This document shows, piece after piece, positions 1 through 64,000 of a stretch of 64,000 nucleotides of DNA. The notes beneath the pieces are model-generated. The model ran no database searches. It had not been told where the DNA came from and saw only the letters and a program-made list of their open reading frames with translations. Source of the DNA: Metapseudomonas otitidis (GTDB lineage Bacteria > Pseudomonadota > Gammaproteobacteria > Pseudomonadales > Pseudomonadaceae); assembly GCF_900111835.1 (NCBI RefSeq), contig NZ_FOJP01000007.1, forward strand, positions 62,001 to 126,000, read 5' to 3'. The position numbers were made by a program, and so were the translations under genes. The stretch's first letter is position 1. Each line of letters begins with the position of its first letter.

Positions 1-2
1 TG

Positions 3-464
3 CTCGACGACACCCCCATCCTCCAACCCCGTGTCTTCATCCGCCATCGCCGCCAGTTGCGGGCCTTTCTGCTGGATGACCAGGCCTGGTTCTGCGTGCG
101 CGACCTCGGGCGGCTGATGCAGCACCCGCTGCTGGAGGACCGCATCCGCGCCAACCTCGACCCGGACCAGTGGCGCTGGGCCTGGTACCCGGATGGCGGC
201 GGGGTGGCGGAGGAAGGTTTGCTGGTGAGCGAGTCGGCGGCCTATGGGGCGCTGATCCACTACTACCACCCGGAGAACCGCAGCATCCGCCAGTGGCTCA
301 CCCAGGAGGTGGTGCTGACGCTGCGCAGCGAGTGCCGGGGCGACCCGGTGCAGCCTCGGCAGGTGCAGCTCCACGGCGCGGGCCAGCCGGTCAGCGTGCT
401 GGAGTGGCAGGGCCGGGTCTGGGTGCCCTGTGGGGAACTGCCGAGGGTGCTGGCCGTGCGCTGA
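3..464 (+). CDS. BRO-N domain protein, 5' end outside window
   Basis: The reading frame is open from the left edge, so the start codon lies outside the window. About 153 residues are visible. The segment with GLLVSES, then AYGALIHYY, then RQWLTQEV (roughly residues 75-107 of the visible part) matches the Bro-N pattern of a 'sesGlY.li' block followed by 'f..Wv..evlP.iR', which is common in phage antirepressors and in stand-alone bacterial proteins. No C-terminal DNA-binding domain follows, because the protein stops about 45 residues later. A TGTGGATAA motif sits 9 bases after the stop. The function is unknown. The family match is by motif pattern only and its role here is not inferable. Confidence 0.6.
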   Translation, partial: LDDTPILQPRVFIRHRRQLRAFLLDDQAWFCVRDLGRLMQHPLLEDRIRANLDPDQWRWAWYPDGGGVAEEGLLVSESAAYGALIHYYHPENRSIRQWLTQEVVLTLRSECRGDPVQPRQVQLHGAGQPVSVLEWQGRVWVPCGELPRVLAVR

Positions 465-482
465 TGGGGCGCTGTGGATAAC

Positions 483-884
483 TCACAGCGCCTCTTCCTG
501 CTCCTCCGGCAGGTGCGGGTCGAGGGTCACCCAGGGCAGGCGGCTGCGCACCCAGATGTGGCGGTCGGCCGGGGCCTGGTGGACGTCGTCGAGGGTGGCC
601 ACGGTGACGTCGAGGCTGTCCGGGCTGAGGCTGGTGTAGAGCGCCAGGTGGCAGCCGCAATGGCCACAGAAGTAGCGGCTGCAGGTGGCGGAGGAGCGGT
701 ATTCCGCCGGCTGCCCGTCGAGCCAGGTGAACGCCGCGCGGGGCACGGTGATCCAGGTGGTCACCAGGCCGCCGGTGATGCGCCGGCAGTCGCTGCAGTG
801 GCAGTGGGCGATGTCGGCCAGCGGGGCGTCGAAGCGGTAGCGCAGGCGGCCGCAGTGGCAGCCGCCGGTGTGTGCGGTGGTCAT
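483..884 (-). CDS. GFA-family (CENP-V fold) zinc protein
   Basis: A 133-residue protein with the zinc-ligand pattern of the GFA/CENP-V family: CHCGRLRY near residue 9, CHCSDCRR near residue 28, and CGHCGCH near residue 75. This is the normal length for the family. The family is named after glutathione-dependent formaldehyde-activating enzyme, but most short members, including this one, have no proven substrate, so a specific reaction should not be assumed. It is transcribed away from the AEC transporter, and the two likely start codons are about 100 bp apart. ATG at 884 is the natural start. Confidence 0.8.
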   Translation of the reverse strand: MTTAHTGGCHCGRLRYRFDAPLADIAHCHCSDCRRITGGLVTTWITVPRAAFTWLDGQPAEYRSSATCSRYFCGHCGCHLALYTSLSPDSLDVTVATLDDVHQAPADRHIWVRSRLPWVTLDPHLPEEQEEAL

Positions 885-988
885 GGCGTACTCCTTGGCA
901 AAGGCGCAGCCTAGCGCGTTGCGGGTTGCGCCGTGAGGGCCGCGGCGGACAAGATGCGGCCTTCGCCACCGGACAAACGGACGCGCCC

Positions 989-1906
989 GTGCTGACCCTG
1001 CTCCAGGCCCTCTGGCCCCTGTTCGCCCTGATCGTCGCCGGCCATGTGCTGCGGCGGGTCGACTTCCCCGGCGAGGCCTTCTGGCCGGCCGCCGAGCGTT
1101 TGAACTACTTCATCCTGTTCCCCGCGCTGCTGTTCAGCAGCCTGGCCACGGCGCCGCTGGACAACCCGGCGCTGCCGCGCCTGGCACTGGCGGTGCTGCT
1201 GGGCCTGGGCCTCGGCTGGGCGGCGTTGCTGCTGGCGCGGCGCCTGCTGGGCTGGCCGGCGGCGCGCTTCGGGGCGATCACCCAGGGCGTGCTGCGCTTC
1301 AACACTTACCTGGGGCTGGCGGCCATCGGCAGCCTGTTCGGCAAGGAGGGGCTGGCCATCGCGGCGCTGATGCTGGCGCTGATGGTGCCGACGGTGAACC
1401 TGCTGTCGGTGTGGTCGCTGACTGCCGAGCGCGGCGTCAGCGCACGGGGCCTGCTGCTGCCGATGGTGAAGAATCCGCTGATCCTCGCCTGCCTGGCCGG
1501 TGCCGCCTACAACCTGACGGGGCTGGGCCTGGGCGGCGGGCTGGACCGGCTGCTCAACCTGCTGGCGGTGGCGAGCCTGCCCCTGGGCTTGCTCTGCGTG
1601 GGGGCGGCGCTGCAGCCCCGCGAGCTGGGTGGCGAGCTGCCGGCCCTGGGCTGGAACTGCGCGGCGCGGCTGCTGGCGATGCCGGCGCTGGCCTTCGTCG
1701 TGGCGCGAGTGCTCGGGCTGCCGGCGATGGAGAGCAGCATCCTGGTGCTGTTCTTCGCCCTGCCGACGGCGCCCACCGCCTATGTGCTGACCCGCCAGCT
1801 GGGCGGCGACGGCCACCTGATGGCGGGGATCATCACCCTGCAGACGCTGCTTTCCGGCGCGACCCTGGTGGCCGTGCTGGCATTGCTGCAAGCCGGGGCG
1901 GGCTGA
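989..1906 (+). CDS. AEC-family (auxin efflux carrier type) transporter
   Basis: About 305 residues, almost entirely hydrophobic, with the AEC pattern of five transmembrane helices, a polar linker and five more helices. The N-terminal region LTLLQALWPLFALIVAGHVLRR and the motif NTYLGLA near residue 110 are typical. GTG at 989 is preferred because the longer frame from 872 would overlap the start of the divergent GFA gene and would add a charged, non-conserved leader; no good Shine-Dalgarno is visible. Family members export or exchange organic anions such as malate. The substrate cannot be read from the sequence. Confidence 0.75.
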   Translation: MLTLLQALWPLFALIVAGHVLRRVDFPGEAFWPAAERLNYFILFPALLFSSLATAPLDNPALPRLALAVLLGLGLGWAALLLARRLLGWPAARFGAITQGVLRFNTYLGLAAIGSLFGKEGLAIAALMLALMVPTVNLLSVWSLTAERGVSARGLLLPMVKNPLILACLAGAAYNLTGLGLGGGLDRLLNLLAVASLPLGLLCVGAALQPRELGGELPALGWNCAARLLAMPALAFVVARVLGLPAMESSILVLFFALPTAPTAYVLTRQLGGDGHLMAGIITLQTLLSGATLVAVLALLQAGAG

Positions 1907-2174
1907 CCGCCCGTCCGGATTTCGCTGCACGTTCGCTGCCGGTTCGCAGCGAAAGCTGGCTGAAAGCTTCGCCCCTTAGCATCGCCCCACCGCCGGCACA
2001 GACCGGCCGCCCGGCGCTGCCCGTTCCGCGCCAGGCACCCCGACAACAACAAGATGGGTGATTGCCATGTTCCGCTCCTGCCGCCTCCCCGGCCTCGTTC
2101 CGCCCCCTCTCCGTACCCGACCCGCTGCGCGCTGACCGGCGCCCGTCCTCGTCGCCTTTCGTCCGGAGATTCCC

Positions 2175-3482
2175 ATGCTGACCTTCCTCGGTTTCGCCAT
2201 GGTCATGACCTTCATGTTCCTGATCATGACCAAGCGCCTGTCCGCCCTGATCGCCCTGATCATCGTGCCCATCACCTTCGCGCTGATCGGTGGCTTCGCC
2301 GCCGGCATCGGCCCGATGATGCTGGAGGGCATCACCAAGCTGGCGCCCACGGGCGTGATGCTGATGTTCGCCATCCTCTACTTCGCCCTGATGATCGACT
2401 CGGGCCTGTTCGACCCGCCGGTGCGCGCGATCCTGCGGCTGGTGAAGGGCGACCCGCTGAAGGTGTCCATGGGCACGGCGGCACTGGCGCTGATCGTCTC
2501 CCTCGATGGCGACGGCGCGACCACCTACATGATCTGCGTGGCGGCGCTGCTGCCGCTGTACAGCCGCCTGGGCATGAGCCCGCTGATCATGGCGGGGCTG
2601 ATCATCCTGGCCGGCGGGATCATGAACATGACCCCCTGGGGCGGCCCCACCGCCCGTGCGGCCAGTGCGCTGCACGTGGACCCGTCGGACATCTTCGTGC
2701 CGATGATCCCGGCGATGGCGGCCGGTGCCGTGGCGCTGTTCGGCCTGGCCTGGGCCTATGGCAAGCGCGAGCGCGCCCGCCTGGGCGTGCTGCAGCTGCC
2801 TGACCTGCCAGAAAGCCATGTGGACATCAGCGTGTCGCAGTTCCCCGAGGCGCGCCGGCCGAAGCTGCTGTGGGTGAACGCGGCGCTGACGGCGGCCCTG
2901 ATGGTGACGCTGATCCTCGGCCTGATGCCGCTGCCGGTGCTGTTCATGGTGGCCTTCAGCATCGCGATGATCATCAACTACCCCTGCCTGCAGCAGCAGA
3001 AGGAGCGCGTGGCGGCCCACGCCGGCAACGTGCTGGCGGTGGTGGGGCTGATCTTCGCGGCCGGCATCTTCACCGGCATCCTCTCCGGCACGGGGATGGT
3101 GGAGGCGATGTCCAAGAGCCTGCTGGCGGTGATCCCGCCGTCCATGGGGCCGTACATGGCGGTGATCACGGCGGTGGTGAGCATGCCGTTCACTTTCTTC
3201 ATGTCCAACGACGCTTTTTATTACGGCGTGTTGCCGGTGCTGGCCGAGGCGGCGGGCCATTACGGCATCAGCCCGGTGGAGATGGCGCGGGCCTCTATCG
3301 TGGGCCAGCCGGTGCACCTGCTGAGCCCGCTGGTGCCCTCCACTTACCTGCTGGTGGGCCTGGCGAAGATCGAATTCGGCGACCACCAGCGCTTCACGTT
3401 GAAGTGGGCGGTTCTGATCTGCCTGTGTATCCTGCTCGCCGCGCTGCTGCTCGGGGTCTTCCCGCTGTTCGGCACCCCGTGA
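2175..3482 (+). CDS. CitMHS-family citrate/divalent-metal symporter
   Basis: A 435-residue inner-membrane protein with about 11-12 helices. The block SLDGDGATTYMI (near residue 110) and the region MTPWGGPTARAASAL (near residue 155) are hallmarks of the CitMHS family, which takes up citrate complexed with Mg2+ or Ca2+ together with protons. The length is normal. A moderate ribosome site (CGGAGA) precedes ATG 2175. The gene stands alone: the 268 bp before it (1907-2174) contain no gene and no clear regulator, and the usual CitMHS two-component regulators are absent. Which metal-citrate complex it carries is not decided by the sequence. Confidence 0.85.
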   Translation: MLTFLGFAMVMTFMFLIMTKRLSALIALIIVPITFALIGGFAAGIGPMMLEGITKLAPTGVMLMFAILYFALMIDSGLFDPPVRAILRLVKGDPLKVSMGTAALALIVSLDGDGATTYMICVAALLPLYSRLGMSPLIMAGLIILAGGIMNMTPWGGPTARAASALHVDPSDIFVPMIPAMAAGAVALFGLAWAYGKRERARLGVLQLPDLPESHVDISVSQFPEARRPKLLWVNAALTAALMVTLILGLMPLPVLFMVAFSIAMIINYPCLQQQKERVAAHAGNVLAVVGLIFAAGIFTGILSGTGMVEAMSKSLLAVIPPSMGPYMAVITAVVSMPFTFFMSNDAFYYGVLPVLAEAAGHYGISPVEMARASIVGQPVHLLSPLVPSTYLLVGLAKIEFGDHQRFTLKWAVLICLCILLAALLLGVFPLFGTP

Positions 3483-3510
3483 GGGTCAGGCGCCTCCTTT
3501 AATTCATTCA

Positions 3511-3537
3511 CGCCGGAAAGGCTCGCACTTTCCGGCG
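3511..3537. terminator. Perfect hairpin between CitMHS and terC genes
   Basis: A 10-bp perfect inverted repeat, CGCCGGAAAG with CTTTCCGGCG, surrounds a 7-base loop 29 bp after the CitMHS stop. There is no T-run, so it may be a weak or Rho-assisted terminator, or a 3' stabilising hairpin. Confidence 0.4.
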
Positions 3538-3583
3538 TGGCCGTGCTCCAACCTAGCCGTCGACACCACGAGGTACACGCATC

Positions 3584-4342
3584 ATGGAATGGCTGACCAG
3601 CCCGGAAATCTGGGTCGCCTTCTTCACCCTGACCGCCCTGGAGATCGTCCTGGGCATCGACAACATCATCATGATCGCCATCCTCGTGGGCCGCATGCCG
3701 CCGCACATGCAGGCACGTACCCGGCTCTTCGGCCTGGCGCTGGCGATGGTCACGCGCATCCTGCTGCTGCTGTCGATCACCTGGATCATGCGGCTCACCG
3801 CCGACCTGTTCCATGTGTTCGACCAGGGCATCTCCGGCCGTGACCTGATCCTGTTCTTCGGCGGCCTGTTCCTGCTGTGGAAGAGCAGCACCGAGATGTT
3901 CCACAGCCTGGAAGGCGAGGACGAGGCCAGCGAGGCGCCCAAGGGCAAGGGCGGCAACTTCATCGCCACCATCATCCAGATCGCCATCATCGACATCGTG
4001 TTCTCCCTGGACTCGGTGATCACCGCCGTGGGCATGGTTTCCCACGTGCCGGTGATGGTCGCCGCGATCATCGTCGCCGTGCTGGTGATGATGGCCGCCG
4101 CCGGCACCATCAGTGCCTTCATCGACAAGCACCCGAGCCTGAAGATGCTGGCCCTGGCCTTCCTGGTGGTGGTGGGCACCGTGCTCATCGCCGAGGCTTT
4201 CGAAGTCCACGTGCCGAAGGGCTACGTCTACTTCGCCATGGCCTTCTCCCTGGGCGTGGAGGCGCTGAACATCCGCATGCGCATCGCCCGTGGACGCAAG
4301 GAAGAGGCGGTGAAGCTGCGCAAGGACATCCCGGGGGAATAA
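3584..4342 (+). CDS. TerC-family integral membrane protein
   Basis: A 252-residue membrane protein. LGIDNIIMIAILVGRMP (near residue 22) and the second-half repeat DIVFSLDSVITAVGM (near residue 138) carry the paired acidic residues of the TerC/Alx/YgdQ family, implicated in metal (Mn2+/Ca2+) export or in metal loading of exported proteins. Six to seven helices are visible with a charged cytosolic loop near residues 108-122 (EGEDEASEAPKGKGG). A monocistronic gene with its own terminator. I looked for a yybP-ykoY manganese riboswitch in the short leader and could not see one. Confidence 0.85.
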   Translation: MEWLTSPEIWVAFFTLTALEIVLGIDNIIMIAILVGRMPPHMQARTRLFGLALAMVTRILLLLSITWIMRLTADLFHVFDQGISGRDLILFFGGLFLLWKSSTEMFHSLEGEDEASEAPKGKGGNFIATIIQIAIIDIVFSLDSVITAVGMVSHVPVMVAAIIVAVLVMMAAAGTISAFIDKHPSLKMLALAFLVVVGTVLIAEAFEVHVPKGYVYFAMAFSLGVEALNIRMRIARGRKEEAVKLRKDIPGE

Positions 4343-4371
4343 GCCCGGGCGTGACCGCCAGCTGAAACAAG

Positions 4372-4397
4372 AACGGGGCCGAAGGGCCCCGTTTTTT
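4372..4397 (+). terminator. Rho-independent terminator after terC-family gene
   Basis: The stem ACGGGGCC / GGCCCCGT has a GAA-type loop and is followed directly by TTTTTT. It lies 30 bp after the TerC stop. Confidence 0.9.
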
Positions 4398-4514
4398 ATT
4401 GCCGACCGCACCATCGCGGATTTCCTAAAAATCTAATGCCGCTCCGCTATTCGTCCTAACTGATCCAGTGCCTGGCATCCGCCGGGTCATCACGACAAGG
4501 ACAAGGAGGCAGTT

Positions 4515-5453
4515 ATGAAAAAGATTTTGAGTATCGACGGTGGCGGCATCCGGGGGGTTATCCCCGCGACCATTCTCTGCAAGATCGAGGAAATGACCGG
4601 CAAGCGAACGGCCGAGTTGTTCGACCTGGTGATCGGGACATCCACAGGCGGCATCCTCGCCCTGGGCAGCTGCGCCAGGGACAGTGCCGGCTCGCCCCGC
4701 TATTCGGCCAGGGAGCTACGTGATCTCTACGAAAAGCATGGCAAGGACATCTTCGCCCGCTCCTTCTGGAGCGGCATCACCTCCACCGGCCTGTTCGACG
4801 AGTTGTATTCGGAAAAGGGCCTGGAAACCGTGCTGGGGAAATACTTCGGCGACAGTACGCTGGGCCAGTTGCCTGCTTCCCCCAAGGTGGTGGTGACCAC
4901 CTATGATCTCCACCAGCGCGAGCCGCTGTTCATCAAGAGCTGGTACCCGCAGCACGGCGGCATCAAGCTCCGGCAGGCGGCTCGTGCAACATCGGCGGCC
5001 CCCACTTACTTCGAACCGCTGCGGCTCACGGTCAACGAGCGGGATTGTGCCCTGGTGGATGGCGGAGTGTTCATCAACAACCCGGCCGTGTCGGGCTATG
5101 CGGAAGCCCGGAAGGTCTTTCCGAATGACGACTACTTCGTCCTGTCCCTCGGCACCGGGGAGCTGACGCGCAAGATCCCCTACGAGGAGGCCAAGGACTG
5201 GGGCAAGTTCGGCTGGGCCCTGCCGCTGCTGAGCTGCATGTTCGATGGCGTGTCCGACGCGGCGGACTATCAGCTCCGGCAACTGCTGGGCAGCCATGAG
5301 TACTACCGGATGCAGGTCCGGCTGGTGAGCGCCAATGACGACATGGACGATGCCACTCAAGCCAACATCCGCAAACTGATCGCCTTGGCCGAGGAACTGA
5401 TCGACCAGCGCAAGGACGAGCTGGCGGCCATTTGCGAGACCTTGATCCATTGA
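4515..5453 (+). CDS. Patatin-like phospholipase
   Basis: A 312-residue protein with the full patatin signature: the oxyanion loop DGGGIRG at residues 8-14, the nucleophile elbow GTSTG at 41-45 (Ser43) and the catalytic Asp182 in DGG. No signal peptide or membrane helix is visible, so it should be cytosolic. An excellent ribosome site (AAGGAGG, 7 bp spacing) precedes ATG 4515. Patatin enzymes hydrolyse acyl chains of membrane lipids; this compact FabD-like type includes the CapV effectors of CBASS defence, but no nucleotidyl cyclase lies nearby, so the CBASS label is not justified. The gene has clearly more A+T than its neighbours and sits between two terminators together with the LecA-like gene 20 bp downstream, which suggests a transferred two-gene unit. 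Confidence 0.85.
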   Translation: MKKILSIDGGGIRGVIPATILCKIEEMTGKRTAELFDLVIGTSTGGILALGSCARDSAGSPRYSARELRDLYEKHGKDIFARSFWSGITSTGLFDELYSEKGLETVLGKYFGDSTLGQLPASPKVVVTTYDLHQREPLFIKSWYPQHGGIKLRQAARATSAAPTYFEPLRLTVNERDCALVDGGVFINNPAVSGYAEARKVFPNDDYFVLSLGTGELTRKIPYEEAKDWGKFGWALPLLSCMFDGVSDAADYQLRQLLGSHEYYRMQVRLVSANDDMDDATQANIRKLIALAEELIDQRKDELAAICETLIH

Positions 5454-5473
5454 GCCGGGGAGGCACGTCGAGC

Positions 5474-5878
5474 ATGCAGAGACTGGAAATAGGCCAACAG
5501 AGTCCGCTCATCCGGGTAGACGCCGGCAAACGCTGGAACCCTTCGAATATCCAGGTCAGCGCAGGGGAGCGCTATCGAGTGACGGCGTCGGACCATGAGT
5601 GGTTTGACGCTGGCCTGGAGGCCACTGCAGCAGGTTGGGACGGTAATTGGCTACTGAAAGCATCCAAACCACTCATCCGCTGCAGAGAAGGACGCTGGTT
5701 CCAGCTGATAGGTGCGCTGGGAACGTCCGAGCGACCGCTGTTCCCGCTTGGTATGGATGCCGAATGGGTGATCCCTGCTGGAGAAGATGTCGAGCTGACG
5801 TTGTTCGCCAATGATGTGATCGGTATGTATTGGAACAACCGCGGTTTTGTTGAAGTCACTGTCACTCGCCTGGCTTAA
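5474..5878 (+). CDS. LecA (PA-IL)-like beta-sandwich protein
   Basis: A 134-residue protein with no signal peptide. Its C-terminal third matches the P. aeruginosa galactophilic lectin LecA by eye: an IGALG strand at 79-83, then a VIPAGEDVELTLFANDV block, then IGMYWNNRGFVEVTV. LecA binds Ca2+ and galactose through D100, T104, N107 and N108; here D114, N121 and N122 are kept at the same spacing, but the Thr position is Met118, so sugar binding may be altered or lost. ATG 5474 has a GGGGAGG ribosome site. An earlier ATG at 5432 overlaps the patatin gene and adds a non-conserved leader. It is probably co-transcribed with the patatin gene. The homology is by pattern reading, not a search. Confidence 0.6.
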   Translation: MQRLEIGQQSPLIRVDAGKRWNPSNIQVSAGERYRVTASDHEWFDAGLEATAAGWDGNWLLKASKPLIRCREGRWFQLIGALGTSERPLFPLGMDAEWVIPAGEDVELTLFANDVIGMYWNNRGFVEVTVTRLA

Positions 5879-5889
5879 GTCACGGGGCT

Positions 5890-5919
5890 AAAAGGCGGAC
5901 TCCAAAGAGTCCGCCTTTT
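5890..5919. terminator. Bidirectional terminator between LecA-like gene and prfH
   Basis: A perfect 13-bp stem AAAAGGCGGACTC / GAGTCCGCCTTTT with a four-base loop gives a U-rich tail in both directions. It serves the convergent ends of the LecA-like gene and prfH. Confidence 0.9.
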
Positions 5920-5931
5920 CTATTGCGGTCT

Positions 5932-6549
5932 TTACGTGTACGGCTCGAACCGCTCTCCCTTGAAGCAGCGCACCGGGTTGCCCCGCTCCACCCGGTGGTG
6001 GAACAGGCGGCGCTCCGCGCGCAGGGCGCCGTCCGCCTCGTCGGCCCGTTGCGCCAGGCGCTGGCCGATGAGGAGGATGGCCAGGCGCTTGTTGGCGTGC
6101 TGGCTGCGCTCGCTCTGCACCTTGACGCTGATGCCGCTGGCCAGGTGGGTGGCGCGCACCGCCGAGTCGGTGGTGTTGACGTGTTGCCCACCGGGGCCGG
6201 AGGCGCGCAGGGCTTCGAAGCGGATCTCGCCTTCAAGGCTGGCCGGCGGCGGGGCGAAGCGGGCCCCGCCGAAGAACCAGTTCTTGCGCCCGTGGTTGGG
6301 CCGGTAGGGGCTGGGGCAGGTCCATTGCAGGGTGCCTTCCCAGTCCCGGGCGAGGCCGTCGGCCTGGTCGCCGTCCAGGGCCAGGAGGGCGGAGACGAGG
6401 GTGCCGCGCCGGGCACCCTCCTCCCGCTCCAGCACCTGCACGCGCACCTGCCGCTGCGTGGCTTCGTGCGTCAGCCGCTGCAGCGCCTTGGCCACGGCCA
6501 GGGCGCATTCGTCCGGCCCCTGGGCCGCCGAGAGTTGCAGGAGGATCAT
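5932..6549 (-). CDS. prfH: Peptide chain release factor homolog PrfH
   Basis: A 205-residue class-I release factor homologue without a codon-recognition domain. The peptidyl-tRNA hydrolysis motif GPGGQ is at residues 118-122, followed by [13 protein letters not shown], as in PrfH and ArfB-type factors. Its start overlaps the rtcB stop in an ATGA, so translation is coupled. PrfH paired with RtcB is known as a rescue-and-repair module: PrfH releases peptides from ribosomes damaged in the decoding centre, and the RtcB partner reseals the 16S rRNA. ATG 6549 is the right start because the upstream frame is only the rtcB shadow. Confidence 0.9.
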
Positions 6550-7685
6550 CAGCAGCACCCTCCGCGTGTCTTGTAGGTCAGCACCGGCTTGAGCCGCGCC
6601 AGCACCTGCACCAGCCCGGCATCGCGCAGGGCGCCAACCACCGAGTCGATGACCTTGTAGGCTTCCGGCGCTTCCTCGTAGATCAGCGCGCGGTCGGCGC
6701 AGATCACCCGGCTGCCGAGGGCGGTGCGTTCCAGCTGCTCGACGCTGTAGCGCTTGGCGAGGCGGTCCTTGCACTCGCTGCGCATCCACTTGCGCCCGGC
6801 GCCGTGGGCCAGGGAGTTGAGGCTGCGCTCGTCGGGAACCGGGGCCACCAGGTAGCTGTAGTCACCCCGGGAACCGGGGATGACCATCACGCCCTGGTCG
6901 GCGGGGGTGGCGCCCTTGCGGTGCAGCCAGCCATCGACGCCACCGAGGGTCGCGGCGGAGACGAGGTTGTGGTTCACGTCCAGCAGTTGTTCGCCGTCTG
7001 CACGCAGGCGGTCGAGGATGCGTCGGGCGATCAGTTGCCGGTTGGCTTCGGCGAAGCGCAGGGCACCGTCGTGGCGGGCCAGGTAGTGCTCGGCCTCGGG
7101 GCTGCCGGCCTCCAGGCCGGCGTGGCTGAAGCGGTCCACCTGCTCGCGCAGGATGGCTTCGCCCAGGCCGCGCGAGCCGCTGTGCACCAGCAAGAGCAGG
7201 TGCTTGCGGTCGATGCCCAAGGCCGCCAGAGCGTCGGCGTCGTAGGCTTCGTCGAGCTGCTGCAGCTCGGCGAAGTGGTTGCCGCCACCGATGGTGCCCA
7301 GGGAACGCTCGTGTCCGCAGGGCGGCAGGCCGAAGGCGGCGATCGCCTCGTGCCAGCTGTCGTCCAGCGGTGCGTCGAGGGAGCCCAGGCGCTTCTCCAG
7401 CTTGTCCAGGTGGAGCTTGGCGACGGGGATGTCGGTGCGCCAGAAGGCCATGCCGCAGCCGATGTCGTTGCCCACCAGGGCGGGGTAGAAACGGCCGCTG
7501 GAGAAGAACGCGGCGCCCACCGGGTAGCCGCGCCCCGGGTGCAGGTCCGGCATGCCGGCCACCCGTTGCATGCCCGGCAGGCGGGCGGTGGTTTCAAGTT
7601 GCTGGATCGCTTTTCCTTCGATCCAGGTGTCGTCCGCGGCGATCAGGGTGATGCCGTCGGCCAGATTGCGAATGCAAGTGCCCAT
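6549..7685 (-). CDS. rtcB: RtcB-type RNA ligase (RtcB2, PrfH-linked)
   Basis: A 378-residue RNA 3'-phosphate/5'-OH ligase. Metal and GMP-binding motifs are visible: [13 protein letters not shown] (46-58), [10 protein letters not shown] with D73 and C77, GGGNHF (133-138), and HSGSRG (168-173). The guanylylated His lies in the C-terminal third. ATG 7685 (MGTCIRN) is preferred over the in-frame TTG at 7697. It forms a tight operon with prfH. No rtcR regulator gene is adjacent, unlike classic rtcBA operons. It lies downstream of a possible sigma-70 promoter and a short leader ORF. Confidence 0.92.
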
Positions 7686-7781
7686 GGTCCAATCCAAATG
7701 GGTTGAAACGAAAATGCTTGGATTTGGCAGGCCTGGGGCCGGGCGATGCGGAACCGTCGCGAAGAAGGACGGAAGGGGCGA

Positions 7782-7823
7782 TTAAGCCAGGCGCGACCTG
7801 CAAAGGGTGATCAGTGTTTGCAT
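7782..7823 (-). CDS. Possible 13-codon leader peptide before rtcB
   Basis: On the minus strand a strong ribosome site (AAGGAGG, about 6 bp spacing) precedes ATG at 7823, followed by 13 sense codons (MQTLITLCRSRLA) and TAA. It lies 97 bp before rtcB and about 35 bp after a candidate promoter. The ribosome site is far better than that of rtcB itself. This could be a translated leader used for attenuation or ribosome-status sensing, which would fit a ribosome-repair operon, but no alternative hairpins were clear. Speculative. Confidence 0.3.
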   Translation of the reverse strand: MQTLITLCRSRLA

Positions 7824-7863
7824 GATGAACCTCCTTTGCTGTCGGGTTGGGGGAAAGGCGCGC

Positions 7864-7893
7864 ATCTTAGGCGCGCCGACCGGGGTGACGCAA
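7864..7893 (-). promoter_or_regulatory. Candidate sigma-70 promoter for rtcB-prfH
   Basis: Read on the minus strand: TTGCGT (7893-7888), an 18-bp spacer, TAAGAT (7869-7864). Transcription would begin near 7856, just before the leader ORF. Confidence 0.35.
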
Positions 7894-8079
7894 GCGCTGT
7901 CATTGGCTCTTTCTGCGTTAGCTGTTGTGGTTTCAACTCAAGCGTTCTAGCACGGCCCTTCCCGGAATCCCTAGGGTTTGCGCGCTGGTTTGGTGCCCAC
8001 ATCGATGTGAGGATCCGAGCATCGATGTTGAAGCAGCCACCAAACGCCCCTTCCCAGGAGGCTGAGCGAATCGTCGTGG

Positions 8080-8290
8080 AAGGGGTTGAGCGACATGGAT
8101 GTCGCGAGAGCAGCGATGGGCCAGGGATGGCCCTTCGCGACGTGCCCCTGGAGCGATGATGGAGCGAGGGAAGTCTGGCTTAAGCCAGACCCGTATGGAG
8201 GGGCAAGCCCTTTTGGTTACTTTTCTGGCGATTGAGAAAAGCGACTCGCCCGGGAGGGCGAAACCAGAGTCACCCGCAAAGCTCGGCAAT
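8080..8290. repeat. Dispersed Pseudomonas-type non-coding repeat
   Basis: The stretch contains blocks I recognise from many Pseudomonas intergenic regions: 'gagcagcgatgggcc', 'gacgtgcccctggagcgat', 'agcccttttggttacttttc' and 'gcgactcgccc.ggagggcgaaa'. Short spurious reading frames on both strands are typical of it. It fills most of the 650-bp gap between rtcB and the M23 peptidase gene; apart from the rtcB leader I see nothing else there. Identification is from memory of similar sequences, and copy number in this genome is unknown. Confidence 0.45.
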
Positions 8291-8338
8291 CAGCTGGGCT
8301 CAAATCTTCTAGCAACACTTAACGCAGACAGAGCGCTG

Positions 8339-9250
8339 TCATTCACCGCCAACGGCGAAGTTGGGCAGGCTGTCCACCGGCTGGGCGAAGTCGAAGGGGA
8401 TGGACTCCAGGGCCAGGCCGACGTTGCGCTGGATGACGAAATGCAGGTGCGGGCCGGTGCTGTTGCCGGTGTTGCCGGAGCGGCCGATCTGCTCGCCGAG
8501 CACCACACGCTGGCCTTCCTGGACCTGCACCGAGCCCTTCATGAGGTGCAGGTAGACGCCCATGGTGCCGTCGTCGTGGAGGATGCGCACGAAGTTGCCG
8601 GAGGGGTTCTCGCCCCGGCCGCTCTGGCGGTTCTCGGTCTTGACCACCATGCCGGCGCGGGCGGCGACGATGGGCGTGCCCTCGGGCATGGCCACGTCCT
8701 GGGCATAGCGGCCCTTGGGGGTGAAGTGGCTGTACTGGCCGTTGGCGCCCTGGGTCAGGCGGAAGGGGCCGCCGAGCCAGGGCAGCGGGTAACGGTACAG
8801 CGAGGGTTGCTGCCGGGGGTCGCCCAGGGCGTAGCGCAGGCGCGGCTTGTAGCGCAGGGCCTTGCCGGGGTTCTCGGGGCTGAGGGTGACCAGGCGGATC
8901 TTGCTGCGCGGTGGCAGCACCCAGCGGATCGGCCGGCCGGGGTCGCCGACGGCGTTGCTGACGTTCTCCAGGCTCAGCTCGACTTCCACCGGGGCGAACA
9001 GGTCGTTGCGCACCAGCAGGGTCTCGCCGGCGTCGTGTTTCTGGGTCTCCAGCTTCACCGAGCGGTCCAGCCGCTCCACCATGCGGTCGCGGAAGACGAA
9101 CACCTGGGCGCCGGAGACGGCCTTGTCGGTGTAGGTCACCACGCCGTTGGCGTCGGTGTACTTGTAGATGGTCAGTGCGCTGGCGGGCATGGCGGCCACC
9201 AGCAAGCAGCAGAGGAGTAGAGCGCGCCCTGGCATGACTGCACGTTTCAT
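8339..9250 (-). CDS. Secreted M23-family peptidase-like protein with DUF4124
   Basis: A 303-residue exported protein with a signal peptide at 1-26 (cut after ASA). A DUF4124 motif (IYKYTDANGVVTYTD) follows immediately, then a beta-rich middle and a C-terminal LytM/M23 domain ending TGPHLHF (about 265-271). The usual first zinc ligand in H-x3-D is Arg here (RYAQD, near residue 195), as in a subset of M23-like proteins, so peptidoglycan hydrolysis is uncertain and the domain may bind or activate rather than cut. It is followed by the response-regulator gene upstream on the same strand (110 bp gap) and lies next to the pst cluster. Confidence 0.85.
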   Translation of the reverse strand: MKRAVMPGRALLLCCLLVAAMPASALTIYKYTDANGVVTYTDKAVSGAQVFVFRDRMVERLDRSVKLETQKHDAGETLLVRNDLFAPVEVELSLENVSNAVGDPGRPIRWVLPPRSKIRLVTLSPENPGKALRYKPRLRYALGDPRQQPSLYRYPLPWLGGPFRLTQGANGQYSHFTPKGRYAQDVAMPEGTPIVAARAGMVVKTENRQSGRGENPSGNFVRILHDDGTMGVYLHLMKGSVQVQEGQRVVLGEQIGRSGNTGNSTGPHLHFVIQRNVGLALESIPFDFAQPVDSLPNFAVGGE

Positions 9251-9360
9251 GAGTGTTATGAGCTGGCAAGCCTAGCAGCGCCGCCGGTCCTGTGCGAGGC
9301 GCCGGCGGTCGGGCTGTGACGGGGTTGGCTGGGGGGCCGGTCCGGGCGGACCGGCGGGCA

Positions 9361-10275
9361 TCAGGCGCCGGGGACGAAGTGCTTCTGGGCGGTGCCGCGG
9401 GCGATCAGGCGCGACAGGTAGTCGAGCTTCTGCGGGTCGCGGTCGACGAAGCGGAAGGTGAGCTGCAGCCACTCGCTGTCGGGCTTGGGCTCCAACGCGG
9501 CGACGGCGTGCAGGTAGCCGTTGAGGCGCGCCACTTCGCCACCCTCGCCCTGCTCCAGGTCGAGCACGGCGCTTTCCAGCACCTGGGGCAGCGGGTCGCC
9601 GCGCTTCACCACCAGGTGGGCATCCTTGAGGCTGATGGTCTTGATCACGCAGGAGAGCACCGCCGAGGGCAGGCGCAGCTGGGCCTGGCCTCGGCCGGCG
9701 GGCACCTTGGGCGCGGCGCTCTTGGCTGGCGCGGCGAAGGCAGCGGCGGCCTGGACCGCCGGCTTGGCGCTGGGGCTTTTGGGCTTGACCACGTCGGCGC
9801 CCTTGCCGCCGGTCAGTGCCGCCAGGGAATCGTTGGCGAAGCCGCCGGTGCTGAGCATCTTGGGCGGTGCGGAGGCGGCCAGAGCTTCGAGGCGGCCGGC
9901 GCGGGCCAGCTGCTTCTTGACCTTGGTCACCAGCTGGTCGTTGGAGAAGGGCTTGCCGATGTAGTCGGAGACGCCGGCCTGGATGGCCTGCACCACGTTC
10001 TCCTTGTCGCCACGGCTGGTGACCATGACGAAAGGCGTGGTCTTGTGGCTTTCCTCGGCGCGGCACCAGGTGAGCAGTTCGAGGCCGGACATCTCCGGCA
10101 TCTCCCAGTCGCAGAGGATCAGGTCCACCGACGAGCGGCTGAGCATCTGCTGGGCCTTGCGGCCGTTCACTGCTTCTTCGATCTGGATACCCGGGAAATG
10201 GTCGCGCAGGCCCTTTTTCACCAGGTCACGAATAAAGGACGCGTCGTCCACCACCAGCACAGTAACTTTGCTCAT
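9361..10275 (-). CDS. CheY-like response regulator with C-terminal output domain
   Basis: A 304-residue protein. Residues 1-120 are a REC domain with the acidic pocket DD at 10-11, phospho-acceptor Asp56 in CDWEMP, and the conserved Lys in YIGKPF near 109. A linker rich in Ala/Pro/Lys (about 130-195) leads to a C-terminal domain of about 100 residues that I read as PilZ-like or of unknown type, not a DNA-binding helix-turn-helix. ATG 10275 (GAGAGGAG ribosome site) is preferred over TTG 10278. It sits next to phoU, as its counterpart does in P. aeruginosa, but no partner kinase is present in the window. Confidence 0.8.
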   Translation of the reverse strand: MSKVTVLVVDDASFIRDLVKKGLRDHFPGIQIEEAVNGRKAQQMLSRSSVDLILCDWEMPEMSGLELLTWCRAEESHKTTPFVMVTSRGDKENVVQAIQAGVSDYIGKPFSNDQLVTKVKKQLARAGRLEALAASAPPKMLSTGGFANDSLAALTGGKGADVVKPKSPSAKPAVQAAAAFAAPAKSAAPKVPAGRGQAQLRLPSAVLSCVIKTISLKDAHLVVKRGDPLPQVLESAVLDLEQGEGGEVARLNGYLHAVAALEPKPDSEWLQLTFRFVDRDPQKLDYLSRLIARGTAQKHFVPGA

Positions 10276-10339
10276 CAACCACTCCTCTCAGACCGGACCT
10301 AAGCATAGCTGCGGGCGATAGCGCTGTGCCAAATAGAAT

Positions 10340-10362
10340 GCGCCCCGGGCAAGCCGGGGCGC
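10340..10362 (-). terminator. Terminator of the pst-phoU operon
   Basis: A GC-rich hairpin GCGCCCCGG / CCGGGGCGC lies 44 bp after the phoU stop and is followed on the minus strand by ATTCTATTT. Confidence 0.65.
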
Positions 10363-10405
10363 GACGGGTCCAGCGGGAAAAGGGCGACCGGTCCGTAGGC
10401 GAAGC

Positions 10406-11137
10406 TTACTCGGACTTGGCCGAGCCCTTCACCTCTTCCTGCATGCGGGCCAGGCCCATATGGCGCACGTCGGTGCCGCGAACCAGGTAGATCACCAGTT
10501 CGGCGATGTTGCGCGCGTGGTCACCGATGCGTTCCAGCGAGCGCAGGGCCCAGATGACGTTGAGCACGCGGCTGATGGCGCGGGGGTCTTCCATCATGTA
10601 GGTGACCAGCTCGCGCAGGGCGGTCTTGTACTCGCGGTCGATGTTCTTGTCGTACTGGGCCACCGACAGGGCCAGGTCGGCGTCGAAGCGGGCGAAGGCG
10701 TCCAGCGCCTCCTGGACCATCTTGCGCACCTGGTCGCCGATGTGGCGCACCTCGACGTAGCCCCGGGGCGAGACACCCTCTTCGCACAGCTGGATGGCGC
10801 GGCGGGCGATCTTCGAGGATTCGTCGCCGATGCGCTCCAGGTCGATCACCGACTTGGAGATGCTGATGATCAGGCGCAGGTCGGAGGCGGCCGGCTGGCG
10901 ACGGGCGAGGATGCGCACGCACTCCTCGTCGATGTTGCGCTCCATCTGGTTGATCTGGTCGTCGATCTCGCGCACCTGCTGGGCCAGGCCCGAGTCGGCG
11001 TCGATCAGCGCGGTGACGGCGTCGTTCACCTGCTTCTCCACCAGGCCGCCCATGGCCAGGAGGTGGCTGCGCACCTCTTCCAGCTCGGCGTTGAACTGCT
11101 GGGAGATGTGGTGGGTAAGGCTGTCTTTGTCGATCAT
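10406..11137 (-). CDS. phoU: Phosphate transport regulator PhoU
   Basis: A 243-residue all-helical protein with the two PhoU repeats. The metal-binding helices DLERIGDESSKIA (near residue 85-97) and SLERIGDHARNIAE (near 195-208) are intact. MIDKDSLTHHISQQ is the known Pseudomonas N-terminus, so ATG 11137 is chosen over an upstream ATG at 11167. PhoU links PstSCAB to the PhoR/PhoB system and represses the Pho regulon when phosphate is plentiful. It is the last gene of the pstSCAB-phoU cluster, 103 bp after pstB. Confidence 0.97.
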   Translation of the reverse strand: MIDKDSLTHHISQQFNAELEEVRSHLLAMGGLVEKQVNDAVTALIDADSGLAQQVREIDDQINQMERNIDEECVRILARRQPAASDLRLIISISKSVIDLERIGDESSKIARRAIQLCEEGVSPRGYVEVRHIGDQVRKMVQEALDAFARFDADLALSVAQYDKNIDREYKTALRELVTYMMEDPRAISRVLNVIWALRSLERIGDHARNIAELVIYLVRGTDVRHMGLARMQEEVKGSAKSE

Positions 11138-11240
11138 TGTTCGCTCCGCGAAAGCTGCAGGCTCCACGCCGCCAGCTACAGGTCATTCGTGTTGTCCGGG
11201 TCCACCCGTGGGCGCCCGCGCAGGCGGGGCGCCCCGGCCA

Positions 11241-12074
11241 CTAGCCGTAGCGGCCGGTGATGTAGTCCTCGGTCTGTTTCTTGGCCGGGTTGGTGAACAG
11301 CGTATCGGTATCGCCGAACTCGATCAGCTTGCCCATGTACATGAACGCCGTGTAATCGGAGACGCGCGCGGCCTGCTGCATGTTGTGGGTGACGATGACG
11401 ATGGTGTACTTGCTCTTCAGCTCGTAGATCAGCTCTTCCACCTTGAGGGTGGAGATCGGGTCGAGGGCCGAGCAGGGTTCGTCGAGCAGCAGCACTTCAG
11501 GCTCGACCGCGATGGTGCGGGCGATGACCAGGCGCTGCTGCTGGCCACCGGAGAGGCCGAGGGCGGATTCGTGCAGGCGGTCCTTGACCTCGTCCCACAG
11601 GGCGGCGCCCTTCAGGGCCCACTCGACGGCCTCGTCGAGTACGCGCTTCTTGTTGATGCCCTGGATGCGCAGGCCGTAGACGACGTTCTCGTAGATGCTC
11701 TTGGGGAAGGGGTTGGGCTTCTGGAACACCATGCCGACGCGACGGCGCAGCTCGGCCACCTCCTCGCCCTTGCGGTAGATGTTGTTGCCGTCCAGGCGGA
11801 TCTCGCCGTCCACGCGGCAGCCGTCCACCAGGTCGTTCATGCGGTTGAAGCAGCGCAGCAGGGTCGACTTGCCGCAACCGGACGGGCCGATGAAGGCGGT
11901 CACGCGCTGCTTGGGGATGTTCATCTGCACGTCGTACAGGGCCTGCTTCTCGCCGTAGAACAGGTTCAGGCCAGGTACCTCCAGCGCGACGGTCTCGTCG
12001 GCCAGGTTCAGGCTCTGCTTGCCGCGGCCCAGGGCGGAGATGTTGACGCCGTGGCTGTGGGTCTCGTGTTGCAT
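11241..12074 (-). CDS. pstB: Phosphate ABC transporter ATPase PstB
   Basis: A 277-residue ABC ATPase. Walker A is GPSGCGKST (63-71), the signature is LSGGQQQR, and Walker B is [12 protein letters not shown]. The approximately 25-residue N-terminal extension (MQHETHSHG...) is as in Pseudomonas PstB. It powers the PstAC channel for high-affinity phosphate import at the inner membrane. It lies 79 bp downstream of pstA on the same strand. Confidence 0.97.
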
Positions 12075-12153
12075 GGTCTCGCTCCGTTCGTAGCCGGTGG
12101 CTACGCGCTCAGGTATTCAGGCGCGGCGGCCCAGGGGGCCGCCGGGCGTTCGA

Positions 12154-13824
12154 TCAGTTTTCCAGCGCCTTGTACTTCTCGCGCAGGTGGTTGCGGATGG
12201 CCACGGCCGAGAAGTTCAGCAGGGCGATCACCAGCACCAGCAGCAGCGCGGTGGCGTACACCAGCGGGCGGGCGGCCTCGACGTTGGGGCTCTGGAAGCC
12301 GACGTCGTAGATGTGGAAGCCCAGGTGCATGATCTTCTGGTCCAGGTGCAGGTACGGGTAGTTGCCGTCCACCGGCAGGCTCGGCGCCAGCTTCACCACG
12401 CCCACCAGCATCAGCGGCGCCACTTCGCCGGCGGCGCGGGCCACGGCGAGGATCAGGCCGGTCATCATGGCCGGGCTGGCCATCGGCAGGACGATCTTCC
12501 ACAAGGTCTCGGCCTTGGTCGCGCCGAGGGCCAGGGAGCCTTCGCGCACCGCACGGGGGATGCGTGCCAGGCCTTCCTCGGTGGCGACGATCACCACCGG
12601 CACGGCGAGGATCGCCAGGGTCAGCGAGGCCCAGAGCAGGCCCGGGGTGCCGAAGGTCGGCGCCGGGGCGGCTTCGGGGAAGAACATGCGGTCCAGCGAG
12701 CCGCCCACCACGTAGACGAAGAAGCCCAGGCCGAACACGCCGTAAACGATGGCCGGGACGCCGGCCAGGTTGTTCACGGCAATGCGGATGATGCGGGTCA
12801 GCAGGCCCTGCTTGGCGTACTCGCGCAGGTAGATGGCCGCCACCACGCCGAAGGGGGTGACGATCACGGCCATGATGAGGGTCATCATCACGGTGCCGAA
12901 GATGGCCGGGAAGATACCGCCCTCGGTGTTGGCCTCACGCGGGTCATCGGCGAGGAACTCCCAGAGCTTCTTGAAGTAGAAACCCAGCTTCTCGAACAGA
13001 CCCATGGCGTTGGGCTGGTAGGCGTGTACCACCTTGCCCAGGGTGATTTCCTGTTCCTGGCCACCGGCTTCGCGCACCACCACGCTGTCGCGGTTGAAGG
13101 CCTGGTGCAGCTCGGTCAACTGGCCTTCGAGGGTCTTGTAGCGGGCCTCCAGCTCGGCGCGACGGGCCGCCAGGTCAGCCTGGGCCACGGCGTCCAGCTC
13201 ACCCTTGAGTTCCAGCTTGCGGCCTTCCAGGCGCAGGCGCTCGAGGCCGTGGTTGATGCCGCCAATCTCCTTCTTCTCCAGCCGGTAGAGCTGGGCGTAG
13301 AGGTCGTCGACGCGCTTGAGGCGCTCCTGCAGCACCGGCATGGCGGCCTCGCCTTCGGCGATCACCTTGCCGTTCTCCTTCACGCTCACCAGACGGCCGT
13401 AGAAGTTGCCCCACTCGCGGCGCTCCATGGCGATCAGGTCGGCGGGCTTCTGCGGGTCCTTCAGCCACTCGCCCACCACCCAGGTGAAATCCGCACCATA
13501 GACTTCGCGGTTGCCCACCTTGAGCAGTTCGCGGGTCATGAACTCGGGGCTGTCGTCCTGCACCGGCAGGCCGGCGCTCTTGAGGCGCGCGCTGGGCACT
13601 TCCTCGACCTGCACCGCTTCACCGATCACCGCCTTGGGGGCCTGGCCGGGGATGCTGTACTGCGCTTCGACCAGGTCGGCCGGCCAGAAGTGGGCCAGGC
13701 CGCGCACGGCGATCACCGAGAGCAGGCCGATGGTCATGATGACGGCGATGGCCACGGCGCCACCGCTCATCCAGACGCCCGGCGCGCCGCTCTCGAACCA
13801 GTTCTTGAGGGAAACCTTTTTCAC
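12154..13824 (-). CDS. pstA: Phosphate ABC transporter permease PstA (long form)
   Basis: About 556 residues, nearly twice the length of the E. coli protein. One N-terminal helix (about 14-36) is followed by a large soluble insert with a coiled-coil stretch (about 150-215), then the five-helix BPD permease domain starting near residue 300, with the EAA-type loop REGSLALGATKAETLW. GTG 13824 is chosen: GGAGACATCC gives the ribosome site and VKKVSLKNWF fits the family start; longer frames add unconserved sequence. The long form is normal in Pseudomonas. Confidence 0.93.
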   Translation of the reverse strand: MKKVSLKNWFESGAPGVWMSGGAVAIAVIMTIGLLSVIAVRGLAHFWPADLVEAQYSIPGQAPKAVIGEAVQVEEVPSARLKSAGLPVQDDSPEFMTRELLKVGNREVYGADFTWVVGEWLKDPQKPADLIAMERREWGNFYGRLVSVKENGKVIAEGEAAMPVLQERLKRVDDLYAQLYRLEKKEIGGINHGLERLRLEGRKLELKGELDAVAQADLAARRAELEARYKTLEGQLTELHQAFNRDSVVVREAGGQEQEITLGKVVHAYQPNAMGLFEKLGFYFKKLWEFLADDPREANTEGGIFPAIFGTVMMTLIMAVIVTPFGVVAAIYLREYAKQGLLTRIIRIAVNNLAGVPAIVYGVFGLGFFVYVVGGSLDRMFFPEAAPAPTFGTPGLLWASLTLAILAVPVVIVATEEGLARIPRAVREGSLALGATKAETLWKIVLPMASPAMMTGLILAVARAAGEVAPLMLVGVVKLAPSLPVDGNYPYLHLDQKIMHLGFHIYDVGFQSPNVEAARPLVYATALLLVLVIALLNFSAVAIRNHLREKYKALEN

Positions 13825-13917
13825 GGATGTCTCCAACTCGTGAGTCTTCCAGTGCCTCCCGCCCGGGGCCGGAGGCGCTTGTTTGTCCACACCCCCTCCC
13901 GCCGGGAGGGGGCCGCC

Positions 13918-16206
13918 TTACAGGGATGCGTACTTCTTGCGCAGACGCTGGCGGATCAGCTCGGCCAGGGTGTTCATCACGAAGGTGAACGAGAGCAGCA
14001 CCAGCGCGGCGAGGAACAGCACGCGGTAGTGCGAGCCGCCCACTTCGGATTCCGGCATCTCCACCGCGACGTTGGCCGCCAGGGTGCGCATGCCTTCGAA
14101 GATGTTCACTTCCATCACCGGGGTGTTGCCGGTGGCCATCAGCACGATCATGGTCTCGCCCACCGCACGGCCGAGGCCGATCATCAGGGCGGAGAAGATG
14201 CCCGGGCTGGCGGTGAGGATCACCACGCGGGTCAGCGTCTGCCAGGGCGTGGCACCCAGGGCCAGGGAGCCGTAGGTGAGGCTCTTGGGCACGCTGAAGA
14301 TGGCGTCTTCGGCGATGGAGAAGATGTTCGGGATCACCGCGAAGCCCATGGCCAAGCCGACGATCAGGGCGTTGCGCTGGTCGTAGGTGATGCCCAGGTC
14401 ATTGCTGATCCACAGGCGCATGTCACCGCCGAAGAACCAGGTCTCCAGCAGCGGGCTCATGCCCAGGGCGAACCAGCCCACCAGCAGCACGACGGGGATC
14501 AGGATGGCGGCTTCGAAGCCGTCCGGCACGCGCAGGCGCACCGACTCTGGCAGGCGGCTCCAGATGAAGCCGGCCAGCAGGATGCCGATGGGGGTCAGCA
14601 GCAGCAGGCTGAAGATGCCCGGCAGGTGGCCTTCGACGTAGGGCGCCAGGAACAGGCCGGCGAAGAAGCCGAGGATCACCGTCGGCAGCGCTTCCATCAG
14701 TTCGATCACCGGCTTGACCTTGCGGCGCATGCCGGGGGCCATGAAGTAGGCGGTGTAGATGGCGGCGGCGATGGCCAGCGGGGCGGCCAGCAGCATGGCG
14801 TAGAAGGCGGCCTTGAGGGTGCCGAAGGTCAGCGGCGCCAGGCTCAGCTTGGGCTCGAAGTCGGTGTTGGCGGCAGTGGACTGCCAGACGTACTTGGGTT
14901 CGTCGTAGCTCTCGTACCAGACCTTGCTCCACAGCGCGCTCCAGGAGACTTCCGGGTGCGGGTTGGACAGGCGGAACGGCAGGAACTTGCCGTCGGCCTC
15001 CACCACCACGCGGTTGGCGCGAGGCGACAGGGCCAGCACGCCGGCGCCTTCGGTCACCGGCTCGATCAGCAGGGTGCGCTCGGCGGTGCTGTGGAAGACG
15101 CCGAGCTTGCCGCTGGCATCCAGGCCGAGAAAGCCCTTGCGGCGCTCTTCCGGGGCGATCTGCACCACCGGGGCGCTGCCCAGCTGGAAGCTGCGGATGA
15201 GGGTCAGGCGTGCTTCGCCGTCGGCGCCACGGACCATGAACCACTGGCCGATGCCACCCTTGGAGTCGCCCACCATGAGGGAGATGCCGCCCAGCAGCAG
15301 GGCGCTGGCGGTGGTTTCGCGCTCTCCGTCCTCGAACAGCTTGTAGCGACCGTTGAGGGCGTGCTCACGCAGGCTGAAGACGTCGGCCTGGGCGCGTCCG
15401 TTGATCACGTACAGCCACTGCTGGCGCGGGTCGACGTAGATGGCCTTGATCGGCTCGACCATCTGCGGCAGGGCGATGGCGTTCTGCTCGACGGTGGTCT
15501 CGCCGGTGAGCATGTTCTCCTGGCTCACCAGCTCCTGCACGTAGAGCTGGTTGCCGGTGGAGCCGGCCAGGACCAGGGTTTCGTCGTTCTGGTTGACGGC
15601 CACGTGCTCCAGCGGCTTGCCCTCGGGGTTCAGCGCCATGGGCTTGTCGCCGAAGGGGAAGTCGATGCGCGGGGTGATCACGCGCTTGTTGTCCGGGTAG
15701 GTCACCTGGTAGCTGTGCTTGAACAGCAGCACTTGGCCGTTGGACAGGCCGAGCGCCACCAGCGGCTGGCCGGGCTGGTCCTGGCCGATGGAGGCGACGC
15801 TGACGCCTTCCGGCAGCGGCAGGGCGACGCGCTTGAGCTCGGCACCGTCCTTCGTGGCGAAGAACACCGCCTCGCCCTTGTCGGAAACGCGCATGCCCAC
15901 CTGGTTCTGCTCTTCCAGGGTCAGCAGCAGCGGCTTGCCGGTCTCCTGTTGCAGCCAGGCAGGCGCCTGCACCTGCTTCGCGGTCAGCTCGGCACCCTTG
16001 AACAGGGGCAGCACCACGTAGGCGAGGTAGAAGAAGATCAGGGTGATGGCCGCAAGGACCGCCAAGCCACCCACCAGCACATACCAGCGGGTCAGGTTGT
16101 CTTTCAGCGCGCGGATGCGACGCTTGCGCTGCAGCGCCGGCGTATTGAAGTCGATGCGCGCGGGGGGATTCGTCGAGGTCATGGGGGAACTGGCCAGGTC
16201 ATTCAT
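13918..16206 (-). CDS. pstC: Phosphate ABC transporter permease PstC (long form)
   Basis: About 762 residues. A helix near residues 45-70 precedes a very large periplasmic region rich in beta-propeller-like strands (roughly 70-450), then the permease domain with the EAA loop TYGSLALGATPWQTL in the last 100 residues. Such extended PstC proteins occur in Pseudomonas. ATG 16206 (MNDLASSPMTSTNPPARIDF) is chosen over an upstream in-frame ATG at 16260, which lies beyond the PHO box. A perfect PHO box 24 bp upstream suggests a promoter separate from that of pstS. Confidence 0.93.
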   Translation of the reverse strand: MNDLASSPMTSTNPPARIDFNTPALQRKRRIRALKDNLTRWYVLVGGLAVLAAITLIFFYLAYVVLPLFKGAELTAKQVQAPAWLQQETGKPLLLTLEEQNQVGMRVSDKGEAVFFATKDGAELKRVALPLPEGVSVASIGQDQPGQPLVALGLSNGQVLLFKHSYQVTYPDNKRVITPRIDFPFGDKPMALNPEGKPLEHVAVNQNDETLVLAGSTGNQLYVQELVSQENMLTGETTVEQNAIALPQMVEPIKAIYVDPRQQWLYVINGRAQADVFSLREHALNGRYKLFEDGERETTASALLLGGISLMVGDSKGGIGQWFMVRGADGEARLTLIRSFQLGSAPVVQIAPEERRKGFLGLDASGKLGVFHSTAERTLLIEPVTEGAGVLALSPRANRVVVEADGKFLPFRLSNPHPEVSWSALWSKVWYESYDEPKYVWQSTAANTDFEPKLSLAPLTFGTLKAAFYAMLLAAPLAIAAAIYTAYFMAPGMRRKVKPVIELMEALPTVILGFFAGLFLAPYVEGHLPGIFSLLLLTPIGILLAGFIWSRLPESVRLRVPDGFEAAILIPVVLLVGWFALGMSPLLETWFFGGDMRLWISNDLGITYDQRNALIVGLAMGFAVIPNIFSIAEDAIFSVPKSLTYGSLALGATPWQTLTRVVILTASPGIFSALMIGLGRAVGETMIVLMATGNTPVMEVNIFEGMRTLAANVAVEMPESEVGGSHYRVLFLAALVLLSFTFVMNTLAELIRQRLRKKYASL

Positions 16207-16229
16207 GGGGCACACCCTAAAGCCTTCGT

Positions 16230-16247
16230 ATGACAGAAAGATGACAG
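16230..16247 (-). promoter_or_regulatory. PHO box upstream of pstC
   Basis: The minus strand reads CTGTCATCTTTCTGTCAT, a perfect match to the PhoB consensus CTGTCAT-N4-CTGTCAT. It lies 24 bp before the pstC start, so pstCAB-phoU can be induced by PhoB independently of pstS read-through. Confidence 0.9.
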
Positions 16248-16260
16248 CGTGGTGACGCAA

Positions 16261-16300
16261 CGAAGCCCGCCCGGGGCGTGATGCCGGGGGCGGGCCTTCG
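16261..16300. other. Hairpin in the pstC leader
   Basis: A near-perfect stem (CGAAGCCCGCCC pairing with GGGCGGG-C-CTTCG) lies between pstS and the pstC PHO box. No U-tract follows. It probably reduces read-through from pstS. Confidence 0.4.
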
Positions 16301-16334
16301 CGCCGGGGATCACCCGACGCCGTCGCATCCTTGC

Positions 16335-16361
16335 GGGGCGGCCGATGGGGTAGGCCGCCCC
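16335..16361 (-). terminator. Hairpin after pstS
   Basis: A 9-bp perfect GC stem (GGGGCGGCC / GGCCGCCCC) lies 16 bp after the pstS stop. It lacks a U-run. This is a typical place for the hairpin that lets pstS mRNA accumulate above the distal pst genes. Confidence 0.5.
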
Positions 16362-16376
16362 TTCATCTGTCCTGGA

Positions 16377-17348
16377 TTACAGGCCCAGATCCTTCAGGGT
16401 CTTCTCGGCCACCTTGGCCGGCAGCGGGATGTAGCCGTCTTTCACCACAACCTGCTGACCCTGCTGGGACAGCACCAGCTTGATGAACTCGGCTTCCAGC
16501 GGGGCCAGAGGCTTGTTCGGGGCCTTGTTGACGTAGACGTAGAGGAAGCGGGACAGCGGGTAGCTGCCGTTCAGGGCATTCTGCTCGTTGTCTTCAACGA
16601 ACTCGCCGCCTTCCTTCTTGGCCAGGGCCACGGTCTTCACGCTGGACGTCTTGTAGCCGATGCCGGAGTAGCCGATGCCGTTCAGGGACTGGCTGATGGA
16701 CTGCACCACGGAGGCGGAGCCTGGCTGCTCGTTGACGTTGGCCTTGAAGTCGCCTTTGCACAGGGCTTCTTCCTTGAAGTAACCGTAGGTGCCGGATACC
16801 GAGTTGCGGCCGAACAGCTGGATCGGCTTGTCGGCCAGGTCGCCGGTCACGCCCAGCTCACCCCAGGTCTTGATGTTGCTCTTGCCACCGCACAGGCGGT
16901 TGGCGGAGAAGATGGCGTCGACCTGCTGCATGGTCAGGCCTTTGATGGGGTTGTCCTTGTGCACGAAGATCGCCAGGGCGTCGACGGCCACCGGGACGGC
17001 GGTGGGCTTGTAGCCGTACTTCTGCTCGAAGGCCTGCAGCTCGACGTCCTTCATCTTGCGGCTCATCGGGCCGAGGTTGGCGGTGCCCTCGGTCAGGGCC
17101 GGCGGCGCGGTGGAGGAACCGGCAGCCTGGATCTGGATGTTCACGTTGGGGTATTCGCGCTTGTACGCTTCGGCCCACAGGGTCATCAGGTTGGCCAGGG
17201 TGTCCGAACCGACGCTGGAGAGGTTGCCCGACACACCGGTGGTCTTGGTGTAGGACGGGATGGACGGGTCGACGGCGGCAACCGCGCTGGCGGTGGCAAC
17301 GCCGGCGGCGACGAAGGTCAGGGCCGCCATCAAACGCTTCAGTTTCAT
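16377..17348 (-). CDS. pstS: Periplasmic phosphate-binding protein PstS
   Basis: A 323-residue protein with a clear signal peptide (1-25, AVA cleavage). The phosphate-binding blocks are visible: VGSDTLANL near 47, [10 protein letters not shown] near 76, GPMSRKM near 93 and the SVSGTYGYF segment near 184. It delivers phosphate to PstCA. Expression is probably PhoB-controlled through the PHO box 71 bp upstream. The gene is separated from pstC by hairpins. Confidence 0.96.
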
Positions 17349-17418
17349 GCCTTGCTCCTAGCAGAGGATAGGGTTGGATGAGTCGGGGGCCAGTATCGGA
17401 AGGCCGTGTGAACACTCT

Positions 17419-17436
17419 ATGACCCGAATATGACAA
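17419..17436. promoter_or_regulatory. PHO box between pstS and the divergent dehydrogenase gene
   Basis: The minus strand reads TTGTCATATTCGGGTCAT, which keeps both TGTCAT/GTCAT half-sites at the right spacing (5 of 7 and 7-base repeats matching the PhoB consensus closely). It is 71 bp from pstS and 91 bp from the divergent gene, so it may serve both. Confidence 0.8.
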
Positions 17437-17526
17437 TTGGATGAATGGCCATCATGCCGGTCCAACCCCTGGCGACCGCCACTCATCCCGACAGGAAGCC
17501 CACCAGGCCCGCTCAAGGAGAACACC

Positions 17527-18831
17527 ATGAAAGCGCTGCACCTGCTGCCCCTCAGCCTCGCCGTCCTCTGTGCCGCCTGCGGCGAGCGTGCCGCCCTGCA
17601 GGTGGCCGACGGCACCGGCCCCACCCCGCAGCTGCCCCCGCCGAACAAGACCCTGGTCCCCACGGTGAACATCGCCCCCGCCACCGGCTGGCCCGCAGGC
17701 GGCCGTCCCCAGGCCACCCAGGGCACCGAGGTGAAGGCCTTCGCCGAAGGCCTGGACCACCCGCGCTGGCTGTACCTGCTGCCCAACGGCGACGTGCTGG
17801 TGGCCGAGAGCAACGCCCCGGCCAGTGACGGCGGCTTCAGCCTCAAGGGCTGGATCGCCGGCAAGATCATGGAGAAGGCCGGCGCCCGCACCCCCAGCGC
17901 CGACCGCATCACCCTGCTGCGGGACACCGACGGCGACGGCGTGGCCGACCTGAAGACGCCCTTCCTGGAAAACCTGCATTCGCCCTTCGGCATGGCCCTG
18001 GTGGACGACACCCTGTATGTCGCCAACGCCGACGCCCTGGTGCGCGTGCCCTACCAGGAAGGCCAGACGCGCATCGACGCCACGCCGCAGCAGGTCACCG
18101 ACCTGCCGGCGGGCATCAACCACCACTGGACCAAGAACGTCATCGCCAGCCGCGACGGCACCCGGCTCTATGTCACCGTCGGCTCCAACAGCAACGTCGG
18201 CGAGAACGGCCTGGAGATGGAGCAAGGCCGCGCCGCGATCTGGGAAGTGGACCGCGCCAGCGGCACCAAGCGCCTGTTCGCCGGCGGCCTGCGCAACCCC
18301 AACGGCCTGGCCTGGGAACCGGACAGCGGCGCGCTGTGGACGGCGGTGAACGAGCGTGACGAGATCGGCAGCGACCTGGTGCCCGACTACATCACCTCGG
18401 TGAAGGACGGCGGCTTCTACGGCTGGCCCTGGAGCTACTACGGCCAGCACGTCGACGAGCGCGTGCAACCGGCCAACCCGGAGAAGGTCGCCAGCGCCCT
18501 GGTGCCGGACTACGCCCTGGGCCCGCACACCGCCTCCCTCGGCATCGCCTTCGGCCGCGGCAGCGCCCTGCCGGATTTCCAGAACGGCCTGTTCGTCGCC
18601 CAGCACGGCTCCTGGAACCGCAAACCCCACAGCGGCTACAAGGTGATCTTCGTGCCCTTCAAGGATGGCAAGCCCAATGGCCAGCCGGTGGACGTGCTCA
18701 CCGGCTTCCTCGACGCCGACGGCAACGCCCAGGGCCGCCCCGTGGACGTGCGCCTGGACGCCCAGGGCGCCCTACTGGTGACCGACGACGTGGGCAACAC
18801 GGTCTGGCGGGTGACCCCCACCGCCCGGTGA
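17527..18831 (+). CDS. PQQ-type sorbosone dehydrogenase-like lipoprotein
   Basis: A 434-residue exported protein. The N-terminus has a lipoprotein-like signal ending LCAAC (Cys18). The rest is a six-bladed propeller of the soluble glucose/sorbosone dehydrogenase family: [21 protein letters not shown] near 75, [18 protein letters not shown] near 150, [13 protein letters not shown] near 255, and a late HGSWNR motif. The family oxidises aldoses or aldehydes with PQQ, but the substrate is unknown here. The start ATG 17527 has an AAGGAG ribosome site. It diverges from pstS across a PHO box, so phosphate starvation may induce it. Confidence 0.8.
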
Positions 18832-18879
18832 TAACCGGGCCAACCCCGCAGCGCAAAGAGCCGCCCCGTACGTGACGGC

Positions 18880-18957
18880 CATGTAGGGTGGGCCGGGCGG
18901 CGTTCCGCTTCAGCCCACCAGCGGTGCTCAGCGTGGGCTGAAGCCCAGCCTACGGGA
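18880..18957. repeat. REP-like inverted repeat
   Basis: Two inverted copies of a 'tagg.tggg..gaagccca' type sequence (TGTAGGGTGGGCC... and ...GGGCTGAAGCCCAGCCTACG) lie between convergent genes. They resemble REP-type elements common in Pseudomonas intergenic space. Confidence 0.5.
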
Positions 18958-19018
18958 ATACCCCAGAAGTGCTCCCTGCAGGCGCATGGCGCCCGTCACC
19001 GCGGCGCCATGCGCTCGA

Positions 19019-20305
19019 TCAGCGCTTCTGCCCGATCAGGTACAGACCGATGAACACCGCCACCCCGCACAGGGCCGCCACGTAGTAGGCCGGCCCCAGC
19101 GGGTCCCACTTCATCAGCAGCGACACGATCATCGGCGTCAGCCCGCCGAAGATGGCGTAGGCGAGGTTGTAGGAGAACGACAGCCCGGAGAAACGCACCA
19201 CCGGCGGGAAGGCCTTGACCATCACGTAGGGCACCGCACCGATGGTGCCGACGAACAGCCCGGTCAGCGCATAAAGCGGGAACAGCCAGTCCGGGTGCGC
19301 CTTGAGGCTGGAGTAGAAGGTCCAGGAACTGGCCGCCAGCAGCAGCCCGCCCACCAGGAAGGTACGGCCCGCACCGAAACGGTCGGCCAGGGCGCCGGAG
19401 GCGATGCAGCCGACGGTCAGGCAGACGATGGCCAGGCTGTTGGCCTTGAGCGCGGTGGCCGCGTCGAAGCCGTACACCGTCTGCAACACGGTGGGGGTCA
19501 TGAGGATGACGACGACGATGCCAGCCGACAGCACCCAGGTCAGCAGCATGCTGATGGCGATGGCGCCCCGGTGCTCGCGCAGCACCGCCTTCAGCGGCAC
19601 CTCCTCGGCCAGCGCCTTGCGCTGCTGCAGCTCGGCGAACACTGGCGTCTCGTGCAGCCAGCGGCGCAGGTACACGGAGAACAGGCCGAACACACCGCCC
19701 ACCAGGAACGGCACGCGCCAGGCCCAGGCCTGCACCTCTTCCGGGGTGTACAGGGTGTTGATCAGGGTCGCCATCAGCGAGCCCAACAGGATGCCGGCGG
19801 TGAGGCCCGAGGTGAGCGTTCCGCAGGCGTAGCCGACATGCCGCGCCGGCACGTGCTCGGCCACGAACACCCAGGCGCCGGGGACCTCGCCACCGATGGC
19901 CGCGCCCTGGATCACCCGCATCAGCAGCAGCGCCAGCGGCGCCCAGATGCCGATCTGCGCGTAGGTGGGCAGCAGGCCCATCACCAGGGTCGGCACCGCC
20001 ATGAGGAAGATGCTCAGGGTGAACATGCGCTTGCGCCCCAGCAGGTCGCCGAAGTGCGCCATGACGATGCCCCCCAGCGGCCGCGCCAGGTAGCCGGCGG
20101 CGAAGATGCCGAAGGTCTGCAACTGGCGCAGCCACTCGGGCATCTCGGCGGGGAAGAACAGCTTGCCCACCACGGCGGCGAAGAACACGAAGATGATGAA
20201 GTCGTAGAACTCGAGGGCGCCGCCCAGGGCGGACAGGGACAGGGTCTTGTAGTCGCTACGGGTCAGGGGACGCGCGGGCGCCTCGGAGGCGGAAACGGTG
20301 GCCAT
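19019..20305 (-). CDS. MFS metabolite:H+ symporter family transporter
   Basis: A 428-residue protein with 12 predicted helices. The MHS-type N-terminus GALEFYDFIIFVFFAAVVGKLFFP, the loop 2-3 motif GDLLGRKR and RVIQGAAIGGEVPGAW are characteristic. Family members import mono- and dicarboxylates or related metabolites. It corresponds in position to the MFS gene beside pst in P. aeruginosa. ATG 20305 is chosen because the sequence upstream in the same frame is unconserved and has no helix. Substrate unknown. Confidence 0.88.
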   Translation of the reverse strand: MATVSASEAPARPLTRSDYKTLSLSALGGALEFYDFIIFVFFAAVVGKLFFPAEMPEWLRQLQTFGIFAAGYLARPLGGIVMAHFGDLLGRKRMFTLSIFLMAVPTLVMGLLPTYAQIGIWAPLALLLMRVIQGAAIGGEVPGAWVFVAEHVPARHVGYACGTLTSGLTAGILLGSLMATLINTLYTPEEVQAWAWRVPFLVGGVFGLFSVYLRRWLHETPVFAELQQRKALAEEVPLKAVLREHRGAIAISMLLTWVLSAGIVVVILMTPTVLQTVYGFDAATALKANSLAIVCLTVGCIASGALADRFGAGRTFLVGGLLLAASSWTFYSSLKAHPDWLFPLYALTGLFVGTIGAVPYVMVKAFPPVVRFSGLSFSYNLAYAIFGGLTPMIVSLLMKWDPLGPAYYVAALCGVAVFIGLYLIGQKR

Positions 20306-20598
20306 GTGGGGTCTCTTGTTCGGGGGGCAGGCAAAGCGTGCCCGCCACTGCGTTGGCGGCGGGCCGGTCCGCAACATAGCAAAAAGGCCTACCGGGCACA
20401 CAATCTCTGACGTATGACCGCGACAAAGCCCGACCGGGCGGTCGTCGCCCGCCACGCCGACCTATATACTGCGCGCTGTTGCGCACGGACGACGGGCAGT
20501 GGGTCGACGGGCGCCCGGGGATTCTTTGCAGGGCAGCGTGCCCTTCCCCGCCCACCGAAGCCAAATCAGAGCAGCACAGGGGTAGAGGCACCCCAGGC

Positions 20599-21003
20599 AT
20601 GATCGAGATCGAAGAAGAAGAAAACCTGACTCCCCAGGGCGACCTGGCCCTGCAGATCACCGCGCTCCCGCGCGAAACCAATGGATTCGGCGACATCTAC
20701 GGCGGCTGGCTGGTCTCCCAGATGGACCTGGCCGGCACCGCCATGGCCAACAAGGTCGCCGGCGGACGCGTCGCCACCGTGGCCATCGACCGCATGGCCT
20801 TCCTCGTCCCGGTCGCCGTCGGCGCCCAGCTCTCCTTCTATACCCAGACCCTGGAGATCGGCCGCAGCTCGATCCAGATGCTGGTGGAAGTGTGGAGCGA
20901 CGACCCCCTCTCCAGTGAATGGCGCAAGGTCACCGAAGCGGTGTTCGTGTTCGTCGCCATCGACGGCAGCGGCCGCACCCGCCCGGTTCCCCGCCGCAGC
21001 TGA
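20599..21003 (+). CDS. YciA-type acyl-CoA thioesterase
   Basis: A 134-residue single hotdog domain. The active-site helix region NGFGDIYGGWLVSQMDLAGTAMA (about 28-50) contains the conserved GG and the catalytic Asp, and the VTVAID-type strand (VATVAIDRMAF) follows. It hydrolyses acyl-CoA in the cytosol; YciA prefers short to medium chains, but specificity is not visible. ATG 20599 gives the family length; the longer frame begins inside unrelated upstream sequence. A mutarotase gene follows 73 bp downstream. Confidence 0.88.
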   Translation: MIEIEEEENLTPQGDLALQITALPRETNGFGDIYGGWLVSQMDLAGTAMANKVAGGRVATVAIDRMAFLVPVAVGAQLSFYTQTLEIGRSSIQMLVEVWSDDPLSSEWRKVTEAVFVFVAIDGSGRTRPVPRRS

Positions 21004-21076
21004 TGCACCGGCCGGCGGGAACCTCGCCGGCCCTGCCCTTGCCCAAGCTCGGTCCATCCCCCACGAGAGAACGCCG

Positions 21077-21985
21077 ATGACCCGCGCGACCACGCAGATC
21101 GAACGCATCGAAATGGACCAGCTCGCCTGCTGGCGGGTACTCACCGCCGAAGCCGAGCTGCTGGTCGCCCAGCAGGGCGCCCAGGTGCTCAGCTACCGCC
21201 GCCACGGCGAGCAGCCGCTGATCTGGCTCAGCGAACAGGCCGGCTACCAGCGCGGCCAGTCGGTACGCGGCGGCGTGCCGGTGTGCTGGCCCTGGTTCGG
21301 CGACCTGCGCCGCAACCCCGATGCCGTGCAGGCGTGCTACCCCGGTGACGGCAACGCCCCCGCCCACGGCCTGGTACGCGGCCTGGACTGGGAGCTGGAC
21401 GGCGTCGAAGCCCTCGACGGCGAGGTGCAGCTGCGCTTCAGCCTCGACACCCGACGCCAGCCCCTCCCCGGCTGGCCCCACGCCGCCCGCCTGGGCCTCA
21501 CCCTGCGCCTCGACGCCCAGCGCCTGCACCTGGCCCTGGACACCGAGAACCTCGGCGACGCGCCCCTGGCCATCAGCCAGGCGCTGCACACCTACTTCGC
21601 CGTGAGCGACATCCACCAGGCCCGCGTCGAAGGGCTGGACGGCTGCGACTACATCGAGACCCTGGACGGCTGGAGCCGCCGCCGGCAGGCCGGTGACGTG
21701 GCCTTCAGCGGCGAGACCGACCGCATCTACCTCGGCGTCCCCCGCCGTGTGGCCATCCACGATGCCGGCTGGAACCGCCGCGTGGTGCTGGAGGCCGAGG
21801 GCTCGTCCTCGGCGGTGGTGTGGAACCCCTGGATCGACAAGTCCACCCGCCTCTCCCAGTTCGCCCCCGACGCCTGGCAGCGCATGCTCTGCATCGAGAC
21901 CGCCCAGGTGATGGACGACGTCCTGCACCTGGCGCCAGGCGCGCGGCACCGCCTCGCGTTCAGCCTGTGGAGCGAAGCGCTCTGA
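21077..21985 (+). CDS. D-hexose-6-phosphate mutarotase (YeaD-like)
   Basis: A 302-residue aldose-1-epimerase-like beta-sandwich of the YeaD family. Landmarks are RGGVPVCWPWFG (about 66-77), the PAHGLVRGLDWEL segment with the catalytic His (about 95-107), and LHTYFAVSDI in the middle with the second His. The C-terminal WNPWIDK and catalytic Glu region (VEAEGSSSAVVWNPW) is intact. It interconverts the anomers of hexose-6-phosphates. It is in the same direction as the thioesterase gene and may be co-transcribed. Confidence 0.88.
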   Translation: MTRATTQIERIEMDQLACWRVLTAEAELLVAQQGAQVLSYRRHGEQPLIWLSEQAGYQRGQSVRGGVPVCWPWFGDLRRNPDAVQACYPGDGNAPAHGLVRGLDWELDGVEALDGEVQLRFSLDTRRQPLPGWPHAARLGLTLRLDAQRLHLALDTENLGDAPLAISQALHTYFAVSDIHQARVEGLDGCDYIETLDGWSRRRQAGDVAFSGETDRIYLGVPRRVAIHDAGWNRRVVLEAEGSSSAVVWNPWIDKSTRLSQFAPDAWQRMLCIETAQVMDDVLHLAPGARHRLAFSLWSEAL

Positions 21986-22116
21986 TCCCCTCCGGGGGCC
22001 GGCATGCGCCCGCCCCCACGCCTCGCTAAAAATCCCGATACATTCTCTCGCTGGTCATCACCCCGGTGACTGGGCAGCATGGCGCGCGTGATTCCCAACC
22101 CTATAGAGAGCCTGTG

Positions 22117-22971
22117 ATGCGCCGATTCCTCAGTATCGCCCTGGCCCTGTGCGTCGGCCTGACGCTCAGCCTGGACGCCAACGCCAAGCGGATGGGCGGG
22201 GGCAAGACCTCCGGTGCCGCGCCGACCCACCAGACCCAGCAGACCCGCCAGGCCCAGCCCAACACCCCGGCCGCCGCCCCCAACGCAGCGGGCCGCCCGG
22301 CTGCCGCCAGCGGTGCCTCGCGCTGGCTCGGCCCGCTGGCCGGCCTCGCCGCCGGTGGCCTGCTGGCCTCCATGTTCATGGGCGACGGCTTCGAAGGCAT
22401 GCAGATCTTCGACTTCCTGATCATCGCCCTAATCGCCTTCGTCATCTTCCGTTTCATCGCCGCCCGCAAGCGCCAGCAGATGGGCCAGCCGGCCATGGCC
22501 GGTGCCGCCGGTGGTGCCCCCTTCCAGCGTGAAATGCCGCAGCAGCAGGCGCCGATCTTCGGCAGCGCCGCCCCGACGGCCCCGGCTCGCGCCTTCAACG
22601 CGCCGAGCTGGTTCGACGAAGCCCGCTTTGTCGAGGCCGGTCGCGAGCACTTCCTCGCCCTGCAGCAGCACTGGGACGCCGCGGAGATGGACAAGATCGC
22701 CGAGTTCGTCACCCCGCAGATGCTCAACTTCCTCAAGGAAGAACGTGCCAGCCTGGGTGAAGGCTTCCAGTCCACCTACATCGACAACCTGCAGGTGCAG
22801 CTGGACGGCATCGACGAACTGGCCGACAAGACCGTCGCCACCCTGACCTTCAGCGGCGTCTCCAAGACCTCCCGCTTCGACCAGGGCGAAGTGTTCAGCG
22901 AAAGCTGGCGCATGGAGCGCGTCAACGGCGACAACCAGCCCTGGCTGGTGGCCGGCATCCGCCAGAACTGA
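22117..22971 (+). CDS. Tim44-domain membrane protein
   Basis: A 284-residue protein: a signal-like helix at 1-23, a low-complexity Gln/Ala/Pro/Thr stretch (30-65), a hydrophobic pair of segments (about 68-125, including GLLASM and FDFLIIALIAFVIFRFI), a second low-complexity linker, and a C-terminal Tim44-like domain (about 165-284; FVEAGREHFLALQQHWDA). Bacterial Tim44-like proteins have no settled role. ATG 22117 is preferred over an upstream ATG at 22066. It has its own terminator. Confidence 0.82.
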   Translation: MRRFLSIALALCVGLTLSLDANAKRMGGGKTSGAAPTHQTQQTRQAQPNTPAAAPNAAGRPAAASGASRWLGPLAGLAAGGLLASMFMGDGFEGMQIFDFLIIALIAFVIFRFIAARKRQQMGQPAMAGAAGGAPFQREMPQQQAPIFGSAAPTAPARAFNAPSWFDEARFVEAGREHFLALQQHWDAAEMDKIAEFVTPQMLNFLKEERASLGEGFQSTYIDNLQVQLDGIDELADKTVATLTFSGVSKTSRFDQGEVFSESWRMERVNGDNQPWLVAGIRQN

Positions 22972-22990
22972 TCGCGACACTGGCATGAAG

Positions 22991-23020
22991 AAACCCCGGG
23001 CTTGTCCCGGGGTTTTCTTT
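22991..23020 (+). terminator. Terminator after Tim44-domain gene
   Basis: The stem AAACCCCGGG / CCCGGGGTTT is followed by TCTTTT, 20 bp after the stop. Confidence 0.9.
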
Positions 23021-23109
23021 TGTCGGGCTTGAGGATGAAGGGTGGATAACGCTCTTCGCATCCACCAATTCCCGCCGCCCACCCCCGGTCGGGCTGTACA
23101 CGATCCGTA

Positions 23110-23217
23110 GGATGCGCTGAGGCCACGAAGCGCATCGCGTCCACGCCAGGCCGTGGCACCACATGTTGCACCCGGCCCGATGGGCATCGCTGCGCTCAGC
23201 GCCATCCTACGGGGGCG
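23110..23217. repeat. REP-like repeat pair
   Basis: 'CGTAGGATGCGCTGAGG...GCGCATCG' and, inverted, 'CGATGGGCATCGCTGCGCTCAGCGCCATCCTACG' are typical Pseudomonas REP-type half elements. They lie between the Tim44 terminator and the convergent acetyltransferase gene. Confidence 0.5.
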
Positions 23218-23257
23218 TTGACCATGGCTTTGGCGCGGGCCGGGACGCTGCGCGGCA

Positions 23258-23737
23258 TCACACCGTCTCGGTCATCCCCGCGCCCGCCGCCTTGCGCATG
23301 CCGATATGAGGGATGTCGTCCTCCAGGTACACCTCGGTCACCGGCTCGAAGCCGAACCGCCCGTAGTACCCCTGCAGGTGCGCCTGGGCCGACAGGTACA
23401 CCGGCATTCCCGGCCAGAGCCGTTCGCAGGCTTCCAGCGCCTGGGCCATCAGCGGTCGGCCCAGGCCCGCGCCGCGCGCGCTCGCCTCGATCACCACCCG
23501 GCCGATGACCACCTCGCCGCCCTGGCGAACCGGGTCCAGCAGGCGCAGGTAGGCCACCAGGCGTTCACCGTCACGGGCCATCAGGTGGTGGGTGTCGCCC
23601 ACCAGGTCCAGCCCATCCACCTCCAGGTAGGGGCATTTCTGCTCCACCACGAACACCTGGGTGCGCAGGGCGAGGATGGCGTAGAGCGCCTCCTTGGTCA
23701 GGGCGTCATGGTGCTGGCAGCTCCAGTCCAGGGTCAT
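23258..23737 (-). CDS. GNAT acetyltransferase, ElaA type
   Basis: A 159-residue GNAT fold. LRTQVFVVEQKCPYLEVDGLD near residue 25 is the ElaA family signature, and the acetyl-CoA loop RGAGLGRPLM is near 100. The acceptor substrate of ElaA proteins is unknown. It stands alone, divergent from the SMI1-like gene. Confidence 0.88.
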   Translation of the reverse strand: MTLDWSCQHHDALTKEALYAILALRTQVFVVEQKCPYLEVDGLDLVGDTHHLMARDGERLVAYLRLLDPVRQGGEVVIGRVVIEASARGAGLGRPLMAQALEACERLWPGMPVYLSAQAHLQGYYGRFGFEPVTEVYLEDDIPHIGMRKAAGAGMTETV

Positions 23738-23861
23738 GTGCGGGCCTCGCGTAGTCGATCAGGCCGGGCAGTATGCCGGCGCAGCACGTCGCCCCGCGAC
23801 GGTTTTTCCGACACGCCGGCTACTGTATAAAGCGCATCCCAATGCACGAGGGCCTGTCGCC

Positions 23862-24269
23862 GTGGAAGAAGTCATCGAACAGCTGCGCGAACTCAACGAA
23901 CCGGTTCCCGTCCCGCTGGAGCTGCCCGACGAGGAGCTGCTGGTGGAGATCGAGGAACAGTTGCTGATCAACCTGCCCTTCGAACTCCGCGAATTCCTGC
24001 TCAAGGTCAGCGACGTGGTCTACGGCCGCCTGGAGCCGGTGACCGTCACCGACCCGCAGTCACACACCTACCTGCCGGAAGTCACCGCCGTGGCCTGGGA
24101 CCTGGGCCTGCCCCGCGACCTGGTGCCGATCTGCCAGGATGGCGACGACTACTACGTGGTCGACGCCGAGGGCGAGGTGCTGCTGTGGTCCGGCGCCGAG
24201 GGCGAGATGACCGACGAGAGCTGGGACTCCGTCTGGCACTGGGCCCGGGACGTCTGGCTCGCCAGCTGA
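23862..24269 (+). CDS. SMI1/KNR4-like domain protein
   Basis: A 135-residue acidic protein. The pattern VPLELPDEELLVEIEEQLLINLPFELREFLL, then YGRLEPVTVTDP, then DDYYVVDAEGEVLLW fits the SMI1/KNR4 (SUKH) fold. In other bacteria SUKH proteins are often toxin immunity proteins, but this one is a stand-alone chromosomal gene that Pseudomonas generally keeps, with no toxin next to it. GTG 23862 is chosen; it gives the VEEVIEQLRE start I associate with homologues. Confidence 0.6.
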   Translation: MEEVIEQLRELNEPVPVPLELPDEELLVEIEEQLLINLPFELREFLLKVSDVVYGRLEPVTVTDPQSHTYLPEVTAVAWDLGLPRDLVPICQDGDDYYVVDAEGEVLLWSGAEGEMTDESWDSVWHWARDVWLAS

Positions 24270-24280
24270 GCCGGCGGGCC

Positions 24281-26044
24281 TCAGTGGGGCGGCCTGGGCG
24301 GGTTCTGCTCCAGGGTCTCCATCAGCGCGATCTGCATCCGTGAATGCACGCGGATCAGCCAGCGCCAGGCCAGTGCGATAACGCCTGCCGCCAGCAGGGC
24401 GATGAGCACCAGCAGCTCCACGGTCGGCAGGATGCTCGCCGACAGCGCCATCAGCAGCGGCATGAAGCCCACCAGGGCGAGCAGCGGGATCAGCTCGGCG
24501 ATCACCTTGCGCACCCGCGCCGTGTGCCGCCCGGCCTTCTCCGGGCGCACGCCCATCTCCGCCAGGAGCATCGACAGCGCCTTGAGCTTGCGGTACGCGG
24601 CGATCAGGAAAGGCAGCGAGAGCAGCAGCGCCGCCCCCCAGACCAGCCCCTTCTGCAGGTTCTCCGCAGCCACCCAGTTCGCCACGTGCCCGGTCAGGGC
24701 ACCGGCGAAGTAGGCGCCCGAGAGGAAGATAGCCACCACCAGCGCGATGTTGATCCCCACCTGCAGCAGGATCTTGCGGATCATCCCCGCCAGCAGCGCG
24801 CCCTCGCCGTGAGGCTGGATGCTGCGCAGCCAGTCGCCGTAGTGGTTGAACACCCGGGCGATGCGCGGCGGCACCAGGCTGGCGAGCCGCAGTGACAGCG
24901 GGTCGGCGGCACGGATCAGGTAGGGCGTGAGCAGCGTGGTGATGGCCGACACGGCCACCGCCACCGGATAGAGGAAGTCACTGGTCACCTTCAGGGTCAT
25001 GCCCAGCGCCGCGATGATGAAGGAGAACTCGCCGATCTGGGACAAACCCATCCCCACCCGCAGCGAAGTGCGTCCGTCGTTGCCGGCGATGAAGGCGCCG
25101 ACGCCGCAGGAGAGCATCTTGCCCAGCACCACGGCGACGGTTATCACCGCGATGGGCCAGGCGTAGTCCAGCAGGATGGCCGGGTCGATCATAAGGCCGA
25201 TGGCGACGAAGAAGATCGCGCTGAACAGGTCCCGCACCGGCTCCACCAGGCGCTCGATCTGCGCCAGCTGGCGGGACTCGGCCATGATCGCGCCGATCAG
25301 GAAGGCCCCCAGCACCATGCTGTACTCCAGCTTCACCACCAGCAGGCAGAAGCCGAAGCACAGCCCCAGCACCGTCACCAGCAGCATCTCGTTGCTCTCG
25401 AACTTCGCCACGTAGGCCAGCAGGCGCGGCACCAGCAGGATGCCGATGACCAGCGCGACCACCATGAACAGGCTGAGCTTGCCGACGGTGGCGAACACCT
25501 GGCCGGTCTCTACCGAACCGGACAGGGCGATGCCGGACAGCAGCGCAATGATGCCGATGCCGAGGATGTCCTCAACGATCAGCACGCCGAAGATCAGTTG
25601 GGCGAAGCGCTCGTGCTTCATCTTCAGGTCGCCCAGGGCCTTGATGATGATGGTGGTGGAGGAGATCGCCAGGATTGCGCCGAGGAATAGCGAGTCCATG
25701 GTGCTCCAGCCGAAGAAGCGCCCGATCTCGTAGCCGATCCAGATCATCAGGACGATTTCCAGGAAGGCCGCGATGAAGGCCGTCGCCCCCACCTGGAAGA
25801 GCTTGCGCAGGCTGAACTCCAGCCCCAGGCAGAACATGAGGAAGATCACCCCCAGCTCGGCGAGGATCTTGATCGTGTGTTCATCGTGGATCAGCGCGAA
25901 GGGCGGCGTATGCGGCCCGATGAGGAAGCCGGCGAGGATGTAGCCCAGCACCACCGGCTGCTTGAAGCGATGGAACAGCACCGTGACCATGGCGGCCACC
26001 AGCATGATCACGGCCAGATCCTGGATGAAACTGATGGCATGCAT
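24281..26044 (-). CDS. CPA2 cation:proton antiporter (Kef/YbaL type, no TrkA domain)
   Basis: A 587-residue membrane protein. Helices 1-12 form a CPA2 exchanger with the GLEFSLRKL motif near 78, the SSTTIIIKAL discontinuous helix near 130 and VEDILG near 158 (the ion-binding ED pair). After the exchanger there is an extra membrane segment of about 200 residues instead of the RCK/TrkA-N domain that controls KefB/KefC. It therefore probably exchanges K+ or Na+ for H+ without NAD/glutathione gating. ATG 26044 (MHAISFIQDLAV) is the conserved start. It ends 12 bp from the convergent SMI1-like gene. Confidence 0.85.
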   Translation of the reverse strand: MHAISFIQDLAVIMLVAAMVTVLFHRFKQPVVLGYILAGFLIGPHTPPFALIHDEHTIKILAELGVIFLMFCLGLEFSLRKLFQVGATAFIAAFLEIVLMIWIGYEIGRFFGWSTMDSLFLGAILAISSTTIIIKALGDLKMKHERFAQLIFGVLIVEDILGIGIIALLSGIALSGSVETGQVFATVGKLSLFMVVALVIGILLVPRLLAYVAKFESNEMLLVTVLGLCFGFCLLVVKLEYSMVLGAFLIGAIMAESRQLAQIERLVEPVRDLFSAIFFVAIGLMIDPAILLDYAWPIAVITVAVVLGKMLSCGVGAFIAGNDGRTSLRVGMGLSQIGEFSFIIAALGMTLKVTSDFLYPVAVAVSAITTLLTPYLIRAADPLSLRLASLVPPRIARVFNHYGDWLRSIQPHGEGALLAGMIRKILLQVGINIALVVAIFLSGAYFAGALTGHVANWVAAENLQKGLVWGAALLLSLPFLIAAYRKLKALSMLLAEMGVRPEKAGRHTARVRKVIAELIPLLALVGFMPLLMALSASILPTVELLVLIALLAAGVIALAWRWLIRVHSRMQIALMETLEQNPPRPPH

Positions 26045-26216
26045 GGCGCACCGGCTCCTCTTGCTCGTCAGTGCGCAGGCGTGGTCGCCGCGCCCGGGGT
26101 TACTCCCTTGGCCCCGAAGAGCCACGTAAGAACTCTGGAATGTCTATGTAAGACTTTTCCGGAGAGTAACACCCGGTCTCACGCCATCATTTCCGCGAAA
26201 CAAACCGAAACAGGTT

Positions 26217-26882
26217 TCAACCGCCGCTGCGGGCCTGGCTGGTTTCCAGCGCCAGCAGGTTCATCAGGAAGTTGCCGAAGAACTGCATGTCCTGCTCGAT
26301 GGCCGCCCGCGCGCCACGGGCGTCGCCTGCTCGCGCGGCCTCATAGGCGTCTTCATGGAAGTCGTTCAGGCGCAGGGACAGGTCCGCCTCGGTGAACAGC
26401 TGGTTGAAGAAGGGCCCGACCTGCAGCCAGAGGGATTCGATCATGCGCAGCAGCGTCGGGTTGGCGCAGGCGCGGTAGAGGGTCAGGTGGAACAGGCTGT
26501 TGTCGTCCAGGTAGCCCTGCACGTCGCGGCGCTCCAGGGCCTTTTCCATGCGCTCGACGCAGCCTTGCAAGGTCGCCAGCTCATCGGTGCTCAAGCGCGG
26601 TACGGCGGTTTCCACCGCCAGCCCTTCCAGCGCCAGGCGCACCTGGAACACCTGGGCGAAGCGTTCCCGGGTCATCACCGGCACCCGCACCGAGCGCTGC
26701 GGCTCGCCTTCCAGGGCGCCTTCGGCCACCAGGCGCTGCAACGCGGCGCGCACCGGCATCGGGCTGGTGCCCCAGGCGGCGGCGAGGTCGCGGATCTTCA
26801 TGCGCTCGCCGGGTTTGAACTGGCCTGCCAGCAGGCCTTCACGGAGTCGGAGGTACAGCTGTTCCTGCAGGTTCTCGGCCAT
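26217..26882 (-). CDS. GntR/FadR-type (FCD) transcription regulator
   Basis: A 221-residue protein: an N-terminal winged helix (IRDLAAAWGTSPMPVRAALQRL, about 30-51) and a C-terminal all-helical FCD ligand domain with the metal-binding Asp/His set (DNSLFHLTLY near 148). It faces the aminotransferase/ligase pair; two TGTGATCACA palindromes lie between them. It most likely represses those genes, and itself, until an amine or amino-acid-like inducer binds. The inducer cannot be read from the sequence. Confidence 0.88.
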   Translation of the reverse strand: MAENLQEQLYLRLREGLLAGQFKPGERMKIRDLAAAWGTSPMPVRAALQRLVAEGALEGEPQRSVRVPVMTRERFAQVFQVRLALEGLAVETAVPRLSTDELATLQGCVERMEKALERRDVQGYLDDNSLFHLTLYRACANPTLLRMIESLWLQVGPFFNQLFTEADLSLRLNDFHEDAYEAARAGDARGARAAIEQDMQFFGNFLMNLLALETSQARSGG

Positions 26883-27041
26883 GGCGGATCACCGTGCGGA
26901 AACCGGCGGGGCCGGCAGTTGGCTGAGGGTCAGGCTGCAATCGCGCATCGTGGACACCGTCTATATCAAGGGTTGGGGAGGCCCGCACGGGCTGTGCGGG
27001 CACGGGATTCGATCAGCAGGGGGACGGTTGCTTTCGCCTCC

Positions 27042-27053
27042 TTGTGATCACAA
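27042..27053. promoter_or_regulatory. GntR-family operator, distal copy
   Basis: A perfect palindrome TTGTGATCACAA. Its centre is 63 bp (six helical turns) from the second copy, consistent with two dimers on the same DNA face. Confidence 0.7.
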
Positions 27054-27095
27054 AGCAGGTAAAAGGCTACTCCAAACGGCGTATCCGGCCAATGC

Positions 27096-27124
27096 TTGAC
27101 ACAAATGTGATCACAAATCACGAT
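27096..27124 (+). promoter_or_regulatory. Candidate promoter of the aminotransferase gene
   Basis: TTGACA (27096-27101), a 17-bp spacer and CACGAT (27119-27124). The spacer contains the proximal operator, so repressor binding would block RNA polymerase. Confidence 0.5.
27105..27116. promoter_or_regulatory. GntR-family operator, proximal copy
   Basis: ATGTGATCACAA, one base off the distal copy, placed between the -35 and -10 elements of the aminotransferase promoter. Confidence 0.7.
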
Positions 27125-27152
27125 GTGCGGAAATTCGAACGAGGTGTTCAGC

Positions 27153-28544
27153 ATGACCGCCAGTGGTATCAGCCAAGCCGCCGTGGAAACCTTCGCCGCC
27201 CGTGAGCGCACCCGCTTCATCGAGCGCAACCCGACGTCCGTCGCCCTCGCCGAGCGCGCCCGCAACTCGCTGTATGCCGGCGTGCCGATGCACTGGATGG
27301 CCGACTGGTCCACCCCCTGCCCGCTGTTCGTCGAGCGCGCCAAGGGCGCCCGTTTCTATGACGTGGACGGCCACGAATACATCGACTTCTGCCTGGGCGA
27401 CACCGGCACCATGTTCGGCCACTCGCCGGACCCGGTGGCCCGCGCCATCGCCGAGCAGGCCGGCAACGGCCTGACCACCATGCTCCCCGGCGAAGACGCC
27501 GTGGTCTGCGGCGAGCTGCTGGCCGCCCGCTTCGGCCTGCCCTACTGGCAGGTGACCGCCACCGCCACCGACTCCAACCGCTACGTGCTGCGCTGGGCCC
27601 GTGCCGTCACCGGGCGCAAGACCCTGCTGGTGTTTGACGGCTGCTACCACGGCACCGTGGACGACGTGATGGTGCGCAGCCGCGACGGCCGCACCGTGCA
27701 CCGCTCCGGGCTGGTGGGCCAGGCCTACGACCTGACCCAGTACAGCCGCGCCATCCCCTTCAACGACGTCGAGGCCCTGGAGGCCGCCCTGGCCCAGGGC
27801 GACGTCTGCGCCCTGCTCTGCGAGCCGGCCATGACCAACATCGGCATGGTCCTGCCGGACCCGGGCTTCATGCAGAAGTGCCGCGAGCTGACCCGAAAGT
27901 ACGGCAGCCTGCTGATCATCGACGAGACCCACACCATCTCCACCGACATCGGCGGCTGCACCCGCCTGTGGAACCTCGACCCGGACTTCTTCGTGGTCGG
28001 CAAGCCGATCGCCGGCGGCGTGCCCTGCGGCATCTTCGGCTGCAGCGCGGAGATGGCCGAACGCATGGCCGCCTCGCGCAGGCAGGCCCAGGAAGACAGC
28101 CATGGCCACGGCCACAGCGGCATGGGCACCACCCTCTCGGCCAACGCCCTGGCCATGCACTGCATGCGCGCCAACCTCGAAGCGGTCATGACCCAGGCCG
28201 CCTACGACCACATGCTGCCCCTGGCCAAGCGCCTGGCCGACGGCTTCCGCCGGCTCATCGCCCAGCACGACCTGAAGTGGTCGGTGACCGAGCTGGGCGC
28301 CCGCAGCGAATTCCAGTTCTGCCCGGTGTCCCCGCGCACCGGTGCCGAGGCCGAGGCCGCCTTCCATGACGAGCTGCAGATGGCCCTGCACCTGTACCTG
28401 ATCAACCGCGGCATCCTCATCACGCCGTTCCACAACATGACCCTGTGCTGCCCCGCCACCTCCGAGGCGGACGTGGACCAGCTGATCGCCACCCTGGACC
28501 AGGCCATCACCGAGCTGCTGGCCATCCCCGGCGCCCGCGAATAG
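27153..28544 (+). CDS. Class III (PLP) aminotransferase, GSA-aminotransferase-like
   Basis: A 463-residue class III aminotransferase. Visible landmarks: YDVDGHEYIDFCLGDTGTMFGH (about 70-91) at the substrate end, FDGCYHG (about 168) stacking on PLP, the PLP-N1 Asp in IIDETHT (about 264), and the Schiff-base Lys in VVGKPIAGG (about 285). It resembles glutamate-1-semialdehyde aminomutase but sits with a glutamine-synthetase-like gene and a GntR regulator rather than haem genes, which points to amine or amino-acid catabolism. ATG 27153 follows a GAGGTG ribosome site. Confidence 0.88.
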   Translation: MTASGISQAAVETFAARERTRFIERNPTSVALAERARNSLYAGVPMHWMADWSTPCPLFVERAKGARFYDVDGHEYIDFCLGDTGTMFGHSPDPVARAIAEQAGNGLTTMLPGEDAVVCGELLAARFGLPYWQVTATATDSNRYVLRWARAVTGRKTLLVFDGCYHGTVDDVMVRSRDGRTVHRSGLVGQAYDLTQYSRAIPFNDVEALEAALAQGDVCALLCEPAMTNIGMVLPDPGFMQKCRELTRKYGSLLIIDETHTISTDIGGCTRLWNLDPDFFVVGKPIAGGVPCGIFGCSAEMAERMAASRRQAQEDSHGHGHSGMGTTLSANALAMHCMRANLEAVMTQAAYDHMLPLAKRLADGFRRLIAQHDLKWSVTELGARSEFQFCPVSPRTGAEAEAAFHDELQMALHLYLINRGILITPFHNMTLCCPATSEADVDQLIATLDQAITELLAIPGARE

Positions 28545-28638
28545 TCCGTAGACCGGTCGGGCGGATGGCGCTGTCATCCGCCCACACCCAACCACCGGTG
28601 GCTGGAGGACGCGCCAGCCACCCGACGCGAGAACCCCC

Positions 28639-30006
28639 ATGCCCTTCGCCCATCCCCAGGAAGCCCGCGACTTCCTCGAACGCCACCCCGAAGTCCGCAG
28701 CATCGAGCTGATGCTGATCGACGCCAACGGCATCCCCCGCGGCAAGCTGCTGCACCGCGACGAGCTGCTGGCCATCTACGAGAACGGCCGCCCGCTGCCC
28801 AGCTCCATCCTCTCCCTCACCCTGCAGGGCGAGGACGTGGAAGCCAGCGGCCTGGTCTGGGAAGTGGCCGATGCCGACTGCTGGACCTACCCCCTCGCCG
28901 GCTCCCTGTGCCTGCAGCCCTGGCGCGCCACCCCCACCGGCCAGGTGCAGGTGAGCATGCACCCGACCCAGGGCCAGCCGGCCGCCGCCGGCGACCCGCG
29001 CCACGTGCTGGCGCGCACCATCGACCGGCTCAAGGCCGACGGCTACCACCCGGTGATGGCGGTGGAGCTGGAGTTCTACCTGCTGGACAAGCAGCGCGAC
29101 GCCAACGGCCGCCCGCAGCCCGCCCTGCAGGCCAACGGCGTGCGCCCGCAGGCGCCCCAGGTCTACGGCGTATACGAGCTGGAACAGCTGCAGCCCTTCC
29201 TCGACGACCTCTACGCCGCCTGCGAAGCCCAGGGCCTGCCGGTGCGCACCGCCATCTCCGAATACGCCCCCGGCCAGCTGGAACTGACCCTGGAGCACCG
29301 CTTCGACGCGCTGCAGGCGGTGGACGAAGGCCTGCGCTACAAGCGCCTGGTCAAGGGCGTGGCCAACAAGCACGGGCTGATCGCCTGCTTCATGGCCAAG
29401 CCCTTCGGCGACCTGGCCGGCAGCGGCCTGCACATGCACGTCAGCCTGGCCGACGCCGAGGGCAACAACCTGATGGCCAGCGAAGACCCCCACGGCACCC
29501 CGCTGCTGCGCCACGCCATCGGCGGCATGATGGCCACGCTCAACGACGCCCTGGCGATCTTCTGCCCCAACGCCAACTCCTACCGGCGCTTCCAGGCCAA
29601 CAGCTACGCGCCGCTGGCCAAGAGCTGGGGGGTGAACAACCGCACCGTGTCCTTCCGCGTGCCCGGCGGCCCGACGAAAAGCCGCCACGTGGAGCACCGC
29701 ATCTGCGGCGCCGACGCCAACCCCTACCTGGCGGCCGCGGCCATCCTGGCCGGCATCCACACCGGCATCCGCGAACAGATCGACCCGGGCGAGCCCATCG
29801 TCGGCAACGGCTACGAGCAGGCCCGCGAAACCCTGCCCACCGACTGGCTCACCGCCTTGCGCAATCTTGAGCAGTCCGCCTGGGCGAAGGATGCCCTGGG
29901 CGAGGCGTTCCTGAAGATCTACCTCGCCATCAAGTGGGAGGAGTTCCGCCAGTTCGTCAGCGAAGTGGGCGAGCAGGACTGGCGCTGGTACCTGACCCAC
30001 GCCTGA
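28639..30006 (+). CDS. Glutamine-synthetase-family ligase (gamma-glutamyl-amine type)
   Basis: A 455-residue type of glutamine synthetase. Motifs: VELEFYLL (about 140-147) with metal ligands, EYAPGQLELTLEH (about 211-223), GSGLHMHVSL (about 265-274), NSYRRFQANSYAP (about 313) and RVPGG. Family members that lie next to aminotransferases usually join glutamate to an amine (polyamine, ethanolamine or aromatic amine) instead of ammonia. It is 94 bp downstream of the aminotransferase and is likely co-transcribed and GntR-regulated. The true amine is unknown. Confidence 0.85.
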   Translation: MPFAHPQEARDFLERHPEVRSIELMLIDANGIPRGKLLHRDELLAIYENGRPLPSSILSLTLQGEDVEASGLVWEVADADCWTYPLAGSLCLQPWRATPTGQVQVSMHPTQGQPAAAGDPRHVLARTIDRLKADGYHPVMAVELEFYLLDKQRDANGRPQPALQANGVRPQAPQVYGVYELEQLQPFLDDLYAACEAQGLPVRTAISEYAPGQLELTLEHRFDALQAVDEGLRYKRLVKGVANKHGLIACFMAKPFGDLAGSGLHMHVSLADAEGNNLMASEDPHGTPLLRHAIGGMMATLNDALAIFCPNANSYRRFQANSYAPLAKSWGVNNRTVSFRVPGGPTKSRHVEHRICGADANPYLAAAAILAGIHTGIREQIDPGEPIVGNGYEQARETLPTDWLTALRNLEQSAWAKDALGEAFLKIYLAIKWEEFRQFVSEVGEQDWRWYLTHA

Positions 30007-30054
30007 CCGCTGGAAGCCCTGCCGACCCAGGGGCCGGCAGGGTTATCCACAGCG

Positions 30055-31326
30055 TCAGCGCAACGGCAGGCAGCGGGCGTTTGGCTTGGGTTCGAGGGGC
30101 CCGGCGAAGCACACCCGGTTCCCGCCCTCCAGGCGCGCCGGCTGGCCGGGGTAATAGGGGTTATCCACAGGCGAGGCCGCCAGCGCCGCCGCCCAGCCGG
30201 ACGGCTCGGCGGGCAGATCGTCCAGCAACGCCAGCAGGCGCAGCTTCGCGTCCAGGTCCTGGATGCGGCCGGCATAGGCGCGGTAGTCCGGCCCGGCGGT
30301 TCCCACCAGTCGATCGCCCATCCAGTTGCGCCAGCCCGTGGGCTTGGGAAGGAGCCGGGGCTGTGCCTTCACCTCGCGGGCAAAATCCTTTGGTTCCAAT
30401 CGGGACAGTTCGGCAACCTGGCGGAAGGGCGGAAACGTGGCGTTGAGGCTCATGTTCGGCCGCATCAGCAGCGCCATGCCGATGCGCTCCTTCAACGGCG
30501 CCCCCTCACCACCGGGCAGGCTCTGGAACAGCGTCGCGATGTACAGCAGCTCCCGCTGCAACGGCTTGACCAGGGCGCGCTCCGCCTCGTTCAGCGGTGC
30601 CGGCTGCTGTGGTGCAGGCATCCAGCCCTGACGGTACAGGCGGGCCTGCAGCTCCAGGTTGCGGTCGATCAGCTTGCCGGCCATGACTTTCGCGAGGAGT
30701 TGGTCGGCCCGCGCCAGCAGGCGACGCAACACCACCAACTCCTGCGCCAACCGCTCACGAGCCTCTTCTCCCGATCCCTGGCGGGCCTGCAGCAATACCT
30801 GGGCTCCGAACACGCGCTGAGCGTGATCAAGGTACGCCATTGACGGCCAGGGCTCGGCCGCACCTGCGGTAGTCAGGGTCTGGTAGTCGTCCAGGGCAAG
30901 CAGCTCGCTGTAGCGCGCAGCCAACAGGATGTGGCTCCGGACCTGGGCCTCCAACTCGACCGGATGCGCCAACTGGTTCGCCCAGCAGCCGTTCTGCTCG
31001 ATGCTGCACAGCAACGGGTCGGTCGGCAAATCCAGCGTGGGCAGCTGTGGCGGGCTGTACTCGTCCACCGCCGAATGCCGAGCACGCCAGCGCTGGTAGG
31101 CGTCCAGCCGCTCGCGCCCGTAGGCCTCCGGCGCCTGGTCGGCCGGCGCATCCATGCCCATCAGGTAAAGGAATGCCGCGCTGTCGGCGCCCTCGTGGCG
31201 GGCATCCCGCAGCCAGTCGGCCACCTCCGGACGCAGCGGGTCGTCCCGCAGCAGCAGCGCGCCCCCCGTCACCAGAGCGCCCACCAGCACCGCACTGCCG
31301 AGCAGCCCGATCACGGCGCGCTTCAT
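30055..31326 (-). CDS. Membrane-anchored hypothetical protein
   Basis: A 423-residue protein with an uncleaved-looking N-terminal helix (about 4-27, GLLGSAVLVGALVTGGALLL) and a mostly helical body that should face the periplasm. No catalytic motif is recognised. One pair of Cys (CSIEQNGCW, near residue 105) could form a disulphide, and another Cys lies near the C-terminus (RVCFAG). ATG 31326 is chosen because the hydrophobic anchor starts right after it. Two TTATCCACA motifs lie in and after the 3' end. The convergent GS-like gene ends 49 bp away. No family was recognised. Confidence 0.7.
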   Translation of the reverse strand: MKRAVIGLLGSAVLVGALVTGGALLLRDDPLRPEVADWLRDARHEGADSAAFLYLMGMDAPADQAPEAYGRERLDAYQRWRARHSAVDEYSPPQLPTLDLPTDPLLCSIEQNGCWANQLAHPVELEAQVRSHILLAARYSELLALDDYQTLTTAGAAEPWPSMAYLDHAQRVFGAQVLLQARQGSGEEARERLAQELVVLRRLLARADQLLAKVMAGKLIDRNLELQARLYRQGWMPAPQQPAPLNEAERALVKPLQRELLYIATLFQSLPGGEGAPLKERIGMALLMRPNMSLNATFPPFRQVAELSRLEPKDFAREVKAQPRLLPKPTGWRNWMGDRLVGTAGPDYRAYAGRIQDLDAKLRLLALLDDLPAEPSGWAAALAASPVDNPYYPGQPARLEGGNRVCFAGPLEPKPNARCLPLR

Positions 31327-31510
31327 GGCTGCACCCGGGCGATAGGAAGGAGGATGAAGTTTTCGCAGCGCCACGTGGGGCGCCAGGTGTAGCCTGCCGG
31401 CATGGGAGGGCGTCCTTGCTTGGGAAAAAGACGCCCATCATACGGGCGCCCGTCCCGGCGCGGTCGGCACCGCGTCACGCATCCTGATTCACACTGCCTC
31501 TGGAGCCCCG

Positions 31511-32005
31511 ATGGAACCCGGCAACGCACAACTGACGATGACCGTCCTGATGACCCCGGACATGGCCAACTTCTCCGGCAACGTCCATGGCGGCACCCTG
31601 CTCAAGTACCTCGACGAGGTGGCCTACGCCTGCGCCAGCCGCTACGCCGGGCGCTACGTGGTGACCCTCTCGGTGGACCAGGTGGTGTTCCGCCAGCCGG
31701 TGCACGTCGGCGAGCTGGTGACCTTCCTCGCCTCGGTGAACTACACCGGCACCACCTCCATGGAGATCGGCATCAAGGTGATCACCGAGAACATCCGCGA
31801 ACGCTCGGTGCGCCATACCAACAGCTGCTTCTTCACCATGGTGGCGCTGGACGACGAGCGCCGCCCGGCGCCGGTTCCGCCGCTGGAGCCGCAGACCCCC
31901 GACCAGAAGCGTCGTTACGTGCAGGGTCAGCAGCGGCGGGAGATCCGCCAGGAACTGGAACGCCGCTACCGCGCCTTGCGCGGCGAGGACGACGTCCAGG
32001 GTTAA
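31511..32005 (+). CDS. Acyl-CoA thioesterase (hotdog, ACOT/YciA-like)
   Basis: A 164-residue hotdog thioesterase. The NVHGGTLLKYLDEVAY segment (about 23-38) holds the HGG turn and the catalytic Asp. The VVTLSVDQVVFRQPVHVGE strand pair and the SSMEIGIKV-like strand follow. The Arg-rich C-terminal tail (about 135-160) is typical of the Pseudomonas members. It is a second thioesterase, distinct from the one at 20.6 kb. No operon partner on this strand. Confidence 0.88.
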   Translation: MEPGNAQLTMTVLMTPDMANFSGNVHGGTLLKYLDEVAYACASRYAGRYVVTLSVDQVVFRQPVHVGELVTFLASVNYTGTTSMEIGIKVITENIRERSVRHTNSCFFTMVALDDERRPAPVPPLEPQTPDQKRRYVQGQQRREIRQELERRYRALRGEDDVQG

Positions 32006-32011
32006 GGACCC

Positions 32012-32058
32012 GGCCTGCACCCGGCAGGGGCGAGCGCCCCTGCCGGCGGGTGCAGGCC
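32012..32058. terminator. Long hairpin between convergent genes
   Basis: An almost perfect 20-bp stem: GGCCTGCACCC-GGCAGGGGC pairs with GCCCCTGCC-gg-cGGGTGCAGGCC. It lies between the thioesterase and copper-chaperone stops. There is no T-run; it is probably a bidirectional transcription barrier. Confidence 0.55.
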
Positions 32059-32067
32059 GGTAGGCGG

Positions 32068-32592
32068 TTACTGGTCGTGACCGCTGTGCTGGCTGTGGTC
32101 GCCCTGCTCGGCGTGCTCGCCGTGGGCGTGGGCCTTCTCGGCAGCGGGGGCGGCCTTCTGCACGGCGATCTCCACCTTGAGGTCGCCGGCCTTCTCGAAG
32201 TGCAGAGTCAGGGGGAAGCGCTCGCCATCCTTCAGCGGCTGCTTCAGGCCGAACATCATCAGGTGGTAGCCACCCTGCTCCAGGCGCACCTCGCCCCCGG
32301 CAGGAATGGCCAGGCCACCTTCCACTTGCTGCATCTTCATCACCCCGTCCTTGTGTACGTGCTCGTGGATCTCGGTCTTGCCGGCACGGGGGGTGTCGGC
32401 ACCCACCAGGCGGTCCGGGGTGTCGCCGTTGTTGTGCACCACCAGGTAGGCCGCGCCGTTGGCGGACACCGGCGGCAGCTCCAGGGCCCACGGGTGGTCG
32501 ATGTGCAGCTTGGCCACCTGGTACTCGTGGGCCAGGGCGGCGGTGCTGAACAGGCCCAGCAGGGCAGCGGCGGAAATCAGGGTCTTGCGCAT
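32068..32592 (-). CDS. Periplasmic copper chaperone, PCu(A)C family
   Basis: A 174-residue protein with a signal peptide (1-21, cleavage ALA/HE). The Cu(I) site pattern is present: H in EIHEHVH, MKM near 85-87 and YHLMMFG near 109-115, matching the H...M...HxM layout. The C-terminal tail (about 153-174) is extremely His-rich, suggesting an extra metal-binding segment. PCu(A)C proteins deliver copper to cytochrome oxidase in the periplasm. It lies downstream of the DUF2946 gene on the same strand, a common copper-related pairing. Confidence 0.88.
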   Translation of the reverse strand: MRKTLISAAALLGLFSTAALAHEYQVAKLHIDHPWALELPPVSANGAAYLVVHNNGDTPDRLVGADTPRAGKTEIHEHVHKDGVMKMQQVEGGLAIPAGGEVRLEQGGYHLMMFGLKQPLKDGERFPLTLHFEKAGDLKVEIAVQKAAPAAEKAHAHGEHAEQGDHSQHSGHDQ

Positions 32593-32689
32593 GGGGTCAC
32601 TCCTTGGAAAGTCGATCGGCGCCGGGCCTGAAAACGGCCATCCGGACGCCGGAAACGCCGCGCACAGGGGCGCGCGGCGGCAAACGGCT

Positions 32690-33037
32690 TCAGGCGAGCG
32701 ACGGCGGTGCGCGGGGCCGGGCGCCGGGGAATACCGAGGCGGCACCATGGCCCGCCTCCGGCTCCAGCGGGGCGAAGAACGCCGTGGCCGGCAACAGGGC
32801 GGGCAGCAGCGGTGCGGGCGTGAGTGCCGGGGAGGCGGAGAGCAGCGTGCAGTAGCCGCACTTGGCCAGCAGGTGGTCGGGGTGGGCCGGGAGCTTGGCC
32901 GAATCACGCCCGGAGGCGCAGGCCATCTCCGCCAGCCAGGCCGGCAGTTCGCCCGCCTGGGCGCGGACCTGGGACAGCAACGGACCGGCCACCACCAGCC
33001 ACAGGGCCAGCAGTCCGAGCCAGGCGCCGAAGCGCAT
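32690..33037 (-). CDS. DUF2946 family protein
   Basis: About 115 residues: an N-terminal helix (GAWLGLLALWLVVAGPLLSQVRA) and the CxxC motif KCGYC near the middle, both typical of DUF2946. The C-terminal half is Pro/Ala-rich. Homologues stand next to copper-uptake TonB receptors or PCu(A)C genes, as here. The start is uncertain: ATG 33037 is used, but TTG 33055 has the better purine-rich leader and GTG 33097 is also open. Exact function unknown. Confidence 0.6.
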   Translation of the reverse strand: MRFGAWLGLLALWLVVAGPLLSQVRAQAGELPAWLAEMACASGRDSAKLPAHPDHLLAKCGYCTLLSASPALTPAPLLPALLPATAFFAPLEPEAGHGAASVFPGARPRAPPSLA

Positions 33038-33149
33038 GCGTCCGTGATGAGCCAATCCCGTCTCCCGGGTCCGTTGGAGAGTGGCGTGGGCAACCACGCC
33101 GGAAACCGCGCCATGCTAGCGATACAGCGCCGGCAAGCATAGCCGCTGA

Positions 33150-33295
33150 AGGGCACCTCCAAACACGGCCTGCGTTGTCATCGCGGCGTTGAAAACAGCC
33201 TCAAATGCTCATTTACCGCACGTAAACTGCGCTTTTTCGCCGGTTTTTGCCTTCGGCTTCCGGCCTCGCCGACGTTTTTGGACGTGCCCTGAGTC
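33150..33295. repeat. Dispersed intergenic repeat-like sequence
   Basis: 'gttgtcatcgcggcgttgaa', then 'ctcatttac..cacgtaaactg' (an inverted pair TTTAC/GTAAA) and 'ttttgccttcggcttccggcc' resemble a non-coding repeat seen downstream of many gamma-proteobacterial genes. I recognise it only from memory. It lies between the DUF2946 gene and the pdxY 3' end; no gene is seen here. Confidence 0.4.
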
Positions 33296-33308
33296 AGATG
33301 GCCGCAGG

Positions 33309-34178
33309 TCAGCCCAGGCGACGCGCCTCGAAGCGCACGCGCGGGTGGGCGATGCGGTCCTGGGCCCGCACCAGCTCCAGTTCGTAGCTGCCGCAGGCCT
33401 GGGTTTCCAGCAGCACCTCGTGCACTGCGGAAGCAGCGAATTCGAAGGCCGCCACCAGGGTGTCCCCCAGCAACAGACGGGCGAGGAACACCCCTGACGT
33501 CAGGTCGCCCACACCCACCGGCTGGCGCGGGAAGGCCAGCAGCGGCCGGCGCAGCAGCCAGCTACCGTCGGCACTGACCAGCAGCATTTCGAAGTCCTCC
33601 GGGGCGCGGCCGGGGTAGTCCAGGTGCTTCACCAGCACTGCACGCGGGCCACGGGCCAGCAGCGCGCGGGCCATGGCCACGCAGTCCTCCAGGGAGTCCG
33701 GGCGGCGCCCGGCGAAGCTGTTCAGCTCCAGCTGGTTGGGGCACAGGTAGTCGGCGGCGGCCGCGGCTTCCTCCAGCAGGAAGCGGCTCACTTCGGGGGC
33801 CACCACGCAGCCCTTCTCCGGGTGGCCCATCACCGGGTCGCACAGGTACAGCGCGCGCGGATTGGCCGCCTTGATGCGGGCCACCGCCTCGAGGATCTCG
33901 CGGCCCTGGGCGGCGCTGCCCAGGTAGCCGGACAGCACCGCATCGCAGTTGCCCAGCTCGCCGATGGCGGCAATGCCCTCCACCAGCTGGGGGATCTGCC
34001 GGGGCGGCAGCACCTCGCCGGTCCACTGCCCGTACTGGGTGTGGTTGGAGAACTGCACGGTGTTCAGCGGCCAGACCTTCACCCCCAGGCGCTCGACCGG
34101 GAACACCGCCGCGCGGTTGCCGGCGTGGCCGAACACCACATGGGACTGGATGCTGAGGAGATGGGGCGTGCGCGACAT
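33309..34178 (-). CDS. pdxY: Pyridoxal kinase PdxY
   Basis: A 289-residue ribokinase-fold kinase. [21 protein letters not shown] (about 7-27) and [14 protein letters not shown] (about 41-54) hold the pyridoxal-binding residues. LCDPVMGH (about 115) and the catalytic GVGDLTSG with the base Asp (about 222-229) are intact. It phosphorylates pyridoxal to PLP in the salvage route. Divergent from the diguanylate cyclase gene. Confidence 0.95.
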
Positions 34179-34281
34179 GGAAGGTCCTTCGGGTCGGGGT
34201 GGATCGAATGCCAGGAGGTGCGGGCTCGGTTCGCCGGCCATAATGGCAGGATTCTCCAACCTGCCGGCACCCACCGTCACC

Positions 34282-35817
34282 ATGGAATCCCTGTATTTTT
34301 CGCCCATGCTGCTCGGGCTCAACCTGATGCTGGGCAGCGCCCTGGCCTGCACCGGGCTCTGGTACGTCTCGCGCCCCTATCGCGGTCCCGGCTTCTGGGC
34401 GGCCGGCGCCTGGCTGCTGATCCTCGGCATCCTCGCCTTCTTCGTCTTCGTCGCCACCGGCAACCGCGTGCTCAACGTCCTCGGCAACGCCACCCAGCTG
34501 GCCGGCGAGGCAGTGCTGATGCTCGGGGTGTTCCGCTTCCTCGGCCGGCCGTTGCCGGTCTGGACGGTGCCGGCCAGCGCCGGGCTGATGGCCGCCTTCA
34601 ACAGCTGGCACTGGTGGGTGGCACCGCTCAACAGCGAGCTGCTGATCGCCGTCTACGCCGCCATCGGCGGGGCGCTGCCCCTGCAGGCCGCCAGCGCCCT
34701 GCTGCGCCACCCGCGCGAACCCCAGCTGCGCGGGGTATGTGCCGGCGTCGGCGTGGTGCTGCTGGGCTACGCCCTGGTCACCCTGCTGCGGGGCGGCATC
34801 GCCGTGCACGACTGGCTGAACGCGGTGGAGCACCCCGACGTGACCCGCTCGGTGGCCTACCTGCTGCCCTACAACTTCGGCATCCCGCTGTGGGTCATCG
34901 CCCTGGTGGGCCTGGCGCTGATGACCATGCGCCGCATCCTCCTCGACAGCCAGCGCCACGCCGAGCAGGCCGAGGCCGGCGCCCAGCGCTTCGAGCGCCT
35001 GATGGGGCTGACCAGTGTTGGCCTGATGGTGCTGCAGGACGGCCGCATCCAGGACAGCAACCCGGCCCTCGACAGCCTGTTCGGCCTGCCCCGCGACGGC
35101 CTGCGCGAGCGCACGCCCCAGACGCTGTTCCCGGCCAGCGAGCAGGCTGCGCTGGAGCGCCTGCTGACGGAGGCCGACGGCACCCCGCGCGACTTCGCCG
35201 TGCAGCGCCAGGACGGCACCCTGCTCGCCGTCGAGTGCTCGGTGACGGCGCTGGACGACCGCCAGCGGCTGATGGAGATCCGCGACGTCAGCCACCGCAA
35301 GGCCCTGGAGGAACGCCTGCGCCTGCAGGCCACCACCGACCCGCTGACCGGTGCCCTGAACCGCCGGGCCTTCGACGCCCGCGCCGAGCAGGAGCGCCTG
35401 CGGGCCCTGCGCCAGGGCCAGCCGTTGTGCCTGGCGATGCTCGACATCGATCATTTCAAGCGCATCAACGACCAGCATGGCCACGCCGCCGGCGACCAGG
35501 TACTGCAGGCCTTCAGCCGCCTCTGCCAGGCGGCCGCCCGCAGCACCGACGTGTTCGCCCGGATCGGCGGCGAGGAATTCGTCTTCCTGCTGCCCGACAC
35601 CCCGGCCGATGCCGCCCGTCGTTTTCTTGAACGGTTGCGTGAGGCCGTGGAGCAGCTGCGCATCGAAATCGACGGCCAGGCGCTGGCCGTCAGCGTCAGC
35701 ATCGGCCTGGCCGAAGCCCCGGCGGAGCGGGGTCTGGAGGCCCTCCAGGAGGCGGCCGACCAGGCGCTTTATCGGGCCAAGCAGCAGGGTCGCAACCGCC
35801 TCGAGCTGGCCTTCTGA
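34282..35817 (+). CDS. Membrane PAS-GGDEF diguanylate cyclase
   Basis: A 511-residue protein: seven or so helices in the first 225 residues (MHYT/7TM-like sensor of unknown ligand), a PAS domain (about 235-345) and a GGDEF domain (about 350-511). The active site reads GGEEF, and RSTD lies five residues before it as an inhibitory I-site, so it should be an active, product-inhibited cyclic-di-GMP synthase at the inner membrane. ATG 34282 begins the first helix. It is monocistronic or followed 46 bp later by the DUF3301 gene. Confidence 0.88.
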
Positions 35818-35863
35818 TCGGCCACGGATGGGTTAAGCTTCAGCGCATCCGAGGGGAGTGATC

Positions 35864-36277
35864 ATGATCAGTCTGGCCGATGTCTTCCTGTTCCTGCTGC
35901 TTGCCGCCGGCGCCGCCTGGCTCTGGCGCGGCCACGGTGTGCGCGAGCGCGCCCTGGTGCTGGTGAAACAACACTGCGCCCGTTTCGACGTGGACCTGCT
36001 GGACGGCAACGTCGCCCTGCAGCGCATGGCCATCGTCCGCGATGCCAAGGGCCACCGCCGCCTGGCGCGCATCTATGGCTTCGAATTCACCGTCACCGGC
36101 GAGCAGCGCCTGACCGGCACGGTGCAGATGTTCGGCAACCACCTGGGGCGCATCCAGATGGACCCGCACCCCTTCCAGGCCCCGCGCGAGCCGGAAGTCG
36201 TCGCCAGCAACGTCATCCAGCTGGACACCTGGCGCCGCAACCACCCGCGCCAGGACGAGCAGCGCCAGGTGGAATGA
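35864..36277 (+). CDS. DUF3301 family protein
   Basis: A 137-residue protein with one N-terminal helix (about 6-22), then a basic soluble domain (VRERALVLVKQHCARFDVDLLDGNVAL) that is the DUF3301 signature; the C-terminal part carries IQLDTWRR. ATG 35864 is chosen because GAGGGGAG ends 6 bp before it; the in-frame GTG at 35858 overlaps that site. Function unknown; likely anchored with its domain in the cytosol. Confidence 0.75.
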   Translation: MISLADVFLFLLLAAGAAWLWRGHGVRERALVLVKQHCARFDVDLLDGNVALQRMAIVRDAKGHRRLARIYGFEFTVTGEQRLTGTVQMFGNHLGRIQMDPHPFQAPREPEVVASNVIQLDTWRRNHPRQDEQRQVE

Positions 36278-36287
36278 CCCGCCGGGC

Positions 36288-36659
36288 TCAGCCCTCGCCG
36301 AGCCCCTCCAGCCTGTGGATAACCCCGTTCCAGTCCGCCCGCGTGGCGCCGGTCATGGCGCCGCGCAGCAGCCGGCAGCCCAGGCGGAAGCCGAGCCGCG
36401 CCCGCCGCGCCTGGTTATGCCGGCAGCGCTCGAACAGCCAGTCGGGATCGAACCCCTGCCACACCCCCGCCACGCTCCAGGCGTTGAGCCAGACGGCGGG
36501 CGCCACTTCCAGCGCGTAGATCGCCTCCAGCTCGGCCTGTGGATAACCGCTCTCGTGCAGGCAGCGCGCCAGCCGCAGCAGGTCGCCCGCGTCCAGCTCG
36601 GTGTCCAGCCACAGCTCCGAAAGCGCCAGCCAGACCGCCTCGCGGCGCGGGTCGCTCAC
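36288..36659 (-). CDS. Small hypothetical protein (DUF7079-like)
   Basis: A 123-residue acidic, helical protein starting at GTG 36659, which overlaps the stop of the hydrolase gene (GTGA), so it is translationally coupled to it. The pattern EAVWLALSELWLDTEL, then LHESGYPQAELEAIYALEVAP, then WSVAGVWQGFDPDWL recalls a family of small proteins of unknown function. A longer frame on this strand runs back into the hydrolase gene and is its shadow. The assignment is tentative. Confidence 0.6.
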   Translation of the reverse strand: MSDPRREAVWLALSELWLDTELDAGDLLRLARCLHESGYPQAELEAIYALEVAPAVWLNAWSVAGVWQGFDPDWLFERCRHNQARRARLGFRLGCRLLRGAMTGATRADWNGVIHRLEGLGEG

Positions 36660-37534
36660 AGGCCGCGCCCGAGGAAGTCCGCCACCCGCTCGGCGGCGGC
36701 GTCCGGGTCTTCCTGCATAAAGCAGTGGCCGCCCTCCACCACCTGGGCGCTGACGTGGCCGTTGAGGGCACAGAGCCGCGCCACCGAACGGGCGACGAAG
36801 GGGTAGCTGGCCTCGCCGTGGAGGATCAGGGTCGGCGTGGCGATGCGTGCCAGCGACGGCCAGAGGCGTTTCGGGCAGGAGCTGAACACCTCCGCCTCGC
36901 GGCTGGGGCGGCACTTCAGCTCGACGCCACCCTCCACCGCCTTGATCGCATGGTCCACGTAGGCCGCCAGGGCATCGTCGCGCCAGCCACGGAAGATGCC
37001 GCGCCCCTGCAGCGCCTTGAACGCTGCATCGCGGTCACTCCACTGGTGGCGTCGGGCCCGGGCGCGCTTGGCCAGGGTGGTGCGCCGGTGCAGGCCGAGC
37101 ACCTCGCTGAAGGCCATCACCCCGATCATCGCCGGGGTGAAGATCACCGGGTCCAGCAGCACCGCACGCTGGAACAGCGCGGGATGGCGGGCCAGCACCA
37201 GGCTGGTGAGCACGCCGCCGAAGCTGTGCCCCAGGGCCAGGCGCGGCACCTCGCCGAAGCGCCCGCGACCGGCCTCGAACGCCTCCACGGCCAGCTCCGC
37301 GTTGCGGTTCCAGCCCAGGAAGCGCCCCCCGTGATCGCTCTCGCCGTGCCCCTGCAGGTCGCACAGCCAGAGGTCGAAGTGCGCCTCCAGGTGCGCCAGC
37401 ATCGGCGCATAGGCGCGGGTGCAGAAGCCGTTGCCGTGCAGGAAGTGCAGCAGCGGCCGGCCGCTGGGCGGGCTGTGCCAGCCACGCAGGGTGAAACCGG
37501 CGGACGTGGAATGGGACCAGGCGATCAACGACAT
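36656..37534 (-). CDS. Alpha/beta-hydrolase
   Basis: A 292-residue alpha/beta-hydrolase. The oxyanion HGNG motif (about 34-37), the nucleophile GHSFGG (about 101-106, Ser103), an Asp after the TLILHGEASYPF strand and the C-terminal His in EGGHCF are all present. In P. aeruginosa the gene at this place has been labelled a PHA-depolymerase-like protein, but no lipid box is seen and the substrate is unknown. It starts 171 bp from the divergent sensor-kinase gene. Confidence 0.85.
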   Translation of the reverse strand: MSLIAWSHSTSAGFTLRGWHSPPSGRPLLHFLHGNGFCTRAYAPMLAHLEAHFDLWLCDLQGHGESDHGGRFLGWNRNAELAVEAFEAGRGRFGEVPRLALGHSFGGVLTSLVLARHPALFQRAVLLDPVIFTPAMIGVMAFSEVLGLHRRTTLAKRARARRHQWSDRDAAFKALQGRGIFRGWRDDALAAYVDHAIKAVEGGVELKCRPSREAEVFSSCPKRLWPSLARIATPTLILHGEASYPFVARSVARLCALNGHVSAQVVEGGHCFMQEDPDAAAERVADFLGRGL

Positions 37535-37705
37535 GGGACAGGCTCGCAACGGGAAGCGCGCAGTGTATCGCCGGATGCCGCCCACCGGCAGCCTGTGGAT
37601 ACCCGTGCCGACCCGCCGGCTCCGGGCTCCAGGGGTTATCCACAGGCCGCCGCCGCCCCGCTCGTGCTATCGTCGCAGCCCCCCTGCACCACCCCGGACC
37701 CGCCC

Positions 37706-39463
37706 GTGCCCAGCCTGTCCCCGCGCATCGTCCCGCTGACCCTGCTGTTCGTCATCGGCCTGCTGCTGTCGATGCACCAGGCTGGGCGCCAGGCCGAGTA
37801 CGCCGCACTGCGCGAGGAAGGCCTCCAGGCCGGCGCCCAGCTCGGCCTCTACCGCAGCGCCCTGAGCACCCTGATCGAGCGCTACCGCGCCCTGCCCGCC
37901 GTGCTGGCCCTGGACCCGGAGCTGCGCCAGGCGCTGCAGGCACCGCTGACCGACGACCTGCAACGGCAGCTCAACCTCAAGCTGGAACGCATCAACGGCG
38001 CCGCCCACTCCTCCACCCTGGAGCTGATGCGCGAAGACGGCCTGGCCATCGCCGCCAGCAACTGGCGCCTGCCCACCAGCTACGTCGGCCACAACTACGG
38101 CTTCCGCCCCTATTTCCTGGAAACCCGCACCCAGGGCACCGGACGCTTCTACGCCGTGGGCGTGGTCAGCGGCATCCCCGGCTACTTCCTCTCCCACGCC
38201 ATCCACGACGATGCCGGGCGCTTCCTCGGCGCCATCGTGGTCAAGCTGGAGTTCCCCGAGCTGGAGCAGCAGTGGCGCGAACGCCCCGACGTGATCCTGG
38301 TGAGCGACGCCAAGGGCATCGTCTTCATCGCCAACCAGCCGGCCTGGCGCTACCGCGAGCTGGCGCCGCTGGACGCAGGGCAGCGTGCCGAGCTGGCAGC
38401 CACCCGGCAGTACGACAAGAAGCCCCTGGTGCCCCTGGAGCACCAGACCCGCGAGGACTTCGGCGAGGGCAGCCGCCTGGTGCGGGTCAACGGCCCGGAC
38501 GGCGAACAGGACTACCTCTGGGAATCCGAGGCGCTGCCCAGCGAGGGCTGGACCCTGCACCTGCTGCACCGCCCCCAGGGCGCCGCCAGCAGCGCCCGCA
38601 CCGCCAGCCTGGCCGCCGGCGGGGTGTGGGCGGCGCTGTTCTTCCTCGGCCTGTTCCTGCAGCAGCGCTGGCGCCTGGCGCGCCTGCGCCAGCAGAGCCG
38701 CGAGGAGCTGGAGCGCCTGGTGGAGCAGCGCACCGCCGACCTGCGCACCGCCCAGGACGGCCTGGTGCAGGCCGCCAAGCTGGCCGCCCTGGGGCAGATG
38801 TCGGCCGCCCTCGCCCACGAGATCAACCAGCCGCTGACCGCCCTGCACATGCACCTGGGCAGCCTGCGCCTGATGCTGGACAACGGGCAGCTGGAACCGG
38901 CGCGCAAGGCCCTCGACCGGCTCGACGAGCTGCTGCGGCGCATGGCCGCCCTCACCGGCCACCTCAAGACCTACGCCCGCCGCACCCCCGGCGGCCTGCG
39001 GGAAACCCTGGAACTCGGCGACGTGGTGGGCAAGGCCCTGCAACTGCTCGCCCCGCGCCTGCGCGACAGCGACGCCCACATCGTCCAGCGCCTGGAGCAG
39101 CCGGCCTGGGTCCAGGGCGACGCCATCCGCCTGGAACAGGTGCTGGTCAACCTGCTGCGCAACGCCCTGGATGCCGTCGACGGCCAGGCTTCGCCAAAGG
39201 TGGAGATCAGCCTGCGACGCGACGGCGAGCACTGGTGCCTGGAGGTCGCCGACAACGGCGGCGGCATCCCCGCCGAGGCCCTGCCCCAGGTCTTCGATCC
39301 CTTCTTCACCACCAAACCGGTGGGCGACGGCCTGGGCCTCGGCCTGGCCGTGTCCTACGCCATCGTCCATGAACTGGGCGGGCGCCTGTCTGCGGAAAAC
39401 CGTGGCCCCGGCGCGGTGTTCCGCCTCAGCCTGCCGGCCAGCCCCCCCGAGGAGCGAGCATGA
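37706..39463 (+). CDS. mifS: Sensor histidine kinase, MifS/DctB-like
   Basis: About 585 residues. N-terminal helix (about 10-27), a periplasmic double-Cache-like sensor (about 30-295), a second helix (about 298-318), a coiled coil, then HisKA with the phospho-acceptor in [10 protein letters not shown] (His near 370) and HATPase with [19 protein letters not shown] and [10 protein letters not shown]. This is the DctB/MifS type that senses dicarboxylates. The start is a guess: GTG 37706 places the first helix correctly, and a longer open frame upstream is antisense to the hydrolase gene. The stop overlaps the regulator start (ATGA). The MifS name rests on the pairing with a sigma-54 activator and the transporter downstream. 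Confidence 0.8.
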
Positions 39464-40806
39464 CCTCCCCCCACGTGATCTTCGTCGACGACGAAGCCGC
39501 CATCCGCGAAGCCGTGCGCGAATGGCTGGAACTCTCCGGCTTCGCCGTGCGCCTGTGCGCCAGCGCCGCCGAGTGCCTGCACGCCCTGGAACCGGACTTC
39601 CCCGGCGTGGTGGTCAGCGACCTGCGCATGCCGGGCATGGACGGCCTGGCCCTGCTGGAAGCGGTCCAGGCCCGCGACCGCGACCTGCCCTTCCTGCTGG
39701 TGACCGGCCACGGCGACGTGCCCCAGGCGGTGGAGGCCATGCGCCTGGGCGCCTATGACTTCATCGAGAAGCCCTTCACCCCCGAGCGCCTGCTGGGCAG
39801 CCTCAAGCGCGCGCTGGAGAAGCGCCGCCTGCAGCAGGAGAACCGCCGCCTGCGCCAGCAGGCGGACAGCCGCGCGCAACTGGACGGCCGCCTGCTGGGC
39901 ATCTCCCGGCCCATCCTGCACCTGCGCAAACAGGTGCTGGACCTGGCGCAGACCCCGGTGAACGTCCTGCTGCGGGGCGACACCGGCAGCGGCAAGGAGC
40001 TCGTCGCGCGCTGCCTGCACGACTTCGGCCCGCGCGCGGAACGGCCCTTCGTCGCCCTCAACTGCGCCGCCATCCCCGAGAACCTCTTCGAGAGCGAGCT
40101 GTTCGGCCATGAAAGCGGCGCCTTCACCGGCGCCCAGGGCAAGCGCATCGGCAAGCTGGAGCACGCCAACGGCGGCACCCTGTTCCTCGACGAGATCGAG
40201 AGCATGCCCCTGGCCCAGCAGGTGAAGCTGCTGCGGGTGCTGCAGGAGCAGCAACTGGAGCGCCTGGGCTCCAACCAGAGCATCCGCATCGACGTGCGGG
40301 TGGTGGCCGCCACCAAGCCGGACCTGCGCGACGAAGTACGCGCCGGGCGCTTCCGCGAGGACCTGCTCTACCGCCTGAACGTCGCCGAGCTGCAGCTGCC
40401 GCCGCTGCGGGACCGCCGCGAGGACATCCCCCTGCTGTTCGAACACTTCGCCGCCCTGGCCGGCGAACGCCTGCAGCGCCCGGTGCCGAACCTCACCCCG
40501 GCCGAGCTGGCGCACCTGCTGGCCCACGACTGGCCCGGCAACGTGCGCGAGCTGGGCAACGCCGCCGAGCGCCACGTGCTGGGGCTGGCCGCGCCGCTGG
40601 ACGCTCCCCGCGAGGACAGTGCGCCGTCCCTGGCCGAGCTGATGGAAGCCTACGAGGCGCAATGCCTGCGCCAGGCCCTGGCCCGCAGCAAGGGCGACAT
40701 CAAGGCGGTGATGGCGCTGCTGCAACTGCCGCGCCGCACCCTCAACGAGAAGATGCAACGCCACGGCCTGGCCCGTGGTGACTTCCTCCCCGGCGAAGAC
40801 GACTGA
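39460..40806 (+). CDS. mifR: Sigma-54 response regulator, MifR/DctD-like
   Basis: A 448-residue NtrC-type activator: REC domain with Asp54 and Lys104 (IEKPF), AAA+ domain with Walker A GDTGSGKE (173-180), the sigma-54 contact loop GAFTGA (220-225), and a C-terminal Fis-type helix-turn-helix (LLQLPRRTLNEKMQRHGL). Together with the coupled kinase it should activate an RpoN promoter. A strong match to such a promoter lies 1.6 kb downstream, before the MFS transporter; in P. aeruginosa MifSR is known to control alpha-ketoglutarate transport in this way. Confidence 0.88.
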   Translation: MTSPHVIFVDDEAAIREAVREWLELSGFAVRLCASAAECLHALEPDFPGVVVSDLRMPGMDGLALLEAVQARDRDLPFLLVTGHGDVPQAVEAMRLGAYDFIEKPFTPERLLGSLKRALEKRRLQQENRRLRQQADSRAQLDGRLLGISRPILHLRKQVLDLAQTPVNVLLRGDTGSGKELVARCLHDFGPRAERPFVALNCAAIPENLFESELFGHESGAFTGAQGKRIGKLEHANGGTLFLDEIESMPLAQQVKLLRVLQEQQLERLGSNQSIRIDVRVVAATKPDLRDEVRAGRFREDLLYRLNVAELQLPPLRDRREDIPLLFEHFAALAGERLQRPVPNLTPAELAHLLAHDWPGNVRELGNAAERHVLGLAAPLDAPREDSAPSLAELMEAYEAQCLRQALARSKGDIKAVMALLQLPRRTLNEKMQRHGLARGDFLPGEDD

Positions 40807-40832
40807 GCCATCCACAGGGCCTTCCGGCCCTG

Positions 40833-42226
40833 TGGTCATAAATCCACCTGAATGCCGAAGGCCCCGTCAATCGGGGCCTTCAGCACTGTGGACACAGCTT
40901 TTCAACAGGTTGATACACGCTATCTGGGGACAGCTCCCAGGCGGAGCTTTTCCACACTCCGCACCCCCTTCACTCCGCAAAATCCCTTGTATGGCGTGGC
41001 CTTGCGAAAAACATGATCAGTAAATGCACAGTTTGCTCCGTGCCGCGCCCGACACGGCCTGTGTACAACTGAAAACAGTTTATCCACAGATTTTTCCCCT
41101 TTAAGCGAGGACAATTGTGGACAGTACCGCCAGCGCGTCGCTCGCTGTGTGCATCCAATCGTCCTCGCGCCCCTGGTCAAAACGCGATCAGATCGATGAA
41201 AGCCTTATGAATAAAGGCCTGAAAGCAATTGAGCACAGCTTATCAACAGGCTGTTCCACCTGATCTGGGGACTGTTGATAGCGTGATGAACAGGCAAACA
41301 CCACCGCTGCGTGCGGTGCGCCCGGGCCATCGCTCAGAATTCGTACAAACCCTTGGAGGCCTTGCAATCCCTGGTCTTCAGAGAGGTACAGACAGCTTGT
41401 ACACAGGCCCTTCCACCGTTATTGGGGACGGTGTGGATAGCAGGGAGAACGCCCCTTCTGACAGGCCGACTGCCGCTCCGGCCCGGCCTGTACGGCACAC
41501 GCCAGATGCCGGCCAGCAAGGGCTCAATTAATGATCAATCGGCTGAACAGCCCGCCAGCCGTGGGTAGCAGACAGGTGCGTACAGTTTTTCCACAGGGTC
41601 TTCCCCGGATACTGGGGGCAATGTGGACAGCGAGGCCACCGGCGCAGGGCCTTTTCCACACGACTGGAGAGCCCGCGCATCGATCAAAAAATAATCTAAA
41701 CGCCAAAAGCCCCGCCAAATCAGGCCTCCGACGGTCTGGCTACAGCTTGTCCACAGGCTCATCCCCGGCGTTTGGGGACAGGTGGGGATCATGCAGCGGT
41801 TTTGTCCACAGTTCACAGCCGCGGAAAACCGGCGCATGGCAGGGCCCAGCTACTGATCAGAATCTGTACGAACGTCTGAAAGGCCCATCGATACTGGGCT
41901 TTGTCGATCTATCCACAGCTTGGGCACAGTACCGTCCACGGGAATTGGGGACGATACCCAACAGGCCGTATCCGCTAACTTATCCCGTTGGACATTAAGT
42001 GATCAAACCTCCACAGGCAGCGTGCAGCCTGGCCTCTGGCGTGGTGGCTACAGCTTTTCCACAGGCTAATCCAAGCCATTTGGGGACAGTCGCCCACAGG
42101 GCGGACGCCCATCCACAGGCCCTGCCCTGTGCAAATCCTGATCGAATGCCTAAAAGCCACGGAAGACGGGGTATACGGGAAGCTGCCCACAGCTTGTCCA
42201 CGCTGTGCTCCACCGGAATCGGGGAT
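40833..42226. repeat. Nine-unit array of DnaA-box-like modules
   Basis: This gene-free segment holds nine diverged but rigid modules. Each has (A) a box TGATCA or close variant, (B) ACAGCTTNTCCACAGG or close variant, (C) GGGGAC or close variant. Box A starts: 40833, 41014, 41185, 41331, 41532, 41681, 41854, 42000, 42139. Box B starts: 40894, 41075, 41235, 41392, 41582, 41742, 41915, 42050, 42189. Box C starts: 40926, 41107, 41267, 41424, 41614, 41774, 41947, 42082, 42221. A-to-B is 61 or 50 bp (61,61,50,61,50,61,61,50,50), exactly one helical turn apart; B-to-C is always 32 bp. Box B contains DnaA-box-like 9-mers (TTATCCACA, TTTTCCACA, TTGTCCACA, TTATCAACA). Units 2-5 end with an inverted box (TGTGGACAG, TGTGGATAG or TGTTGATAG). 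Several A-B spacers can form a hairpin built on AAGGCC/GGCCTT. Unit period is 135-190 bp. No coding frame is credible across it. Confidence 0.9.
40857..40881. terminator. Hairpin after mifR-like gene, inside repeat unit 1
   Basis: GAAGGCCCC / GGGGCCTTC with a 7-base loop. A second stem, CCACAGGGCC / GGCCCTGTGG, lies just before it at 40812-40835. Neither has a U-tract. The first also occupies the spacer position where units 3 and 7 carry hairpins, so it may belong to the array rather than to transcription termination. Confidence 0.5.
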
Positions 42227-42412
42227 GAACACCTGCCCCTGGCGCTTCCCATGTGCGGCGCGGTGCCCGGAAGCCATGCCGAAGGCATGCGCACACCAGC
42301 ACCGGGCACTCGGCAAGAACCCGCTCATGGCCCGTTCCGGCATCGGCGGGATTCCGCGCAGCGATGCCCCTCCATCGAGCCGAAACCCAGCAACGGCGCG
42401 GCCTCCGGTGCC

Positions 42413-42428
42413 TGGCACAGGTCCTGCT
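42413..42428 (+). promoter_or_regulatory. Sigma-54 promoter of the dicarboxylate transporter
   Basis: TGGCACAGGTCCTGCT: the -24 TGGCAC and -12 TGCT elements have GG and GC exactly 12 bp apart, as required. It lies 61 bp before ATG 42490. The upstream MifR-like activator is the obvious partner. Confidence 0.85.
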
Positions 42429-42489
42429 ATGGCGCCTGTCCAAGCCCGGCCAGTCCGTGCACACAACAACAACGACTCGAGGAACCACG

Positions 42490-43797
42490 ATGGAAAGCTC
42501 CAGCACCCTGACTGCCTCAGCAGCAACCCGCACCACATCCCAGCGCATCAAGTCGATCTTCAGCGGCTCGGTGGGCAACCTGGTGGAGTGGTACGACTGG
42601 TACGTCTACGCCGCCTTCTCGCTGTACTTCGCCAAGGCCTTCTTCCCCCAGGGCGACCTGACCGCCCAGCTGCTGAACACCGCCGCGATCTTCGCCGTGG
42701 GCTTCCTGATGCGCCCCATCGGCGGCTGGCTGATGGGCATCTACGCCGACCGCAAGGGCCGCAAGGCTGCCCTGCTGGCCTCGGTGCTGCTGATGTGCTT
42801 CGGCTCGCTGATCATCGCCCTGACCCCCAGCTACGAGAGCATCGGCATCGCCGCGCCCATCCTGCTGGTGATCGCCCGCCTGCTGCAGGGCCTCTCGGTG
42901 GGTGGTGAATACGGCACCTCCGCCACCTACCTGTCGGAGATGGCCACCAAGGAACAGCGCGGCTTCTACTCCAGCTTCCAGTACGTGACGCTGATCTCCG
43001 GCCAGCTCATCGCCCTGGCGGTGCTGATCGTGCTGCAGCAGACCCTGACCACCGAGCAGCTGGACAGCTGGGGCTGGCGCGTACCCTTCTTCATCGGCGC
43101 GGCCTGCGCCGTGGTGGCGATGTTCCTGCGTCGCGGCATGGAGGAGACCGACTCCTTCACCCAGAAGAAGGACAAGCCCAAGGAAAGCCTGCTGCGCACT
43201 CTGATGCGCCACCCCAAGGAAGTGCTGACCGTGGTCGGCCTGACCATGGGCGGGACCCTGGCCTTCTACACCTACACCACCTACATGCAGAAGTACCTGG
43301 TCAACACCGTGGGCATGAGCAAGGACGACTCGACCATGATCTCGGCCGCCACGCTGTTCCTGTTCATGCTGCTGCAGCCCATCGTCGGCGCGCTCTCGGA
43401 CAAGATCGGCCGGCGCCCGATCCTGATCGCCTTCGGCGTGCTGGGCACCCTGTTCACCTACCCGATCCTCAGCACCCTGCACACCATCGAGACCTGGTGG
43501 GGCGCGTTCTTCCTGATCATGGCGGCGCTGGTGATCGTCAGCGGCTACACCTCGATCAACGCCGTGGTGAAGGCCGAGCTGTTCCCCACCGAGATCCGCG
43601 CCCTGGGCGTGGGCCTGCCCTACGCGCTGACCGTGTCCATCTTCGGCGGCACCGCCGAGTACATCGCGCTGTGGTTCAAGAGCATCGGCATGGAGAGCGG
43701 CTTCTACTGGTACGTGACCGCCTGCATCGCCTGCTCGCTGATGGTGTACCTGTTCATGAAGGACACCCGCACCCACTCGCGCATGAACGACGACTGA
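42490..43797 (+). CDS. MFS dicarboxylate (alpha-ketoglutarate-type) transporter
   Basis: A 435-residue MHS-family symporter with 12 helices. GNLVEWYDWYVYAAFSLYFAKAFFP (about 25-50), the loop motif YADRKGRKAAL (about 85) and RLLQGLSVGGEYGTSATYLSE (about 130-150) match KgtP-type proteins and the P. aeruginosa MifR-regulated alpha-ketoglutarate transporter. ATG 42490 is chosen: it follows AGGAACC and precedes the conserved Ser/Thr-rich N-terminus; the longer open frame crosses the promoter. A terminator follows. Confidence 0.9.
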   Translation: MESSSTLTASAATRTTSQRIKSIFSGSVGNLVEWYDWYVYAAFSLYFAKAFFPQGDLTAQLLNTAAIFAVGFLMRPIGGWLMGIYADRKGRKAALLASVLLMCFGSLIIALTPSYESIGIAAPILLVIARLLQGLSVGGEYGTSATYLSEMATKEQRGFYSSFQYVTLISGQLIALAVLIVLQQTLTTEQLDSWGWRVPFFIGAACAVVAMFLRRGMEETDSFTQKKDKPKESLLRTLMRHPKEVLTVVGLTMGGTLAFYTYTTYMQKYLVNTVGMSKDDSTMISAATLFLFMLLQPIVGALSDKIGRRPILIAFGVLGTLFTYPILSTLHTIETWWGAFFLIMAALVIVSGYTSINAVVKAELFPTEIRALGVGLPYALTVSIFGGTAEYIALWFKSIGMESGFYWYVTACIACSLMVYLFMKDTRTHSRMNDD

Positions 43798-43854
43798 TTC
43801 CCTTGGGCCGCCCTGGCCCTGGCTGCGGTTTGCCGTAGCCGTTTTATTCCGCAG

Positions 43855-43877
43855 ACGGGCCCGCAAGGGCCCGTTTT
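43855..43877 (+). terminator. Terminator after MFS transporter
   Basis: ACGGGCCC / GGGCCCGT with a GCAA loop followed by TTTTCGTTT, 58 bp after the stop. Confidence 0.85.
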
Positions 43878-43941
43878 CGTTTCTGTACGCCTCGCGCTCT
43901 GTATCCAGGCGCCCAGCTCCCTCCCGAGTACTGGAGAGGCA

Positions 43942-44919
43942 TCACTCCCGCAACCGACAGGCCTCAAGCCCCGCCGAGAGGACGGCCGCCTCCTGCGGCT
44001 CGCTGAAGATCAGCTCCAGCCGCGAATCCCGCCGCCACTCACTGGGGCGCCAGTGCAGCGGGGCGCCGTCCAGGGCGTTGGCCGAGACCCAGCCTTGCGC
44101 GCTGTGGATAACCAGCTTGGCGCGGCGCCAGTCCAGGCCCTGGAGCCAGGCGGCCAGGTGCTCCGGGTCGAAGCGTTGGGACGGGTGCCAGCGCCAGCCG
44201 ATGCTCCAACCCTCCCCCTGGCCACCCGCCTGGCAGAGGGGTCGGGTGGGGTCTGTCCACAGGGTCGGCAAAGACGGCGGGGCACTGGGCAGCGCGAGGT
44301 TATCCACAGCCGCGCCGACGCGCGCCGCCAGGCCGGGCAGGCGTTCCAGCGGCAGCTGGCCCTGCTGGGTCCAGCACTGGGGTACCGCCGGCAGGGCCTG
44401 GGCGATGCGCTGGCGAACGTCGGCTTGCAGGCCCTCGGCCTTGTTCAGCACCAGCAGCCCGGCACCTTCCAGTGCCGCCTGCTGGCTGGCGGGCAGCGGC
44501 TCGCCCCGGGCCAGGGCCTGGGCATCCAGCACCACCAGGGTGGGCTGCAGGGCCAGCACCTCGGTCCAGGGCGCCGCAACGAGCTGCCGACGCAACTCAG
44601 CGGGATGGCCCAGCCCGGACGGTTCGATGAACAGCCGGTCCGGCCGCGCCTTGCGCAGCAGGCGCCCGAGCCCGACCTGGAAGGGCGCGCCGTTGACGCA
44701 GCAGAGGCAGCCGCCGGCCACCTCGGCCAGGCTGATGCCGTCCTCGCCGGTTTCCAGCAGCGCGGCATCCAGGCCGACCTGGCCGAATTCGTTGATAAGC
44801 ACCGCCCAGCGTTCGCCCACGGGGCGTTGGGCCAGCAGGTGGCGGATCAGGCTGGTCTTGCCGGCACCGAGAGGGCCGGCCACCAGGTGGGTGGGGATGT
44901 GGGTCAGCATGGAGGCCAT
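43942..44919 (-). CDS. COG0523 (CobW-type) metal GTPase
   Basis: A 325-residue G3E GTPase. Walker A is GPLGAGKTS (15-23), the metal site is CLCC (71-74) in the switch region, Walker B is IEPSG, and the guanine site is NKAE. A CobW C-terminal domain follows (about 240-325). COG0523 proteins near zigA/dksA2/folE2 supply zinc to target proteins in starvation. No Zur box was found directly before this gene. Two TTATCCACA motifs fall inside the coding sequence. Confidence 0.88.
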   Translation of the reverse strand: MASMLTHIPTHLVAGPLGAGKTSLIRHLLAQRPVGERWAVLINEFGQVGLDAALLETGEDGISLAEVAGGCLCCVNGAPFQVGLGRLLRKARPDRLFIEPSGLGHPAELRRQLVAAPWTEVLALQPTLVVLDAQALARGEPLPASQQAALEGAGLLVLNKAEGLQADVRQRIAQALPAVPQCWTQQGQLPLERLPGLAARVGAAVDNLALPSAPPSLPTLWTDPTRPLCQAGGQGEGWSIGWRWHPSQRFDPEHLAAWLQGLDWRRAKLVIHSAQGWVSANALDGAPLHWRPSEWRRDSRLELIFSEPQEAAVLSAGLEACRLRE

Positions 44920-44992
44920 GGTGCGGTGTCACAGTCTGTGAATAAAGGGCCGTGATAAAGTCGCGCATCTCAACGATCTTGGTCGGTGCTTC

Positions 44993-45379
44993 ATGCGTGT
45001 GTTCCTGCTGCCCCTGCTGCTGCTCGCCTCGTCCCAGGCCCTGGCGGAAGCCTGCATTGTCCACAGCCAGAGCGACCGGCTGGACGTGAAGGTCTGCCAG
45101 GCCAACCGCAGCATTCCCTCCCAGTTGTTCCGCGACGGCTTCTGCAAGCCGGAGATGCCGGGCCAGAAGGTGGAGGTGAGCTACGCCGAGCAGTGCCCCG
45201 AAGGGGCCTTCGGCGTCTGCCGCAACAGCCAGGTCAGCAACATCGCCTACCGCCAGGACCTCTACTACTACGGCGTCGCCAGCGACGCGCGCTACCTCAA
45301 GCCGTTCTGCGAGGGCCAGGGCAAAGGCACCTGGGAAAGCCCGTCGTCATCAGCCGGTAACAGCCAGGCGGTGAAATAG
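44993..45379 (+). CDS. Small secreted Cys-containing hypothetical protein
   Basis: A 128-residue protein with a signal peptide (1-18, ALA/EAC). The mature part has seven Cys (EACIVHS, VKVCQAN, GFCKPEM, EQCPEG, GVCRNS, PFCEGQ), compatible with disulphides in the periplasm. Homologues occur in Pseudomonas, but I recognise no domain. It is divergent from the COG0523 GTPase (73 bp gap), so it may share its metal-related regulation. Confidence 0.7.
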   Translation: MRVFLLPLLLLASSQALAEACIVHSQSDRLDVKVCQANRSIPSQLFRDGFCKPEMPGQKVEVSYAEQCPEGAFGVCRNSQVSNIAYRQDLYYYGVASDARYLKPFCEGQGKGTWESPSSSAGNSQAVK

Positions 45380-45430
45380 CCTCGGGTACCTCGCTCATGC
45401 CGGCCCAGCCGGCAGGGCCTCGGTGATGCA

Positions 45431-45457
45431 GGGCCACCTTCGGGTGGCCCTTTTTTT
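45431..45457 (+). terminator. Terminator after the small secreted protein gene
   Basis: GGGCCACC / GGTGGCCC with a TTCG loop and seven T residues, 52 bp after the stop. Confidence 0.93.
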
Positions 45458-45528
45458 GACCTGTGGATAAGCACCGGCCGACCCGGCACCTGCCGCCCCA
45501 CCCCATCGAGCACAACCACACCTGCCGC

Positions 45529-46172
45529 TCAGGCCAACCAATCCAGCGTCAGCAGCAAGCGCGCCTCGCCCGGAAGGACGTCCGGCGACCTGTGGATAAC
45601 CCCTCGCCCCTCATTGCCCAGCCACTTCTCGCCCTTGAACAAGGCCACATGGCCGGCCGCCAGGGTCTGCCCGGCGGGTACGGCTGCGGGCTCGGCGGCG
45701 GGGTCGCCCAGGCGGCTGCGGGGCATCTGGCCTTCCTGCAGCCAGTGGCTGCCGGCCCCGGCGTAGGTGGTGATCAGCCGCAGGGGCACGTGGTCGACGT
45801 GGTAGCGCGGGCACATGGCGCGGTCCAGGCGCCGCAGGCGCAGGCCGATGCGCCGGGCATCCAGCAGGCAGGCGAAGGCGCGCACCAGCCAGGCCACGTC
45901 GGCGAGGAAGCCGGCATGGCCGTCGATGTCGGCGAAGCGCCGGGCCAGGTTGCTCAGGTCGAGGGGCGCCTCCGGGTCCGGCAGCTCCAGGGTCAGGGAC
46001 TCGCTCAAGGGTTCCCCGAGCCCCAGCAGGCAGCGGGCGTAGTCGCTGATGTGCAGGGGCAGCTGGCGCTCCCAGACGGCGAGGTTGACCTCGTCCCGCA
46101 GGGCTTCGCCCAGCACCGCCGGGTTGTCGCCGATGGCCGCACGGGGCGGCGGGCGCAGGGCCAGGGCTTCCA

Positions 46173-46173
<1 letters not shown>
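45529..46173 (-). CDS. DUF1826 family protein
   Basis: A 214-residue soluble protein. The segments CPRYHVDHVPLRLITTYAGAGSHWL (about 121-145) and HVALFKGEKW (about 177) with three conserved His fit the DUF1826 family, which is usually encoded with zinc-responsive COG0523 genes. The start overlaps the zigA stop by one base, so translation is coupled. A metal-related role is inferred from context; no reaction is known. Confidence 0.82.
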
Positions 46174-47378
<1,205 letters not shown>

Positions 47379-47410
47379 GGCGGAATCCTCTTCAGGGCAC
47401 GGTTATGAGT

Positions 47411-47827
47411 TCAGGCGTCGCGCAGGTGCCGTTCGCGACGCTCTTCGCGCTCCTTGGCCTCGATGCACAGCTCGGCGGTGGGCCGCAGCAGCAGGCGGCG
47501 CAGGCCGATCGGCTCGCCGGTCTCCCGGCACCAGCCGTACTCGCCACGGGCGAGGCGGTCCAGGGCGCTGTCGATCTTGTCCAGCAGCTTCTTTTCCCGT
47601 TCCAGGCGGCGCAGTTGCCACTGGCGCTGCTCTTCGCGGGCGGCCACGTCCACCTCGTCGCTGGCGGGCTCGATCTCCCGCAGCTCGTTCATCTCGTTGT
47701 CGATGCGCGTACGCAGGTCGTCCCGCTGGGCCTCCAGCAGGCGCTGGAAGAAGGCTTGCTGGGCGTCGTCCATGTACTGCTCGTCCGGTTGGCTGAGCAG
47801 GTCGTCTTCGCTGGTGATGAGGTGCAT
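47411..47827 (-). CDS. dksA2: Zinc-independent DksA paralogue DksA2
   Basis: A 138-residue protein with the DksA coiled coil (about 25-95; AFFQRLLEAQRDDLRTRIDNE) and the C-terminal motif GEYGWCRETGEPIGLRRLL...ELCIEAKE. Only two of the four zinc Cys of DksA remain (Cys100 and Cys121; the partners are Thr103 and Ala124), the hallmark of DksA2, which replaces DksA at RNA polymerase during zinc starvation. ATG 47827 gives the known length. First gene downstream of the Zur-type box on this strand. Confidence 0.93.
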   Translation of the reverse strand: MHLITSEDDLLSQPDEQYMDDAQQAFFQRLLEAQRDDLRTRIDNEMNELREIEPASDEVDVAAREEQRQWQLRRLEREKKLLDKIDSALDRLARGEYGWCRETGEPIGLRRLLLRPTAELCIEAKEREERRERHLRDA

Positions 47828-47858
47828 GGCTTCGGCAAGGGTGGCTTGATTTTCAAGT

Positions 47859-47871
47859 GTTATAACATAAC
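47859..47871. promoter_or_regulatory. Zur-type box between dksA2 and folE2
   Basis: GTTATAACATAAC, an AT-rich palindrome inside very GC-rich DNA. It matches the Pseudomonas Zur pattern GTTATANNATAAC closely and lies 31 bp from each divergent start. It would repress both operons when zinc is sufficient. Confidence 0.85.
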
Positions 47872-47902
47872 ATATCGAATTTCCCGCAAGCCGAGCCCGA
47901 CG

Positions 47903-48793
47903 ATGAACGACCTCTCCCTGCCCGACGTGGCCAGCCAGACCCAGGCCACCCTCGCCCCGCTGGACCGCGTCGGCATGGCCGGCATCCGCTTGCCGTTGCA
48001 GGTGGCCGGGCAAGCCGTGCAGGCGCGGGTGGAAGCCAGCGTCAGCCTCGACACCCCAGGCGTACGCGGCATCCACATGTCGCGGCTGTACCTGGCGCTG
48101 GAGGCCCTGGCCGGCGAGGAGCTGACCCTCACCGCCCTGCAGGCGCTGCTGCAGCACTTCCTCGACAGCCACCAGGGCCTGTCCCTCTCGGCACACCTGC
48201 GGGTGGCCGGTGAGCTGCTGCTCAAGCGTCCGGCGCTGGTCAGCCCGCTGTCGGGGCACAAGGCCTACCCCTTCGAAATCGCGCTGAGCCTGGATCCACG
48301 GGGGTTTCACGTGGAACTCATGCTGGAACTGGGCTACTCCTCCACCTGCCCGTGCTCGGCGGCGCTGTCACGGCAGATGACCCAGCGTGCCTTCAGCGAA
48401 CGCTTCGCCGGGCAGGCACCCACCTGGGAAGCCCTGCATGAATGGCTGGGCAGCGAAGCGGCCATGCCCGCCACGCCCCACAGCCAGCGCAGCAAGGCGC
48501 GGCTGTGGCTGCGCCCGGCGGACCCGCTTCAGGCGCCGGACTGGATCGAGCTGGTGGACCGCTGCGAAGCCGCCCTGGGCACGGCGCTGCAGACTGCCGT
48601 GAAGCGCGCCGACGAGCAGGCCTTTGCGCTGGCCAATGGCCACAACCTGATGTTCTGCGAGGACGCCGCGCGGCGCCTGGCCGAGCCCCTGCGGGCGCTG
48701 CCGGACCTGGCTGCATTCAAGGTGCGTGTGGAGCACGAGGAAAGCCTGCACGCCCACGACGCCGTGGCGGAAATCCACTGGCTCTGGACCTGA
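47903..48793 (+). CDS. folE2: GTP cyclohydrolase FolE2 (zinc-independent)
   Basis: A 296-residue type IB GTP cyclohydrolase. The metal Cys lies in YSSTCPCSAALS (about 148-159), preceded by the HVELMLEL strand; the C-terminal EHEESLHAHDAVA segment (about 279-291) carries conserved residues. FolE2 makes dihydroneopterin triphosphate for folate when the zinc-dependent FolE fails. ATG 47903 is chosen as the first start after the Zur-type box; earlier in-frame starts lie inside dksA2. Confidence 0.94.
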   Translation: MNDLSLPDVASQTQATLAPLDRVGMAGIRLPLQVAGQAVQARVEASVSLDTPGVRGIHMSRLYLALEALAGEELTLTALQALLQHFLDSHQGLSLSAHLRVAGELLLKRPALVSPLSGHKAYPFEIALSLDPRGFHVELMLELGYSSTCPCSAALSRQMTQRAFSERFAGQAPTWEALHEWLGSEAAMPATPHSQRSKARLWLRPADPLQAPDWIELVDRCEAALGTALQTAVKRADEQAFALANGHNLMFCEDAARRLAEPLRALPDLAAFKVRVEHEESLHAHDAVAEIHWLWT

Positions 48794-48898
48794 GCCCCCT
48801 TCCCCGCCCGGCCCCCTCCAACTGCCCTTCCCGCTCCCAGGCCGTGGCATTGCGCCCGGCCTGAGGCCCCCGGCTGCCCCTGTCCCCCTGGCGGGCGG

Positions 48899-48914
48899 AT
48901 TACGGAATTGTAAT
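48899..48914. promoter_or_regulatory. CzcR/CopR-type box before the porin gene
   Basis: ATTACGGAATTGTAAT, a perfect ATTAC-N6-GTAAT palindrome. The same layout occurs upstream of czcC (57604) and, with one arm imperfect, before the small secreted protein gene (50408). Confidence 0.65.
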
Positions 48915-49048
48915 CAGCGCCTCATCTCCGGGTTATCCGGCGCTTGCCACGATAGCCCCGCCGCGCGCCGCCCGCGTGAGCGTCGGCGTGTTCGATAACA
49001 ACAACGACATGGCCTCCACGACCTGCCATACACGAACAGGAGCATCCG

Positions 49049-50371
49049 ATGATCCAATCCGCCCGGGCCCCCCTGGCCCTCTTCGTCGCCCTCGCCGCCA
49101 GCACACCCCTGCAGGCCGCCGAGCAGAAGCCCGAAGGCTTCATCGAAGGCAGCAGCCTCACCATCCTCAACCGCAACTTCTACATGAACCGGGACTTCCG
49201 CCACGGCCAGTCCAGCCCCACCGGCAACGGCTACACCGAAGCCTGGGCCCACGGCGTGATCGCCACCTTCCAGTCCGGCTTCACCGAAGGCACGGTAGGG
49301 GTCGGCATCGACGCCTTCGCCATGCTCGGCCTGAAGCTGGACACCGGCGACGGCCGCTACGGCCCGGGCGGCAGCGTCAACCTGCTGCCGGTGAACAGCC
49401 GCGGCGAGGCCGAGGACCGCTATTCCAAGACCGGCGGCGCCCTGAAGGTGCGGGCCTTCGACACCGTGCTCAAGGCCGGCGACGTGTTCCCCACCACCCC
49501 GGTGGTGCACTACGGCGACGCCCGCCTGCTGCCGGAGAGCTTCCGTGGCGTGACCCTGGAGAACACCAGCCTGGAGGGCCTGAAGGTCCAGGCCGGGCGC
49601 CTGCACGCCATGAGCCAGCCCCAGGAAAGCGGCATGCGCGGCAACTTCGCCACCTTCTACGCCGGCCGCGTGGACGCCCCCTGGGTGGCCTACCTGGGCG
49701 GTGACTACCAGGTGAACGAGTACCTGGGCCTGAGCCTCTACAGCAGCCGCCTCAAGGACGCCTGGAACCAGCACTACGCCGGCCTCCAGCTGGAGTACCC
49801 GCTGGGCGAGGACCTGGCCCTGATCGGCGGCCTCAACCTGTACAAGGCCACCGACGAAGGGCGCCGCCTGCTGGGCACGTTCGACAACACCATCTACAGC
49901 GGCAAGGTCGGCGTGCGCTACGGCGCCCACACCCTGGCGCTGTCGCACCAGCGCAACACCGGTGACGACGACTTCGACTACCTGCGCCAGTCCGACTCGA
50001 TCTTCCTCGACAACTCCATCCAGTACAGCGACTTCAACTCGCCGAAGGAGCGCTCCTGGATGCTCCGCTACGACCTGGACATGGCCGCCTACGGCGTACC
50101 GGGCCTGAGCTTCATGACCCGCTACGCCCGTGGCACCGACGCGGACTACTCCCACGCCAACAGCACCTACATGCGCCGCGACGGCAACGGCGACCCGCTG
50201 GTGGACCAGAAGCGCTGGGAGCGCGACATCGAGGCCCGCTACGTGGTGCAGAGCGGCTCGCTGAAGGACCTGTCCCTGCGCCTGCGCCAGGCCACCACCC
50301 GCGCCACCGACTTCGAGTCGGACCTGGACGAGGTGCGCCTGATCGTCGAGTACCCGCTGAACGTGCTCTGA
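49049..50371 (+). CDS. OprD-family outer-membrane porin
   Basis: A 440-residue protein: signal peptide 1-23 (LQA/AE), then FIEGSSLTILNRNFYMNRDFR, the conserved first strand of the OprD/Occ family, many amphipathic strands and a C-terminal strand ending in a hydrophobic residue (PLNVL). It should be an 18-strand substrate-specific channel for small carboxylates or amino acids; the substrate is not readable. A CzcR-like box lies 135 bp upstream; in P. aeruginosa CzcR lowers oprD expression under zinc, so metal control is plausible. Confidence 0.9.
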   Translation: MIQSARAPLALFVALAASTPLQAAEQKPEGFIEGSSLTILNRNFYMNRDFRHGQSSPTGNGYTEAWAHGVIATFQSGFTEGTVGVGIDAFAMLGLKLDTGDGRYGPGGSVNLLPVNSRGEAEDRYSKTGGALKVRAFDTVLKAGDVFPTTPVVHYGDARLLPESFRGVTLENTSLEGLKVQAGRLHAMSQPQESGMRGNFATFYAGRVDAPWVAYLGGDYQVNEYLGLSLYSSRLKDAWNQHYAGLQLEYPLGEDLALIGGLNLYKATDEGRRLLGTFDNTIYSGKVGVRYGAHTLALSHQRNTGDDDFDYLRQSDSIFLDNSIQYSDFNSPKERSWMLRYDLDMAAYGVPGLSFMTRYARGTDADYSHANSTYMRRDGNGDPLVDQKRWERDIEARYVVQSGSLKDLSLRLRQATTRATDFESDLDEVRLIVEYPLNVL

Positions 50372-50407
50372 CGGGGCGTCCGGGCCGCCCCACGGGGGTC
50401 GGCCCGG

Positions 50408-50423
50408 ATATCAAAGATGTAAT
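50408..50423. promoter_or_regulatory. CzcR/CopR-type box before the small secreted protein
   Basis: ATATCAAAGATGTAAT: the right half GTAAT is exact and the left half ATATC deviates. It lies 88 bp before ATG 50512 and is followed by the same 'ccGCGCCTCA' context as the 48899 box ('cAGCGCCTCA'). Confidence 0.5.
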
Positions 50424-50511
50424 CCGCGCCTCACCGTCCTGTTAGCCTCCGCTCCTTAGCATGGGCCTCGTGGTTCGACGCCAATCCCGAAAGATGAACG
50501 AGGTTACCCCC

Positions 50512-50718
50512 ATGAAAGCCAGTCTTCTCCTGATCGCCCTGCTTGGCCTGAACGCCACCGCCGCCCTCGCCGAAGACGGCTCGGAGCGCGCCCAGCAGAT
50601 GGTCCAGGCCGCCCGCGATGCCCAGCTCGCCCGCCCGGCCGACGACAGCCAGACACTCACCGCCCAGCGCGACGCCGACAAGGCCGAAGCCAGGGGCGCC
50701 GAACGCGCCAACAACTGA
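50512..50718 (+). CDS. Small secreted protein of the metal locus
   Basis: A 68-residue precursor: signal peptide 1-20 (ALA/ED) and a mature part of about 48 polar residues, mostly helical, no Cys, ending AEARGAERANN. It resembles in size and style the small periplasmic proteins (for example PtrA-like) that are strongly metal-induced in Pseudomonas, but I see no conserved motif. ATG 50512 fits the signal peptide; an in-frame ATG at 50461 would extend it. It has its own CzcR-like box and terminator. Confidence 0.65.
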   Translation: MKASLLLIALLGLNATAALAEDGSERAQQMVQAARDAQLARPADDSQTLTAQRDADKAEARGAERANN

Positions 50719-50776
50719 TTTCCCCAGGCAATACGTCCACCTCCCGCTTCCGCTCCTTTGGATGTGGTGGACCCTG

Positions 50777-50803
50777 AGGCGCCCCGGATGGGCGCCTTTT
50801 TTT
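50777..50803 (+). terminator. Terminator after the small secreted protein gene
   Basis: AGGCGCCC / GGGCGCCT with a five-base loop, followed by TTTTTTT. Confidence 0.93.
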
Positions 50804-50940
50804 GTGGCCGTCCGGTCGCAAATCCTCTCCCTCCTCTCTCCAGCGACCGATTGCCGCGCCACGGCCCGCCGTGCGCCAGGTCCGCTTCTTGCCCCGGCAA
50901 ACCCGCTACAGTCTCGCCACCCCAACAGGGAGGGAGACTG

Positions 50941-51687
50941 ATGACCGAGAACTGGGATTTCTATTTCGCCCGGGTGGATGACCGCCCAGCATCGCTGTTT
51001 GTCGACCTGGGTGCCGTGGAACAGGCGCCGATCGAGCGCCTGCCGGCCATGGCCTACGTGCGCGTGGAGATGAACGCGCCACGGGGCGACGGCCTGTCGA
51101 GCAACGAGGAGTACGACGCGCTGATCGCGCTGGAGGACGCCGTGCTGCCGAAGCTGGAGGATGCCGACCACGCCTACGTCGGGCGTTGCACCACCAACGG
51201 CTGCCGCGATTTCTTCTTCTACACCGCCCATCCGCAAGGCTGGGAAGCCCGCGTGGCCGAGGCGTTCCGGGGCTTCCCGGACTACCGCTTCGAGGCCGGC
51301 AGCAACCCCGACCCGGGCTGGTCGACCTACCTGGAGTACCTGTACCCCAGCGCCATCGACCACCAATGCATCCAGAACCGCCGGGTCTGCCAGACCCTGG
51401 AACAGAACGGCGACCGCCTCGACACCCCGCGTGACATCGACCACTGGGCCGAATTCGCCGAGGCCGGCGACGCCCAGGCCTTCGCCAACCGCGCCCAGGC
51501 CCTGGGCTTCTCGCTGCGGGTGCCGATCGCGGCCAACGAAGACGGGCAGTACAGCGTGCACCTGTGGCGCAAGGACCTGCCCTCCTTCGCCGAGATCGAC
51601 AGCGTCACCCTGCCGCTGTTCCACCTGGCCGAGGACCACGGTGGCCGCTACGACGGCTGGGAAACCCAGCTGGTCAGCGCCGACTGA
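50941..51687 (+). CDS. DUF695 and RraB-like (regulator of RNase E) fusion protein
   Basis: A 248-residue cytosolic protein. The N-terminal half (1-135; ENWDFYFARVDDRPASLFVDL) is DUF695, with CRDFFFYT and GWSTYLEYLYP. The C-terminal part (about 155-245; DTPRDIDHWAEFAEAGDAQAFANRAQALGF) matches the RraB-type domain that in E. coli inhibits RNase E. This domain pair recurs in bacteria, but its function is unproven. ATG 50941 follows GGGAGGGAG. It is convergent with czcA (42 bp apart). Confidence 0.8.
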   Translation: MTENWDFYFARVDDRPASLFVDLGAVEQAPIERLPAMAYVRVEMNAPRGDGLSSNEEYDALIALEDAVLPKLEDADHAYVGRCTTNGCRDFFFYTAHPQGWEARVAEAFRGFPDYRFEAGSNPDPGWSTYLEYLYPSAIDHQCIQNRRVCQTLEQNGDRLDTPRDIDHWAEFAEAGDAQAFANRAQALGFSLRVPIAANEDGQYSVHLWRKDLPSFAEIDSVTLPLFHLAEDHGGRYDGWETQLVSAD

Positions 51688-51729
51688 CGCCACCGGCGCC
51701 ACCCGCGAACACGGGTGGCGCCGCCCGGG

Positions 51730-54894
<3,165 letters not shown>

Positions 54895-56085
54895 TCAGTG
54901 GGCGTGGTCGGCGCTGGCCTTGCCCAGCTCGGACTTGAGGGTGAAGCTGCCGGCGGCGGCCAGCTCGACCCCCGCCTCCAGCCCGTCGCTCACCTCCACG
55001 AAGCCCTGATCGCGGGCCCCCAGGGTCACCGGGCGGGTGGCGAAGCCGGTGTCGGTGCGGACGAACACCACGCTGCGGTCCTCCACCGTCTGCACGGCGG
55101 CCTCGGGCACGGCGACGGGCACTTCGCGGGTGTCGGTGGCCAGCTGCACGCTGACGAACAGCCCCGGGCGCCAGGCCAGTTCCGGGTTCTCCAGGGTGGC
55201 GCGGGCGGTGGCGGTGCGGCTCTGCTCACCCAGCAGGCTGCCGACGTAGGCCACCGAGCCGGCCACTTCGGCCCCCAGGTCGCGGGCGCTGACGGTGACC
55301 GGGCGGCCCACGCGGACCCGCGCCAGGTCACGGGGCGAGACGCTGAAGGTGGCCCAGACGCGGGACAGGTCGGAGAGGGTGAAGGCGGCGCTGCTCTCGT
55401 TCACCACCTCGCCGGGCACCAGGTGCTTCTCCACCACCATGCCGGCGAAGGGCGCGCGCAGCTCGTAGCGGTTGCCGCCGCCCTGGGCGAGGCTGCCGCT
55501 GAGGGCGCTGACCTTCTGCCGGGCGTTGCCCAGGGCGATCTCGGCCTCGTCCAGGGCCTGGCGCGCCAGCAGGTAGTCCTGCTCGGCGGAGATGCCTTCC
55601 TGCCACAGCTGGCGCTCCCGCTCGAAGGTGGTGCGGGCCAGGCGCACGCGGCGTTCGGCGGCGGCCAGTTCGCTGCGCTGCTCGGACACCTGGGGGCTGG
55701 CGATCACCGCCAGCAGGTCGCCCTTCTGCACCGCCTGGCCGAGGCCGACGCTGACCTGCTCGACCACGCCGGCGGCACGGGGGAACAGGTGGGCGGTGCG
55801 GTCCTCGTCCAGGCGGATCTCGCCGGGCAGCGCCAGGCGCTGGCTGAGGGCGCGGGGGGCGGCCTTCACCAGCTCGATGCCGGCGGCCTGGATCTGCGCG
55901 GGGCTGAGGGCGATGGCGCCCTCCTCCTCGTCGTGGTCGCCGCCCTCCTCGTCGGCATGGGCCGAGGGCGGCGGGTCGTCGGTGGCCTGGGGCGACGGGC
56001 TGCCGATGGCCGGCAGCAGGGTGGCGCCCGCGCCCAGGCCGAGGGCGAGCAGCAGGCCGAGGGCGAGGCCTCGTTTCATGTCCAT
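54895..56085 (-). CDS. czcB: RND membrane-fusion protein CzcB
   Basis: A 396-residue periplasmic adaptor: an N-terminal anchor/signal helix (4-25), then an acidic His/Asp/Glu-rich metal-binding segment (about 42-56, HADEEGGDHDEEEG), a lipoyl/hairpin region (about 100-220) and beta-barrel domains. A His (DHAH) closes the protein. ATG 56085 has a GAGAGG ribosome site and overlaps the 3' end of a 53-codon small gene by 10 bp; ATG 56079 is an alternative. Confidence 0.93.
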   Translation of the reverse strand: MDMKRGLALGLLLALGLGAGATLLPAIGSPSPQATDDPPPSAHADEEGGDHDEEEGAIALSPAQIQAAGIELVKAAPRALSQRLALPGEIRLDEDRTAHLFPRAAGVVEQVSVGLGQAVQKGDLLAVIASPQVSEQRSELAAAERRVRLARTTFERERQLWQEGISAEQDYLLARQALDEAEIALGNARQKVSALSGSLAQGGGNRYELRAPFAGMVVEKHLVPGEVVNESSAAFTLSDLSRVWATFSVSPRDLARVRVGRPVTVSARDLGAEVAGSVAYVGSLLGEQSRTATARATLENPELAWRPGLFVSVQLATDTREVPVAVPEAAVQTVEDRSVVFVRTDTGFATRPVTLGARDQGFVEVSDGLEAGVELAAAGSFTLKSELGKASADHAH

Positions 56086-56237
56086 GGGGTGTCCTCTCGA
56101 AGGGAAACGATGATGTGCAAGGCGCGGTAGAGGTCGTGGCGGCACCAGTGGCCGTCGGGCTCGCTGGGTACGCCGGGGGCGTAGCCGCAGCCCGCCACCA
56201 GCACCAGCAGGCCGAGCCAGGGGTGGCGACGGGGCAT
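56076..56237 (-). CDS. Small lipoprotein-like protein between czcC and czcB
   Basis: A 53-residue open frame starting 4 bp after the czcC stop and overlapping the czcB start by 10 bp (ATGGACATGA), which indicates translational coupling in the operon. It has a basic N-terminus (MPRRHPW), a hydrophobic core (LGLLVLVAG) and a lipobox-like LVAGC (Cys17), then a Cys/His-bearing tail (GHWCRHDLYRALH) that could bind metal. The three-codon spacing fit argues for a real gene. No family recognised. Confidence 0.55.
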   Translation of the reverse strand: MPRRHPWLGLLVLVAGCGYAPGVPSEPDGHWCRHDLYRALHIIVSLREDTPWT

Positions 56238-56240
56238 GCT

Positions 56241-57491
56241 TCAGGCCGGGCCGTCGAGGCCCGACAGGTCGCCGTAGAGGCGCTCCAGGCTGGCCCAGGC
56301 CTCGGTGGCCTCGGCCATGGCCTGCAGGTAGCGGTTGCGCGCGTCGATCAGGGTGCGCTGGGCGTCGAGCACGTCGAGGAAGGCCAGCTTGCCCATGCGG
56401 AAGCCGCGGGTGGCGCTGTCCACCGCCTGCTGGGCAGCCGGCAGGATGCTGCGGTCGTGGGCGTCGATGGCGGCCTGGGCACGGCGCCATTGCTCCAGGG
56501 CCATGGCCACGTCGCCGCGCAGGCGCAGCTCGGTGGCGTTGCGCAGGTCGCGGGCCTGGTCGGCGCGGCGGCTGGCGGAAAGCACGTTGCCCTGGTTGCG
56601 GTCGAACAGCGGCAGCGGCAGCGACACCCCCACCAGGTTCACCCGCTGGCGGTCCTCGGCGCTGTACTGGCTGCCGATGCTGACGGTGACGTCGGGGTAG
56701 CGCCGGGCCTTCTCCAGGTCCAGGCCGGCCTCTTCCCGCGCCACGTCGGCCAGCGCCAGGCGCAGGTCGGCGGTGTCACCCAAGCGGGCCAGCAGGCGGG
56801 CTTCGGCCGGGGGGGACGGCAATAGGCCGAGGCGCCCGGCGACCCGCTCGAAGCCGGGCCGGGGCTCGCCCATGAGCGTGGCGAGGCGCTGGTAGGCCTG
56901 GCGCTGCTCGGTGCGGGCACGGTCGCGCTCCAGGGTCAGCTCGTCCTGCTGGACCTGGGCCCGCAGTGCTTCCATGGGGGCGGCCTTGCCGGCGCGGATG
57001 CGTGCCTGGGCCACCGTCAGGCCGCGCTCGGCCAGGGCCAGGGAGGCGTCGGCCAGCTCGCTGCGCGCCTGGGCACGCAGGGCCGCCTGGAAGGCCAGCA
57101 GGGTGTCGGCGCGCAAGGCATTGCGGCGCTGCTCCAGGGTCAGCTCGGCCAGGGCCTGGCCGCGCTCGGCGTAGGTGACACGGGCACCGCGCTTGCCGCC
57201 CAGTTCGAGGGGCTGGGCCAGGCTGACGCTGGTGGTGCGGGTGGCGCTGCGGGTGTCCTCCATCTCCCAGGAGAGTTCCGGGTTGGGCAGCAGCGCGGCC
57301 TGGCGGCGTTCGCCGGCGGCGATGCCCGGTCCCTGGCTGGCGGCCGCCAGTTCGGGGTTGCCCTGGTAGGCGGTGGCGAGGGCGGTGGCGAAGTCCAGCT
57401 CGGCGGCCGTGGCGAAGGGCGGCAACGCCAGGCACAGGGCCAGGACGGCCAGGCTCGGGCGCAGGCGCTTGGGGGGCTTGGGTCGGTACAC
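56241..57491 (-). CDS. czcC: Outer-membrane efflux channel CzcC
   Basis: A 416-residue TolC-type outer-membrane factor: signal peptide (about 1-28, FATAAE cleavage), two long alpha-helical repeats with heptads (ALRAQARSELADASLALAERGLTVAQAR), and a C-terminal ASLERLYGDLSG. GTG 57491 is chosen because GAGGAC lies 8 bp before it and the basic VYRPKPPKRLRP start precedes the signal core; the longer frame reaches into the czc promoter. First gene of czcC-czcB-czcA. Confidence 0.92.
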   Translation of the reverse strand: MYRPKPPKRLRPSLAVLALCLALPPFATAAELDFATALATAYQGNPELAAASQGPGIAAGERRQAALLPNPELSWEMEDTRSATRTTSVSLAQPLELGGKRGARVTYAERGQALAELTLEQRRNALRADTLLAFQAALRAQARSELADASLALAERGLTVAQARIRAGKAAPMEALRAQVQQDELTLERDRARTEQRQAYQRLATLMGEPRPGFERVAGRLGLLPSPPAEARLLARLGDTADLRLALADVAREEAGLDLEKARRYPDVTVSIGSQYSAEDRQRVNLVGVSLPLPLFDRNQGNVLSASRRADQARDLRNATELRLRGDVAMALEQWRRAQAAIDAHDRSILPAAQQAVDSATRGFRMGKLAFLDVLDAQRTLIDARNRYLQAMAEATEAWASLERLYGDLSGLDGPA

Positions 57492-57603
57492 GGTGGAAGT
57501 CCTCTGCGTCTCGGAAGCGATCAACGCCTGGCAACTTCCAGGGGTTGATCCGATAACGCCGGGGACTCTAGGGCGGGGCACTTATCCCCAGGGTGACGCA
57601 CGG

Positions 57604-57619
57604 ATTACAAATATGTAAT
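57604..57619. promoter_or_regulatory. CzcR/CopR-type box before czcC
   Basis: ATTACAAATATGTAAT, a perfect ATTAC-N6-GTAAT palindrome 112 bp before the czcC start. This is the expected kind of site for an OmpR-family metal regulator such as the divergent CzcR. Confidence 0.75.
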
Positions 57620-57775
57620 GCCCGTTCCGGGGGCACTTATCTGGTTTAGCATCGCGCCGCGCCGAACAACTTCCGGGCAACTTCCGTAGCAACTTGAAAC
57701 AACTACCGGTGTTATCCACAGGCCTTACGCCGTGCTGAAAGCCTCGTGGCAGGCGGCGCTGACGGGTCTGATCGC

Positions 57776-57806
57776 TTGACATTGAAGTGACTACAGGGTT
57801 TAGCCT
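57776..57806 (+). promoter_or_regulatory. MerR/CadR-type promoter before czcRS
   Basis: TTGACA (57776-57781), a 19-bp spacer and TAGCCT (57801-57806). The over-long 19-bp spacer and the imperfect dyad around AGTGACTACAGGGT closely resemble CadR/PbrR-type operators, in which a MerR-family metal sensor untwists the promoter. No merR/cadR gene is in the window. The rest of the 418-bp czcC-czcR gap holds the CzcR-type box, a TTATCCACA motif (57712) and no gene. Confidence 0.6.
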
Positions 57807-57909
57807 GCGCAACTTTCCGGTCGTTTTTCTTAATTGACTTATTTATCGCTGCCCTCTTGTTCGAACAATGAGCCGGGCACTTTTCCTTCTATATGCAGGA
57901 TGAATTCCC

Positions 57910-58584
57910 ATGCGGATCCTTATTGTCGAGGATGAGCCCAAGACAGCCGATTACCTCTACCAGGGCCTGAGCGAAAGCGGTTATGTGGTGGACGCTGCCC
58001 ATACCGGCGTCGACGGCCTGCACCTGGCCCGCCAGCACCAGTACGACCTGGTCATCCTCGATGTGAACCTGCCGCAGATCGACGGCTTCGGCGTGCTCGG
58101 CCAGTTGCGCCAGGACACCGCCACGCGGGTGCTGATGCTCTCGGCCCGGGGCCGCCTGGCGGACAAGGTGAAGGGCCTGGACCTGGGCGCCGACGACTAC
58201 CTGGTGAAGCCCTTCGAGTTTCCCGAGCTGCTGGCACGGGTGCGCAGCCTGCTGCGGCGCGCCGAACAGATCGCCGTGCCGGAGGTGCTGCGGGTGGCCG
58301 ACCTGGAGCTGGACCCGGGGCGCCACCGGGCCTTCCGCGGCAGCCAGCGCATCGACCTGACCACCAAGGAATTCGCCCTGCTGCACCTGCTGATGCGCCG
58401 CACCGGCGAGGTGCTGTCGCGCACCCAGATCATCTCGCTGGTGTGGGACATGAACTTCGACTGCGACACCAACGTGGTGGAGGTCTCCATCCGCCGCTTG
58501 CGGGCGAAGATCGACGACCCGTTCGAGAACAAACTTATCCACACCCTGCGCGGCGTCGGCTACGTGCTGGAAGACCGCGGATGA
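57910..58584 (+). CDS. czcR: OmpR-family response regulator CzcR
   Basis: A 224-residue regulator: REC domain with Asp51 and the [12 protein letters not shown] region (Lys near 101), and a C-terminal winged helix ([12 protein letters not shown] ... [14 protein letters not shown]). It is the CopR/CzcR type for heavy metals. Divergent from czcCBA and coupled by ATGA to czcS. It should bind the ATTAC-N6-GTAAT boxes. One TTATCCACA 9-mer lies within the gene at 58535. Confidence 0.92.
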
Positions 58585-59960
58585 AGCCGGCCAGCCTGTC
58601 CGTCCGGCTGGGGCTGGCGGTCGGCGCGATGGGCGCCGTGCTGGTGGTGGTGCTGGCCCTGCTGGCCGCCTATGGGCTGGACGGGGCGCTGGATGCCCGC
58701 GCCCGCGAGGCCCTGGAGAGCAAGCTGAAGCAGATCGAGCACAGCCTGGCGCTGGACCTGGGCAACAGCCTGCGGCCCCACGTGGTGGGCGACCAGATCA
58801 AGGGCCACGACGACCTCAGCCTGGCGCTGTTCGATGCCCGCACCGGCGGGCCGGTGCGCCTGGAGCTGGGGCGCCTGCCGCTGTCGGAACGCCTGCGGGA
58901 CCTGCCGGCGGGCCCGGAGGTGCGCTACCGCACCCTGTACCTGGAGGACGGCAGCGAGGTGCTGGCGGCCTACCGCGAGCTGGTGCTGCCCGACGGCCAG
59001 GCGGTGCGCCTGTTCCTCAACCTGGACCGGCGCAGCGACCGCGCCCTGCTGGCGGCCTACCTGCGCTCGGCGCTGGCGACGCTGCCGCTGGTGCTGTTGC
59101 TGATCGGCTGCGGCGCCTGGCTGGTGGTGCAGCGCGGCCTGGCGCCGCTGGCACGCTTCCGCCGGGTGGCGGCGAAGGTCTCCACCGAGGACCTCTCCCA
59201 CCGCCTGCCCGTGGCGTCGCTGCCCCGGGAGCTGGGGGAGCTGGCGCAATCCATCAACCTGATGCTGCACCGCCTGGACGGCGGCGTGCAGCAGCTGGCG
59301 CAGTTCTCCGACGACCTGGCCCACGAGCTGCGTTCGCCCATCAGCAACCTGATGGGCCAGGCCCAGGTGACCCTCTCCCGCGAGCGCCCACCGGAGGTCT
59401 ACAAGGCGGTGCTGGAGTGCTGCACCGAGGAACTGGAGCGCCTGGCGCGGATCGTCACCGACATGCTATTCCTGGCCCAGGTCAGCCACCCGGCGGCGCT
59501 GGTGCCCATGACCCCGCTGGATCTCGGCGCCGAGGCGCGCCGGGTGGCCGACCTGTTCGCCCTGCCCGCCGACGACAAGCAGCAGGTGCTGGTGGTGGAG
59601 GGCGAAGGCCAGGTGCTGGGGGACCGGCTGATGGTGCAGCGGGCGCTGTCCAACCTGCTGTCCAACGCCATCCGCCACAGCCCGCCGCGCAGTTGCATCC
59701 ACCTGGAGGCCCGCCGGGAGGGCGACAGCCTGGTGATGGCGGTGCGCAACCCGGGCCCGGGCATTCCCGCGCAGCACCTGCCCCACCTGTTCGAGCGCTT
59801 CTACCGGGTCGACCCCGGCCGCGCCCGGGCGGACGGCGGAACCGGCCTGGGCCTGGCCATCGTGCGTTCGATCATGAGCCTGCACCGGGGCTCGGTGGAG
59901 GTGAGCAGCGAACCGGCCGGCCCGACGGAGTTCCGCCTGCGCTTCCAGGCGGCTGGCTAA
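58581..59960 (+). CDS. czcS: Heavy-metal sensor histidine kinase CzcS
   Basis: A 459-residue kinase: helix 1 (about 11-34), a short periplasmic sensor (about 35-155), helix 2 (about 158-180), HAMP, HisKA with His248 in LAHELRSP and HATPase ([27 protein letters not shown]). Layout and length fit the CopS/CzcS/CusS heavy-metal sensors. The start overlaps the czcR stop. It senses excess metal in the periplasm and phosphorylates CzcR. Confidence 0.9.
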
Positions 59961-60058
59961 GAACGACGCCCTCACCGGGTTGCCGCCTCGATCAACAACC
60001 AAGGCCCTGGCGGGTCGCTAGAATGGCGACCCATTTTCCAGGCCAACACGGACGTTCC

Positions 60059-61222
60059 ATGCATCGGCACACCATCGCGCCGCGCCACGACTGGTGCGAG
60101 CAAGCCTCGACGCTCGGCTTCCACTTCCACTCCATCGGCGGCGAACCCTACTGGGATGAAAGCGTCTGCTACCGGTTCAACCTGCGGCAGATCGAGGACG
60201 ACATCGAGGCACCCAGCGCCGAGCTGGAGGCCATGTGCCTGGCCCTGGTGGAAGACGCGGTGGAGAGCGAAGCCCTGCTGCGGCGCATGGCGGTGCCCGA
60301 GGCGCACTGGACGCTGATCCGCGACAGCTGGCGTACACGCGAGCCGGCGCTGTACGGGCGCATGGACCTGACCTACGACGGCCAGGGCCCGGCGCGTTTC
60401 TACGAGTACAACGCCGACACCCCGACCGGCCTCTACGAGGCGGCCTTCTTCCAGTGGGTCTGGCTGGAGCAGTGCCGCGAGCGGGGCGTGCTGCCGGAGC
60501 GGGCCGACCAGTACAACCTCGTCCAGGATGCGCTGGTCGAGCGCCTGCAGCGCATCGGCCTGGCGGGTGAGCCCTTCCACCTGGCCTGCTGCCGTGACCA
60601 CATCGAGGACGAGGGCACCGTCACCTACCTGGCCGACTGTGCCAACCAGGCCGGCCTGCAGCCCAATCTGCTGCACATCGACGACATCGGCCACGTGCCT
60701 GGCAAGGGCTTCGTCGACCTGCACGACCAGCCGATCCTCCAGCTGTTCAAGCTCTACCCCTGGGAGTGGCTGCTGGAGGAGGACTTCGCCCACCATCTGG
60801 CCCGGAGCCGGACGCGCTTCATCGAGCCCGTCTGGAAGACCCTGCTGTCGAACAAGGCGATCTTGCCGCTGCTCTGGCAGCGCCATCGCGGCCACCCCAA
60901 CCTGATCCCGGCCTGCTTCGCCGATGAGCCGGATGCGGCTCTGCTGGGCCCGCGCTGGGTGCGCAAGCCGTTCTTCTCCCGCGAGGGGGCGAACATCCAG
61001 GTGGAAAGCGAGGGCGGAGTGGAGCTTGCGACGCCCGGCCCCTACGAGCAGGGGCCGGCGATTCTGCAGAGCTGGTGCCCGCCGCCCTGCATGGGCGGGG
61101 AGCACCCCATCATCGGCAGCTGGCTGGTCGGCGGCCGGCCCGTGGGCATGGGCATTCGCGAAGACCGCAGCGCCATCACCCAGGACAGCTCACGCTTCGT
61201 TCCGCACTACATCCTCGATTGA
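60059..61222 (+). CDS. Glutathionylspermidine synthase-family ATP-grasp protein (YgiC-like)
   Basis: A 387-residue C-N ligase of the GSP-synthetase fold. Landmarks: YWDESVCYRF near 32, RMDLTYDGQGPARFYEYNADTPTGLYEA (about 101-128), a KLYPWEWL segment near 238, and the ATP-grasp loop VRKPFFSREGANI near 302. Stand-alone YgiC-like proteins lack the amidase domain and have no proven activity. It is linked here to a DUF1190 (YgiB-like) gene, as in E. coli ygiBC. ATG 60059 follows a weak ribosome site. Its last 33 bp overlap the convergent membrane-protein gene. Confidence 0.85.
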   Translation: MHRHTIAPRHDWCEQASTLGFHFHSIGGEPYWDESVCYRFNLRQIEDDIEAPSAELEAMCLALVEDAVESEALLRRMAVPEAHWTLIRDSWRTREPALYGRMDLTYDGQGPARFYEYNADTPTGLYEAAFFQWVWLEQCRERGVLPERADQYNLVQDALVERLQRIGLAGEPFHLACCRDHIEDEGTVTYLADCANQAGLQPNLLHIDDIGHVPGKGFVDLHDQPILQLFKLYPWEWLLEEDFAHHLARSRTRFIEPVWKTLLSNKAILPLLWQRHRGHPNLIPACFADEPDAALLGPRWVRKPFFSREGANIQVESEGGVELATPGPYEQGPAILQSWCPPPCMGGEHPIIGSWLVGGRPVGMGIREDRSAITQDSSRFVPHYILD

Positions 61223-61939
61223 GCGCCCACGCAGCAGGGCCTCGGCCCGCCTGGGTGCCTGGTGCTGCAGGCAGAAGGCGGCCAGGGCGCTGGCCAGCCA
61301 AGCAACTGCCAGGACCCATACGGCGAGGAACACGCCGCCGAGCGATCCGACGACGAGCAGGATGATCAACAGGAGGATGCCGACCACCAGACCCGCCAGC
61401 TTCCAGGCATCCGGGCTCCAGAAGCCGCGCAGGTAGGCACCCAACGGGCTGGTCTGGTAGGGCGGCAGTGCGCGCAGCTGCTGTTCGTCGAGCACCAGCA
61501 GAGACTCCGCCAGCGAGAGGTCGAAAGTGGCAGGGTCGTCAGGGGCCTGTCGGGTACGCGCACGCTCGGCCAGTGTGGTCAGGTCGACCATCTCCCCACT
61601 GTTCAGGTGCCACAGCCAGCGTTGCCGCGGGCTGATCAGGTAGGTCTCCACGTAGCTGCCCCACCCCAGGTTGTAGAGCAGGAAGCCCAGCCAGAGGGCC
61701 ATCCAGACCAGCAGTGTCAGTTCGTAATTACCCACAGGCCAGGGCCACAGGTCGAAGGCCAGTTGTGCGGCGAACAACAGTCCCACCACCAGTGGCACCA
61801 GGCAGCACAGCATCAGGGTCAGGCCATGGGTGGCGCCAACCAGCAGGACGCCGCCGCTGGTCGGGTCGATGCGCACGACGTGCGGGAACGACACCTCGGA
61901 CAGGGCCTGTTCATCTACCCCGCGATCATCTTTTGCCAT
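61190..61939 (-). CDS. Hypothetical four-helix membrane protein
   Basis: A 249-residue protein. Two hydrophobic pairs (about 38-60 and 72-92, then about 180-205 and 208-230) surround a polar region (about 95-170). No family recognised. Its start overlaps the end of the upstream secreted-protein gene by 14 bp, so it is translationally coupled in a three-gene minus-strand unit with the DUF1190 gene. Its 3' end runs antisense into the YgiC-like gene. Confidence 0.7.
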   Translation of the reverse strand: MAKDDRGVDEQALSEVSFPHVVRIDPTSGGVLLVGATHGLTLMLCCLVPLVVGLLFAAQLAFDLWPWPVGNYELTLLVWMALWLGFLLYNLGWGSYVETYLISPRQRWLWHLNSGEMVDLTTLAERARTRQAPDDPATFDLSLAESLLVLDEQQLRALPPYQTSPLGAYLRGFWSPDAWKLAGLVVGILLLIILLVVGSLGGVFLAVWVLAVAWLASALAAFCLQHQAPRRAEALLRGRSIEDVVRNEA

Positions 61940-62789
61940 CGGTACGCACCATCAGCAGTTGCCAGTTCTCGTCACGCCAGAGCGCCCGCTCATCGCGAGG
62001 CTGCTGGTCGGCCGGCAGCAACACCACGGCAAAGGGCGCCCGAGACAGGGTCAGTTCGCCCAGTTGCAGGGCAGGCGTCTTGCCTTCCAGCTGCAGGTCG
62101 ACCCCGACCAGCGCGCTGACGCCCTGGGGCTTGGGCTGGGTCGCCCACCAGCTCTGCCAGGCATGCAGGCCCGCCAGGTTCGACCCGGCCAGCTTGATCC
62201 GGCCATCGGCATGCAACGCCACCAACCCGGAGGGCCAGGCCTCGGCTGCCCCCCACGGGCCGTCCGGCCTGGCTGGCAGGGGCTGCTGGCGGAGGCTCGC
62301 CCAGAGCCCGGCCAGCAGATCCAGCTCACGCAGGTCGGCGCCCGCCAGGGCCCTGATCAACGGCGTCTCGGTGCGCAAGTCAGCGTCATCGGTGGGGGCG
62401 CCCTGGCGAACGAGGCTCCTGGATTGCAGGCGCAGCGCCCTGCCCTTTTCCCAGCGACGGTCATGGGTCCAGAAGATCGAGACCATCGTCCACACCGCTC
62501 CCGAATCGGTCATCTGCACACCGCTGCAGTGCGTCAGGGCCTGCAGCGGGGCGGTGGGGCTTACCAGCACGGGCGCCCGACAGCTCGGGGCGAGGCCGAG
62601 CGACGCGAGGCTCTTCCATTCACGGCTGTTCGGCAGGCGCACCTGCAGGCTGTCGGGCTTTTCGGCGATTAGCTGGCGCAGTTCCTTGAGCCGTGCATCG
62701 GCCTCGCCAACGCTGCTGTCCAGGCTTGTGGCCTGGGCGATCGAGCTGGCGAAAAGGCAACCGAGCACCAGGCCAATCCGTATCCACAT
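61926..62789 (-). CDS. Hypothetical secreted protein
   Basis: A 287-residue exported protein with a signal peptide (1-20, AQA/TS). The mature part has two Cys (PSCRAP and THCSGVQ, about 68 and 88) that could pair. No domain recognised; a globular alpha/beta composition. It lies 6 bp downstream of the DUF1190 gene and overlaps the next gene, so it belongs to that operon. Confidence 0.7.
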   Translation of the reverse strand: MWIRIGLVLGCLFASSIAQATSLDSSVGEADARLKELRQLIAEKPDSLQVRLPNSREWKSLASLGLAPSCRAPVLVSPTAPLQALTHCSGVQMTDSGAVWTMVSIFWTHDRRWEKGRALRLQSRSLVRQGAPTDDADLRTETPLIRALAGADLRELDLLAGLWASLRQQPLPARPDGPWGAAEAWPSGLVALHADGRIKLAGSNLAGLHAWQSWWATQPKPQGVSALVGVDLQLEGKTPALQLGELTLSRAPFAVVLLPADQQPRDERALWRDENWQLLMVRTDGKR

Positions 62790-62795
62790 GATCGG

Positions 62796-63584
62796 CTACC
62801 CGCTGGCCATGGCCAGGCTGCTGCGGGCGGTCGCGCCGAACCCGCCGCGGCTGGCAGCGCCCTGGAGGCGCGTCGGCAATTGTCCGCTCTGGAACTGCTG
62901 GGCGTAGCCGGATGCCTGCAGCTGGCTGCGGTGCAGGCTGGCCTGGCGAGCACGCTGGTCGCCCAGGTACTGGCCCTGGCCGGTGAACAGGTGCAGGTTG
63001 CGAGCACCACCGCCGCCGCTGTAGCTGCCAAAGTGGCCGCCGCCATAGGTGCTGCTGCCATAGAGCGCGTCTTCGCTCATGCCGAAGACCGGCTGCAGTT
63101 CATCGAGGCCGATCTCGCTCCAATCGTCCGGTTCGCCACTGCGCAGGCGTCTGATCAAGGCATCGCTGACCAGGAACGCCACCGGCTGGGGGCGGGCCAG
63201 GCCGTCGTCGCCCTGTGTGCAGCTCTGCACGGCGTCGGCCACGCACCACTCACCGACCTTGCAGTTGCCACTGATACGGATGAAGTCGCGCTCACAGGCC
63301 ATGAAGCTGGTGTAGACCGGCGCCATCAGGGTGGTGCGCCGGAACGCCTCGTCGCGCAGCCGCAGGCATTGTTCGGCGGTCAGGGTGGTGCCCTGCTCGC
63401 AGACCGCCAGGCTGTCGAAGACCCGCACCTCACGGTACATCGGGTCCCAGGCCAGCAGGACGAGGGGGGTGGCGCCCATAAGGCTGAGGGTCAGCAAGCC
63501 GGCGCGCTTCTGCCGGCGAGCGGTGTCAGGCAGTGGCTGGGAGGGGGCGGCAGCAGGTGCCGAGGGCGCTTCGGCGGAGGGCAT
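62796..63584 (-). CDS. DUF1190 (YgiB-like) protein
   Basis: A 262-residue protein: a Pro/Ala-rich cytosolic tail (1-22), one helix (about 30-48) and an outer domain with six Cys (SLAVCEQG, EQCLRLRD, MACERDF, GNCKVGEWC, QSCTQG). The segment FMACERDFIRISGNC is the DUF1190 signature. The C-terminal third is Gly/Ser/Tyr-rich (GSSTYGGGHFGSYSGGGG). The E. coli homologue ygiB neighbours ygiC, as here. ATG 63584 has a weak ribosome site; the longer frame runs through non-conserved sequence containing a repeat. Confidence 0.75.
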   Translation of the reverse strand: MPSAEAPSAPAAAPSQPLPDTARRQKRAGLLTLSLMGATPLVLLAWDPMYREVRVFDSLAVCEQGTTLTAEQCLRLRDEAFRRTTLMAPVYTSFMACERDFIRISGNCKVGEWCVADAVQSCTQGDDGLARPQPVAFLVSDALIRRLRSGEPDDWSEIGLDELQPVFGMSEDALYGSSTYGGGHFGSYSGGGGARNLHLFTGQGQYLGDQRARQASLHRSQLQASGYAQQFQSGQLPTRLQGAASRGGFGATARSSLAMASG

Positions 63585-63733
63585 AAACAGTCCATGTTCA
63601 AGATCGAGGGGCGGATTAGAAGATGACGCTCCCCTCGGGTCAACCGCCTTTGAACGGGATGTGATCCAGTCCCGGCGGCTGTGCACGGCCCACGGCGCCC
63701 GTGGCTGGAGGCCTGCCACGTGGATAGCCGAAA

Positions 63734-63868
63734 CATAGTTTGACACAGCGGGTCGCAAAATCCGCTAGCTTCAGCGCTAGGATCTTCATCTACGACTGAA
63801 TCATAGTTTGACACAGCACAGCCCGCACACGCTAAAAGCCAGCTACTGTCAGGAACATAGTTTGACAC
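63734..63868. repeat. Three direct copies of CATAGTTTGACAC
   Basis: Exact 13-mers at 63734-63746, 63802-63814 and 63856-63868 (spacings 68 and 54 bp). The match extends in two copies to CATAGTTTGACACAGC. Read on the minus strand each is GTGTCAAACTATG. Repeats of this kind occur as transposase-binding sites at ends of IS21-like and Tn7-like elements; each also contains TTGACA. Confidence 0.8.
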
Positions 63869-64000
63869 CTTCCGCCAACAACGCATGCCGGTAATGTGCC
63901 TGAACTCTGAAGACGGCTCGGGATTTCACCAGTGGCCGACCCTAGGACATGTTTGTGGCAATCAACTCTGCTGGGGGCATCCAAAATCAGTACCGATTTT
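63869..64000. other. AT-richer non-coding edge sequence
   Basis: From about 63,900 the composition is clearly less GC-rich than the rest of the window, and no coding frame is supportable before the right edge. It may be the start of a mobile element or island. The 150 bp between the DUF1190 start and the first repeat (63585-63733) also hold no gene. Confidence 0.5.

Follow-up and report, generated by a model that had tools for sequence, protein, structure and literature searches.

A tandem array of nine modules, each about 100 bp long and all on the + strand, occupies positions 40834..42228 (+) of the window, the whole 64-kb stretch of DNA analysed here. Judging from the sequence, these are probably nine DARS-family elements, each made up of a Fis-type site, a linker of about 50 bp and three DnaA boxes ordered and spaced as in the Escherichia coli DARS sites, two head-to-tail and the third inverted. 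This layout, homology to E. coli DARS1, class-wide spread, a number of about 30 copies per genome in the genus and a concentration towards oriC were shown by computation. By analogy with E. coli, we infer that the modules may reactivate ADP-DnaA.

Organization of the array

The array is located in a gap without genes of 1683 bp (40807-42489). On one side is the gene of a sigma-54-type response regulator (39460-40806), on the other that of an MFS transporter (42490-43797) (Pfam). The gap has a G+C content of 59%, compared with 68% for the whole window. A 39-nt block recurs nine times in it, with starts at 40893, 41074, 41234, 41391, 41581, 41741, 41914, 42049 and 42188, and the module pitch is 135-190 bp (Table 1). 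The first-pass annotation had described nine modules in a 1.68-kb gene-free gap, with a box B and a box C always 32 bp apart, and both statements are confirmed, the distance being 32 bp in 9/9 modules. The modules are alike in these two boxes and in the distance between them, and differ at most other places. Box C reads GGGGAC in six of the nine modules, and GAGGAC, GGGGGC or GGGGAT in the remaining three. A GATC-bearing box A precedes box B by 50 or 61 bp in 7/9 modules, while the modules with blocks at 40893 and 41391 have TGGTCA or CGCTCA at 61 bp instead; in several modules, both positions are occupied. A plasmid search with the array gave no match.

Table 1. Predicted features of the nine modules, with window positions and scores.
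Module	Position	Strand	Fis-type site	B1	B2	B3 (inverted)	R2 (bits)	Consensus score
1	40834..40933	+	40834-40848	40899-40907	40911-40919	40925-40933	40.0	28/37
2	41015..41114	+	41015-41029	41080-41088 (exact TTATCCACA)	41092-41100	41106-41114	46.9	29/37
3	41175..41274	+	41175-41189	41240-41248	41252-41260	41266-41274	42.3	27/37
4	41332..41431	+	41332-41346	41397-41405	41409-41417	41423-41431	41.2	26/37
5	41522..41621	+	41522-41536	41587-41595	41599-41607	41613-41621	57.0	30/37
6	41682..41781	+	41682-41696	41747-41755	41759-41767	41773-41781	46.5	29/37
7	41855..41954	+	41855-41869	41920-41928	41932-41940	41946-41954	37.7	25/37
8	41990..42089	+	41990-42004	42055-42063	42067-42075	42081-42089	35.4	28/37
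9	42129..42228	+	42129-42143	42194-42202	42206-42214	42220-42228	39.0	26/37

The array was also delimited by a consensus-only score (Fis site at -65; DnaA boxes at 0, +12 and +26, the last inverted), with offsets chosen after the modules and DARS1/2 had been seen: exactly nine sites in the 64 kb, on both strands, reached at least 24/37, and all nine fall inside the array. In 200 dinucleotide shuffles of the region, the mean was 0.01 sites at this level and the maximum was 1. The profile R2 (see below), a model without window sequence, recovered the same nine modules in the window search with E values from 3.7e-10 to 6.6e-17, plus one additional weak match, overlapping and on the reverse strand (E 0.006).

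Two CobW-family genes are found near each other downstream of the array, at 43942-44919 and 46173-47378 of the window (- strand; Pfam).

DnaA boxes of the core

Scores against TTWTNCACA, the DnaA-box consensus (8 positions counted), indicate that box B is a DnaA box (B1), followed 12 bp further by a weak second one (B2), and that box C, GGGGAC, is part of a predicted inverted and degenerate DnaA box (B3). Over 41 genus modules, the DnaA-box profile shows peaks of 6.88 at 0 (+), 5.29 at +12 (+) and 5.71 at +26 (-), all three exceeding the 99.9% permutation level of 5.05. For the window nine alone, the means out of 8 are 7.11 for B1, 5.22 for B2 and 4.78 for B3 against a 99.9% level of 5.44; since the means of B2 and B3 are below that level, B1 alone passes it. 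Individual modules of the window match at 6-8 (B1), 4-6 (B2) and 4-5 (B3) of the 8 positions. When the spacing around B1 was left free in the window nine, 12 then 14 was the best of 100 combinations (10.0/16; runner-up 8.44). A fourth DnaA-box-like peak was observed 11 bp before B1 (CTATCCACAG; for example at window 41909), with a value of 5.07 in the 41-module set, barely above 5.05.

The presence of DnaA boxes in box B, as previously proposed, is thus supported by the consensus profile and by B1 standing above the permutation level. The three boxes as originally named were placed at the right distances, but GGGGAC does not stand as an element of its own. The general proposal of protein-binding DNA with a fixed geometry is likewise favoured by these patterns.

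Upstream Fis-type site

The 50- and 61-bp distances of box A were correct, but its status as a separate element was not: the two positions are best read as half-sites, 11 bp apart, of one Fis-type dyad. The TGATCA-like half-sites form a 15-bp dyad that matches the Fis consensus GNTYAAWWWTTRANC, as given in an excerpt of PMC2816674, at -65. The mean fit at this place in the window nine is 10.44/13, with at least 10/13 in 9/9 modules, and in each of four sets (window, genus, order, class) none of 1000 permuted motifs did as well at -65/-66. The DNA upstream of class-level triples, which had not been used in finding them, has a TG..AAAAA..CAA box at the expected place (78 triples for this profile), and the Fis consensus fits there at -66 (81 triples for the IHF and Fis tests).

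IHF was the motif tried first at this upstream place and Fis the second; the IHF consensus did not fit, staying under the 99.9% level in all four sets, and IHF was rejected as the upstream factor when the Fis consensus fitted the same place. Over box B, the IHF consensus was above its level at one place, in the 41-module set only (5.93 vs 5.66). Since the Fis consensus is an A/T-centred dyad and two motifs were tried, a different dyad-binding protein could be the one that occupies -65.

Distribution in related genomes

Plain DNA searches in the genus gave only short pieces, in 7/18 genomes with the own genome included, and a profile was therefore needed. R1 is a sequence-only model of 41 modules from the window array, another array of the own genome and five relatives; its alignment holds 41/43 modules, two near-identical L004 copies being excluded. 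It gave 27-37 matches per genome (E<=0.01) in 18/18 genus genomes, among the matches listed. In the family, 144/148 genomes have a match at E<=1e-4, and the four without a match (G028, G044, G055, G066) all belong to genus g12 and have genomes of 1.9-3.3 Mb, which may reflect either a loss of the modules or a lack of sensitivity of the model. In the order, the proportion at the same threshold is 91/145; outside the family, 60 of 86 matched order genomes have one match, copy numbers being lower bounds throughout (23, 24 and 12 candidates scored per genome at family, order and class level).

The best R1 matches in the order provided 40 places for analysis. In the order-level alignment, the middle box B2 is exact TTATCCACA in 31/41 rows, and one row, L077, is without the triple. 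The second model, R2, was made of 39 order-level and 7 genus elements and contains neither window nor E. coli DNA; its alignment took 39/41 order-level rows, leaving out L077 for its lack of the triple and a second L070 element. R2 matched 247/274 class genomes at E<=1e-3 and gave no match at this threshold in the other 27/274.

The layout was also found in a model-free way. Pairs of consensus boxes that face each other at a distance of 0-14 bp gave 140 strand matches (76 places) in 52/114 class genomes, and the gap between them is exactly 5 in 140/140 strand matches; the reversed-pattern control gave 2, and the variable-gap reading of the pattern search was verified against a script count. 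No such pair of facing consensus boxes occurs in the own genome. In the named collection, at least 120 stretches contain the exact triple, and 80 listed titles with it comprise 68 beta- or gammaproteobacteria, 10 other groups and 2 unspecific titles.

Some arrays differ in composition from that of the window. In L005, L006, L007 and L012 (relatives and the own contig C18), two module flavours alternate with a pitch of about 124 bp, one ending TCCACNG..GGGG and the other TGCACAG..TGTGTGCAA, and the window array consists of the first flavour only. The syntenic array of G017, which has a window-like gene neighbourhood (L004 951-1810), is made of five near-identical 204-bp repeats, each with an additional REP-like stretch between modules, which looks like a recent spread by tandem duplication. 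Elsewhere in the own genome, one module pair adjoins the gene of a REP-associated tyrosine transposase (NF047646; L123 1673-2296, G000:C10).

Position relative to the origin

The first-pass annotation had placed the array near the origin while holding that it is not oriC, and both views agree with the map: dnaA, the single dnaA match of the genome, is 61.4 kb downstream of the window array and outside the window. oriC was rejected as a candidate on account of this distance and because the models give no match in two oriC regions (R2: nothing in the E. coli oriC region at E<=1, nothing around the own dnaA/oriC at E<=0.01).

Among the matches listed, an array is present 28-78 kb upstream of dnaA in 15/15 measured genus genomes (15/18, with G005, G013 and G015 left out); in 11 genomes it is on the opposite strand from dnaA, and in 4 on the dnaA strand. 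Its gene neighbourhood is the same as that of the window in G017 and different in G002. In three complete genomes, the matches form 10, 11 and 10 clusters at corresponding distances, with a second array on the other arm at 0.42-0.45 Mb and 30/31 clusters in the origin-proximal half; these genomes are related and hence not independent. The own genome, in 50 contigs, has a second array of the same modules at G000:C18:385035-388152 (L111).

An orthologue of DARS1 or DARS2 by place was also rejected, since the window array is between the response regulator and MFS transporter genes and not at bioD-uvrB or mutH. Neither bioD-uvrB nor mutH was present among the genes sampled beside eight other module places of the own genome.

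Comparison with E. coli DARS and datA

In 20.5 kb of E. coli DNA comprising the DARS1, DARS2 and datA regions, R1 found DARS1 at E 3.1e-4, while DARS2 and datA gave no match at E<=1. In 30.5 kb of E. coli DNA, R2 found DARS1 with 37.1 bits and E 5.1e-11, a two-box datA piece with 16.9 bits, slightly above the DARS2 core with 15.4 bits, and further weaker pieces at DARS1 and DARS2. Both E. coli DARS1 and DARS2 have boxes at 0, +12 and +26 with the last inverted (offsets 12 then 14), which is the spacing of the window; that the two sites share their spacing, with box I inverted, is stated in an excerpt of PMC5742627. The 3-bp double boxes of DARS, as printed in part of PMC11317965, are also present at oriC, datA and polA, among others; a double box by itself is therefore not DARS-specific, and what distinguishes DARS is the inverted box. 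The best datA triple scores 21/27 vs 25 for DARS1, and datA lacks an inverted box at +26. The earlier suggestion of a DARS-like locus is supported in layout and in homology, DARS1 having been found by models built without it. The datA-like version is not supported, since the upstream box does not match the IHF consensus.

E. coli DARS1, in the 101-bp bioD-uvrB gap, resembles the modules in its box positions and in being of about equal length, and the sequence homology covers part of the flank (R2 positions 31-120). In contrast to the modules, it is a single copy with boxes nearer to the consensus and other neighbouring genes, and lacks a good Fis site at -65 (8/13 for the best one in the vicinity). 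DARS2, the 455-bp site upstream of mutH, has the same core spacing and involves Fis, which takes part in its activity according to an excerpt of PMC4245941; however, it needs IHF and Fis sites in a regulatory region of about 400 bp, whereas the modules have a single Fis-type site, separated from the core by about 50 bp, and no IHF consensus. datA shares intergenic DnaA boxes and the head-to-tail double box with the modules but is IHF-dependent.

The arrays are also closer to oriC than the mid-replichore DARS1 and DARS2. A DnaA-box density peak near oriC in E. coli, described in part of PMC12371093, similarly provides many early-doubling DnaA sites, although these are scattered single boxes, and the modules are composite and closely packed in tandem. 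The excerpts of PMC4245941, PMC8682772 and PMC6090056 report DARS or DARS-like sites from E. coli, from its close relatives and from Vibrio cholerae. The Vibrio cholerae and enteric sites (PMC6090056, PMC8682772) are DARS-type sites outside E. coli, reported at E. coli-like locations, and no tandem arrays are described for them in those excerpts. In the open-licence PMC literature, to which the search was confined, no title was found that deals with DARS in Pseudomonas or with DARS sites in tandem arrays, and the excerpts of PMC10218098 and PMC3056050 are silent on DARS in Pseudomonas.

Proposed function and alternative explanations

In E. coli, DARS binds ADP-DnaA, and the molecules bound to the two boxes that face each other make head-to-head contact and release their ADP (excerpts of PMC5742627 and PMC8682772). 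Hda and Fis, as partners, are present in 18/18 genus genomes each, and the own DnaA is 69% identical to that of E. coli. By the same route, ADP-DnaA would assemble on the core of a module, the facing DnaA pair on B2 and B3 would loosen the bound ADP, and the released DnaA would recharge with ATP, with Fis at -65 assisting or gating the reactivation. The many early-doubling copies would set the pool of active and bound DnaA, and thereby the timing of the next initiation. Several observations count against this reading: the low B2 and B3 means of the window nine, the lack of facing consensus-box pairs in the own genome, the R2 score of the datA piece above that of the DARS2 core, the poor Fis site of DARS1, the location of the arrays nearer to oriC than DARS1/2, and the class and family genomes that gave no match.

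A broader reading is quite possible, without being the expected one: the Fis site plus DARS core may be the class-ancestral, general form of DnaA reactivation, DARS1 a Fis-less remnant of it, and the genus may have multiplied it to about 30 copies, most of them in two tandem arrays that flank oriC at conserved distances. Site number and early doubling, and not two mid-replichore sites, would then set the timing of initiation.

Titration is the main rival to reactivation, and the poor consensus fit of B2 and B3 in the window leaves room for it; both would explain a bank of sites placed for early doubling. The DARS-descended modules might now mainly hold DnaA beside oriC, with nucleotide exchange lost or minor; with as many as 27 boxes in the nine modules, duplicated shortly after initiation, the level of free DnaA would fall. 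The position of the arrays 28-78 kb from dnaA in the 15/15 measured genomes, the origin-proximal location of nearly all clusters in the three complete genomes and the contrast between a well-kept B1 and poorer B2 and B3 agree with this, as does the E. coli density peak, which is read as a titration trait in the excerpt of PMC12371093. We consider it unlikely all the same, because simple titration could do without an inverted third box, fixed 12/14 offsets or a Fis-type site at a constant distance, and these features persist across genus, order and class. A datA-like function, in which IHF bending between DnaA boxes would promote hydrolysis of DnaA-ATP, could draw on the DnaA boxes near the origin and on the R2 match to the two-box datA piece; it is very improbable given the unfit IHF consensus in the four sets and the missing inverted third box of datA.

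Equally slight is the chance of a chromosome-organising element, in which arrays of Fis (and DnaA) would shape the origin region. The tandem Fis-type sites present in every module would suit such a role, but it leaves the DARS-core layout unexplained, and single copies without arrays persist in distant genomes. Least credible of all is that the modules are a structured-RNA family or a coding remnant. Hairpins of AAGGCC/GGCCTT in some linkers had led to the RNA proposal, and one inverted repeat was detected in module 1. Against this, RNAalifold gave no consensus structure (0 pairs) over 41 modules and Rfam no family match in the window, so the structured-RNA claim finds no support; 11 ORFs of at least 80 aa lie mainly in the gap, and 0/5 of those tested match Pfam (E<=0.01).

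If reactivation by DARS-family modules is the true reading, replication timing in this chromosome may rest on a whole bank of DARS-like sites. If the modules work, another large bacterial group controls DnaA through tandem site banks near oriC, and the debate on DnaA switch vs titration can draw on a natural case where the number and location of the sites vary between species. The class-wide layout is also a simple guide to sites of DnaA control in proteobacteria that are uncharacterised.
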